A model generated the notes under the pieces. That model saw nothing but the letters and a program-made list of their open reading frames with translations. It searched no databases and was not told the origin of the DNA. DNA of 64,000 nucleotides from Chiridota heheva (Eukaryota > Echinodermata > Holothuroidea > Apodida > Chiridotidae). Below are positions 1-64,000 of the stretch, piece by piece; the first letter of the stretch is position 1, and each line of letters opens with the position of its first letter. Location: assembly GCA_020152595.1 (NCBI GenBank), contig JAIGNY010000077.1, positions 539,501 through 603,500 of the forward strand, written 5' to 3'. The translations under genes were made by a program, and so were the position numbers.

Positions 1-131
1 CATCTTACAACTTTTAACTTAAATAACTTGAGAATGGAATAAGATGATGTGGATTTTGTTTGGTCTTTGGTTTATTTTTTAATTTTCTATCATATATCAA
101 GCTGGAATATTTGACTTGATGTCTCCTTTAA
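1..131. mobile_element. MITE family A, right end only
   Basis: The segment ends in GATGTCTCCTTTAA and shares the internal TATCATATATCAAGCTGGAA-type stretch with the complete copies at 14221-14637 and 27008-27596. The left end lies outside the window. Non-autonomous, no coding capacity seen. Confidence 0.6.
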
Positions 132-386
132 CTGTTGACAGGGGGAGTATAGAGTTCCACCCAAACTCATAAGAAATGCATTCATGCAGAGCTGAAGCAC
201 TGTATATATACGCCTGCTTTTAACATGCACAGGTAGACTGATAGGCATGTAGAATGATAGGTCCAAGCCTTTAAATAGTATGTAAAATTAATCATAAGAG
301 ATAGAAGATGTTTGAGAAGGTCTAAGCCTTTAAATAGTATGTATAATTAATCATAGGAGATAGAAGATGTTTGAGAACTTTCTTAC

Positions 387-522
387 CTCTTCACCTTTGA
401 CCTTTAGCTTCATGTGGTCCTCCCGGGTGCTCTTGCCTTCCCGCCTCCTCTTCCACACATACCCGTCATGGCGATGCTTCACTTTCTTCCTATTGTACAG
501 AAAGATGGAGCCGGTTTGTGGC
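387..522 (-). CDS. CAMTA: CAMTA internal exon: central and C-terminal part of CG-1 domain
   Basis: Internal coding exon of a calmodulin-binding transcription activator, a nuclear DNA-binding factor with CG-1, IPT/TIG, ankyrin and IQ regions. Read on the minus strand it is 136 nt. The first base completes an Arg codon from the upstream exon, then 45 codons are open, beginning PQTGSIFLYNRKK and including DGYVWKRRREGK and STREDHMKLKVKGEE. These match the core of the animal CG-1 domain, including its basic nuclear-localisation-like stretch. The acceptor is TCATGCAG (523-530 on this strand) and the donor is GTAAGA (381-386). The next exon, expected to begin near a C-L-Y-G-C-Y motif, would lie left of the window. 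The family match is from recall of CAMTA sequences; the splice sites and open frame are seen directly. Confidence 0.96.
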
Positions 523-579
523 CTGCATGAGATGAAGAGACAAAATTACCAGTTGAACCAGAGCTTTGTGTGTATTACA

Positions 580-620
580 TACTGTACATACATACATACA
601 TACATACATATATAAATGCA

Positions 621-654
<34 letters not shown>

Positions 655-712
655 AATGCATACATACATACATACATACATATATACATACATACATATA
701 TATATACATATT
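580..712. repeat. (TACA)n microsatellite
   Basis: Tetranucleotide TACA/CATA array interrupted twice by a TATATAAATG variant, giving a two-level pattern of about 50 bp. It lies 60 bp upstream (in gene orientation) of the 387-522 exon acceptor. Confidence 0.9.
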
Positions 713-830
713 TTTTTAGGGGATGGTGCTTGTGACAAATATGACCATTTTGATGTCAGTATAAGTATAAGCTTTTGAATTTCTCCCCCAAACATGCCGT
801 CCCCCTCAACCCTCAGAATGCTATAGACTC

Positions 831-907
831 TTGAGGGCATCAATTCTGGATACCAAGACGCTGGTTTGATTGTTGGTCTGATCACATTTTGAACCTAAAT
901 CCATTTT
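831..907. repeat. Direct repeat copy 1 (~75 bp)
   Basis: Shares the core CCAAGACGCTGGTTTGAT and TTGAACCTAAA with 1418-1497, 590 bp away, at high identity. Probably a small duplicated segment or dispersed repeat fragment; no function assigned. Confidence 0.75.
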
Positions 908-1417
908 CTTCTTCTTCTTTTTTGGGAGGGGTGGTTTACACTGACAGGGAACTTGTTCTACTTACTTTTAGGTGGGAATGAAGTACTGTACATACATAGT
1001 TTTTGAGAGAAAACAAATCGTTGTTAAAAACATTAAACTGGGAGAGGAGGGGGGGGGGGGATGGAGGGACTTCTCAGGTGATCTGCCCCAATCCCCAATC
1101 AAATGGTTGAGAAATACAGCACTGGTTGTCTTTTATAATAAAGTGACAAATTGTCATAAAGAATCACAAATTCTTTCACAAATTCTTTCACAAATTTTGT
1201 GATTATAAGGTCACTTCGACAATGAAGGAAAAACGATCATCCCAATTTAGTCAATTGAATTACTGCAGCTCTCTCCCGTTCAAAAGAATCAGTTTACGAA
1301 TCTTTAACCTACATCTCACTCCGATTTAATAAATGTTCATCTCACACAAATTCACCAGCCTCTTCTCATTAACCAAACTGTTATTCACGTATTCTTATTT
1401 TTATGGAGTCATCAATC

Positions 1418-1497
1418 TTGAGGTGCATCGATTCTAGATCCCAAGACGCTGGTTTGATCATTGGTCTGATCACGTTTTGAACCTAAAATCAATTCTC
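1418..1497. repeat. Direct repeat copy 2 (~75 bp)
   Basis: Partner of 831-907, with scattered substitutions. Both copies keep GGTCTGATCAC followed by TTTTGAACCTAAA. Confidence 0.75.
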
Positions 1498-1608
1498 TGA
1501 CTGGATGGCATTTAACATATTGTATTAGAATGGGAGGGAAGGGAGAGTTGGAATAAGGTTCTGTGTGTATGTATGTAATGTAGTTGTATGAGCAATGATG
1601 ATGAAATG

Positions 1609-1933
<325 letters not shown>

Positions 1934-3331
1934 ATAAACACACACACCAGAGATCTCCCAATCAGGAGATTTTGGGTCATTATAACTCACAATGCATTTT
2001 TTCAAATTAAATCTCTCTACAGAAATACATAATGGTATAAGCAAAAGGTAGGAAAATTAAGTAACAATGTTAAGATCCAGAAAAATTAATTTCAATATCA
2101 TTTTTAAGCCTACAAATTCATTCAAACTATATAAAATTTAAGAATAACAGAATTTAAAAAAGCAACAATATTTAACAACTGAACTTATTAGTAACAGTTT
2201 CAAATTCCATGCGCATGTATCAATCTCCAAATCAGGAGATCTCCCAATCAGGAGCGTGGACCAGACTGATCAATGTCCCAGAATCTTGTTGTCTACTTTT
2301 GTTGTCTACTTTTACCTCCATGTTTTGATAGTTTTAGTTATGGAACAGCAGGAATTTAAAATCTAAATCAAATCTTTACATGTATACAGTAAGAAGTGTT
2401 CCAAACATTTTATCTTTCTGTATCAAAAAGACAATCAAATTCTTAGGTCTTTAAAAAAAGAAAAAAAAATCTACTTTCAAAGCTATGGCAGCGGGTCAAA
2501 TAAAATAAAAAACCCATCTAGTTGTAGAGCTTTGTCCGATCAAATTTTCCCAAACAATCAGAGCATCACTGATGCAGATGCTCAACCTTCAAGTTTAATT
2601 AAAGTTTTTGAGTGTCCAGGCTGTTGTGGTGATTTGTTGTTAATAAAAGAAAGGATGGCATGATGTCAAGACCCCAATCCTTTTAAATAATATGCCATGT
2701 TTTTATTGAGAAGATCTTGATTGTGTGTAGTTGAGAGCTTTTCAATACAATTCTTTACATTTCTGTCCTAAATTTCAGTCACTGAAAATCATCAAACTGA
2801 CCAGTTTCTCCTGCTATGCTTTGAGCTTGGATATCTGATAAAAATCAAGTTCAAACTTTGCCATATTCAATTGCTCCCATCCACGTTGGTGGAGATTTGG
2901 AAAACAATAAGTTTACAACTTTTAAAAAGGGAGATTGATAAGTTTTATGTTGTGTTATGTCACAAAATTTATATAAAATTACCATTGTTTACTGCACAGC
3001 AAGGCCTATAAATAAAAAATGATATTAACTTGTCAATTTTTCATTGATTTTGATGAAAATGTAGACTATTTTCATGGTTTGTAGCATAATTTTCTTGCAG
3101 TAAAGCTCAAATTAAAGTGAAATTAAGCCTAAGCTGCCCATCCATATGTATATTTAATTTTCCATGAAGTTTCATACAAAGTTACACTTCAAATTGAACA
3201 AGAATAAGTATCATCACTAGAAACAATATCTAATGAGAAAAGGATTTTAGGGAATTCCCAAATATCTCTATGTTTCGAATAAGCAATCGATCATATATTG
3301 AAGTAATCTGCTGTAGGTTAATTACCTGAGG
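1934..3331. other. Intronic sequence without recognised genes
   Basis: AT-rich intron DNA. The phrase TCTCCCAATCAGGAG occurs at about 1955 and again near 2240. Around 2514-2557 there is one unit of the TAGAGCTTTGTC...CAAATTTTC motif that is tandem at 5610-5780. Nothing coding was seen. Confidence 0.6.
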
Positions 3332-3770
3332 TCTATTCATGCACGATGGGCAGTTGGATCATAAAAGTTGGTTATGTTTGTATGTTTGTTTGTTTGATGA
3401 GGGCTTAATGACCTCACGACAACGTAGGTCAAATTGTGCCTGAGAGTTAGATCATTCTAGAGGTAGGAAGGAAAGAAAACAGGGGGAGATTAAGAGAAAA
3501 ACAAGAACTATAAGTCAGAAAGCTGGGGTCGAGTGAGGAGATGCATGGGTGAAGAAAAAATGAAGTAGAGAGAGGGGGTGGAGAGGACGACTAAATATGG
3601 TTGTAGAGGGAAGCATGATAAAGGAATGAGATAATTTTATCTTAAGGGTTTTTCCGGAAGAATTCGGCTATTGAGTTGTGGAGAGCAAGGGAAGCTCTGG
3701 GAAGGTTGTACATGGGCAAGCAAGGAGAACGTGATCTATTCATGCATGATGGGCAGTTTGATAATGAAAG
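3332..3770 (-). mobile_element. 5'-truncated LINE 3' end with 36-bp target-site duplication
   Basis: Positions 3368-3734 match the 3' untranslated part of the RNase H-bearing LINE at 17854-19720 (shared GGTCAAATTGTGCCTGAGA, CAGGGGGAGATT and AGAACGTGAT). On the minus strand the element ends in a CAAA-rich tail. It is flanked by a direct duplication, 3332-3367 and 3735-3770, identical at 32 of 36 positions. It starts TCTATTCATGCA and ends AAAG. No protein-coding part remains. The duplication divergence implies an old insertion. Confidence 0.88.
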
Positions 3771-3803
3771 ATAATGCCTGAGGAGAGCTCAAAAAGTATG
3801 AAA

Positions 3804-5366
3804 CCAGAACCAAAAGGTTTTGTGGTTCCGATGTTTTTTTTTTTCTCCCTTTATAAACTGATTGAATTGCAAAATTTGTACTTACTGTCATGTCATTGCA
3901 TATCATAAAATATTTGTTCCATATTTATTCACAAGTCACACCACCATGCAATGCAGATCAATAAAAATGTTGACATTAGCATTTGCACAATAATTAACAA
4001 CATTATCATAGCAAGTATGATGCAAAAATGGTTGCTCATTTATTTCATTTCAAGAATTTGCAATTAAGTCATTACTCATTAATATTCATGACAATGATGA
4101 CTTCATCACCACAACATTAGAACAAATATGTACAGACCATGACCCATCTGTGTACATATAGCATAAATCTGATATATTTTTCATGAAATAGAGTATGGTG
4201 TTTACATCATAGCACTTTCACATAAAGCCATACCAACCATGCATACTAATGACATCTGCTGACAACATAAGCATGTGTACAATAACCAACAAAATTATCA
4301 TGCCCAATATGATGCAAAACAGAAATACAGTTGCTCATTTATCACTTTTTCAAAAGTTTCACTGTATTAGCCCCACCCACTTATCAATATGCATGATATC
4401 ACCACCAAAAAACAATAGAGCACATCTACAGACCATGGGCTACCTGTGTACAAAATATGACATAAATCCAGTTTACCATTCTTGAGATACTGTTTTTACA
4501 AGCTCTTTTAAGCAAAATCATGTATTAAGCTCCGCCCACTACGCATATTAATGTAATTTGATGTTTTTACATCATGAACATGTCACCAGCTAACATCAAA
4601 ATATCCCAAATCAATAAGAAACAAAAGAGACATGCAGTGTTAAAATATTAACATTTCAAGATTTTTACATTACGCCCCACCTACTCATCAATATGCATGA
4701 TATCACCACCGAAAATACTACGGAACATCTACAGACCATGGGCTATTTGTAAACCAAATATGGCAAGAATCCAGTTTACCATTTTTGAGATACTGTATTT
4801 ACAAGATAATTTCAGCAAAATAATATTAAGCCTGCCCACTATGCATATTAATGAAATTTAATGTTTTTACACAATGAACATGTACACACCAGCTAACATC
4901 ATGACTGTACCAAATATGAGACAAAACAGACAAAACAGAAATACAAACATTTCAAGATTTTTACATTTTACATTAATATGCCATTATTAATATGATATCA
5001 CCCTCCTCTACCCTGTGTACTACTCACTTCTTTAATATGCGTAGCATATTGTATTCAAATAGCCTTCACCATTTACAAAATTTTACATGGCTCTGTGCCA
5101 TCTAACCTGTGTGAAATAATACGTGAGCACATCTACAAACCAGTTGGGCATTTTTATCTGTGTATGGTCTACAAATACTGTTGCCTGACACAAAATGTTT
5201 AAAAACATTCCTTTTTCAAAAACTTTCTTGTTGAGTGTACTGTTGTTGTTTAAGATATTGTTTGTTTTGACGAGCTGGCCATTACATACACACACACATA
5301 CACCCACATATACACACACCATAATGACCGCATAGATTCCTGATGCTATCGCATCAGAACCAACAA
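3804..5366. mobile_element. Non-autonomous inverted-repeat element, ~1.56 kb, copy 1
   Basis: The left end carries GTGGTTCCGATG and the right end the complementary GCATCAGAACCAAC, giving short terminal inverted repeats. The interior is a degenerate tandem of ~303-bp units, recognised by AAGCC-CGCCCACTATGCATATTAATG phrases near 3916, 4225, 4528 and 4829 and intervening ATGCATGATATCACCACC phrases. A second copy with the same order lies at 52750-54145. No transposase frame. Confidence 0.78.
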
Positions 5367-5609
5367 TTGCACCTTTTTTTAGCCATAACTACAAAAATAC
5401 AATGATTTACATTCAACAAAATACAAGGATTAGAATTGAAGATAACATCTTCTATGAGCCAAATTTCAAGACCAAAAGTGTTAAAGATAAAAATGTTGAA
5501 ACATTTTAAAGGTCAAAAAGTGATAATCCAGTGAGATTTTATAACCTCAAGCCAACACCCAACACTCTGTGCTGGTTGAGCTAAAACAAAATAGAAAAAG
5601 CTTGCAGTG

Positions 5610-5780
5610 AAATAAAAAATGCTAGTTTTGCCTGGTCAAATTTTCAAAAAAGATTTAGTTTTAAAGCTTTGTTTAGTCATATTTTCAAAAAAATAATCTT
5701 ATTTTAGAGCTGTGCCTGTTTAAATTTTTAAAAACATCTAGTTTTAGAGCTATAGCTGGTCAAATATTTAATAAAACTGA
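5610..5780. repeat. Degenerate ~60-bp tandem repeat
   Basis: Three to four units of the form TTTTAGAGCT...CTGGTCAAATTTTCAAAAA. An isolated relative occurs at 2514-2557. Confidence 0.6.
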
Positions 5781-5997
5781 AAAGATGCCCAGCTCAAGCA
5801 AAAGCAAGCTGTATGAGAAAACCTTCATTTTATATTGAAGGATTTTCCAAGTTTCCACCACCATAGAAACACAAGTAAGATGTCATTTTTTTTTTTTAAG
5901 TTAAAGAGGCGATATCCTCATATGTGCACAATATTTAGAATTCCTTTCAAATTTTTTGATTGGTTGAAATTTTGCTGCGCGATTCATTGTCTCGTAT

Positions 5998-6078
5998 TGT
6001 TATAGGTATATAGTTATTTAAAACTATTATAGGTATATAGTTATTTAAAACTATTATAGGTATATAGTTATTTAAAAC
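5998..6078. repeat. 27-bp minisatellite, three units
   Basis: Three units of a 27-bp sequence beginning TATTATAGGTATATAG, nearly identical. Since 27 is a multiple of 3, it produces a repeating nonapeptide frame on the minus strand that I regard as spurious. Confidence 0.92.
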
Positions 6079-6090
6079 GTCTTGAAGGTC

Positions 6091-6182
6091 ACCACACGAG
6101 ATAGCCCAGATAGTTGCGGCGATCGCAAGTAACATTTTTTTTTTTCTTTTTCAAATCATGTCGTGAGTTCAAGTCCCGGTAA
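6091..6182 (+). mobile_element. tRNA-like remnant, possible SINE head
   Basis: Box A-like TAGCCCAGATAG at 6102-6113 and box B-like GTTCAAGTCCC at 6167-6177 are separated by a poly-T expansion. The spacing roughly fits a tRNA-derived promoter, but the arms do not fold convincingly. A decayed SINE or pseudo-tRNA is possible; not a functional tRNA gene. Confidence 0.35.
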
Positions 6183-6440
6183 AATCGTTTATTTTGACTT
6201 TTTGCTTTCATCTTCTTCTTTTTTTTTTCTCAGTAATTTTCATTTGGTGACTATCATTGTAGTATTATAATACTAAAATTTCACTTTGCTTTCTGACAAA
6301 AAAAGCATTGAAAAAACAAACAATTTTTCGTTACAGTAACGAATGCGCTGTGTATGTTATTCTGCACACACAACGTACATGCTAGTGTCTGGCTGTACTG
6401 TGTGGTACAAACAGACAGAGGATCGGATCTTGCCTCCACA

Positions 6441-6456
6441 ACCGGAAGTGACGTCA
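6441..6456 (+). promoter_or_regulatory. Composite ETS/CRE-like motif within a dispersed repeat
   Basis: ACCGGAAGTGACGTCA joins a consensus ETS site to a palindromic CRE (TGACGTCA). The surrounding ~100 bp has a reverse-oriented relative at 45430-45560, where the site is partly decayed (CGGAAATGACGTG). The motif is therefore carried by a repeat. Binding is not shown. Confidence 0.45.
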
Positions 6457-6542
6457 AAATATAATATCCCCCATTTTTACTGTATTTTACTGAGATGAGC
6501 CTCCTTCTTTAAGTCTTTAGATGCATATAGTTTAATAACCAA

Positions 6543-7661
6543 TTAAAGGATTAGTTCAGTGGTCAGGCAAGCCCATCTTATACTTAAGAGGACTTAATGC
6601 GTTAATCAGAGATATTTAGGTTTACGTTTGATATCATCTGTGTAGAAATGACTGAAGCAGACTAGTTGTGATGTCATAGCCTCTGATTCCTCAAAGTTGA
6701 AATGTATTCTATCATATTTTGTCCTGTGATTTTGTGGCTTACAAACCATTGGATATGTCAGGAAAGTATTAAAACAGAATGTAGCAAGGTTATTCATTAT
6801 TTAATACTTAAAGAAAGTTTGACGGAAAATAATTCAAATAGTAAACAAAATTAAATGAATTTTTTTTTAAACACATTAACAATTGTTAAGAATGTGATGA
6901 TGTTGGTTCCAGAGTACAATTACTGTACACCAGTCATTTCTACACAAATAAGACTGAGCTTTAAACTTGAATATCTCCTTAAAGGATTATACCCATGGGT
7001 TTTTTTGTAGAAGTTTATTTGAAAGAGGATACTTTAAGAGCCAATTTGGTACAAAAATCAGGTTGATATTATATTCCATTCAGGAGATATGGATTTTTAA
7101 AGATTTCCTAATTACATTTTAAAGTTTTTGTACAGTATGATGAATTCATGTTTGATGATGTCATAGAGACAATTCCATTGCAAATGTTTATGTATTACTT
7201 TAAACGTTAATTGGTTGTTTCTGTATGATTAGAAACCATTTTCCAAAGGTTGTTGTACAGTAGGGTAGATTTAATAATGTATATAAATACTTAACTTTAT
7301 CAAAAGATTTTTCTAGCAGGTTTTACTAATATTAAAGGATGATACATTTTAATAAAATACATAAACTTTGTGGGAGAATGTGTTGCTGTGATGTCATACT
7401 GAGCCTTTTCCTATTCGTTTATTGGCATTTTTTGTGAACCCTAAGATTTGAATATTTCCTGTTAGGAATAACATATCAAAATGATTTTTTTACTTAATTT
7501 TTTTTCTAAAATTGATCTCTTTCTTATGAAAGATTACGAAAAAACATAGGAATATTCCTTTAATGGAATATGATTTTGAATGCTTTCTTCACCATTACAT
7601 TTCTTTTAAATTCCTCTTTCATATTAAATAAACTGACCACCAAATTACTGTCATCCTTTAA
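6543..7661. mobile_element. MITE family B, copy 1 (~1.12 kb)
   Basis: Left end TTAAAGGATTAGTTCAGTGG and right end ...CATCCTTTAA form imperfect terminal inverted repeats, extending inward through a TCTTAT...GAGGACTT region matched on the opposite strand near 7585-7640. Interior phrases such as TCAGGAGATAT and AAATGACTGAAG recur in the copies at 52003-52560 and 59066-60080. No coding capacity. Confidence 0.68.
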
Positions 7662-7946
7662 GTCAAGCATAACTGTACAGTATACTAAAAGAAGCATATC
7701 TTTCGTGTTCAAGTTCTAGCTAATCAAGTTTGTAAAACTTTTGATACATAAAAGTTATTATGTATGCATGGGTTCAATATATCATTACATTTGTTCTTCA
7801 GAAATTTTAGTCCTAGAAATCAATCAAAATGTCTTTTCCAAATCACTGTAGATTAATGATTGAGTCTGGGAAAGATACCCAAACTGTCAGAATTATCAAG
7901 GGCCTTGCCTTGCTTAGACCGAGTCAAAGTCAGATACCAGATTACA

Positions 7947-8361
<415 letters not shown>

Positions 8362-8629
8362 TAAAGTATATAATATTACTAAAAATATATTCTATCGCGC
8401 TTTCCAATCAAGATGTAAAATAATAAAACACACTGAGAAACTGCCAAAAGAACCAAAGAAGAATAAAATTAAAAATTAATTAAAGGCCAGCTTGAAAAGG
8501 TGAGTTTTTAGGTTACGTTTGAATGAGATAACTGATGAATTAGACTTTTACTGAATCAGGCAGGTCATTCCATAGTTTGGGACCGATGGAACAAAATGCA
8601 CGAGAATATATGAATAGAGAAAGAGGAGG

Positions 8630-8633
<4 letters not shown>
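8362..8633. other. Short non-repetitive island between two TA arrays
   Basis: Contains CAGGTCATTCCATAGTTTGGG, a phrase I associate with decayed dispersed elements, but I cannot assign it to a family. No exon signals of note. Confidence 0.35.
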
Positions 8634-8706
<73 letters not shown>

Positions 8707-8727
8707 AATATATATGTATGTATATAT
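8634..8727. repeat. (TA)n array, second block
   Basis: About 90 bp of TA with a few interruptions, separated from the larger array by 270 bp. Confidence 0.95.
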
Positions 8728-9548
8728 AGATATACCTTTGTCTTGAAAAAAATGGAAGTTTACAAAATAATAAACAGAATAATGATTTATAAATAAAAAG
8801 TGTATATCATAACTACGTTATTTATTGACTGTATCAAAGATGTAAGATTATGCAAGTTTGACCTGAAAGATAAAATATAAAATGTATGACATATGAATAA
8901 TAAACATGAAAACCTTCTTACAACAAAAACCTTTTAACGATGCAGCTGATATTGTGTTTTACATCAGAATAATAACACCCTTCACAGGTTATGTCCGATA
9001 AGAATTATTTCTGGAATTTAACTTTCTAAATACTGCAGCATTGAACACAATAAACAGAGGTTGTTAACTGTGATGGACCACAAAAAGATGGATCACCATA
9101 CAATTACCCTGCCGATAAATACACAGCTGCTAACAAAAACCACTTAGGCGGTTTCACTCATATCCGATGCAGGGTTACAAGATTCATAACGTTCTGACAG
9201 GTAAACGTTAACTGAGGAATGAATGGTACTACTCAAAAAGCCAAAAATATTCTTTTGCTGTTAAAGAGAAGTAATTTAATACTATCTGCGTCAAACAGAT
9301 AACGATGTTCCCAGCTTTGTAAACAATTTATAATGAGAAAATGGAGACATGGGTAATTGGATAGATTTTCTAATTACTGTTCTTATAGTATCAGTGATCA
9401 ATCGTGTTATTGGGTGCGGCAGAATTGCAACCTTTATCATATCAAAAAAATCTTTGGTTTTTGTCTTCACATGAGAATCATCTTTTTTGATATTGTAACA
9501 AGTACAGTCGATATAATTTCATCATGACTAATAAGATAATTACATTAT
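8728..9548. other. Intronic sequence, nothing recognised
   Basis: AT-rich DNA with no repeat unit, splice-flanked open frame or transposon end that I can support. Confidence 0.5.
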
Positions 9549-10380
9549 TTCAATCATCATCAAAATTATCTTCATCATCATGCATACTCATCTTCATCAT
9601 AATTATCATCATCATCATAATCATCATCATAATCATCATCATCAGTCCCATCATCATCATCATCATCAAAATCATCATTATCTTCATCACAAAATAATCA
9701 TTATCAACATCGTCTTTGATCATCATCGTCGTCATCATCATGTCTCCGCATTATCATCATAATCATCATTATCATCATCGTCATCAAAATCATCTCATCA
9801 TCAAAATCATTATTATCTTCATCACAAAATAATCATCATCATCAATATTATCTTTAATCATCATCATCAGTCTCAACATCATCATCATTATCATCGTCAT
9901 CAAAATCATCATTTATCTTCATCACAAAATAATCATCATCATCATCATCTCTGATCCATCAACGTCACGTCACCATCATTTTCATCATCATATTCACCAT
10001 CATCAAAAGCATCATCGTCATTAAAATCATCATTATCTTCATCACAAAATAATCATCATCATCAACATCATCTCTGATACATCAACGTCATGTCATCATC
10101 ATCATCCTCAGTCATCAAAAGCATCATCGTCATCAAAATCATGATTATCTTCATCACAAAATAATCATCATCATCTTTAATCATCGTCATAATCATCATC
10201 GTAATCATCACTATTTTCATAACCATCATTATGAAAATAATCATCTTCATCATGATTATCATTATCGTAATCATCATCAATATTCATCACCATCAACAAC
10301 ACCATGATTATCATAATCATCATCAATATGATAATCATCATTTCTGTCATCAGGAGCATCATTATATGATCTTCATCACC
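9549..10380. repeat. Degenerate (ATC)n array with higher-order units
   Basis: Trinucleotide ATC/CAT array. Phrases such as TTATCTTCATCACAAAATAA return roughly every 115 bp near 9676, 9815, 9915, 10035 and 10146, so blocks have been duplicated as larger units. His-rich and Met/Asp-rich frames are composition artefacts. Confidence 0.93.
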
Positions 10381-10625
10381 AAAATCACTATCATCAACAA
10401 TGTAACCAACATAAATCTGGAAAATGAAAATCTGAAGAACAAATTTGAGCAAAAGATCTATCTAAAAGTAAATGCCAAATTCACAATTGAGCCTAATTTC
10501 TAATTTCCACTTTCTATCAAACCTATCATTAACTCTATGGGGTTTTTTACTTCATTAAATTACAATATGTGACCAATAAAGTTTTTAAGTTCTGAAAGCA
10601 AGTTCAAAATAGAGAGAAACAAATT
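10381..10625. repeat. ~250-bp duplicated segment, copy 1
   Basis: Shares order and sequence with 11815-12066, for example TTTCTAATTTCCACTTTC and GAGAGAAACAAATTATCG. The two copies bracket the second ATC block. Confidence 0.85.
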
Positions 10626-11814
10626 ATCGTTGTCATCACCATTACCATAATCCTCATCACAATAGCCATCATCATAATGTTCACCATCGCATGCACAACA
10701 ATCTCCACAATGATCATTATCATAATTGTCTTGTAGTAATCATCATATTCATTATTGTTTCCTACCATAATTATAATTTATTCCCACCATATTTATCATC
10801 ACCAAAATAATCATAAAATCATCATTATCATTATTATAATAGAAATCACCATAGTCATCATCAGAATCATCATCATCATGAATATTAATTACCATAATCA
10901 TTATCATCATCACATTCATCACCACCATAATTAACACCACCAAAATAATCATTAATCATTAATATAATCCTCATCACCATCATAATCATATTCATCACCA
11001 TCATAATCATATTCATCACCATCATAATTATCATCATCAAAATAGAGAAACCAATCAATGTCATCATCATCATCATTGTTATAATCCTCATCACCATATG
11101 CATCATCAGAATCGTCATCATCATGAATATTTTTCACCATACACAACAATCTTCAAAATAATCATCATCACTATCATATTCATCATCACCATAACATCAT
11201 CACCAAAATAGAGAGAAAACAAATCATTGTCATCATCAGAGTCATCATCATTGTTATAATCCTCATCACCATAGTCATCATCAGAATCGTTATCATGAAT
11301 ATTTATTTTCATGCACAACAATCTTCACCATAAACATTATCATCATCATATTCATCACCACCATAATATCATCACCAAAATAAAGAGAAACAAATCATTG
11401 TCATCATCAGAGTCATCATCATCATCATTGAATATTTATCATCATGCACAACAATCTTCATCATAATCATTATCACTGATGATCATATTATCATGCACAA
11501 CAATCTTCACACTCAACACCACCATAATTAATATCACCAAAATAATCATCAATCATTACTATAATCCTCATCCCCATAGTAATGCGACATCAAAATCATC
11601 ATGATCATGAATATCATCACCATACACAACAATCTTCACCATAATCATTATCATAAACATTCATCACCACCAGAATTATCATCACCAGAGAGAAACAAAT
11701 CATTGCTGCATCGTCAATAGTCATAATCCTCATCACCATATAGTCATCATCACCAATGACCATGTACAATAACCATCATCATTATCAACATCATGGTTAT
11801 GACTTTCATCCCCA
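10626..11814. repeat. Degenerate (ATC)n array, second block
   Basis: ATC/CAT-rich sequence with recurring ~200-bp blocks marked by AATAGAGAGAAA-CAAATCATTG and CACAACAATCTTCA phrases. No coding support. Confidence 0.9.
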
Positions 11815-12066
11815 AAATTACGATCGTTATCACCAACAGAACCAACATAAACCTGAAAAAACAAAATTTGAAGAAGAAAAAAAGTTGTGTGAAAGATCAA
11901 TCTGACAGTTAATGAAAAATTCAAAATTGAGCTTAATTTCTAATTTCCACTTTCCATCAAACCCGTCACAACTATATATCTCTCTAATTCATCAAGTTAC
12001 AAGACGACCAAATAAAGTCTTCAACATCTGAAAGATGAGCCACAAAGGAGAGAAACAAATTATCGT
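11815..12066. repeat. ~250-bp duplicated segment, copy 2
   Basis: Diverged partner of 10381-10625. It ends 35 bp from the CAMTA donor at 12101, so the duplication reaches close to the exon without including it. Confidence 0.85.
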
Positions 12067-12101
12067 GTGAATAATAAAATTTGTTGTCAATACTCACTCA
12101 C

Positions 12102-12169
12102 CTTGTCTTAGGCGTCGTTGAAATCCATTCTTCATGTTTTTCAAACGTCGTCAGCCATGATGCAATTTC
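12102..12169 (-). CDS. CAMTA: CAMTA internal exon: N-terminal part of CG-1 domain
   Basis: A 68-nt coding exon on the minus strand, opening at a codon boundary and reading EIASWLTTFEKHEEWI followed by STTPKT and two bases of the next codon. In animal CAMTA proteins this stretch follows the R-W-N-T-N-E motif of CG-1 and precedes P-K-T-R-P-Q-N-G. The acceptor is pyrimidine-rich and ends TTCTTGCAG; the donor is AAG followed by GTGAGTGAGT, a strong match to consensus. The exon ends with two bases of a codon and the exon at 387-522 starts with the third, restoring the conserved Arg of K-T-R-P-Q. This phase match over 11.6 kb is strong evidence that both exons belong to one gene. The exon is too short to be found by ORF length alone. 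Confidence 0.95.
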
Positions 12170-12521
12170 CTGCAAGAAGTAAGAAAATAGTCTATTAATA
12201 GAACAATTTAAGTGCAGAAAGAACATATTTTACTAAAGACTTGAAAAGAAACATGAAGACCTTAATGCAAAAAAAAAAGTAGAGCACTTTAGACAATTAC
12301 TGTACATGCGATCAATGTACACATACAATAGAAAAATGTTAATTGTAAATGTACCAAAATGTTCCACGTACAAGCATTAGTTAACAAATGCATCTTTCAT
12401 GAAAAAGACAGTAAAACAAAAGTACACAAATGATGTAGAAAAGTGGTGAAAAATCCTATTCAGTTATACAGAGATGGGTCTAGTAGAGGTGTGTGAGTGT
12501 TTGTTTGTGGGGAGGGTGAAG
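12170..12521. other. Intron sequence upstream of the CG-1 exon
   Basis: The pyrimidine-rich acceptor tract of the 12102-12169 exon occupies about 12170-12200. The rest is AT-rich and shows nothing else. Confidence 0.55.
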
Positions 12522-12756
12522 GCTATGGGCAGTGGCATAGTTATTGGAAGGAATGGGGTCCGGACCCCCCCCACCCCCTCTCCACTCTTTTGAGAAATTG
12601 ATCAAACATTGGGATGATCTTTGATTTTTTTTGCTTTTAAAAAACAAAATTGCTATTAGAAGTGGGCTAAATTTGAAGACTTCCATCTTGGGAGGGGTTC
12701 TAGGATCTTCTCAGACCCCTCACTTTTGTAATGCTGGCTATGCCACTGGTTATGGG
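12522..12756. mobile_element. hAT-type MITE, 219 bp, with 8-bp target duplication
   Basis: The element at 12530-12748 starts CAGTGGCATAG and ends CTATGCCACTG, perfect complements over 11 bp. Flanks GCTATGGG (12522-12529) and GTTATGGG (12749-12756) match at 7 of 8 bases, the target-site length of hAT transposons. The interior is GC-rich at one end, with no transposase. Confidence 0.86.
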
Positions 12757-13330
12757 GTGGTACCCCCCTCCCCACCCACAACACCACCTTTCTATACTTT
12801 AAATCAAACCAGAATGCTATCTTGTGATTTTCCTAGATCTGCTTCTGTTACAGATATGTTCAAATTATAATAACAGAACTAGTACATTAAAGTACAGTAG
12901 ATAATTAAGTCTTGTCAGGTACAGTAGGCTATACTGTAACTGTGACATACTACATGGTTTTGGAAAATGTTTTTAAGTAATAGTTATAAAATTTTCATTT
13001 TTTAAAAAAATAAAATGAAAAAACAATTTATTTTAATTGAAAAAGAAACTTTAGGAGCACTCAACCAAAATGTGAGGGTGTTCATTTTTGAGAATTTCAC
13101 AGATATATTATCCACAACAGATCAATAAACTTCATCCATAGCCCACATAGCCCACAGACAACATAAGGGTAAAGGTCACTTGAATATCCATATTAACCAG
13201 AAAATTGCTATACTGTTGCATGATACTCATTTGATTTTGTTAGGGGACTCCTGAAAATACACCTTACTTTTCTGTCTAGTGCTCCTTAATTTAATTGTCA
13301 ATAAGATGCTTTAATTATTGTTACATAAAT
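12757..13330. other. Intronic sequence, nothing recognised
   Basis: AT-rich DNA with homopolymer A/T runs. No repeat family or exon found. Confidence 0.45.
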
Positions 13331-13417
13331 GAGTATGTGATGTCACTGTTCTAGAATGTGATGTCACTGTTCTAGTATGCGATGTCACCCTTCTAGTACG
13401 TGGTGGCACTCTTCTAG
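13331..13417. repeat. 21-bp minisatellite, left block
   Basis: Four units of the form TAGTATGTGATGTCACTCTTC, interrupted at 13418 by a LINE fragment and resumed at 13561. Confidence 0.9.
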
Positions 13418-13560
13418 TTTGTTTGTTTGTTTGATGATGTCACTCTGAAGGTCAAATTGTGCCTTCATTTTAGAGGTAGTAAGGAAAGAGACCAGGGGGA
13501 GAATGAGAGAAATTCAAGAACAAAAGCCAGAAAGCTGTGATTGAGAGAGGAGGTGCATGG
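13418..13560 (-). mobile_element. LINE 3' fragment inside the 21-bp minisatellite
   Basis: 143 bp related to the 3' end of the LINE at 17854-19720: a TTTG-rich tail, then GGTCAAATTGTGCC, CAGGGGGAGA and GCCAGAAAGCTG. Minisatellite units continue on both sides, so the insertion is later than at least part of the array. Confidence 0.85.
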
Positions 13561-14158
13561 GATGTCACTCTTCTTCTAGTATGTAATGTCACTCTTCTTC
13601 TAGTACGTGATGTCACTCTAGTACGTAATGTCACTCCTCTTTTAGTACGAAATGGCACTCCTTTTCTAGTAGGTGATGTCACTCCTCTTTAGTATGTGAT
13701 GTCACTCCTCTTCTAGTATGTGATGTCATTCTTCTAGTATGTGATGCCACTCTTCTAGTATATGATGTCATTCTTCTAGTATGCAATGTCATTCTTCTAG
13801 TATGTGATGTCACTCCTCTACTATGTAATGTCACTCTTCTAGTATGTAAGGTCACTCTTCTACTATGTGATGTCACTCTTCTAGTATGTGATGTCACTCT
13901 TGTAGTATGTGATGTCACTTTTCTAGTATGTGATGTCACTCCTCTACTATGTAATGCCACTCTTCTAGTATGTGAGGTCACTCTTCTACTATGTGAGGTC
14001 ACTCTTCTACTATGTGATGTCACTCTTCTAGTATGTGATGTCGCTCTTGTAGTATGTGATGTCACTCTACAAGTATGTAATGTCACTCGTCTAGTATGTG
14101 ATGTCACTCTTCTAGTATGTAATATTACTCTTCTAGTATGTGATGTCACTCTTCTATA
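13561..14158. repeat. 21-bp minisatellite, main block
   Basis: About 28 units of TAGTATGTGATGTCACTCTTC with variants. Each unit carries GATGTCAC, close to a CRE half site. Seven-codon periodicity makes a long Arg/Thr/Ser/His frame on the minus strand, considered spurious. Confidence 0.95.
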
Positions 14159-14220
14159 CTAGATTTTATCCACCAGTCCTTTTCAAACCAAATTGTAAAT
14201 TGTTTATATCATAACCCAGA

Positions 14221-14637
14221 TTAAAGGGGATAAAAAAGTTTGCCTGTTTCTTTAATTAATATATAATATGATAGAGATAATAATTATCTGAAGAAATTTC
14301 CCATTATACAAAATAAATTTAGCATATATTTTGCATCTGTTTAAAACATTAATTCTGTCAATATAAACTTACATGGGAGTAGCCATTTTGTTACTACTTC
14401 CTCTAAAAATATTAATGTATTTTTTAGAATCTATTTCAAATTTTCTGTCTAAGAAATATTCGTCTTCAAATTTTTATTTGTATATGCTATTAATGATTCA
14501 AGCACTTAAAACTTCATGTCAAAGCATTTCGGAAAAAAGGTTTCAAAGAGAGATGGGGTTGTAACAGTCGTTGGTTTAATTTGTAATTCTTTATCATATA
14601 TTAAGCTAGAATGTTTGACTTCATATGTCTACTTTAA
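14221..14637. mobile_element. MITE family A, ~417 bp copy
   Basis: Begins TTAAAGGGGA and ends GTCTACTTTAA. The interior is related, in reverse orientation, to 27008-27596 (shared TATCATATATTAAGCTAGAA-type phrase). No open frame of note. Confidence 0.72.
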
Positions 14638-15420
14638 ACCTGAACTGGACAAGATATCAAAAGAATTTCCTCACATTTCTTGTTTGGGTCATTCCATGTC
14701 AATTCAACAGGCCATGTAGCCCACCATCTCAGATTTACTTGAAATTTAGCATATTTTCTGGGAATAATACAGCTCGAACACATCTAAAATGTTAGCTTCA
14801 TTGCTTTTGTCTTTTTTGAGATATGGACCTAAAACTCTGCCATTTTTGCCCAAATTTCTTGGTCTCGGTGGCCATTTTGAATTTCTGAAAATGTTCCTTA
14901 TAATTTCTTTTGTTTATGTTCCCATTGTTCTACAAATTGGTACTTGACTATTGCTGGAGGTGGGGAATGACACTTATAAAAGGACATAGAGCAAGCCATC
15001 ATTCTGAATTTTCCCATATTTTGGTAAAATAGTTAATTTCAATCGGCGCTTGCCAAAATTACCCCCAAATATATAGGGCTGAAACTTTGCATATTTAAGG
15101 AACTGTAGTTGAACCTTATCTGTACCAAAAATGGCAATGGTTATCTTTTTTTGTTTTCATTTTCCTCTCTCCCAAATCAAATACACACTTTTGCCCACTA
15201 AGCTACATATAGAAATCAATCGACTAACAAATATTGTCTAAATGTCTAAGAAAGATTTGTTTCCTCAATAACACATCCATACATCAGATGTCAGAATGTT
15301 CAGAAACCCCCTTCCCTGCCCAAATTTCCATCTCACTGACGTCCCACAACCTCCTGGGGCTGCACATTACTAAAAAAGATTAAGATTAATTTCCCGAAGA
15401 CTGATTTGAAAAGCTCCAAC
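14638..15420. other. Intronic sequence, nothing recognised
   Basis: Mixed-composition DNA including phrases like GGTGGCCATTTTGAATTT that suggest an old dispersed repeat, but no boundaries could be placed. Confidence 0.4.
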
Positions 15421-16700
15421 TGTGAAATTGCATTAAATCCTAAAACAGCAAGCAACAAGAATAAAGTCAAGCGAGATCCCCGAAGAGCGAGCCTGAATAA
15501 ATATTAGATGGATAGAGGCTGCATGTCATCACTTTGAACAATTAAATATACAGCAACGCATCCACATTGGACATTACACTTTCATTGCTTATAAACTTGG
15601 ACTGATTTTAGTGAAACAAAACTTGGAAAATCATAAGAAAGAAACGATTGCATCAAAATTTCCAAAAGAGGGAGTCTGAATAAATATTAGAGTAGAAATA
15701 AATAGCGAGGGGTTCGCATTGGAACCATCAACAATTAAACAGAAAAGTGCAACATCGACATACATAGCACCTTGGATTTTCACTTGCTAATAAATTCTGC
15801 AGCTAATGATTTTAGTGAAAAGGATAAAAATGCTTGGTACATAGGAAGAAACAAACAGTATGTCAATCATGAACCCTAAAGAGCAAGCCTGAATAAAATG
15901 TTAAAAGAAATTAAAAAAGGGGGCTCACATAGTAGCCATCAACAATTAAATATACAGTGCAGCATCAGCACCAGACACGTTACATATTCTCTGCTTATAA
16001 ACTTTGTGGACAGATTTCGGTATAAATTCTGCAGCTAATGATTTTAGTGAAAAGGATCAAAATACTTGGTACATGGTAAGAAACAAACAGTATGCCAATC
16101 ATGAACCTAAAGAGCAAGCCTGAATATATGTTAAAGCAGAAATATAAAAAAAAAGGGGGCTCACATAGTATTATCAACAATTAAATATACCGCATCAGCA
16201 CCAGATGGTTTATTCTCTGCTTATAAACTTTGTGGACAGATTTCGGTGCAAAGAAAACAAAGCTGGTAAAGGTAAGAAAACAACTAAGCCAGATCCTTAA
16301 AAGAGCGAGCCTGAATAAATAGTCAGAGTACTGAGGCATAAATTTTAAAGGGGCTCCACATTGTAATTTTCTCACCCATTTAAACACAGTGAAATATCAA
16401 CACAGAACCATTGCATTTTCCTTGCTTAAAACTCAGTGGATGTATTTCAATAAAAAGGGGAAAAAACTTGGTAAAGCATTAGAAAAACCCCAATAAAGTC
16501 AAGCAATATCTCCCAAAAGAGAAAGCCTGAATACATATTAAGGGTACTGTACTAGCAATAAATAAAAGGGGCCCAGCATTGTAATTCTCCCACACAATTA
16601 AATCCACAGTGCAACATCCAACCTTGCACACTTTGCTTATAAACTCAGCCAACTGATTTCAATGAAAAGGGGAGAAAAAAACTGAGGAAATCTTAAGAAA
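15421..16700. repeat. Degenerate ~205-bp tandem satellite, about six units
   Basis: Units are marked by GAGCCTGAATAAAT near 15488, 15671, 15885, 16115, 16308 and 16523, each followed by AACAATTAAATATACAG and GCTTATAAACTT phrases. Spacing varies from 183 to 230 bp. Confidence 0.85.
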
Positions 16701-17052
16701 AACAAATCTGTTCAGTAGATGAATATGAGACCTATGTGATTGATCATGAGGCCCAGCAGTATGTATAAGATTAATGTCATAATAATGTGCGCATGTTGTA
16801 TGTAGGTCAAGAAAAGCTTGGAAACTTGAGACGCATTGCCCGTGGAAAGATTGCATTATCCGTCCGGAGGCAAAGAAGAAATAAGAGATGAAGTATAGCG
16901 GCTCCTTTGCAGATTCTACTTCTATTGATATTGCTGGGGGGAAACATGGCTGCTTGTAATTCCTTTCCTCATCTATCTATTCTCTTGTTGATTCTGTGAA
17001 AGATGACACAAACTTGACTGGTTGTGTGTCAATGTACTGTATGTTCAAAAAA

Positions 17053-17321
17053 GGACTGAATGATTATCAAACATACAGACAGACAGCAGGACAGAAAAAT
17101 AAGAAGAAATAGATAGACAGCTAAATATACAGACAGACAGCTAGATATATAGACATGTGCTAGATTATAGACAGACATATATATACAGAGAGATAGAGGA
17201 GATTGAGAGACAAACAGACAGACAGCAGGGAAGAAAAATAAGAATAGATAGACAGCTAAATATATAGACAGACCGCTAGATATATAGACAGACAGATATA
17301 TACAGAGAGATACAAGAGATT

Positions 17322-17361
<40 letters not shown>

Positions 17362-17620
17362 GCAGGGAAGAAAAATGAGAATAGATAGACAGCTAAATAC
17401 ATAGACATGTGTACAGCTAGATTATATTCAGACAGGTATATACAGAGTACAAGAGATTGACAGACAGCAGGACAGAGAAATGAGAAGAAATAGATAGACA
17501 GCTAAATATATAGATGGCTAGATATATAGACATGTGTATGGCTAGATTATAAACAGACAGGTATATACAGAGCGATACAAGAGATTAAGAGACAGACAGA
17601 CAGATAGCTATACAGATAGA
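17053..17620. repeat. (CAGA/TAGA)n degenerate array with ~125-bp higher-order unit
   Basis: Tetranucleotide CAGA, TAGA and GATA blocks. The phrase CAGCAGGRMAGAAAAAT recurs near 17087, 17225, 17362 and 17467, showing larger duplicated units. Confidence 0.9.
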
Positions 17621-17853
17621 TACAGCATGTCAATAATGTCACAAAATATTTTCAAACATTTTTCCATTTGGGAGATATTTGATTTTCCAGCTTTCATTAT
17701 CCCTCACCCACCAACTCCACACAACTTAAAGATGCACTCAGCTTAAATATGATGGTGTATTAATCTAAAGCCTCTAGAATATTCAGACACATTTAACGTG
17801 CATGTGATGGTACTGAAAACCTTTGACACAAATATTTGATTTGAAAACTTAAA

Positions 17854-19720
17854 GTTTGTTTGTTTGTTTCATGGCAGCGAGGGTCAAATTGTGCCTGAGA
17901 GGTTAAATAATTCTAGAGGTAGGAAAGAAAACAGGGGGAGATTGAGAGAAACACGAGAACTAAAAGCCAGAAAGCTGGGATCAAAAGTGAAGGTGCATGG
18001 GTGCAAAAAAAAAAAAAAAGTAGAGAGAGGGGGTGAGAAAGGAAGACTAAATATGGTTGTAGAGGGAAGCATGATGAAAGAAGGAGATAATTTTATCCAA
18101 AAGGTTTTTCTGGAAGAGCTCGGCTATTGAGTTTTGGGGAGCGAGGGAAGCTCTGGGAAGGTTGTACATGGGCAAGCAAGGAGAACGTGATGGATTTTAA
18201 GGGTGCAATTTGGCAATTCTTGCAGAGGGTTGGGGAAGCCAATAAGGAGGTGGGAGAGAGTCTGACCTATTCTAAGATGGGTAATGTGAATGTTGTTGAC
18301 AAGAGAGAGGTTGTGGATGGTGGGCTTGATCGGGATGGTGGGCTGGATTACGTGGAGTTTGTTATCAATTTAAGAGTCCCATGAGGTTTGCCATCAGTCA
18401 CGAACAAGGGAAGCGATAAGCGGTTTGATGTCAGAAACGGTTTTGGGAAATGGGGTAGGGGAGAGGTTGGCTGCATCAGTCCTGTCATTGCCAGGGATGC
18501 CAACATGGCTGGGAATCCAGAAGAAAATAATATTTTTCCTGCAGAGGGTGGGAAAAGGACTTTACAGAGGAGGAGGTGGGATGTGGGGTTACCCAATTTA
18601 AGATTGAGTAAAGAAGTTAGGACAGCCTTCGAGTGGGAGAAGAAGGCAAAGTGGTTGAGCGGGGGGGAGTACTCAATTAAGTTGAGGCAAGGAGGATGGC
18701 CTTGGCCTCGGCTGAGAAGATTGACAAGTATTCAGGAAGGCCTGCTACTGAGGGTGGTGTCTTGGATGACAGCAGCAGCAGCTGTCTTGTCGCCTTCCTT
18801 TGAGCCATCAGTATAGTAGATGGTATACTTTAAGAGTTGGTCTTTGATTTGGTTGTGGAGGTTGATGAAAGGTTAGGGTGGGTTTGGGTTTTGTGATGAG
18901 TGGAAAAGTCCAGGTGGAATAGAAAGGAGGGGGGTGGCTCAGGGAGGAAAAGTGGGCCAGGAGAAGGTGCCAAGAGTTGATGCCTAGATGGATGGAGGAT
19001 TTGATGCATAAGCTGAAGGGAGGAGATAGGGTTTTAGTCCTATCAAGGAGAATGGAGAAATGGGGGTCCCTAATGAGGTTGTATAAAGGGTTTTGGGTGT
19101 TGGGGAAGTCTAAAAGTATAGGAAAGGCTAAGCTTCCTACACCTTAGCAGAAAGGAAGGTTCGTTGGCTTCAACATAAAGGTTGGTGATTGGGGAGGTTC
19201 TGTAAGCACCCACACAAAACCTGAGGGCTTCATTTTGGATGGTGTTGATGTGGTTGAGGTATGAGTTGTGAGCGAAATAGTAGACAATATTGCTGTAGTC
19301 AAGCTTGGCACGAATGGTGAGGCTAAAGATTTTGAGGAGAGCAAAGCGGTTCGCATTACAATTGTGTTGGAGAGGAGGCGGAGAATGTTAAGGGAGATGT
19401 TGCATTTCTGTTTCAGGTTGGTGATGTGTTGCTTGTAGGAGATCTTGGGGTCTAGAGTTAAACCCAGGAACTTAGTGTGGTCAACTTTAGGAATGCGATT
19501 GCCATTGAGCACAAGGTTTGGGTTGGGGTGGAGGTTGTTAAAATGACAGAAGTGCATTGCAGACTGTCTTGTCTTTGGAGAATTTCAAACCGTTATTATT
19601 GCACCAGTCTTGCAGCCAGTTGAGGCTCAGTTGGAGCCTATTTTCAACAAGAGGAAAGCTAGGGGAGGAGTAGAAGATGGTGAAGTCGTCAATATAGAGG
19701 GCACGTTTGATGTTGGGGCC
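17854..19720 (-). pseudogene. LINE with RT C-terminus, RNase H and zinc motif (I-group-like), degenerate
   Basis: Minus-strand non-LTR retrotransposon remnant, 5'-truncated. From the 5' side: RT catalytic motif YIDDFTIF near 19680-19700, the RT thumb/connection region (FLGLTLDPKISY...HITNLKQKCN) across 19144-19557, an RNase H start YTDGSKEG near 18790-18815, AEAKAI in a shifted frame near 18700, and the RNase H end GIPGND near 18480. Then comes a C-terminal Cys motif LCKNC near 18220 and a 3' UTR with a CAAA-rich tail at 17854. Several frameshifts and stops interrupt it and an internal part of RNase H seems deleted, so it cannot encode a working protein. RT followed by RNase H points to the I/Nimb-like group; the exact clade is uncertain. 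Confidence 0.82.
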
Positions 19721-19839
19721 ACTTAAAGTACTTTAATGACAGAAGTATTAAAAATTAGACCTGTGTTACTTCAAATTTTCAGTGACATTGACATGTAGAT
19801 GGAGAGGTTTCGATCAAGAACCCTTTGAATAAAGTGAAA

Positions 19840-20045
19840 GTACAGAAGAGGAGAGAAAACTGTAGACTGACCATGCTATACAAGATTCATCATGGACTTG
19901 TAGAGAGCTTAACCCTGGACTTTACCTAACTCCCCTAAATAGACCATCTCGACATACCCAAGCTTACTCCTACCAGATCCCCCACTCTAGAACAGAGCAA
20001 TACTGACAGGCAATCTTTCCCGGACAACATGTGCTTGGAATCTCC
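19840..20045 (+). pseudogene. LINE ORF2 C-terminal fragment, plus strand
   Basis: Reads RLTMLYKIHHGLVE in one frame and, after a shift, NRPSRHTQAYSYQIPHSRT, matching the C-terminal region after the RT domain in many animal LINEs (R-L-x-M-x-Y-K-I ... P-x-R-x-x-R ... R-T ... F-F-P-R-T). Stops and frameshifts show decay. It is the only clear plus-strand LINE piece in the window. Confidence 0.7.
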
Positions 20046-20860
20046 TACCCCAAGCAGGGGCATAAATACCAGGGGTGTAGAACTCATTTTGAGACTCGTC
20101 TGTAAAATTTAATATTAGTCAGTAAATCTGGTATCAGGTTGGTAAAAATACTGATTTTGATTATCAACTTTTTACACAGAGGCAGTTAAAAAAAAAATGG
20201 GATGCTAATTTGAAGCCGTCTGTAAATCTTATACTTTACACCCCCCTCCCCCTTCCCAATTAAAATGGCCTACTGACACCACGAGACTGTCACAGCCCCA
20301 TCTGTGGAGAATTTTCTTCAGCATCTGACGAGAAGTGGTGGCAATAGTCACTCTGCATCCTCAACATTGTTTTACTTGCCCCTTGTATATTTTCCCCCCT
20401 GCATGTTTTCACCCTGCATGGTCATCATGCACAGATGATCATTTAATCTGCAAGAATCTTTCAGTTTGAAGGAGGCGGAAAGAAGAAGTCAGCTTCATTT
20501 GTTAAACACCGCCACCAATACCTTAAATGCTACCGCTTTCTGTGAGAATGCCATCTGTCAATTCTAACATAGCAGAGCAAACAGATCAGCTATCACACCT
20601 TTTCTTTCAGCTAAAAGCTTTCCCCACTCATTGTAACAAAATGTACCAACGACAAGTAATAAGTGATTTCAATCACGTTAAGTTATTGATTAATCAATGA
20701 TAATTAATAAATCAATTGGGTGTTCCCCCTGGGCAATAGAAATCAAAGAGCACAATGTAACATCCTTATGGTCTAACAATAACATTGTATAATTGTGTTC
20801 CAGCCACAAGAGAGCTTTGTTCTGGGTTAGGGGCCTTTTCCAAAAATAGAATTTCACCTT
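20046..20860. other. Intronic sequence, nothing recognised
   Basis: No transposon boundary, repeat unit or exon supported. Positions 20060-20270 contain two C-rich and A-rich runs of unknown origin. Confidence 0.4.
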
Positions 20861-20994
20861 TTGTCAGTTTTACAGAAGATATGTTTACCCTTTTACTATA
20901 GTCAAAACATCACATTAAAAATGCTGTAGAGATTATTTGTATTTTGAGTTCGGACTTACCAAAGTTGGTTAATTATACAAAATTTATAATGCAT
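20861..20994. repeat. 134-bp direct repeat, left copy
   Basis: Begins TTGTCAGTTTTACAGAAG and ends ATAATGCAT. Near-identical to 21141-21274; period 280 bp. Confidence 0.92.
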
Positions 20995-21013
20995 ATGAGT
21001 TTTTAATTTATGA

Positions 21014-21137
21014 TTTTATATGTGTAATTATTGACAAGGAATTCAAACATATTATGCCTGCTTTCAATCAAGAGTTCTCACAGATTTATTTTGTAAATTA
21101 TATGTTTGATTCCTTGTCAATAATTACACATATAAAA
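21014..21137. repeat. Inverted repeat (stem ~39 bp, loop ~46 bp)
   Basis: 21014-21053 and 21100-21137 are reverse complements (TTTTATATGTGTAATTATTG ... CAAACATAT) with one single-base indel. It lies exactly between the two 134-bp direct repeats. Confidence 0.93.
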
Positions 21138-21140
21138 TTA

Positions 21141-21274
21141 TTGTCAGTTTTACAGAAGATATGTTTACCCTTTTACTATAGTCAAAACATCACATTAAAA
21201 ATGCTGTTGAGATTATTTGTATTTTGAGTCCAGACTTACCAAAGTTGATTAATTATACAAAATTCATAATGCAT
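21141..21274. repeat. 134-bp direct repeat, right copy
   Basis: Partner of 20861-20994, with about five substitutions. The right arm of the inverted repeat abuts it. Confidence 0.92.
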
Positions 21275-21473
21275 CAACCAGAAAGATCATAAAATGACTA
21301 ATTATTTATAATTATAATTATCTTAAATTCAGTTTTGAAAATAATGCCAGTGGGTTTTTTTTCGCGTTAATGATCTCTGAAAAAATTTCAACAAAATTCA
21401 CACAGACTTGGAAGGATTATAAGGCTGTGATGTCACTACTTGTCATTTCTCTTACAGAAATTTTAGTTTGCAG

Positions 21474-21612
21474 CGCGCTTGCAACAAGCTAACATTTTTA
21501 GCTTGCGCAAGTGTGCTGCACGCTTGTGTAAGTTTGCTGCATGCTTGTGCAAGTGTGCTGCACGCTTGCGCAAGTAAGCTACATCCTTGTGCAAGCGTGC
21601 ATGCTGCAAGCT
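21474..21612. repeat. 21-bp GC-containing minisatellite, 5-6 units
   Basis: Units of the form GCTTGYGCAAGTGTGCTGCAC. Each contains the partial palindrome CTTGCGCAAG. Open frames on both strands arise from the 21-bp period. Confidence 0.88.
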
Positions 21613-22104
21613 TAATGCAATATTTCTGTAAAGGTTCTCCACAAATATCCCAGACAATGATTTAACTTTTCCTTATCATATAAGATGAAATTTAACATGC
21701 ATTGAATAAATCAGGGGTGCAGCCCTGCAGCCGATCGCAGAAGGAAAACCTTCCTGAGGCCATAAAATAGCAGTCTCCTACAGTACCCAGTCCTGAGGCT
21801 AAATAAAACTGTCAAGCATGTTAAGGTCATCGCCTTAAATTCTTAACTTTCTTAACCTGTTTAGCTTATTCTGTATTTGGAAGGTTGTGCAACCCCCATC
21901 AACTCCTCTCGGTACACCCATGAATAAATTAACTGCTGATTTTGCTAATAAAGTTGTTCATCAAGTGTCTGCATTAATACTTATCAGAGCCAGCTATTAT
22001 AATATACCACATGAAAAAGTAATGAGACAGATTTTTCGCAAACTCAATTCTGCTCCTAGGCAAAGTCAGGAAGACATCTAGGCCTACAATGAAGAGATGA
22101 ATTA

Positions 22105-23084
22105 TTAAGCGCATTCTCACTTGTCTCTGGATCACGATCCCCTGTTGATCAATGATTGAAGGAAAAACTGTCATGGGTTCTTATTGAAGTGATCAGACCC
22201 ACTGCAGAGGATCTGATCACGAGGCACAAGCACTCAGACCCACTGCAGAGGATCTGATCACGAGACACAAGCACTTAGACCCACTGCACAGGATCTGATC
22301 ACGAGGCACAAGCACTCAGACCCACTGCACAGGATCTGATCACAAGGCACAAGCACTCAGACCCACTGCACAGGATCTGATCACGAGGCACAAGCACTCA
22401 GACCCACTGCACAGGATCTGATCACGAGGCACAAGCACTCAGCCTCACTGCAGAGGATCTGATCACGAGACACAAGCACTCAGACCCACTGCACAGGATC
22501 TGATCACGAGGCACAAGCACTCAGACCCACTGCACAGGATCTGATCACGAGGCACAAGCACTCAGCCTCACTGCAGAGGATCTGATCACGAGACACAAGC
22601 ACTCAGACCCACTGCACAGGATCTGATCACGAGGCACAAGCACTCAGACCCACTGCACAGGATCTGATCACGAGGCACAAGCACTCAGACCCACTGCACA
22701 GGATCTGATCACGAGGCACAAGCACTCAGACCCACTGCACAGGATTTGATCACGAGGGCACAACTGCAGAGGATCTTGAAAATTATCTGTGCTAAATAAT
22801 TTCAAGGATTATTGAGCACTCAGACCCACTTTGCACTCAGACCCACTGCACAGGATTTGTTGTTGTTGAGGATCTGATCTCATCAAGTTGAAATTATGTT
22901 TGGTCAAGGTTCTGCACTCACATTTTTGTTGTTGTTGAGAATCTCATTGTGGATCTAGTCCCTGTTCCGGATCAAGCGAATGTGATCAGATCAGGTGACC
23001 ATTTTCACGGTAAAAAACATGGTGCATCTGATCGCCTGCAGTAGGTCTGATCGCGAGCTCGTTTTCCAGTGAGAACACACTCAA
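22105..23084. mobile_element. MITE family C, copy expanded by an internal minisatellite
   Basis: Terminal inverted repeats TTAAGCGCATTCTCACTTG (left) and complement of CAGTGAGAACACACTCAA (right). The copies in the tandem units are about 380 bp; this one is 980 bp because a 41-bp internal segment has been amplified. Confidence 0.82.
22208..22760. repeat. 41-bp minisatellite, 13 complete units
   Basis: Units begin AGGATCTGATCACGAGGCAC and end CCCACTGCAC. Each contains the palindromic TGATCA. Thirteen units fit exactly from 22208 to 22740. Two variant types (GAGACACAAG and GCCTCACTGCAG) recur every few units, showing larger-block duplications. Confidence 0.96.
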
Positions 23085-23239
23085 ACAGTTGATTGCTTCA
23101 TTATTAATAACTATCACAGATGACGGGATGTGGAGTCTTATGTGATGATTGTACAGTGCGGAAACAACACTTGAGGTGTGTGCTTTTCAACCAATATTGG
23201 TTTGAATTAGAGCTAACTACCCACTCTGGCAAACCATTT

Positions 23240-25570
23240 CACTCATTAACAACTCTTTACGAAAAGCTAAAAAGCCAAATATCTATCAGTAAGAACTCTT
23301 TAGTCAACATCAAACTGTTACCATGTGTCACATGAAGATTAGCTAAAACATGCAAGAAATCATAGGAAGTCAAAGCATCACTACCAGATAGGAATTTAAA
23401 AGCCTGAATCATATTGCCACATACTCTTCTCAACTCGAGCGTGGTCAAACCAAGAATTCACAACCTAGATTCATCAGAGAGATTCCATACTTCGGGAATA
23501 AGTCTAGTGTCTCTACGCTGAACCTGCTCCAAAATGAACTTATCCTTTTCATAAAAGGGACTCCAAGCCTGAATAGCATACTCAAGGTGAGGTCTGACTA
23601 ACTGCTTATGCAAATTAAAAACAACCTCTCTACCAAGAAAACAAAAGTTTCTTCTAATCAAACCAAGGATCATATTTGCCCTTGCAGCTGCTAAAGCACA
23701 CTGTTTAGAAGGCTTCAGATTGCTAGTAATGACAACACCTAGATCCCTTTCTTGATCAACACAACCAAAATCTAAACCATTCATGCAGTAATCAACAGCC
23801 AAATTGCTCTGACCAAAATGAATAACTTTGCATTTATCAACATTGAATGACATCTGCCATATTTGGGACCAAGAAACTAACTTATCCAGATCAGTTTGCA
23901 ACAGTGAAGAATCCCTAGCATCATCAACAATCCTGTACAGCTTAGTGTCATCAGCAAATTTACAAATCCTGAAGCCAAGAGAAGATCAATATCATTAATG
24001 AAGATTAAGAAAAGAAGCGGACTCAATACAGACCCCTGAGGAACACCACTTGTAACCTTCTTCTATGGAGGAATTTCACCATCAACAACAACTCTTTGTG
24101 ACCTGTCAATTAACCAAGAATTGATCCAACTGGCATACTTTCCCTCCAAACCAAGCGCTCTTGTTTTCGTCATGAGCCTGCCTAACGAAACCTTATCAAA
24201 TGCTTTTTGGATGTCTAAATAAAAAACATCCACATTATTACCAGAATCAACTAGTTTTAGTAACATCATCAAGAAATTACATTGAATTAGAAACACAAAA
24301 CCTCTTAGGTAAGGACCCATGATGGAACAAATTCAACAAACCATTGACCAGTAAATGATCTAGTACAACATCCTTAACAATGGACTCCATGACCTTGCAC
24401 ACAACAATAGTAAGACTCACTGGCCTGTAGTGAGTTACTGGAAAAACTGTGATCACCCTTTTTAAAATAGAAGTGACATTTGCAATTCTCTAATCACTAG
24501 GAACAACACCAACATCAAAGCACTTTGAAAAGATAATACTCAAAAGAACAGAAAAAACATCAGTACACTCACATAAAACAGCAGGATATATTACATCTGG
24601 ACTGGGTGCTTTTATTTGAAATCAAACCCTTCAACTTCTTAAACACAACATCAAGTGAGAAATTAACATCCTTAATAGATACTGGAGAGTGCACACTAGG
24701 ATACTCCACAACATCAGCATCAAGGGACTCCTTAATAATAACAGACACAAAGTAGTCATTTCCAAAACCTCACCCATATCCTTACCACAATTGTTAGTAA
24801 TACCATCATTACCCTGAAGGAGACCAACAACCTCCTGGGTTTTTTTGATTTTAGCGAACATGAAGTGAAATGACCTCAGATTAATCTTAACCTCTTTGAA
24901 CAAACGTTTTTCAAAAAGCACTTTAGTATCTCTTATCAAACCCTTTGTGAACTTTTCATGATCCTTATACCTAGCAAGCTCCGCAGGACACCCACTGCAT
25001 CTATAACAATGCCGCAACTTTTTTTTCCAAACAGCCCGCAAAACGCCCCTAGACATCCACACTGGCCGAATAGGCTACATATTTTTTTTAATAGGACAAC
25101 GCTCTTCACACCCACCAAAACTTTAGTTCGGAGAACATCCCATGATTTAGAAGGATCTAAGTCACATAGCAAAGAAGTCAAATCGAATGACAAATTATCC
25201 TGAAATGTGACAAAGTCAGCATTCTTAAAATCTAAAACCAGTTTATTAGCTGAAGAAACCTTTGTGAAACAATACAGATCAAAACTAATGAGGTCATGAT
25301 CACTACACTCTACCTTACCGCTACTTAGCACATTTCTTACCATACTTTCTTCACTACTGAAAATCAAATCAAGACAATTACTACCACGCTTGGGAGCAAC
25401 ACATGCTGGGTAAAAAAGCAGTCAGATACAGCTTCCGGAAAATCTTTACCATGTGGAACACTAATACAAAGATTGCAATCAATGGTCTGGAAAATTAAAG
25501 TCCCTAAAAACAATAACCCTCCTAGAAGCAACTTTCTTAAAGCAGTCAAGCAACTTCTAAAAGCAATTTC
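23240..25570 (-). pseudogene. CR1-like LINE, endonuclease and RT, frameshifted
   Basis: Minus-strand non-LTR retrotransposon remnant. From the 5' side: endonuclease C-terminal SDHDLISFDL near 25270-25300, a linker across 24631-25100, RT motif A VFYLDIQKAFDKV near 24200-24230, motif B TSGVPQGSVLSPLLFL near 24010-24050, the catalytic FADDTKLY near 23935-23950 in a different frame, then WSQIWQMSFNVDKC and DLGVVITSNLKPS (23700-23880) and the C-terminal TTLELRRVCGNMIQAF near 23400-23445. Motif order and the AFDKV/FADD pair fit the CR1/Rex-like clade. Several frameshifts separate domains. The N-terminal endonuclease is missing or unrecognisable beyond 25570. Confidence 0.88.
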
Positions 25571-25589
25571 TGATTGTTGATGTGTTCAA

Positions 25590-25708
25590 CATGGCATCCC
25601 ATAGGCTCCATAAGAAGTCTCATCCTAGCTATCACAGTCCCTGATTGAGCATACTATGTATGAAAGTGTCAGTTCATATAATAACCTATATGCAAATGAC
25701 TTGTTGAA
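25590..25708. repeat. ~118-bp direct repeat, left copy
   Basis: Contains GGCTCCATAAGAAGTCTC and GACTTGTTGAA; nearly identical to 25932-26049. The pair brackets the 24-bp minisatellite. A decayed third relative begins near 26190. Confidence 0.9.
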
Positions 25709-25931
25709 ATGAAATGGGACCCCATGTCCCACATAACATTCCATGGCATTCGATCCTATGTCCCGCATGGCTTTCCACCATATATCCTACATGGCATTCC
25801 ACCCTGTTCCAGATACCATCCCACCCCATGTCCCACATGGCATCCCACCCCATGTCCCACATGGCATCCCACTCCATGTCCCACATGGCATCCCACTCCA
25901 TGTCCCACATGGCATCCCACTCCATGTCCCA
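25709..25931. repeat. 24-bp minisatellite
   Basis: About nine units of CATGTCCCACATGGCATCCC, plus a four-base variable part, purest at 25810-25930. The Met-Ser-His-Met-Ala-Ser-His-type octapeptide frame is a product of the 24-bp period. Confidence 0.93.
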
Positions 25932-26049
25932 CATGACATCCATAGGCTCCATAAGAAGTCTCATCCTAGCTATCACAGTCCCTGATTGAGCATACTATGT
26001 ATGAAAGTATCAGTTCATATAATTATTTATATGTAAATGACTTGTTGAA
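25932..26049. repeat. ~118-bp direct repeat, right copy
   Basis: Partner of 25590-25708 with few differences. Confidence 0.9.
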
Positions 26050-26689
26050 TAAGAAAAAAGGCAGAGTCAAATAATTATGTCTGTATACCACATGGTACAT
26101 ATTATATCATATGTCACTCATGGTCCCCATCCATGTCCCATATGGCATCCCTCCCTATGTCCATATGCAGTCAACATGTTACACTCCTTGACTGAGCATA
26201 CTAAATCAAAAAAGTCTGGTCAGTTTATATGCTGTAACAACTTCATGCAAATGAACACAATGAGAAAGGCAGAGTTTAATAATCATGCCTGATACAACCG
26301 TTGGTGCTCAAATATTTTAAAGAATTGTAACGATTTTAAATCTCCAGTGCTACAAGACAGATGCTTGGGGATCTCTGAAGAATATTGGATAATTATATTA
26401 TTTTACAGTTATTTTTTAAGGAAATATCAAATGTTTTACAGACTTTAAGGAAACTACTGTAGTCTTCAGTCTGTCAAGTGTCTCTGAAAAACTTTAACAT
26501 TTTGTAAGGAAAATCTAACCTTCTAAAAGGATATCTGAAGAAACTTTAACTTTTTCTGAGGAACCCTGAAGAAACTTTTATATTTTCTGAGGAATTACAA
26601 AAAAACCTCAGGAATCTCAGGAAAAACTGTGGAAGGCTGGATGGACAGCCGAAATCGACATAACATAGGTTCGCATTATGCTTCGCATG
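26050..26689. other. Intronic sequence with a third decayed repeat copy
   Basis: 26100-26290 holds minisatellite-like CATCCATGTCCCATATGG and a diverged version of the 118-bp repeat. 26440-26630 is a run of AACTTTAA/GAGGAA phrases, weakly tandem. No exon. Confidence 0.5.
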
Positions 26690-27007
26690 CTCACCAAAAA
26701 TGTAACATTGCATAAGGCTTTGCGTTAGGATAGCAAAGGATCATGGGAAATACCACAAAATTGCAGCTTCTATGTAGCAAAATGTTTCCATTAATAGGAA
26801 CATTTATGTTTCCATTAATAGGCATGCTGCCGGAATGGTTTATAGCAAAAGTTCTGATAGCTTAAGAACATCATGAATAATTATAGATCCCACAGTATAA
26901 TAATTACCTGTTGTCAAAAGGTATAGTTGAGATTTACAGTATACGTTCAGGGTATTTTTACCAACAGCGCTTGAGAAGTACACACAGATAAGCACAATGC
27001 AATAAAG
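26690..27007. repeat. ~310-bp flanking duplicate, left copy
   Basis: Matches 37235-37545 from TGTAACATTGCATAAGGC through GCTGCCGGAATGGTTTA to CACAATGCAATAAA. The two copies sit on either side of the whole tandem-unit region. Confidence 0.9.
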
Positions 27008-27596
27008 TTAAAGGAGACATACAGTTAAATATTCTAGCTTGATATATGATAGAGAATCAAAAAATAAACCAACTACCAAAAATCCCATCATAAAATCATA
27101 TTCTATTCTCAAGTTATCCAAGTTGAAGTTGTAACATGGACGCTGCCATTTTGTGTTAAAATCATGCCAATTTGAACAATGACATAATTTGCCCTTTTCA
27201 TGTGCTAGCACACACAATGTATTTCTTTAGAATTCTCTTTGAAATTTGTTTTCCAAAGTGCTTTGACATGAAGTTCTAAGGGCTTGAATCATTAACATCA
27301 AATACAAAATCCATAGACCCATGCAAAGGAAAAATCATTTCTTAGAAGTTAGAACATTTAAAATAGATTATAAAGAAATACATTAATATTCTTATCTGTA
27401 CTGGGTGTCTGACATGATTGACGTCTTTTATTTGAAGGGGTATGAACAAAATGGCCACTCCCATTTAAGTTTATAATGACCGAAATAATATTTCAATAAA
27501 TTGGAAAAATATGTGCTAAATTGTTTTGTACTATGTAAAGTTTCTTCAGATGACTTCTAATTGTAAAGAAAAAGCCAGACTGTATGTCCCCTTTAA
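27008..27596. mobile_element. MITE family A, complete copy (589 bp)
   Basis: Starts TTAAAGGAGACATACAG and ends CTGTATGTCCCCTTTAA, terminal inverted repeats matching at 16 of 17 positions. Relatives at 1-131 and 14221-14637. It has no coding capacity. Its right-hand 60 bp are also the start of each tandem unit. Confidence 0.88.
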
Positions 27597-28175
27597 TATA
27601 AGGTAAAGTTGTTTTCTAAACCTAGGAGACGGCAATGGGAAGCATACAGCATAAACTGTACACTGTTAAAATAATCAAGACTACTTTATCATCAAATATA
27701 GAGAAGAAAAAAAAAAATCACTCTCCTTTGATTTTGAAACATGCAGGAAAATATCAAAACTGATGTTAACATGAACAATAACAGGGAATACTTACAACTG
27801 ATCACAATAATCAAACTGTACAAAAACAATCTACTTAACATAGCAACTACAACAGTAAGCAGTCCTGAAGCTAAATACAACTGTCAAGCATTAAAAGGTC
27901 ATCGCCTCAAATTCTTAACTTTCTTAACCTGTTTAGCTTATTCTGTATTTGGAAGGTTGTGCAACCCCCATCAACTCCCCTAGGTACACCCATGAATAAT
28001 TAAACTGCTGATTTTGCTAATAAAGTTTCTCTCCAAGTGTCTGCATTAATACTTATCAGAGCCAGCTGTATAATACACCACATGAAAAAATAATGAGACA
28101 GATTTTCCGCAAACTCAATTCTGCTCCTAGGCAAAGTCAGGAAGACATCTAGGCCTACAATGAAGAGATGAATTA

Positions 28176-28555
28176 TTGAGCGCATTCTCACTTGTCTCCG
28201 GATCATGATCCCCTAGTGATAACCTTGATCGATGAATGAAGGAAAAACTGTCACGAATTCTCATTTGAGCACTCACACCCACTGCAGAGGATCTGATCAC
28301 GAGGCACAAACAAGTTGGAAATTAAGAACTAAATCATTTCTAGCTTACTGATTTGCACTCACACACTTTTTGTTTCTTGAGAATCTCATCCGTGGATCTA
28401 ATCCCTGCTCCGGATCATGATCCTACCCTCGCCTATATTCAAGATAAAGTGACTGTGATCAGATCCGGTGACCATTCTCACGGTAAAAAATGGTAGATCC
28501 GATCGCCTGCAGTGGGTCTGATCGCGAGCTCGTTCTCAAGTGAGAACACGCTCAA
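28176..28555. mobile_element. MITE family C in unit A (380 bp)
   Basis: Terminal inverted repeats TTGAGCGCATTCTCACTTG and AAGTGAGAACACGCTCAA. Rich in GATC-containing palindromes such as TGATCA, CCGGATCATGATCC and CGATCG. Confidence 0.82.
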
Positions 28556-28883
28556 ACAGTTGATTGCTTCATTATTAATAACTATCACAAATGACAGGAT
28601 TTCGTGATGATTGCTCAGTGCGGAAACAACACTTGAGAAGTTTGTGCTTTTAAACCAAAGCAAGTATATTGAAGGGAATAAAGCGAGAAAAAAATGATGG
28701 CTAAAGTGCTTCATTTCACCCATATAACAAAAGTTGGAAATGGAAATGATACGATCTGGGGTTGCACGTTAACCTCAAGCCTGGGTTTATTCATCCACAA
28801 ATGATGAATGAACCAACTTGGGGTCGTTTGTCTGACAATGTTTAAATACATTCAAGTCTAAGATTTATACATTCAGTTTATGG

Positions 28884-29110
28884 TCTATTTTCAAAATAAA
28901 TTTCTATCGTAAAAATGGACTCGATTAGAGCATTCACATTGCCATCATACTCCTTTTTGGTAGTTGAAACATCTCTGTACAAGAACAGCTAACTACATTT
29001 TTGTTTGCTACTCTGGAACAGGGTGTATTAAGTACCCAAAAAGGAGTAAACGGTAATGGGAAAGTTTTACTCAGTCCATTTTGACAAGAGGAATCCATTT
29101 TGAAAATAGA
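28884..29110. mobile_element. MITE family D in unit A (227 bp)
   Basis: Long terminal inverted repeats of about 55 bp: TCTATTTTCAAAAT at the left and ATTTTGAAAATAGA at the right, extending into AAAATGGACT / AGTCCATTTT. It sits between TACATTCAGTTTATGG-type phrases related to the 43-bp minisatellite. Confidence 0.85.
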
Positions 29111-29117
29111 AGCTGTT

Positions 29118-30352
29118 GATACATTCAGCTTATGGTTTATGTATTCAGTATTAAACAGTTAATACATTCAGCTTATGGTTTATGCATTCAGTATTAAACA
29201 GTTAATACATTCAGCTTATGGTTTATGCATTCAGTATTAAACAGTTAATACATTCAGCTTATGGTTTATGTATTCAGTATTAAACAGTTAATACATCCAG
29301 CTTATGGTTTATGTATTCAGTATTAAACAGTTAATACATTCAGCTTATGGTTTATGTATTCAGTATTAAACACTTAATACATTCAGCTTATGGTTTATGC
29401 ATTCAGTATTAAACAGTTAATACATTCAGCTTGTGGTTTATGCATCAGTATTAAACAGTTAATACATTCAGCTTGTGGTTTATGTATTCAGTATTAAACA
29501 GTTAATACATTCAGCTTATGGTTTATGCATTCAGTATTAAACACTTAATACATTAAAGCTTATGGTTTATGCATTCAGTATTAAACACTTAATACATTCA
29601 GCTTATGGTTTATGCATTCAATATTAATCACTTAATACATTCAGCTTATGGTTTATGCATTACATTCAGTATTAATCACTTAATACATTCAGCTTATGGT
29701 TTATGCATTCAGTATTAAACAGTTAATACATTCAGCTTATGGTTTATGCATTCAGTATTAAACAGTTAATACATTCAGCTTATGGTTTATGTATTCAGTA
29801 TTAAACACTTAATACATTCAGCTTATGGTTTATGCATTCAGTATTAAACAGTTAATACATTCAGCTTATGGTTTATGCATTCATTCAGTATTAAACAGTT
29901 AATACATTCAGCTTATGGTTTATGTATTCAGTATTAAACACTTAATACATTCAGCTTATGGTTTATGTATTCAGTATTAAACAGTTAATACATTCAGCTT
30001 GTGGTTTATGCATTCAGTATTAAACAGTTAATACATTCAGCTTATGGTTTATGCATTCAGTATTAAACACTTAATACATTCAGCTTATGGTTTATGCATT
30101 CAGTATTAAACACTTAATACATTCAGCTTATGGTTTATGCATTCAGTATTAAACACCTAATACATTCAGCTTATGGTTTATGCATTCAGTATTAAACACT
30201 TAATACATTCAGCTTGTGGTTTATGCATTCAGTATTAAACAGTATTAATACATTCAGCTTATGGTTTATGCATTCAGTATTAAACAGTTAATACATTTAG
30301 CTTATGGTTTATGTATTCAGTATTAAACAGTAAATACATTCAGCTTATGGTT
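29118..30352. repeat. 43-bp minisatellite in unit A, about 29 units
   Basis: Unit TTAATACATTCAGCTTATGG + TTTATGCATTCAGTATTAAA + CAG. Variants are TGTATTC versus TGCATTC and CAGTT versus CACTT. Two half-units share CATTCAG, suggesting an older ~21-bp origin. Confidence 0.97.
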
Positions 30353-30989
30353 TATGTAAAGTTTCTTCAGATGACTTCTAATTGTAAAGAAAAAGCCAGA
30401 CTGTATGTCCCTTTAATATAAGGTAAAGTTGTTTTCTAAACCTAGGAGACGGCAATGGGAAGCATACAGCATAAACTGTACACTGTTAAAATAATCAAGA
30501 CTACTTTATCATCAAATATAGAGAAGAAAAAAAATCACTCTCCTTTGATTTTGAAACATGCAGGAAAATATCAAAACTGATGTTAACATGAACAATAACA
30601 GGAATACTTACAACTGATCACAATAATCAAACTGTACAAAAACAATCTACTTAACATAGCAACTACAACAGTAAGCAGTCCTGAAGCTAAATACAACTGT
30701 CAAGCATTAAAAGGTCATCGCCTCAAATTCTTAACTTTCTTAACCTGTTTAGCTTATTCTGTATTTGGAAGGTTGTACAACCCCCATCAACTCCCTAGGT
30801 ACACCCATGAATAATTAAACTGCTGATTTTGCTAATAAAGTTTCTCTCCAAGTGTCTGCATTAATACTTATCAGAGCCAGCTGTATAATACACCACATGA
30901 AAAAAATAATGAGACAGATTTTTCCAAACTCAATTCTGCTCTAGGCAAAGTCAGGAAGACATCTAGGCCTACAATGAAGAGATGAATTA

Positions 30990-31367
30990 TTGAGCGCATT
31001 CTCACTTGTCTCCGATCATGATCCCTAGTAATAACCTTGATCGATGATTGAAGGAAAAACTGTCACGAATTCTCGTTTGAGCACTCACACCCACTGCAGA
31101 GGATCTGATCACGAGGCACAAACAAGTTGGAAATTAAGAACTAAATCATTTCTAGCTTACTGATTTGCACTCACACACTTTTTGTTTCTTGAGAATCTCA
31201 TCCGTGGATCTAATCCCTGCTCCGGATCATGATCCTACCCTCGCCTATAGTTAAGATAAAGTGACTGTGATCAGATCCGGTGACCATTCTCACAGTAAAA
31301 AATGGTAGATCTGATCGCCTGCAGTGGGTCTGATCGCGAGCTCGTTCTCAAGTGAGAACAGGCTCAA
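30990..31367. mobile_element. MITE family C in unit B
   Basis: Same element as 28176-28555, with a few one-base deletions and GAACAGGCTC at the right end. Confidence 0.82.
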
Positions 31368-31696
31368 ACAGTTGATTGCTTCATTATTAATAACTATCAC
31401 AAATGACAGGATTTCGTGATGATTGCACAGTGTGGAAACAACACTTGAGAAGTTTGTGCTTTTAAACCAAAGCAAGTATATTGAAGGGAATAAAGCGAGA
31501 AAAAAAATGATGGCTAAAGTGCTTCATCTCACCCATATAACAAAAGTTGGAAATGGAAATGATACGATCTGGGGTTGCACGTTAACCTCAAGCCTGGGTT
31601 TATTCATCCACAAATGATGAATGAACCAACTTGGGGTCGTTTGTCTGACAATGTTTAAATACATTCAAGTCTAAGATTTATACATTCAGTTTATGG

Positions 31697-31927
31697 TCTA
31701 TTTTCAAAATAAATTTCTATCGTAAAAATGGACTCGATTAGAGCATTCACATTGCCATCATACTCCCTTTTTGGTAGTTGAAACATCTCTGTACAAGAAC
31801 AGCTAACTACATTTTTGTTTGCTACTCTGGAACAGGGTGTATTAAGTACCCAAAAAAGGAGTATAACGGTAATGGGAAAGTTTTACTCCAGTCCATTTTG
31901 ACAAGAGGAATCCATTTTGAAAATAGA
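31697..31927. mobile_element. MITE family D in unit B
   Basis: Matches the unit A copy almost exactly, with a few added bases (for example CTCCCTTTTT and GGAGTATAACG). Confidence 0.85.
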
Positions 31928-31935
31928 AGCTGTTG

Positions 31936-33157
31936 ATACATTCAGCTTATGGTTTATGTATTCAGTATTAAACAGTTAATACATTCAGCTTATGGTTTAT
32001 GCATTCAGTATTAAACAGTTAATACATTCAGCTTATGGTTTATGCATTCAGTATTAAACAGTTAATACATTCAGCTTATGGTTTATGTATTCAGTATTAA
32101 ACAGTTAATACATCCAGCTTATGGTTTATGTATTCAGTATTAAACAGTTAATACATTCAGCTTATGGTTTATGTATTCAGTATTAAACACTTAATACATT
32201 CAGCTTATGGTTTATGCATTCAGTATTAAACAGTTAATACATTCAGCTTGTGGTTTATGCATCAGTATTAAACAGTTAATACATTCAGCTTGTGGTTTAT
32301 GTATTCAGTATTAAACAGTTAATACATTCAGCTTATGGTTTATGCATTCAGTATTAAACACTTAATACATTAAGCTTATGGTTTATGCATTCAGTATTAA
32401 ACACTTAATACATTCAGCTTATGGTTTATGCATTCAATATTAATCACTTAATACATTCAGCTTATGGTTTATGCATTCAGTATTAATCACTTAATACATT
32501 CAGCTTATGGTTTATGCATTCAGTATTAAACAGTTAATACATTCAGCTTATGGTTTATGCATTCAGTATTAAACAGTTAATACATTAAGCTTATGGTTTA
32601 TGTATTCAGTATTAAACACTTAATACATTCAGCTTATGGTTTATGCATTCAGTATTAAACACTTAATACATTCAGCTTATGGTTTATGCATTCAGTATTA
32701 AACAGTTAATACATTCAGCTTATGGTTTATGTATTCAGTATTAAACACTTAATACATTCAGCTTATGGTTTATGTATTCAGTATTAAACAGTTAATACAT
32801 TCAGCTTGTGGTTTATGCATTCAGTATTAAACAGTTAATACATTCAGCTTATGGTTTATGCATTCAGTATTAAACACTTAATACATTCAGCTTATGGTTT
32901 ATGCATTCAGTATTAAACACTTAATACATTCAGCTTATGGTTTATGCATTCAGTATTAAACACCTAATACATTCAGCTTATGGTTTATGCATTCAGTATT
33001 AAACACTTAATACATTCAGCTTGTGGTTTATGCATTCAGTATTAAACACTTAATACATTCAGCTTATGGTTTATGCATTCAGTATTAAACAGTTAATACA
33101 TTTAGCTTATGGTTTATGTATTCAGTATTAAACAGTAAATACATTCAGCTTATGGTT
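31936..33157. repeat. 43-bp minisatellite in unit B, about 28 units
   Basis: The order of variants follows array A, including the rare ACATCCAGC and GCATCAGTATT units at corresponding positions. Confidence 0.97.
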
Positions 33158-33802
33158 TATGTAAAGTTTCTTCAGATGACTTCTAATTGTAAAGAAAAAG
33201 CCAGACTGTATGTCCCCTTTAATATAAGGTAAAGTTGTTTTCTAAACCTAGGAGACGGCAATGGGAAGCATACAGCATAAACTGTACACTGTTAAAATAA
33301 TCAAGACTACTTTATCATCAAATATAGAGAAGAAAAAAAAAAATCACTCTCCTTTGATTTTGAAACATGCAGGAAAATATCAAAACTGATGTTAACATGA
33401 ACAATAACAGGGAATACTTACAACTGATCACAATAATCAAACTGTACAAAAACAATCTACTTAGCATAGCAGTTGACTACAGTAAGCAGTCCTGAAGCTA
33501 AATACAACTGTCAAGCATTAAAAGGTCATCGCCTCAAATTCTTAACTTTCTTAACCTGTTTAGCTTATTCTGTATTTGGAAGGTTGTGCAACCCCCATCA
33601 ACTCCCCTAGGTACACCCATGAATAATTAAACTGCTGATTTTGCTAATAAAGTTTCTCTCCAAGTGTCTGCATTAATACTTATCAGAGCCAGCTGTATAA
33701 TACACCACATGAAAAAATAATGAGACAGATTTTCCGCAAACTCAATTCTGCTCCTAGGCAAAGTCAGGAAGACATCTAGGCCTACAATGAAGAGATGAAT
33801 TA

Positions 33803-34182
33803 TTGAGCGCATTCTCACTTGTCTCCCGATCATGATCCCCTAGTAATAACCTTGATCGATGATTGAAGGAAAAACTGTCACGAATTCTCGTTTGAGCACT
33901 CACACCCACTGCAGAGGATCTGATCACGAGGCACAAACAAGTTGGAAATTAAGAACTAAATCATTTCTAGCTTACTGATTTGCACTCACACACTTTTTGT
34001 TTCTTGAGAATCTCATCCGTGGATCTAATCCCTGCTCCGGATCATGATCCTACCCTCGCCTATAGTTAAGATAAAGTGACTGTGATCAGATCCGGTGACC
34101 ATTCTCACAGTAAAAAATGGTAGATCTGATCGCCTGCAGTGGGTCTGATCGCGAGCTCGTTCTCAAGTGAGAACAGGCTCAA
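33803..34182. mobile_element. MITE family C in unit C
   Basis: Same element as in units A and B, most similar to B (shared GAACAGGCTC end). Confidence 0.82.
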
Positions 34183-34511
34183 ACAGTTGATTGCTTCATT
34201 ATTAATAACTATCACAAATGACAGGATTTCGTGATGATTGCACAGTGTGGAAACAACACTTGAGAAGTTTGTGCTTTTAAACCAAAGCAAGTATATTGAA
34301 GGGAATAAAGCGAGAAAAAAAATGATGGCTAAAGTGCTTTATCTCACCCATATAACAAAAGTTGGAAATGGAAATGATACGATCTGGGGTTGCACGTTAA
34401 CCTCAGGCCTGGGTTTATTCATCCACAAATGATGAATGAACCAACTTGGGGTCGTTTGTCTGACAATCTTTAAATACATTCAAGTCTAAGATTTATACAT
34501 TCAGTCTATGG

Positions 34512-34742
34512 TCTATTTTCAAAATGGATTTCCATCGTAAAAATGGACTGGAATAAAGCATTCACATTGCCATCATACTCCCTTTTTGGTAGTTAAAACA
34601 TCTCTGTACAAGAACAGCTAACTACATTTTTGTTTGCTACTCTGGAACAGGGTGTATTAAGTACCCAAAAAAGGAGTAAAACGGTAATGGGATGGCTTAA
34701 CTCCAGTCCATTTTGACAATAGGAATCCATTTTGAAAATAGA
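34512..34742. mobile_element. MITE family D in unit C
   Basis: More diverged from A and B than they are from each other; its left repeat ATTTTCAAAATGGATTTCCA is closer to its own right arm. Confidence 0.85.
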
Positions 34743-34748
34743 AGCTGT

Positions 34749-36305
34749 TGATACATTCAGCTTATGGTTTATGCATTCAGTATTAAACAGTTAATACATT
34801 CAGCTTATGGTTTATGCATTCAGTATTAAACAGTTATTACATTCAGCTTATGGTTTATGCATTCAGTATTAAACAGTTAATACATTTAGCTTATGGTTTA
34901 TGTATTCAGTATTAAACAGTTAATACATTCAGCTTATGGTTTATGTATTCAGTATTAAACAGTTAATACATTCAGCTTATGGTTTATGTATTCAGTATTA
35001 AACAGTTAATACATTCAGCTTATGGTTTATGCATTCAGTATTAAACACTTAATACATTCAGCTTGTGGTTTATGTATTCAGTATTAAACAGTTAATACAT
35101 TCAGCTTATGGTTTATATATTCAGTATTAAACAGTTAATACATTCAGCTTATGATTTATGCATTCAGTATTAAACAGTTAATACATTCAGCTTATGGTTT
35201 ATGCATTCAGTATTAAACAGTTAATACATTCAGCTTATGGTTTATGCATTCAGTATTAAACAGTTAATACATTCAGCTTATGGTTTATGTATTCAGTATT
35301 AATCAGTTAATACATTCAGCATGGTTTATGCATTCAGTATAAACAGTTAATACATTCAGCTTATGGTTTATGCATTCAGTATTAAACAGTTAATACATTC
35401 AGCTTATGGTTTATGCATTCAGTATTAAACAGTTAATACATTCAGCTTATGGTTTATGCATTCAGTATTAAACACTTAATACATTCAGCTTATGGTTTAT
35501 GTATTCAGTATTAAACAGTTAATACATTCAGCTTATGGTTTATGCATTCAGTATAAAACAGTTAATACATTCAGCTTATGGTTTATGTATTCAGTATTAA
35601 ACAGTTAATACATTCAGCTTATGGTTTATGTATTCAGTATTAAACAGTTAATACATTCAGCTTATGGTTTATGCATTCAGTATTAAACACTTAATACATT
35701 CAGCTTATGGTTTATGTATTCAGTATTAAACAGTTAATACATTCAGCTTATGGTTTATGCATTCAGTATTAAACAGTTAATACATTCAGCTTATGGTTTA
35801 TGCATTCAGTATTAAACAGTTAATACATTCAGCTTATGGTTTATGTATTCAGTATTAAACAGTTAATACATTCAGCTTATGGTTTATGCATTCAGTATTA
35901 AACAGTTAATACATTCAGCTTATGGTTTATGTATTCAGTATTAAACAGTTAATACATTCAGCTTATGGTTTATGCATTCAGTATTAAACAGTTAATACAT
36001 TCAGCTTGTGGTTTATGCATTCAGTATTAAACAGTTAATACATTCAGCTTATGATTTATGCATTCAGTATTAAACAATATATTCAGCTTATGGTTTATGC
36101 ATTCAGTATTAAACACTTAATACATTCAGCTTGTGGTTTATGTATTCAGTATTAAAACAAATAATACATTCAGCTTATGGTTTATGCATTCAGTATTAAA
36201 CAGTAAATACATTCAGCTTATGATTTATGTATTCAGTATTAAACAGTTAATACATTCAGCTTATGGTTTATACATTCAGTATTAAACAGTTAATACATTC
36301 AGCTT
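34749..36305. repeat. 43-bp minisatellite in unit C, about 36 units
   Basis: Same 43-bp unit but with a different variant order from arrays A and B, and mostly CAGTT-type units. Confidence 0.97.
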
Positions 36306-36660
36306 ATCAGGTTTATGTTTCTACATTTAAGTCTGAAGTTTATACATTCAGCTTATCTACCTACTTTATACGGTTATTACCTGTCTAAACAGTTAATCTG
36401 GGGTTCAGCCTACGTGCACCCTATTCAGTATAAGTACATATTTATACATTTAAGTCTAAAGTTTATACATTGTACACTTTATGCATTCAGTCTATGGAAT
36501 TGAATCAGTCTACGGTTTTAATATGCATTAAGTCTAGTCTATGCCTAGTCTACAGTTTATGCACAAAGCATACAGTTTATACGGCACAGAACAGTCTAAA
36601 GTGTATACATCCAGTAATACAACTTCAAAAGCTTGTCCCCATCTGTCCAAAACTTTAAAG
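36306..36660. repeat. Decayed minisatellite border
   Basis: Loose TTTATACATTCAG, AAGTCTAAAGTTTATACATT and TCAGTCTA phrases, too diverged to phase. Probably the old edge or ancestor of the 43-bp array. Confidence 0.55.
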
Positions 36661-37234
36661 ATGGAACAATCATAAGTTTCTCTTACCTTCGATAAACCAA
36701 GCTGTCCGACAAATTAAGATTTCAACATACTGAGTGTATAGATCACCAACTGCATGGTAAGAACATGGATTTATAACATCCCTGGGAAGATCAAAAGATA
36801 TCTCTCCCAAATTACAGAGCATTCTGCTATTGGGGTATCATTAGGCAGGAAATGACATAATTGAAAGCAGTGTTCATAAAAGCTAGCTTCTGTTTATCAA
36901 TCTGAAAGCGTGCCTATTACTAGGAACATGAATAACACACGAGAATAATGAAGTGCACAGCCACATTGTTCAGATGTTGCAATAAAATGGCAAAGTTTCT
37001 AATTTAGGAACTTTAAATATTAAACATCATTGGTTTGAAAAACATTTGAATTTTCAAAATGGCTGTTTCTCGCCTAGCTTTATTGTCTATCATTTATAAT
37101 ATTTCGAAAACGGCGTGGTGAACATATCTGGGAGTGGGAAAGTTTTAGCCATGACAATAATGAAGGTATTTTCATAAGTTTTAAGTTTTCCCTAGCAAAG
37201 ATATATTTCCCAGACGTATTTCAAATTTGAAAAA
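36661..37234. other. Intronic sequence between repeats
   Basis: Non-repetitive. It contains a splice-like segment at 36687-36749 on the minus strand that I rejected as a CAMTA exon on phase grounds. Nothing else is supported. Confidence 0.45.
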
Positions 37235-37545
37235 TGTAACATTGCATAAGGCTTTAACGTTAGGATAGCAAAGGATCATGGGAAATATGACAAAACTGCA
37301 GCTTACATGTAGCAATATGTTCCCAATAATAGGAACATTTATGTTCCCATTAATAGGCATGCTGCCGGAATGGTTTACAGTAAAAGTTCTAATAGCTTAA
37401 GAACAACATGAAATATTATGATCCCACAGTATAATAATTACCTGTTGTCAAAAGATATTTAACTCAAGTTGAGAGTTGCAGAATATGTTCAGGGCATTCT
37501 TACCAACAGCACTTGAGAAGTACACACAGATGAGCTCAATGCAAT
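37235..37545. repeat. ~310-bp flanking duplicate, right copy
   Basis: Partner of 26690-27007, more than 10 kb away, same orientation. It runs straight into a half-copy of MITE family D at about 37555-37610 (TTCTATTTTCAAAATGG...). Confidence 0.9.
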
Positions 37546-37911
37546 AAACTTAAAACAGCTTCTATTTTCAAAATGGATTTCTATTGTCAAAATGGACTGG
37601 AGCAAAACTTTCCCATTCTTTAATAAAACATCAATATTGTGATAACAATTACCCCAAAATCCTTCCACGAACAAAAAACCACTTTACTCTCGGAGTACAG
37701 AGGCATTGCGTAATACTACAACTTTATACTTAATGGCTTATGATGTTCAGACAACAAAAAACATAAGATGTTGAATCCTCAAACATCGTGTTAAGTTTCT
37801 TCAAAAAGAATACTGAATCTAAATTTTTATATCAAACAGTCATTAATTGACAAATCACTAACAAAACTATGAGGTTTTTTCATTATTTTGTTCATTAAGA
37901 AAGTCTAAAAG

Positions 37912-38630
37912 TGACAGACTGGTTGCTACAGACTGGTTGCGACAGACTGGTTGCGGCAGACTGGTTGCGGCAGACTGGTTGCGGCAGACTGGTTGCGGCA
38001 GACTGGTTGCGGCAGACTGGTTGCGGCAGACTGGTTGCGGCAGACTGGTTGCGCAGACTGGTTGCGCAGACTGGTTGCGGCAGACTGGTTGCGGCGCAGA
38101 CTGGTTGCGCGCAGACTGGTTGCGGCAGACTGGTTGCGGCAGACTGGTTGCGGCAGACTGGTTGCGGCAGACTGGTTGCGGCAGACTGGTTGCGGCAGAC
38201 TGGTTGCGGCAGACTGGTTGCGGCAGACTGGTTGCGGCAGACTGGTTGCGGCAGACTGGTTGCGGCAGACTGGTTGCGACAGACTGGTTGCGCAGACTGG
38301 TTGCGCGGCAGACTGGTTGCGGCAGACTGGATTTGCGCAGACTGGTTGCGGCAGACTGGTTGCGGCAGACTGGTTGCGGCAGACTGGTTGCGGCAGACTG
38401 GTTGCGACAGACTGGTTGCGACAGACTGGTTGCGACAGACTGGTTGCGACAGACTGGTTGCGACAGACTGGTTGCGACAGACTGGTTGCGACAGACTGGT
38501 TGCGACAGACTGGTTGCGACAGACTGGTTGCGACAGACTGGTTGCGACAGACTGGTTGCGACAGACTGGTTGCGACAGACTGGTTGCGACAGACTGGTTG
38601 CGACAGACTGGTTGCGACAGACTGGTCTTG
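37912..38630. repeat. 14-bp satellite array, about 51 units
   Basis: Unit GACTGGTTGCGACA or GACTGGTTGCGGCA. The GGCA variant fills 37955-38270 and 38300-38400; the GACA variant fills 38405-38630. Several units with two- or four-base slips lie between. Since 14 is not a multiple of 3, each strand's three frames all read the same repeating 14-residue peptide with no stop, which explains the long overlapping open frames. No promoter or host-protein similarity supports coding. Confidence 0.97.
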
Positions 38631-38639
38631 CCAGATCGA

Positions 38640-39104
38640 TTAGATACTGTACACTGTATACAGTATAAACTAAACACAGTATCACTTCTGTACAGTGCTT
38701 TACTATGTACACACAGCTAGGCCTACCACTGTTTCTTCCGAGTGACAACACTCGTGCGATGATTGAAGCAGACTAGAAATTGGATATTATGTGTTATAAT
38801 GTATATGGACTTCTGAATGTCTAGAAGTCCATAAAATGCTATTAAAAAAATGTAAACCATAGAAACCATGTAAAGAACATTTTTAAGCATAGTGGGTGTT
38901 TATTTGAAAATTTATGTATATATTCTGCAGTGATTTCTGTTAATTTGTACAAAAAAGTTTACTTGATTTTTTTTGAGCCAAGACGAGATTACCTTGCACA
39001 GAACAGTACATATTTATGTATGACATCATAATTTGCATATCGATATTTCGATATTTTTTAAGCAATATATCGCTATTGCATAATGTTCAATATCACCCAA
39101 GCTT
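38640..39104. other. Spacer between two minisatellites
   Basis: AT-rich, with a run of self-complementary ATATCGATATTTCGATAT near 39037 that resembles the interior of the hAT-type MITE at 45895. No gene. Confidence 0.5.
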
Positions 39105-40370
39105 AGTAACAACTATGACCCTAATTGATCAACTAAAGACCATAATTGTACAACTAAAGTTCTAGTAACAACTATGACCCTAATTTATCAACTAAAGACC
39201 CTAATTGTACAACTAAAGACCCTAATTGTACAACTAAAGACCCTAATTGTACAACTAAAGATCTAGTAACAACTATGATCCTAATTGATCAACTAAAGAC
39301 CCTAATTGTACAACTAAAGACCCTAATTGTACAACTAAAGACCCTAATTGTACAACTAAAGACCCTAATTGTATAACTAAAGACCATAATTGTACATCTA
39401 AAGACCCTAATTGTACAACTAAAGATCCTGATTGTACAACTAAAGACCATAATTGTACAACTAAAGATCTAGTAGCAACTATGACCTTAACTGATCAACT
39501 AAAGATCCTAATTGTACAACTAAAGACCATAATTGTACAAGTAAAGACCCTAATTGTACAACTAAAGACCATAATTGATCAACTAAAGACCCTAATTGAT
39601 CAACTAAAGACCCTAATTGATCAACTAAAGACCCTAATTGATCAACTAAAGACCCTAATTTTATAACTAAAGACCCTAATTGTACAAGTAAAGATCCTAA
39701 TTGTACAACTAAAGATCCTAATTGTACAACTAAAGACCCTAATTTTACAACCAAAGACCCTAATTGATCAACTAAAGACCCTAATTGTACAACTAAAGAC
39801 CCTAATTGTACAACTAAAGATCCTAATTGTACAACTAAAGACACTAATTGTACAACTAAAGACCCTAATTGTACAACTAAAGACCCTAATTGTACAACTA
39901 AAGATCTAGTAACAACTATGATCCTAATTGATCAACTAAAGACCCTAATTGTACAACTAAAGACCCTAATTGTACAACTAAAGACCCTAATTGTACAACT
40001 AAAGACCCTAATTGTACAACTAAAGACCCTAATTGTACAACTAAAGACCCTAATTGTACAACTAAAGATCCTAATTGTACAACTAAAGACCCTAATTGTA
40101 ACAACAACTCAAAAGACCCTAATTGTACAACTAAAGACCCTAATTGTACAACTAAAGACCCTAATTGTACAACTAAATTGTACAACCCTAATTGTACAAC
40201 TAAAGACCCTAATTGTACAACTAAAGACCCTAATTGTACAACTAATTGTAAAGACCCCGACTAAAATTGTACAACTAAAGACCATAATTGTATAACTAAA
40301 GACCTTAATTATACAATTAAAGACCCTAATTGTACAACTAAAGATCTAGTAACAACTATGACCCTAATTG
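39105..40370. repeat. 21-bp minisatellite, about 58 units with higher-order structure
   Basis: Unit AAGACCCTAATTGTACAACTA with a GATCAAC variant. A longer punctuating phrase, CTAGTAACAACTATGA, recurs near 39165, 39260, 39470, 39908 and 40346. The 21-bp period gives heptapeptide frames on both strands, judged spurious. Confidence 0.96.
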
Positions 40371-41685
40371 GAAACAAATATGCTATAAACCATTGAAATA
40401 GCAAAAGCATCACCTTTGGCTAAAAATTGACCATATATTTTACAGCATGCTTAAATAATATAATATTATGGAAAAATTTATAGAAATTTTGTGACATTAT
40501 AAAGGGAAAATAAAAGAATTTCATTACTGTAACTTGTTTAATCCTTCACTAACGCCAGTGGAATGTAAGCAGCTGACTAAAAGAGTTTCTGATTCTCCTG
40601 TATGCCCTTAATCAAAATCAACAAACTGAAAGATTCCTGAAAATTTTCATTAACTAAAATTTAGGGCAGAAATTTTAATTACTTTGAAAATTTTGAGCTA
40701 TTGTAGAGGTCCTCTCTTTTCATATTTCACAACTTTTCCATACATTAAAAATTCTCCAATTTGATAAGCCATTAACTAGAAAACTATTATAGCCTTAGAC
40801 AAAATTTATACTTTTCTTTCCAAAATTAACAGCTCTCTCCTCTACATTGACTATAAAATCCCTACCTGTCCATATACAGTACGTTTCAAATTAAATATCT
40901 TCTACACGGCATAAGACTTAAGAACATGTTCCTCACTATTTTGTTTCTTTTCCCGCCTTTTTCCGTGTAAGATTGACTTGCTTCACCACTGACCTAATCC
41001 CTGAAGGATGGTCTCAGGGATATTGTACTTCACATATGAGCACGAGTGATGCTTAGAGACGGAGATTACAAAATCAAGAGTTATTCAAACAATGCTCCTG
41101 ATAAACTTCTTAGTCACGTTTCTCAGCTTGAAAGCCAACACTTCAGATATGAACTAACAGAAGCTGCTAACACCTCAAAGCATTTATGCAAACAATCTCA
41201 CTTCATCTGTCGTCCCGCTACTTAATCAGTTTATTTTACCATGATGAGATACATGTCAATGGATGACCAAGCCCTCAACAGAAGTCTTCTTCTTCTTCTT
41301 CTGGTGAAGTGCAAACCCTACTAGTAGGTATTAGTGCTGGTGCATGTGGTGCTGCTCACAAAATACAGGTGAAACTCTAAATGAAAAACGGTGGGGAAAT
41401 GTGCTGCTAAAAACGTCATAAGTACGTGTGCAGTTAAAAACAGAAATTGCTAATGGATGTGTAGTGGGGCTGCTGGGGAAGAAAGCAGCATCCACTGGCC
41501 GAGGCTGGAACCTAAGGTGACATTTGATAAAGAGAGAGAGAACAACAACCTTAGGAAGATTGTTCCATAAGTGAATGGTGGTGGGGAAGAAGGACCATAG
41601 GTGGGCGTCTATCCTGGAGTATGGAATTAAAAAGCGTTGGATTCAATCATTGGAATCAATTCAGTTTATTTCTTATAATACATTG
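40371..41685. other. Intronic sequence with one MITE B end fragment
   Basis: The phrase AAGATTGACTTGCTTCACCA followed by CTGACCTAATCC at 40968-41001 matches the right end of MITE family B. The rest shows no recognisable feature; 41280-41300 is a short CTT run. Confidence 0.45.
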
Positions 41686-43312
41686 GTCAATACTAATAAG
41701 AGTAAGAAGAAAGTAATAATACCAATAATAGTAATAAGAAAGTAATAAGTATAACAATAGTAATAAGAAAGTACTGGGTACTAATAAGAAAGTAGTAAGT
41801 AATAATAATAGTAATACAAATGTAATAACAACTAACAATAGTAATTAGAAGTAATAAGTACTAACAATAGTAATGAGAAAGTAATAAGAATGTAATAAGA
41901 ACTAACAATACTAATTAGAAAGTAATAAGAACTAACAATAGTAATTAGAAAGTAATAAGAACTAACAATAGTAATTAGAAAGTAATAAGTACTAACAATA
42001 GTAATGAGAATGTAATAAGAACTAACAATAGTAATTAGAAAGTAATAAGAACTAACAATAGTAATTAGAAAGTAATAAGTAATAACAATAGTAATGAGAA
42101 AGTAATTAGAAAGTAATAAGTACTAACAATAGTAATGAGAAAGTAATAAGAATGTAATAAGAACTAACAATAGTAATTAGAAAGTAATAAGAACTAACAA
42201 TAGTAATTAGAAAGTAATAAGTATCAACAATAGTAATGAGAAAGTAATTAGAAAGTAATAAGTACTAACAATAGTAATGAGAAAGTAATAAGAATGTAAC
42301 AAGAACTACCAATAGTAATAAGAAAGTAATAAAACTAACAATAGTAATTAGAAAGTAATAAGTACTAACAATAGTAATGAGAAAGTAATTGGAAAGTAAT
42401 AAGTACTAACAATAGTAATGAGAAAGTAATAAGAATGTAATAAGAACTAACAATAGTAATTAGAAAGTAATAAGAACTAACAATAGTAATTAGAAAGTAA
42501 TAAGTATCAACAATAGTAATGAGAAAATAATTAGAAAGTAATAAGTACTAACAATAGTAATGAGAAAGTAATAAGAATGTAATAAGAACTAACAATAGTA
42601 ATTAGAAAGTAATAAGTACTAACAATAGTGATGAGAAAGTAATAACTACTAACAATAGTGATGAGAAAGTAATAAGAACTAACAATAATAATTAAAAAGT
42701 AATAAGTACTAACAATAGTAATGAGAAAGTAATTAGAAAGTAATAAGTACTAACAATAGTAATGAGAAAGTAATAAGAATGTAATAAGAACTAACAATAG
42801 TAATTAGAAAGTAATAAGAATTAACAATAGTAATTAGAAAGAAATAAGTACTTACAATAGTATTGAAAATGTAATAAGAAAGTAATAAGAACTGACATTA
42901 GTAGTAATGAGAAAGTAATAAGAAAGTAATACGACTATTAATAGTAATAAGAAAGTAATAAGTACTAACAATAGTGATGAGAAAGTAATAACTACTAACA
43001 ATAGTGATGAGAAAGTAATAAGAACTAACAATAATAATTAAAAAGTAATAAGTACTAACAATAGTAATGAGAAAGTAATTAGAAAGTAATAAGTACTAAC
43101 AATAGTAATGAGAAAGTAATAAGAATGTAATAAGAACTAACAATAGTAATTAGAAAGTAATAAGAATTAACAATAGTAATTAGAAAGAAATAAGTACTTA
43201 CAATAGTATTGAAAATGTAATAAGAAAGTAATAAGAACTGACATTAGTAGTAATGAGAAAGTAATAAGAAAGTAATAAGCACTATTAATAGTAATAAGAA
43301 AGTAATAAGTAA
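41686..43312. repeat. 30-bp minisatellite (plus 11-bp variant), ~1.6 kb
   Basis: Basic unit AACTAACAATAGTAATTAGA plus AAGTAATAAG. An extra GAATGTAATAA piece appears in some units. A block of ~344 bp beginning near 42615 is repeated almost exactly from about 42959. Confidence 0.94.
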
Positions 43313-44083
43313 TACAAATACACAGGAGAGAAAAATGTCAAACGCCAGAAGTTTGTTCACATCAAGCTTCCAATTTATTTCAATATAAAACAAATGTCAC
43401 TTCATCGGTCTGAGGTGTCGGTGTTAGGGGACCTGTGGGGAGTTTTCCTCCAGAAGAAATGTTCCGATCACTCCCAAAGAAAACTTTGTCAAGTATGTTA
43501 TTGACAAATAAAGTTTTCTACTTTAATTAGGCTGAACTGCTCTGTCTTGTACCCCAGTACCCCCAGCAAAAATTTCACAAAGTTTCACATGTTGTCAATG
43601 TTTGTGTATCTGCCTATAAGACACATTTTACTTAAGAATGAGTCCTACACAAGTGAAGTAAATTGCTTTTATCATAAAAGTGTTAGAAAAGAACAAAAAT
43701 ATGATAAATAGGGATCCCAATTTTTAGCCCAAAATGAGTTTTTAAAATGTTGGGCTAAGACCTACTAAGATCCTATATCATTTAAAACTACTGAAATATG
43801 CATTCAGTTCTTTACCCTTTTGGGTTTTTTTCTACATAAACCCTACTTTTTAAATAAGCTAGTAGCTGAAAAGAGATGGCATATTTTTGAGTCTGAAGAA
43901 TATATTTAAACACACTTTTCGTCCACATGATATGGTACTGAAAAGCTTTGATTTGAATGTTCAAATTCATCATAATAATTTCTCAGCAATACTTAATTTT
44001 TCAATGATAAAGAGTAATAGTCCTGTGTTATTTTCCTGGGAGAAGAAAGGGAGGGGGGGAGGGGAACTTCCATATGTGAGGTT

Positions 44084-44090
<7 letters not shown>
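43313..44090. other. Intronic sequence, nothing recognised
   Basis: Ordinary AT-rich DNA. No exon with CAMTA similarity or transposon terminus seen. Confidence 0.45.
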
Positions 44091-44119
<29 letters not shown>

Positions 44120-44150
44120 TATAGATATAGATATATACATATATATATAC
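44086..44150. repeat. (TA)n/(GA)n microsatellite
   Basis: Short TA block, then GAGAGA, then TAGATA, in about 65 bp. Confidence 0.9.
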
Positions 44151-44167
44151 AGAACCCCTAGCTTTGC

Positions 44168-44276
44168 TGTTTCACAGGGGAGGCCCGCCCTGCCCCTCTG
44201 TGGGCCCACCCTACCCCTGGGGGCCCACCCTGCCCACTGGGGTCTGCCCTGCCCCTTTGTGGTTCACCCTGCCCCT
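44168..44276. repeat. GC-rich ~25-bp minisatellite, four to five units
   Basis: Units of CCCACCCTGCCCCTSTGTGG type; sharply GC-rich against the local AT-rich background. Confidence 0.8.
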
Positions 44277-44582
44277 CATTTTGTTTTTGTTTTTTAGATT
44301 TAATTTTTTTTAAACTTAATAATCTGAATTAGCCTCATAAATGAAATACTTTACACGGATACAGAACCCAGAATGATAGACTGTTCCTTATCAATCAGAA
44401 TAGCTTCATTCTCATATGTATGATTATAGCTAAATCCCAAAGCTTCTTCACTAGAGGATTGAGCCTAAGTGGTGCCCCTAAACTCCCACCGAAAAGACGC
44501 AGCATTTCATGCGCGCATTAATGTGCATCTCAACAAGTCTAGCACCCTGCCCCTTTTTAAATCCAGCTAGGGGTCTGATATA

Positions 44583-44977
<395 letters not shown>

Positions 44978-45159
44978 GAAAATCCCACAAATATGTGTGT
45001 GTGTGTGTCGCCCAAGCAGGTGCCCCTTTCTGCATCATTCTCATAGGGCAGGTGTCTTTTTTCATCATTTTCTATTTTCATACTGCAAGTCCCCAAAAAT
45101 GCTGTTTTTTCTCTGTTTATTTCGTACTGCTGGTCCAATTTTACAATATTTTTGTTGAA

Positions 45160-45330
45160 TTCTCGATACTGCAGGTATCAAAATTGACCTTTTCATACTG
45201 CTGTTATCAAAATTGTATAATCTTATACTGCAGGTACCAAAAACTCTGTCATACTGCAGGTATGTTTTTCGGTTTGGGGATAAACACCCTACCACTTTTA
45301 GTATGAAGTGCCCCTCCCCTCTCCCCCAAA
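45160..45330. repeat. Dispersed repeat with internal ~28-bp tandem, copy 1
   Basis: Four phrases of ATACTGCAGGTAYCAAAA type, then CCACTTTTAGTATGAAGTGC. The same order occurs at 56895-57040. Confidence 0.85.
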
Positions 45331-45429
45331 GGGTTATTTTAAAATTCCCTAACTTCCGAAATATACCCTGTCACTTTTCAACTGAGAGCTGCTCCTTCAA
45401 CAAAATCAAGAGGGAAATTCCTGTCTCAG

Positions 45430-45560
45430 TAAAATTGTGATGTTTATATCTTTCACGTCATTTCCGATCATTTTTAATTAGGTACAGTACATACTGTGCA
45501 CATTGTGTATGTATGTACAGTGTGCTAGTCACTTCCGTGGCGATTATTGATTGGTTGTCA
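45430..45560. repeat. Reverse relative of the ETS/CRE-bearing repeat
   Basis: On the minus strand reads CGGAAATGACGTGAAAG then TTTTACTGAG, parallel to 6441-6490. Its plus-strand phrase GTACAGTGTGCTAGTCACTT is repeated at 45762-45783. Confidence 0.6.
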
Positions 45561-45647
45561 GCATTTGTGTAAAATTTGTTAATTTGCGATGTTCACACCA
45601 TATGCAGTTTTTTTCTAATTACCTATAACATCGCAAGGTTTAACATC

Positions 45648-45722
45648 CCAAGAAGCATCCAGTGCTGGACATTATATTTAGATGGCCATGGCCTTTGATA
45701 ACCAGTTGTGATCTCACTGGTT
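45648..45722 (-). mobile_element. Decayed SINE fragment
   Basis: On the minus strand reads CACAACTGGTTATCAAAGGC, identical over 20 bases to the SINE at 60409-60680. Flanks are diverged and the tRNA-like head is not recognisable. Confidence 0.72.
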
Positions 45723-45735
45723 GCAGACCCACCTG

Positions 45736-45825
45736 AATGTACTGTATGCATTGTGTGTGTGTATGTACAGTGTGCTAGTCACTTCCACAGCGGTTATTGA
45801 TTTGTTGTCGGGAATTGTGTATGAG
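45736..45825. repeat. Local duplicate of 45485-45575
   Basis: Shares GTATGTACAGTGTGCTAGTC and GGTTATTGATTTGTTGTC-like phrases with the earlier segment. Confidence 0.75.
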
Positions 45826-45886
45826 TAATCAGAAACGTAGCCTTTTATGATATTACTGTCAATGTTAACACAATATCTGCCCTTTA

Positions 45887-46515
45887 ATATTTTATAGTGC
45901 TGTCACAACATGGCTCTATGATTTATTGATTATCATGGAGATAAATATCGCGATATATCGTAGTATAGCAATACTTTTCAAGAAAACTGACTCAAGACAC
46001 AAATTGTAATATCAATAATGTTATATGATCATGGAGTTACAATTTACTCCATGATATGATGAACGCAAGAAAACATTACTTGCAGATCTAGAAGACGACA
46101 TGATCGCGAGACTATTACGTTCATCACGCATCACGCACGTGCTTGGTAATTCAGCCAACGTGACCATGAATCATCGAAGTGAGAGCCCGAGTGGCACATT
46201 CTAGACCAATTTTTTGTTCTTTATGCCAACTTACATCAAAACGTGCCAGTGTGTGTTGACTGATCATGATTTTCAATTAGTTGTTTTTATGTTTCACAAT
46301 TATTTTGCACGTTTTTAATGGCCCAAACTTGACTTCTAGATTAAGTACCGTAATGTTAGAATTGTAACGTACAAAGTGGTCTACCCTAGTTGCACAAAAA
46401 TTTCTTAGTTGAGTATTAGTTTTTGGTATGGCGATATGTAGGAGAGGCATATTTCATGTCATGGGAAAAGAGATATCGTAATATCACAATAATCGATATG
46501 TCATGACAGCACTAC

Positions 46516-46522
<7 letters not shown>
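45887..46522. mobile_element. hAT-type MITE, 620 bp, with 8-bp target duplication
   Basis: The element at 45895-46514 starts TAGTGCTGTCACAACATG and ends CATGTCATGACAGCACTA on the plus strand, giving an 11-bp perfect terminal inverted repeat that extends imperfectly into ATATCG-rich DNA. Flanks ATATTTTA (45887-45894) and CTATTTTA (46515-46522) match at 7 of 8, as expected for hAT. No transposase frame. Confidence 0.86.
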
Positions 46523-46548
<26 letters not shown>

Positions 46549-46560
46549 GCCTATACATAT
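46517..46560. repeat. Short (TA)n tract
   Basis: About 25 bp of TA followed by an ATAGAGCCTATA palindrome repeated twice. Confidence 0.85.
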
Positions 46561-47049
46561 ATGTATAGAGCCTATATATTAATCACTGCTGTTCATTTTG
46601 ACTACTGTAGATCACTTTTCAGGTTTTTCAGTAGTCATCTAACATGCAAGGCAAGCTTGTAAAACTTGAAAATGAAAGGAACATTTACAATGAAAACATG
46701 TTATTTCTCATTAAGTCTCTAAAAACCTATCCTAAGATGAAAAAAACAATGATATGATATATGATACAAAGGGTAGAAAAACATTAGTTCAGCCATGCAA
46801 AGCTGAGAAAATCTCATCGGGAAATATAACACGTACGGAAAACAGCCTTCGTTAGATTAACACAAAAGATATAGCATCCACCCTTGAGGCTTAACGCAAT
46901 ACTTGAAAGATGCTCAAAGGCATTCTATATATTAACCACGATTACATGCAAAGACTTTTGACTTAAATATCAAAAACAACTTTTCAGGAAATCAAAACAA
47001 AACAATAAAATCCCAGGATATAAAATAAGCGCCTGGAATATTTTCTTTT

Positions 47050-47205
47050 TGCCTGAGAATGAGCTCGCGATCAGCGCATGCGATTAGATCTACCGATTGT
47101 GAATTAAACCTCCCTGGATCTGATCACAGACACTTGATCTTGATCTAAGGTGAGGGTGGGATTGTGATCCAGATCAGGCAATCAGATCCACCAATAACTG
47201 ACGTG
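47050..47205. mobile_element. MITE family C fragment, reverse orientation
   Basis: GAGAATGAGCTCGCGATCAG, then GATTAGATCTACC and GGATCTGATCACAG follow the same order as the reverse complement of 28440-28555. Confidence 0.78.
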
Positions 47206-47397
47206 TGTAAACGTAGGTTTGGAAAATTTGGAAAGAAGAGGTGATAGAAAATACAGAAGTATATGGAAAAAAGAAATCTCAAAGTGGTTGAGTCTGAAAC
47301 CCTGTAGAATTGTTTTTCTCATACAAAGAACTTCAGTTCAACTAGTCCTTTCATTTAAAAATATTTTTCTCTGTTTTCGACATTAGATTGATAAAGA

Positions 47398-49660
47398 TGT
47401 AGTTTGGTTTGGTTTGGTGATGTTTAACGGCACCGCAACAGAGTCAAATGTGCCAAGTAGGTGTTAAAAATCTAAGGTGCAAGAGTTAGGACAGAGAGAA
47501 AAGGGAGAGGGAAAGGAAGGAGAGAAAAATAGAATAAATAATAAAGGAGCAAATAAAGGTTATAAAAAGGAAGGAAGGATAGGATGGGAGGATAGAAAAG
47601 GAGGAAGTGTGGGTAAGGATTGGATCAGGTGGAATAAGTTACTATTGCAGAGGAAAGTGATGGTGTTGGAGGAGGGATTGTTCTTGAAAAGATCAGAATT
47701 GGAGGTGGAGGGGGAGAGGAGTGATCTGGAGTTCAGATATTAGGGACAGGTTATAAGGATATGCTTGATCGAGAGATCAGTGTTGCAAGTAGGGCAAAGA
47801 TGTGTAGGAGAACCTGAAAGGAGGTAGCAGTGGGTGAGAAAGGAGTGGCCGATGCGGGTGACAATAACTTCCTCTCTACGATTGTGACCGTCCAGGGGAG
47901 GGTTGGTCCCGACTTTGGGGTTAATAGTGTGAAGCTTGTTACTAGTCTCATATTTATTGGAATCTTGCCAGGTCTTACTGGGGTAGCTGAAAATGGTGAA
48001 GCAGAAGCCAAGAGTGCAGAATAAGGATAGGTGAAATGTGGTTCGACAGAGTGTTGTTGGCGGCTCTGTCAGCCCTCTCGTTGCCAGGGATGCCGACGTG
48101 GCTGGGGATACAGAAAATGATAATTTTCTTCCCTGAGGAAGAGAGAGCATGAACTTTGTTTAGGCTTTGTAAAATTAGTGGATAGACAAGAGCATGTTGA
48201 GGATGCCATGCGAGAATGGAATTTGAGTCAGAGAAGATGATGCAGCAAGGCCAGAAGGAGACTTCTGCAAAGTTTAAAGCTAGGAGGATAGCCTTTGCTT
48301 CAGCAGAGTTGATTGAGGCTCCATCAGGTAACTTTGAAGAAAGGGTGAGACCGGGACAGGTGGCAACGGGTAACGAGGAGCCTTCCCGTGTGGAGCCGTC
48401 GGTGAAGAGGAAGGAGTAGTCATGGAAAATGTCTACCGAGTTGGCAGTATTTGGAGCAAAAGAAGGTTGGGTTGTGAAGAGCTTTGTGTACAAGGAAAGA
48501 CCAAGGAAATCTTGCGGAGGAGGGATAACCCAGTTGGGAATGGAAGGATAGTGTGCCTGGCTATTGAAAAATGATGATGTTGGCTTTGGGGAAATAAAAT
48601 GCATCCGGATATTGAAAGGTGGGGGGATGCGGTTGTTGAAATTGAAGAGGTTGGTGAAGAAAAGAGAGCAGGTGGAATGGAAACATGGGTTCCATTGGTC
48701 AGTGAGGATGTGAAGAGTAAAGGAAAGACCGGCCCTGGTGCACCTGGGGAGTTCATTGGCCTCTACGTGAAGACTGGTGATGGGGGTGGTTTGGGTGGCG
48801 CCAAGGCAGAGCCTTAGGGCAGTGTTTTCGATGAACTTGATGTGCCTCAAGTAAAGATAGATGAAGTTGTAGTAGTCCAACTTAAATCTAAAAAGGGAGC
48901 GATATAAGGTGAGCAAAGTGAGACAATTGGCTCCCCAGTCAGTGCTGGAGAGGACCTTCAGGAGATTAAGGGTTTTGTAACAGTTGGTTTTGAGGGTGTT
49001 GATGTGGGGGAGATAGGACAGATTAGAATCAAGAGTGATTTCAAGGAAACGAGAACTATCTTTACTGGGAAAGATGGAATCTTTGAGATGGACATTGGGA
49101 CGAAGGAAGAAAGAGTTGCTTTGTTGAAATGAATGAAACAGTTTTGTCTTTTGAAAAATTAAAGCTGTTGGTGTCACTCCAATGACCTAAGTTGTCAAGG
49201 CATTTTTGAAGATTACTTTGAAGAGTTTGAAAGCATGGAGAGGACAAGAAAAGGCAAAATTGTCAACAGAGGGAGAGCAGTTGATGTTGGGTGAGAGAGC
49301 TTTGGTGATGCTGTGATTTTGAGGACAAAAAGAGATGGGGAGAGAATTGCTGCCTTGGAGAACAACCAGGTGTTGCGTATACCTTTGAGAATAGGTGTTA
49401 CCTATGCACACCCTGCAATGGCTAGAATGGAGATCATTCTGGATGAAGGTTGTGAAGGTTGGAAGGAGACCTCTGAGACCAGAGGAGTAAAGGGCCCTGA
49501 GGACACCACACTGCCAGGTGGTGTCAAAGGCCATTTTGAGGTCAAAGAAGATGGAGATGGTGTGGTGATTTTTGATGAAGGCTTCATGGACATAGGATAT
49601 CTAGTTTTAGCTAGTATAGAGAATGGGCTTATTCGGGAAGAATATACAGAAATAGGGTAG
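47398..49660 (-). pseudogene. LINE with RT, RNase H and zinc motif (I-group-like), near-continuous frame
   Basis: Minus-strand, 5'-truncated. RT motif A FFDLKMAFDTTW near 49535-49565 is followed by a degraded motif C (SVDNFAF near 49240-49260, where a Y-x-D-D would be expected). A 400-codon frame (47975-49177) covers the RT thumb, then RNase H: FTDGSTREGSS, SINSAEAKAILLAL, IIFSDSNSIL and IPSHVGIPGNERADRAA. A shifted frame (47740-48150) carries the C-terminal zinc motif LCPTCNTDLSIKHILITC. The 3' end is a CCAAA-type tail at 47398-47418. The domain order is the same as in the element at 17854-19720, but it is a different family. The lost Asp of motif C and the frameshifts make it inactive. Confidence 0.9.
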
Positions 49661-50329
49661 TAGGGGCTGATGATTTCAAAGTACTTGAGCTTTGAAAGAT
49701 GCTCTTACATTTTCATTTGCTTTGTTAATTTTCACAACATTTAAGTACAAGCTTTAAAATATCTTTAAGTTTTCATAGAGATATTTTAAGACAAAATAAG
49801 CTCAAGGTTATCTCACCCATGCAGTAACTCATAAAACATGTAAAAGCTAGCAGTCTTTATAACTATAACACTTCTTTTCAGTTCTGTCAATTGAACAACA
49901 AAGAAAGGAGAGACCCTAACTTGTCAATGAAAGAATGTCCTTAAGCCCTCTTTCCAACCTGTACCATCCCCCAACCCTTACACATTCCCAGAACTAAATC
50001 CTGGATTGTAATACAACTTCCAATTAAAGAAAATATGTGTGTCAAGCAAAGTCAAGCACGATAACAATGTATGATAACACTAAAACAAAATTATGCAAAA
50101 CAATATTGCTTAACGTATGACAAACTAGACATTGGAAACAATACAAATCTCCTCATAGTTAATAATGCATATTCCAGATTGTCCCACATTCCATCCCAAC
50201 CTGTCCCAAATGTCATCCCAAGCCTATACTCCATGCAATCACACCTGAAAACCAGATACTGTGTGTCATTTCACCACTTGCATGACCCACATGCCATCAC
50301 AACAGAAATCCAGATGACACCCCACCACA
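49661..50329. other. Intronic sequence, nothing recognised
   Basis: No feature supported, apart from TCCCACATTCCATCCCAACC-type phrases after 50180 that lead into the 22-bp minisatellite. Confidence 0.45.
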
Positions 50330-50570
50330 TGCCATTCCACCCTGTCCCACATGTCCACCCACCCTGTTCCACATGTGAACCCACCCTGTTCCACATACCA
50401 ACCCACCCTGTTCAACATGCCAACCCACCCTGTTGAACATGCCAACCCATCCTGTTCCACATGCCAACCCACCCTGTCCAACATGCCAATGCATCCTGAC
50501 CAACATCCCACCCCACCCTGCCCTACATACAATTTCATCCTGTCCCACATGAAATCCCACCCTCATCCCA
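50330..50570. repeat. 22-bp minisatellite, about 10 units
   Basis: Unit CACATGCCAACCCACCCTGT plus TC. The motif resembles the 24-bp unit at 25709-25931 (both CCCACATG...CCCA), suggesting related origin or convergent expansion. Confidence 0.92.
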
Positions 50571-50784
50571 ATTCCTTTAGCTATTTTATCATGTCATCTC
50601 CTACCCCACATTCGACTTATTGTTTATATTTCCCAAACCCCTAATTTAAAATTCTTAGAAGCAGAAAGCTTTTATTTGCTTAAAACTTTATTCATGGCAA
50701 GACAATATCATAACAAAACTAGAAATGTGAAAGTCTTGCAGGCCTGCCATATATTTTTGATCTTAGGTCAAACATTTTGCAGCA

Positions 50785-51240
50785 AAGTCTATTTTTATGC
50801 AAATAACCTAATCAATATGCACACTATACCCTAAGTGTGAACAATACTCTTTACATATATTGTATGATCATTTATTGAAGCAAAATCACCACACAGATAC
50901 TCACAGATACAAATACTTTCATAGCTATGCAAATAAGCTTATACAAATATTTTCTTTGCTATGCAAATAAGCTAATTAGTATGCACACACAACCACCCAA
51001 TTATGCTCAACTGAACAGTACCAATGTTCTCTACCACTAAACCAAGCTATTATCTCAGGTTAATTATTTTGTACAAATATCTATTGTTATACAAATAAAC
51101 TAATTGATATGAACATTACACTTTACCAATAAGTGTTCATATCATAGATGCAAATAATTATATTGTTATGCAAAAAAGCTAATTAGTATGCACACACAAC
51201 CCCTAATCATGCTCACTTGAACAGTACCCCTATGCCAAAT
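50785..51240. repeat. Degenerate ~200-bp tandem with ATGCAAAT phrases, ~3 units
   Basis: TATGCAAATAAGCTAATTAG + TATGCACACAC occurs near 50952 and, slightly changed, near 51165. A more diverged unit lies near 50797. AACAGTACC follows in two units. Confidence 0.75.
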
Positions 51241-52002
51241 TACATTAATGTACACCATTCATAACTTAAGCTATGAAAACTTTAACCAAAACTTTATAAC
51301 CGGATGCCGACGGTGACGGCAATGCCGGGGGTAATAGAATAGCTCTACTATTCTTAAAATAGTCTGGCTAAAAATGGAACAATGGAACAAGAAAAAAATG
51401 AAACAAGAAAAATACTGGTGAAAGAATTGGACACAAATCTTATCCGTTCAGGAGATATCTAAGTTAAAAGTTATATTGATAAATGACTTAAGTCAGACTA
51501 GTAGTGACACCCATTCATCTTTTTATACAACTTTACCATCCCCAAAAATATAAATTCAAAATACATATTCAATTGTCCCATCTCCCCAAAATAATTAAAT
51601 CACCCTTATAATCACATTTGACAAAATCTCAATATTTCACAAATCTCTGCCACTTACGCATACATTTTCGGTCGGTTCTCCAATGTTAAATAACAATTTC
51701 ACCTGATTCAATTCTGCACGATAACTCTCGCTCTACGCTACGATTACCTCCAATCATATATCAATCAATATGAATAAATGTCAGTTTCATTTACGATGCA
51801 CGTCCCGACAGGATTGTTGTTGTAATTTACAATGTATCGTAGTAATTATGGGAGGATAAATGTCACCCATCATTTAGTAATGTTTGCCCCAGAAACTAAT
51901 GTATCATGTTCCAAACCAATCAATGTTTGCTTCAAGCAAAATAAGTACCATGGTGTAGGGCAAGTGTTATTAAATGCTTACTGCAACTATAAAATTCTTT
52001 AT
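51241..52002. other. Intronic sequence, nothing recognised
   Basis: AT-rich with no supported feature. Confidence 0.45.
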
Positions 52003-52560
52003 GGATTGCTCTAGTGATCAAGCAAGTTTATCTTACACGTATATAAAAGGACTTTAAAGAAATAAAATGGTGAAGAAAGCATTCAAAAATCATAATTTCG
52101 TTAGCAGGATATCATTCAAGTTTAAAGCTCTGTCTTATCTGTGTCCGAATGACTGTTGTAGTAATTAGTCTACTATGGAAGGTTGGCGCCCTCATCCTCA
52201 CATTCTAAAGTATTGTCAATGTATTTAAAAGAAAATTCATTAAACTTTTCTACTATTTGAATTATTTTACCTCAAACTTTCTTCAGGTCTTAAAATATAA
52301 TTACCCTTACTAGATTCTGTTTGACTACTTTTCTGACATATCAAATGGTTTTTAAGTCACATTAATGCAGGACAATGTATGACAGAATACATAATAAAGA
52401 CTGAGGATTATGAGGTTGTGACATCACAACTAGTTTGATATCAATCACTTCTACACAAATATGCTACAGAACTTTACAATTCAAAAGATTAATATCTCCT
52501 AAACAGAACAAAATTTTTGAATGCTTTCTTCACCATTTTGTTTCTTTCATGATTTGAAGC
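52003..52560. mobile_element. MITE family B, copy 2
   Basis: Left: TAGTGATCAAGCAAGTTTAT, then AAAGGACTTTAAAGAAATAA. Right: GAATGCTTTCTTCACCATTT, the inverted counterpart. Interior phrases AAGTTTAAAGCTCTG and TAATATCTCCT match the copies at 6543 and 59066. Confidence 0.62.
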
Positions 52561-52749
52561 CTTTAAATGTGAGATGGAAATCATTCTTTGGGAATGTAAA
52601 TATCTCGTTATTTTTACCTACATTCATTATTTGACATTTGGATTTTTTTTTTGGTTGTATGAGTAAATAATTCAAATGAAATTCAAATATAATAGTAAAT
52701 TCACCATAGAATGATTTTAACCAGGAAAAAGTACACAAAAAGTTAACCA

Positions 52750-54145
52750 GAACCAAAAGGTTTTGTTGTTCTGATTGCTTTTTCATAATTGATTTGCAAA
52801 TTTGTATTAACTGTCATCATGTCCTTGCATATCATGAAATATCTATTCCATGATATTTATTCATAAACCACACCCACCATACAGATCAATAAAAATGTTG
52901 ATAACATTAGCATTTGCAAAATAATTAACAACATCATCAAAGTAAAGATGATGCAAATATGATTGCTCATTTATCCTATTTTCAAGAATTTGTCAATAAG
53001 CCCCACCTACTCCTAATAGCATTCATGACATCACTACCACAACATTTAGAACATATGTACAGACCATGACCCTTCCGAGTACCACATATAGACTAACATC
53101 CGATATACCATTTATGTTGTTTACACCATTTAGTACTTTCACAATAAGCCACACCCACCATGTATATTAATGACATCTGTTGATAACATAAGCATGTTTA
53201 ACCAACAAAATTATCATGCCCAATATGACGCGAAATGGACATACAGTTGCTCATTCATCAATTTTTCTCAATTTTCACTTTAAGCTCAACCACTTATTAC
53301 TATGCATGAATCACCACCACAAACATCAGGTCACATCTGCAGACCATGAGCTATCTGTGAACCATACATGATGTGAATCTAGTTCATAGTTTGGGATATA
53401 CCGTGTTTACTTGCACTTTTTGTTTACAATATCAATTTAAGCCCCGCCCACTATGCAATTTAATGAAATTCACCGTGTTTATACTATGAAAACATACACA
53501 CTAGCTAACATCATTAGTATAACAAATATTAAACAAAACAGACATATGATTGTCAAAATAAAAGCATCTCAAGATTTTTCTATTTAGCCCCGCCTACTCA
53601 TTAATATGCATGATATCACCAACAAAAACAAATATAGAGCACATCTACAGACCATGGGCTATCTGTGCACAAAATATGACATGAATCCATTTCACCATTC
53701 TTGAGATACCGCGTTTACAAGCAAGATATTTTCAGGAAAATCATATTAAGCCCCGCCCACTATGCATACTAATGAACTTGAAAATTTTACTTATGAACAT
53801 GTACATACCAGCTAACATCATAAGTATACCAAATGAAACAAAACAGACATATAGTTGTTAAAATATGAACAATTCAAGATTTTTACATTAAGCTCCACCT
53901 ACTAATCAATATACATGACTTCACAGCATCAAAAACAATAGGGCACATCTATGGACCATAGGCTATCTCTTTACCACATATGACATGAATCCAGTGTATC
54001 GTTCTTGAGATATCACATTTACGAGCTGGCCGTCACACACATACATCATACACACCTACACACACACCATCATGATGTTCACACCTACACACACACCATC
54101 ATGACCGCATAGGCTGCTGATGCTATTGCATCGGAACCAAAAACA
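52750..54145. mobile_element. Non-autonomous inverted-repeat element, copy 2 (~1.4 kb)
   Basis: Same structure as 3804-5366: left end CCAAAAGGTTTTGTTGTTCTG, right end CATCGGAACCAAAAAC, internal ~300-bp units marked by AAGCC-CGCCCACTATGCA near 53145, 53440 and 53748, and a CACACACC-rich tract before the right end. Confidence 0.78.
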
Positions 54146-56894
54146 ATTAAAAAACTACAAAATGAAGTGTTATTTCCATCTAAAAGATCATTAAAAGTTT
54201 TGCGGTTGCTTACAACCCCAGCACACACAAAAAAAGGGGTCAATACCAATAAATGCCAGCGGTGAATCAATTTAAATATTATTTACAAAATTTCACACAC
54301 AGAAGTTCAAAAAGATTTTGGAACTGATTAATTCATAGGCCAATAATGAAGGAGACTTTCTAATTACTCCTGAGGCAGCACCTTTGTATGTCAGTGAATA
54401 AGGGAATTATAGAAGAAAGAGAAAGTCTGCATCTATATCTTGTGAGAAGAAAGTCTGCATCTATATCTTGTGAGAAGGAGGTTTTCTATTCTTTATTATT
54501 CAACATCCATACATCATAGATACATGTAATGGCTCTTTTTCTTAGTGGTCCTTAATTGTTCCGTATTCTATAATTTTTAATTAGTATTTCTTTTTAATTA
54601 TCAAGACATTTGCATAATTTCCTTGATGTCCACAGTGTTCCCTACCCTACAATAATATCTTAACCCCTTTCCTCCCTCACCCACCCCATCAATTACTGTT
54701 GACCATTATTAATATTTCTCAACTTAGGCTAAAACACAACAAATCCAACATTGGATAATAAGGGGGGAGGGGGTGGGAAGGTAAACATTGGACGATAAGA
54801 AGGAGGGGGTGAGGACTTCAAAATCGAGGAAGAAAATATTCAAGAATCACAACAATAGATGTTTTGCTCTTTGAAAAACTGATCTGTTCCACCAGGTTTG
54901 TCCAAGATTTTAGGTGCAACTATTTTGTTGTTGTTGTTGACAAAAGCAAATTTTGCTTTAACTCAATGATCATAACTCAGAAACAAAAGAGATATTGTCT
55001 GAAATTCAAACTCTACTATCCAAAACTTTAACTCTTCCTAATAGGCTTTGAATCTTGATACATCAATACAGACCTTTATGTACTTCCTTTATTACCTTAT
55101 TTCTTACATTTAATACCATCTATTACTTAAAACAACAATGATTACATACGACTCCACCTGCCTTTAAAGACAATTAAACTCGCAATCCCTTCCTCCCCTC
55201 TAAACCAACAACACTCATAAGCACGCTCAGTCTTGATTCTAGTCAGCGTCCCTCTCCAGCCTTTTGTTTCGTCACTCCAGCTGCGACGACATGTTTCGAG
55301 CTCATCACATTCCAAGGATGCCACATCTCTTGTCAGATCGTTATGATAAACTGGATGGTGGCAAAAAGGTTTTATCGCATAACAGAAGCTGAGGTCATTT
55401 CAGTGCTGTCCACGGTTCCGTAAACACATTGCTGATCGGAAGTTAAGTTGGAGAAAGCGAACAGCTCAAGTTCACAAGTTCACTACTTATTCTCAGACAG
55501 TTTAAAATCAGAAGTGGAATACTGAGTGCATTAATATCAAACAATCTTGATCTGTTTATTTTAACTAATAACTTTTTGTTTGTCTGAGGTTGGTCCTGAC
55601 TTCTGAGAAGTGAAGAATGTATCTTTATAATTGTCTGAAGGTATAATCATTCTAAGAAATTTACAGTACATTTTGAAATTATCTAGGTCGCATTCCATGT
55701 ACAGTAATTGGCATTCCAAGAATATGCTACAAGATATGACATAACAGTGAGGATTAAGCTTCCACAGTTTTGCCCCAACATGATACTGGCCGGTTTCCAA
55801 AACAAAAACCGGTTTTAACCGGAAAGCCAGTTTTTCACCCGTAATGTATAAAACTATCAGTGGTGAAGCTAGGGCCCTACGGGCTGGGGGCAAGTGAGGC
55901 ACTGCGTGTCCCTGTGGTATATAGGTACAATGATATATTTTTTATCACAGGCCCCCTATAGGATTTGGGTCGGGCCATTTTAGGGGGCGGCTACTCACCC
56001 CCTGCCATAGTGCAAACTATATGAACACTTCAACAAAGTGCATTTCAGTAACTATAATTGCATCGTTATAGGATAGCAGCTAATGATGTTTGTATCACAG
56101 TATTTGCTGTAAATAATGCTGAAAATGATAACGGAGGCCTTGATAAATAAAATGTATTAATAAACTATAATGTTGTTTGTGTGTAAAGTTTTATTACCCC
56201 ATTTGCCCCTCAAATGATGCTGATTTTACCCCTTTGTCATTCTAGGTCCGAAAGGAATCAAACAGTTCCCTATGTCCCAAGCCAGTCACGTACAAATGTT
56301 ATGATAAAGGTTGTGTAACAGGCCATCTATATGCCCTCATTTGCTCACGATTTCTAATTCATTGTTATGATTACAATTTTCTTTCATGTCAAAAAAACCC
56401 AAACATATTGTCGGATATTAAAACAAATACAAACTAAGCCCCTAAATTCATTATGTTAGGATGTGATGCTAGCCATCATATTACTTGATGAGGCAGTACA
56501 ATGGGTTACTGATTTGCATAAACGGCGGAAAAATCTTACAGTTCAGATCCCACCCACTTGATACTTAACATTTCTTTGAAACATTAACCATGGCCAGGAT
56601 AGGCCCCTATTTGAAAAAAATTTATAAAGTTCAACAACAACAAAAAACCTCATAAATCATGCATATCTCTGTTATTTGTCAAGTTCAAAAATCATTCTTT
56701 TATGCTTTACTTAAAGTGGCTCATTTGTGCATCGCTGTGGCATTTTATATTATAGTTAAGCCACCAAAGGTTCCCGCCCGATAGCCTTATATGGTATTCG
56801 CTTTCTTCAATTATGCTATAAAATTGTGTAAACGGGACTGCAATAAGGCAGAAAAATAAATGCCCTAATGACAAGTAATTTCAAAACCAGTTAC
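54146..56894. other. Intronic sequence, mostly featureless
   Basis: A 29-bp sequence (AAAGTCTGCATCTATATCTT...) is present twice at 54423-54480. 54750-54815 has two G-rich phrases. 55142-55560 and 55561-55902 have open frames without similarity or splice support. No CAMTA exon seen. Confidence 0.5.
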
Positions 56895-57040
56895 CAAAAT
56901 TGACTTCTCTCATACTGCAGGTATCAAAATTATATAATTTCATACTGCAGGTACCAAAAACTCTTGTCATACTGCAGGTATGTTTGTAGGTTGGTGGGCT
57001 GCACATCCTACCACTTTTAGTATGAAGTGCCCCCCCCACC
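56895..57040. repeat. Dispersed repeat with internal ~28-bp tandem, copy 2
   Basis: CATACTGCAGGTATCAAAA, ATACTGCAGGTACCAAAAAC and CCACTTTTAGTATGAAGTGC match 45160-45330 in order. Confidence 0.85.
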
Positions 57041-57994
57041 CCCTTATTTTCGAACCACCATTCTAAAATCTCTGTAACTTTGAAACATTTTTGTTCGCTT
57101 ATTTCACAATCTTTTTTTTCCCTTTTTTGTGCTATCTATATGACTCATCAGGTATTACGTTGCAATTACTTATGGTGAGAATAACAATCAAAGCTTTTTG
57201 TCCGAATTTCTGGGTCAGTTTTACAGCTTGTAAAACAGGTGTTAACCTAATGTAGATTTATGCCTGTTGATATTTAATCGGGCCTTAGCCTGATCAAGTA
57301 GTTCTAAATTCGGCGAATCGAATTTATAGCTAATTAGTGCAAATTTCAACTCCTGCCTTAAAAGAGATTAGGTCCTTTGTCGATAGTATGTAAACTTTGA
57401 ATTGTAAAAATCATTGCATGAAAGATTTGTGTTTTTGAATGTTTTTGATTACTAATGGGAAGTGTGAATCGCGAACGTTTAAATCTTTGGGAGGATTAGA
57501 CTATAAACTTTAAATCCAAGGGTCGCTCGTTCGTTTAAATGTTTACACGTGTAATCGTCACAGCCTTAATCTATGCTCAAACATACTATGAGTCTGAACA
57601 CCTTCAATCTGACACTACTCCAAACCGTGTTTCACACTATAAACAAGTTCCTGCTAGTATTCACAATGTGATCATAGAGCACACCATATGGTGGGGATGG
57701 GTATTGATTTTAACATGGAAATAATTACATTAGATTGCAATGATTAGTCAGTGTCAAGTGCTGGTCCATAAATAGTCTGTTGAGAGTGCAGCATTATATG
57801 TATAGTGATATCACAACGACCTATTGATTCTATTTTAGCACTCTTCTTATCTGACAGCTGGGTACATTACTCATAATTGGCGAACCTTCTGCAAAGTTAA
57901 GATGGAGCTTTACTTGGAAATGACTCTATCTATTCATATGTATTGATCTAGTCCACTTATATATATTGATTGAGTCCGTTAATTTAGTCTATTC
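57041..57994. other. Intronic sequence, nothing recognised
   Basis: No repeat or exon supported. Confidence 0.45.
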
Positions 57995-58105
57995 AACCAA
58001 TTTATTCATGTGGTCCAGTACTATCCTTGCCATTCAGAACTATTAGATTTTTGTAGAGACTTTAAGTTTCATGGGGTATAAAAATACAAAAAAATTGGCG
58101 GAGAG
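57995..58105. repeat. ~110-bp direct repeat, left copy
   Basis: CATGTGGTCCAGTACTATCC, TAGATTTTTGTAGAGACTT and GGGGTATAAAAA match 58530-58640. Confidence 0.85.
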
Positions 58106-58131
58106 GAAGTGCAAGTTGAGATCGAGCTTTA

Positions 58132-58443
58132 TGCACTTGTCAATTGTGTGACTCACCCCCACACCCCGGGACAAGGTGAGTCATTGCACCGAAGTGGGTG
58201 ACCAAAACATGTACATTGACGCACCCCCCAGTCACTTGGGTGACTGACATTTCTTCTGAAATGACATCCCAAATTACTCACATCTGTACAAAGTCAATAA
58301 GTCTGAAGTAAATTGATTCACCCAGAATCACTCCAGGGTGACTGACAAATTTACGCACATATGAGTCACTGTTTCAGATGTCAATGACTCACATTTGACT
58401 GACAATGGGGTAGTAGGAGTGAGTCATACAACTGACAAGTGCA
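58132..58443. mobile_element. MITE family E, 312 bp
   Basis: Starts TGCACTTGTCAATTGTGTGA and ends with the complement (ACAACTGACAAGTGCA); terminal inverted repeat about 24 bp. The interior is rich in GTGACTGACA and TGAGTCA phrases, weakly tandem. The target duplication is ambiguous (2-3 bp). It lies between the two 110-bp direct repeats. Confidence 0.82.
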
Positions 58444-58529
58444 TTACTTGAAAACCCAAACCAGGATTGAAAACTCAAACCAGGATTGATCCAGTCTAGT
58501 CAGTCATACATATTGATCCATATCATTGA

Positions 58530-58640
58530 TCCAGTCCACTCATGTGGTCCAGTACTGTCCTTGCCCGTCAGTAATGATAGATTTTTGTAAAGACTTGAGT
58601 TTCAAGGGGTGTAAAAAATCAACTAAACTGGTAGTGAAGA
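58530..58640. repeat. ~110-bp direct repeat, right copy
   Basis: Diverged partner of 57995-58105. Confidence 0.85.
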
Positions 58641-59065
58641 GGTGCTTGCAATAATCACATGCTCCCACAATGATTTGAAGAACTTTCGAAAGATGCACTC
58701 ATCAAACAGTCATTATAGGAGGAAAGGATTGCGCTGAGGGCTGTAAGACAGTGTTTATTTCCCACTACAATATTGAAAAGCTCAAGTAGTTGACGGATAA
58801 AGTGTGGCAAATCCATTGTTGTGTTGCATGAGTACGGGAGGGATATCTAAGTTTAAAGCTTTTTTTCCCTTCATACTGTGTAGTATGCATCGCTGTTTAC
58901 AGTATATCTAATGCTTTTCCTTTCCAAACCATGAAAATACCAAATATTTGATCAAATTTATTTACACCATTTTGCCTTTATTTTCAGCGCATTATTGTTC
59001 TTGCACCTTATTTTTTTATATATATAATTACCTCTCTGGCACTGTTTACCACTATTGAATTAAAG

Positions 59066-60080
59066 AATTAGTTCAGGGGTCAAGAAAGTTTATCTTCTGT
59101 GTAAAAGGACTTCAAAAGAAACAAAATGGTGAACAATGCATTCAAAATCTTATTCCATTAAGGAGATATTTCAGTTTAAAGTTATGTATCATATGATTAG
59201 AAATGATTGAAATCAAGATTAGTTGCGATGTCACATATTCAAGAATCCTCAAATTCTTTATGTATTCCGGCCGGTAAGGAAATATTCAAGTTTAAAGCTC
59301 TTCTGATCTGTTTAGAAATGACTGGTGTAGTAAGTCTACTATGGATGGTTGACTCACTCATCCTTACATTCTTAACAATTGTTAATGCATTCTAAGAAAA
59401 TTGATTCAACTTTTTTACTATTTGAATTATTTTTCCACTTTCTTCAGGTGGTAAATTATAATACCCATCACTAGATTCTGATTTAACTACTTTCCTTTCC
59501 TGACATATCCAATGATTCTTTAAGCAACAAAATCGCAGAAAAATTATGATAAGAATACATCAAGAATTTGTGAAATTCGTGTATATGACATCACAACTAG
59601 TCTGATTTCAGTCGTTTCTAATCAAATGATACAGAACTGTAAACTTAAATATCTCTGCAACCGAATAAGATTTTTAAATGATTTCTTCACTATTTTCTTT
59701 TTTTTAAAGTCCTCTTTCATATAAGATAGACTTGCTTGAACACTGAACTAATCCTTGAATGCTTTCTTCACTATTTTCTTTCTTTTGTAGTCCTCTTTTA
59801 TATAAGATTAATATGTTTGACCACTGAACTAATCCTTAAATGCTTTCTTCACTAGTTTCTTTCTTTTGAAGTCCTCTTTTATATAAGATTAACATGTTTG
59901 ACCTCTAAACTAATCCTTGAATGGTTTTACCATTTTCTTTCTTTTGAAGTCCTCTTTCATATAAGATAGACTTGCTTGAACACTAAACTAATCCTTGAAT
60001 GCTTTTTTCACTTTTTTCTTTCTTTTGAAGTCCTCTTTCATATAAGATTAACATGTTTGACCACTGAACTAACCCTTTAG
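59066..60080. mobile_element. MITE family B, copy 3, with terminal 81-bp tandem
   Basis: Left: AGAATTAGTTCAGGGGTCAA, then AGGACTTCAAAAGAAACAAA. Right: the inverted counterpart ending CACTGAACTAACCCTTTA. The right inverted repeat has been multiplied five times at 59677-60075 (period ~81 bp). Confidence 0.72.
59677..60075. repeat. 81-bp tandem repeat, five units
   Basis: Units contain ATGCTTTCTTCACTATTTTC, TTTTGAAGTCCTCTTT and AACACTGAACTAATCCTTGA. They are copies of the MITE B right end. Confidence 0.92.
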
Positions 60081-60394
60081 GTGCTGGTTAGTCTCATCAA
60101 ATCTGTACAAACATCTCCTTTCCTTAAGAATTACATTTTTCCTGTGGTAATTTCGACCCATAATACAGCATTTTGCCTGAACTTAGATGAAATTCCGAAG
60201 CATTCTTCCAAAATGTTCTACAGTATAAGATCAAATTAAAAAAATTCTCTTCGATAATTTCATCTTAATTTTCATGTACAATTGCGTCAGTTTTCACTTC
60301 CTTGTAGTGGTTCCTCTTCTTTAAATAAATAACACTTTTACATTTTTAACAAATATTGTACATTTCTGAAATGTATATTTAAGACCCCATAAAT

Positions 60395-60694
60395 TCTACA
60401 GGAAATATAAGTCTACTAACTGTGGTGTAGCGGTTATCATACCTGTCTACAGACCACGATGCCCTGGGTTCAAGCCTGGGTTGGGTAGACACACCAGTGC
60501 ACCACAACTGGTTATCAAAGGCCGTGGACATTGACTTGGTTGTCGATGTTATGTCTGTCCGTACGTCGTACCTGTGTTCTCGTCCGGGTCGTATTAAGCG
60601 TTTCGTGATAGCATTGTTACTATCATAAACGAATACGCAGGTGACGACCCCGTCATTGTAATTGTGTGTTCAACTCTCTCTCTACAGGAAATAT
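60395..60694 (+). mobile_element. tRNA-derived SINE with perfect 14-bp target duplication
   Basis: TCTACAGGAAATAT occurs at 60395-60408 and again at 60681-60694. Between them, a tRNA-like head has box A-like TGGTGTAGCGGTTA (about 60423-60436) and box B-like GGTTCAAGCCT (about 60467-60477), followed by ~200 bp of unrelated body and a CTCTCTC tail. The head resembles Val- or Gly-type tRNAs, but I do not assign an isotype. Transcription would be by RNA polymerase III, opposite in orientation to CAMTA. A decayed relative lies at 45648-45722. Confidence 0.86.
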
Positions 60695-62419
60695 GATATT
60701 GTAAACAGATACACAGGGGTGTAAATCCATACAAAATAATTGGGGGTTAGGGGGATAATTGCAATTTTTTTAAATTTTACTATCCAAAAACAAATGTTGT
60801 ATTAGTGGTTCACCAAAGAGTGGGGAGAAATAAACCCACCATTGCCCCTCCACCCCTGCCCCTCCATCCCCCCTCCCAGAATCTACACCTATGCAGATAC
60901 AAAATGGAATCAGAGATAAACAAAGGAATAAAGCATATAATGCATGTATACTGCATATATGCTAATTATCATCATGAAAAAAAACATACAGCGACGTCTT
61001 GAGAAATAGCACAAGAAACTCTTACAAAGCTTCACACTTCCCCCCGTTTTTTTTTTTTTACTTTTTAATCACATTTTACACAAACGTGAATACAAACCAA
61101 AAAGGGAAAATCAAATGAAACCTGTAATTCTGAAGAAAGAAAAAAAAAAAAAAAGTACTGGAAATTTTAGAAGACAAACATTTAGGGCTTACACGCTATC
61201 TATCACGAAATTCTTCTACACTTCTACAGACCTTAAAAAAAAAAAAGAACAGATGAAAACACTTGAATCGTGAAAAACTGGTAAATGATTGAACATCCCT
61301 ATAAAAGCAAGGCTTTAATTAATCTTTTTAACGGGCCATCATTTCACAACAGCTTCAGGCTGTGGGCCAATTGTGTGGCAAAACCGTGTCATGTCACAAA
61401 ACAGAACCCATCAAAACAATCCCTGAATATAACTAGTTGAGAGCATGCGCGATTAGAAGGATATACGCCAGATGTCAGTGGTTTTCTTATCCACCTTCCT
61501 TTGACAAGCAGGGAGCCCAATTTATAGAGGAACTAAAGATTACATTTTATTTGTTGGGCCGCGATGTATTTTGCGATTTTTACCGATCTCATTGGGATTG
61601 ATCTTACATGCAATGCACTGTATTGCATTATATAATGACTATTGTTCGCAGGTCAGATTGGATTGTCTGGGGCCAGATTTGGCCTGTGGTCCACCTATTA
61701 AGAATCGCCACCCTAAAGCATCCTTGTTTGATAATATGCAAATATTTGACGAGTAATTCGTCCAATGTTTGCACAGGAAATTCACATTTCCTAACAGAGT
61801 CTAATAAATCATATGAATTAGGGAGCAAAACCTCAACTTAATAAAAAAAATTGGGAAAAAAAGCCCAACCGTCATAAAAAACAAATTGGCTTTTAAAGAC
61901 TACCTACTGCACGTCACTATTATCCCGATAAATTGGTTTGTGCTCTTCAAAACCACGTCAGGCAGAGTTTCTCATTAATGAAAAACATCTTAAGAGAAAT
62001 ACGCTGATAAAGTGAGGATACAGATGTTGCCATGGTTATCAAGCTTAACGAGATGAGATGCCAAGGAAACTCGTTTAATTCCTTCCATATTGGATTAATG
62101 CGTCAAAGATCATTTTCTGTGGGATTGCCAATTTTGTTCAAGTGGCGAGCTGTAAGCCTCACCAAGCACAAAGCCTCACCGAGCACAAAGCCTTTACCAA
62201 GTATGTTTTCAACAACAAATTTATTTGCAATTAGCGCATAAGGGCTAGGAATAAGTGGGAAAAGGTAAAAAATAAAGACCGATATCTCCACAGGTTCAAA
62301 AAGGATTATAATACTTTGACAGTAGTGACGACATCCAAGCAGAACAGATACTGTAGCTACACCTGCCAAAGATTGCTGTGCATGGAAAAATCTTGTCGTG
62401 GCCTGCTCTGTAGCCGAAG
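60695..62419. other. Intronic sequence, nothing recognised
   Basis: Includes A-rich runs around 61020-61250. A triplicated AAGCCTCACCAAGCACA-like phrase lies at 62154-62200. Small open frames here lack similarity or splice support. Confidence 0.45.

Positions 62420-64000
<1,581 letters not shown>

Follow-up and report, generated by a model that had tools for sequence, protein, structure and literature searches.

Three head-to-tail copies of a non-coding segment, units A, B, and C, stand in the assembled sequence of the window (the whole 64-kb stretch of DNA analysed here), and the middle copy is a mosaic of its neighbours. As read from the assembled bases, B has the structure A-C-A, in which a C-type tract of roughly 0.4–0.9 kb lies within an otherwise A-type unit. 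Polarised sites are present in all three blocks of this mosaic, the joint between units carries a short match, and the minisatellites of A and B have nearly the same order of variants. The best natural account is tandem duplication with unequal exchange and gene conversion, to which we assign a probability of about 0.55. The phenomenon is of a well-known kind and is an ordinary outcome of exchange between repeats.

The triplication agrees with the original prediction of a three-unit macro-tandem. One 23-base motif opens all three units (at 27532, 30353, and 33158), units B and C can be aligned to unit A over the whole length, and self-BLAST finds identities of 97.9% between A plus B and B plus C and of 96.8% between A and C. 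The window is rich in AT and in repeats, has zero N, and looks like eukaryotic DNA. Its wealth of repeats brought decapod crustaceans to mind, and two papers on penaeids (PMC7878876, PMC6341167) report simple sequence repeats above 23%; we claim no host on this basis. No gene is recognised in the unit, and a near-match search of a plasmid collection with 27532–29100 returned no matches. A direct repeat (26696–27012 and 37230–37554, 88.7% identical, about 10.5 kb apart) flanks the entire array.

Table 1. Features of the array and its outgroups in the window; coordinates are window positions.
Feature	Position	Strand	Description
Unit A	27532-30352	+	2821 bp
Unit A, parts in order			5' part, GATC-rich inverted-repeat element, MITE-like element D, 43-bp minisatellite
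Unit B	30353-33157	+	2805 bp; mosaic unit (variant table, minisatellite order)
Unit C	33158 to about 36317	+	longest minisatellite (37 units), then right flank
GATC-rich element	28176-28555		19-nt inverted ends, 89% complementary; aligned copies in B and C
MITE-like element D	28884-29110		38-nt arms, 84% complementary
43-bp minisatellite of unit A			29 units, the last one partial
A/B joint	30345-30364	+	minisatellite to unit start, 4-6 bp microhomology (TATG or TATGTA)
Joint word			TTATGGTTTATGTAAAGTTTC
A-type cluster, left part of B	30662-30667	+	A coordinates 27846-27851; apparently derived; O1 (at 21763-21828) matches C
C-type tract of B	31030-31528	+	A coordinates 28218-28715; at most 27852-28777
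Suspected low-quality consensus	28687-31022		14 A- or B-odd indel events plus 4 length differences of minisatellite A from B
Outgroup O1	21763-23194	+	diverged relative of 27836-28658; 41-bp minisatellite at 22193-22763
Outgroup O3	37554-37617	reverse	right-part polarisation
Outgroup O4	47054-47191	reverse	middle-part polarisation

Aligned three ways over the 1.62 kb that precede the minisatellite, the units show 56 variable columns. Four A-odd columns at 29043–29047 were dropped, as we take A to differ there twice in length by one base, and the B-odd substitutions at 27961, 28107, and 29048 were kept out of the 32 informative sites, which comprise 21 C-odd and 11 A-odd substitutions. With the 29043–29047 columns set aside, all 11 A-odd substitutions fall within 28218–28715 (A coordinates), while the C-odd ones lie at 27838–27851 (four, beside one indel), at 28712 (one), and at 28778–29142 (16). 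Across the 498-bp tract 28218–28715, B differs from C by one substitution and from A by 11; over the other 1111 bp, A and B differ by the three B-odd substitutions. Uniform divergence of B from both neighbours, which the original prediction had named as counter-evidence, is not seen. The C-like tract of B covers at least 28263–28621 and at most 27852–28777.

These positions refine the predicted mosaic, of which the mosaic nature and the right switch stand and the restriction to one switch does not. B and C had been said to share bases that A lacks in the left part, and the words listed for this (CCTATAGTTAAG, GTAGATCTGATC, GAACAGGCTC, and GCACAGTGTGG) are indeed present in B and C and absent from A. 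The sharing is confined to 28218–28715: the three units have no substitutions in 27532–27837, and A equals B in 27838–27851. The claim that A and B agree against C in the right part is confirmed by the 16 C-odd substitutions there and by the minisatellites, in which A and B carry the same unit at 23 of 29 places and the 37 units of C follow a different order. Likewise, the switch expected near 28715–28775 is found at about 28715–28778. A second switch, left of 28218, comes on top of the single A-like/C-like change that plotting the alignment had been expected to give.

Two switches account for 31 of the 32 informative substitutions and leave one unexplained, compared with five for a single switch. 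B therefore shares a tract with one neighbour and both flanks with the other, the left flank consisting of one cluster read against one outgroup. Chance was assessed by 200,000 shuffles of the 32 informative substitutions, with neighbours merged at 15, 30, or 60 bp (20, 14, and 9 sites left). The A-C-A excursion has p = 5e-6 (the floor of the test) unmerged, 0.0012 at 15 bp, 0.035 at 30 bp, and 0.33 at 60 bp; for the runs test, the corresponding values are 3e-5, 0.0048, 0.086, and 0.50. Under the coarse 60-bp merging, the excursion is non-significant.

A rival history would need one event, either unequal crossing-over in an array of two units or a single duplication with a shift, yielding a middle unit with the left part of C and the right part of A, with the left cluster arising later as a change private to C. 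One switch at 28621–28712 explains 27 of the 32 substitutions and 18 of 20 after 15-bp merging, where one switch leaves two sites unexplained and two switches leave one. The outgroup O1 speaks against this history: at three of the four left-cluster substitutions (27846, 27847, and 27851) its state is that of C, and it also possesses the base at 27848. A and B would then share the change, and an origin private to C was rejected on these grounds, though O1 equals A and B at 27838. We consider a single event unlikely, and the least probable of the accounts weighed here. The original prediction had proposed that minisatellite A and the left part of C were duplicated together in one step, which would make the left of B C-type throughout; the A/B-shared bases at 27846–27851 contradict this if no further event took place. 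We retain exchange between misaligned repeats as the likeliest natural cause and hold the single event proposed for it to be improbable.

Polarisation of the variable sites gives each block of B its own relationship. Since O1 matches C at 27846–27851, A and B appear to share a derived cluster there, as judged by this one outgroup, and B consequently would have two switches. In the middle block, O1 equals A against B and C at 28263, 28482, 28549, and 28621, and O4 equals A at 28440 and B/C at 28482, so that 28482 has one outgroup for and one against. States derived in B and C are thus found at 28263, 28549, and 28621 (O1), at 28440 (O4), and at 28482 (O1, not O4), and A is derived at 28236, 28500, and 28615; the polarised set holds eight of the 11 A-odd sites, with 28218, 28438, and 28715 outside it. 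For O2, the multiple alignment was poor beyond the first ~20 bases and local alignment was relied on instead. Right-part polarisation covers seven positions or stretches of the C-odd sites. Derived states common to A and B occur at 28898, 28899, 28922, 28928, and 29088 (O3 and the opposite arms of the element), and C carries the derived state at 28905 and, judged by O3, also at 29062–29068, a stretch where O3 sides with A and B while the element's opposite arms seem nearer to C. On both flanks, derived states link A with B, and in the middle they link B with C, a pattern that exchange would leave and that supports it.

Divergence between A and C is uneven along the unit. Their substitutions number 0 in 306 bp, 4 in 14 bp, 1 in 366 bp, 12 in 498 bp, 10 in 325 bp, and 6 in 100 bp; counted as events, with the left cluster taken as one and 28712 assigned to the right part, they number 2 in 686 bp, 11 in 498 bp, and 17 in 425 bp (chi-square p = 4e-5). 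This unevenness suggests more than one event, and probably more than one exchange acted, in an order that admits more than one reading. Because B differs from C by one substitution in the tract and from A by three outside it, replacement of the middle of B by C-type sequence is the one-event account of the mosaic and the one with the fewest events. The converse, in which the middle of A rather than that of B was replaced by an unseen copy, may also hold, but an exchange between B and C would still be needed to explain one substitution in the 498-bp tract next to 16 counted in the following 425 bp.

How the first duplication may have formed is suggested by the joints. The B/C joint at 33158 is identical to the A/B joint, with the minisatellite ending in ...GGTT followed by TATGTAAAG, and the copies are thus head to tail with the same joint, as in a tandem duplication. 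TATG is common to the minisatellite unit and the unit start, and the match extends to TATGTA for the minisatellite variant with GTATTC. A joint by microhomology would be a simple origin of the first duplication, and a match of 4–6 bp could also be chance. A diverged locus on the reverse strand (14286–14551) aligns to 27234–27551, which is 20 bp across the left edge of A, and has a further short, weak 35-bp match at 27564–27597. As this locus aligns across it, the left edge of A (27532) looks like the original edge. The same overlap, short as it is, led us to set aside 27532 as a transposon end.

In the preferred account of duplication, exchange, and conversion, a non-coding segment of ~2.8 kb would have been tandemly duplicated when a unique site was joined to its own 43-bp minisatellite via the 4–6 shared bp. 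The copies would then have diverged, a third unit would have arisen through unequal exchange or copying, and B would have gained its C-type tract, for which gene conversion from C is the simplest route. What we infer from the assembled pattern is that conversion was the cause, in which direction it ran, how the events were ordered, and that B is present in the genome. Against this account stand the left switch, which depends on one cluster, possibly a single mutation event, and on a single outgroup, the non-significance at 60-bp merging, the possibly fortuitous match at the joint, and a patch of indels of the kind expected from an assembly fault.

This patch extends across the A/B joint. Outside the minisatellites, 14 indels are A-odd (5) or B-odd (9), and all 14 lie within 28687–31022, contiguous over the unit boundary. 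They cover 1092 of the 4733 unit bases, a concentration with a Monte Carlo p of 5e-6 (the floor of 200,000 trials); the events were hand-listed from the alignment, and the C-odd indel at 27848 was excluded from the test. This fifteenth indel sets C apart, lies outside the patch, and is by O1 a loss common to A and B. Among the 14 events are 13 losses and one gain, and by eye 13 of 14 fall in one-base runs. Losses in one-base runs are a usual signature of uncorrected long reads, and we know of no biological cause for such an indel-rich stretch. In A, the patch starts 28–91 bp before the interval of the right switch (28715–28778), and in B it ends 8 bp before the first C-type site (31030), the left switch lying anywhere in 30668–31030. 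Counted in unit coordinates, A is clean up to 28687 and B is clean from 31022 onward (A 28210), which gives an overlap of 477 bp, in a part where A and B are ~2% divergent (11 of 498 bp), as two haplotypes might be. The stretch 28687–31022 may thus be an unpolished or gap-filled piece of the assembly.

Assembly error had been named in the original prediction, and the run of indels across the A/B joint makes it a more serious alternative. The genome would then have fewer units, probably two, and 28687–31022 would have been filled from noisy long reads or from the other haplotype, adding both a unit and the mosaic look. Judged by the sequence, an extra unit that is false or that mixes haplotypes competes seriously with a natural history; we hold it to be a substantial possibility and the less probable of the two. 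It would explain the error-like stretch at the joint, the losses in one-base runs, and the haplotype-like overlap of the clean ends. It fits poorly with the left part of B, which is A-type at 27846–27851; a plain copy of the left of C would be C-type, so that a haplotype difference would be needed as well. Moreover, comparison of the A and B minisatellites shows three substituted columns and four gains in A (1, 5, 4, and 2 bases), for the most part of a non-homopolymer type, and the window has no N at which a gap would be marked. PMC9516828 describes false duplications that arise from divergent haplotypes or read errors, are sometimes joined by incorrect gap filling, and are marked by half or very low read depth and discordant pairs.

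Both inverted-repeat elements of the unit have the terminal inverted repeats of MITEs. At the edges of the GATC-rich element (28176 and 28555), inspection by eye of the window sequence found no clear duplicated flank of the kind that a target-site duplication would leave. The tract of B covers most or all of this element, and the element might have promoted conversion in a young three-unit array caught mid-exchange, an idea to which we give very little credence. Its relative O1 contains ~14 copies of a 41-bp unit similar to a piece of the GATC-rich element (28268–28312), a fragment of the element having been expanded into a minisatellite.

Other repeats are scattered over the window. The loci 3790–4967 and 52736–53889 are related (~76%), and two-copy tandem repeats of 303 bp and 305 bp occur at 4366–4975 and 53437–54026. 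A 14-bp minisatellite of CAGACTGGTTGCGG (~51 copies, 37915–38626) is open in several frames on both strands. At 62420–64000, a GAT microsatellite of 527 copies with 99% matches reaches the window end and has a diverged match on the other strand within 10633–11838. Five of the 40 listed open frames were searched against Pfam, and one matched: a 403-codon frame on the minus strand (47975–49186) with an RNase H domain (PF00075, E = 8.4e-08), probably a retroelement remnant. This search is uninformative on the array.

The array chiefly calls for caution, as a mosaic repeat unit can be either biology or an assembly fault. The internal check used here, in which indels are limited to one stretch over a repeat boundary, pinpoints the sequence that needs re-examination before a history is read from it. 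If the three units are true, they offer a modest case of exchange between repeats, with two breakpoints and with outgroups nearby.

Tandem duplications reshaped by unequal crossing-over and gene conversion are a general known system. The array resembles them in tandem order, in the short match at the joint, in its mosaic middle copy, and in the minisatellite within the unit, and differs in having no recognised gene in the unit, two switches, and a third unit known from the assembly alone. With the false (heterotype or homotype) duplications treated in PMC9516828, it has in common near-identical neighbours, an error-rich stretch at the joint, and haplotype-like divergence in part; unlike in those cases, there is no gap, and that paper classifies such duplications by reads and depth, while the comparison made here is one of sequence. 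A third comparison is with Tetris of Drosophila virilis, a foldback or MITE element with internal tandem repeats, as described in PMC4079207. In contrast to Tetris, the 43-bp minisatellite of the units lies beside the inverted-repeat elements and not inside them. The likeness, which implies no kinship, is that of an inverted-repeat element with a relative (22193–22763) in which a piece of the element is tandemly repeated.
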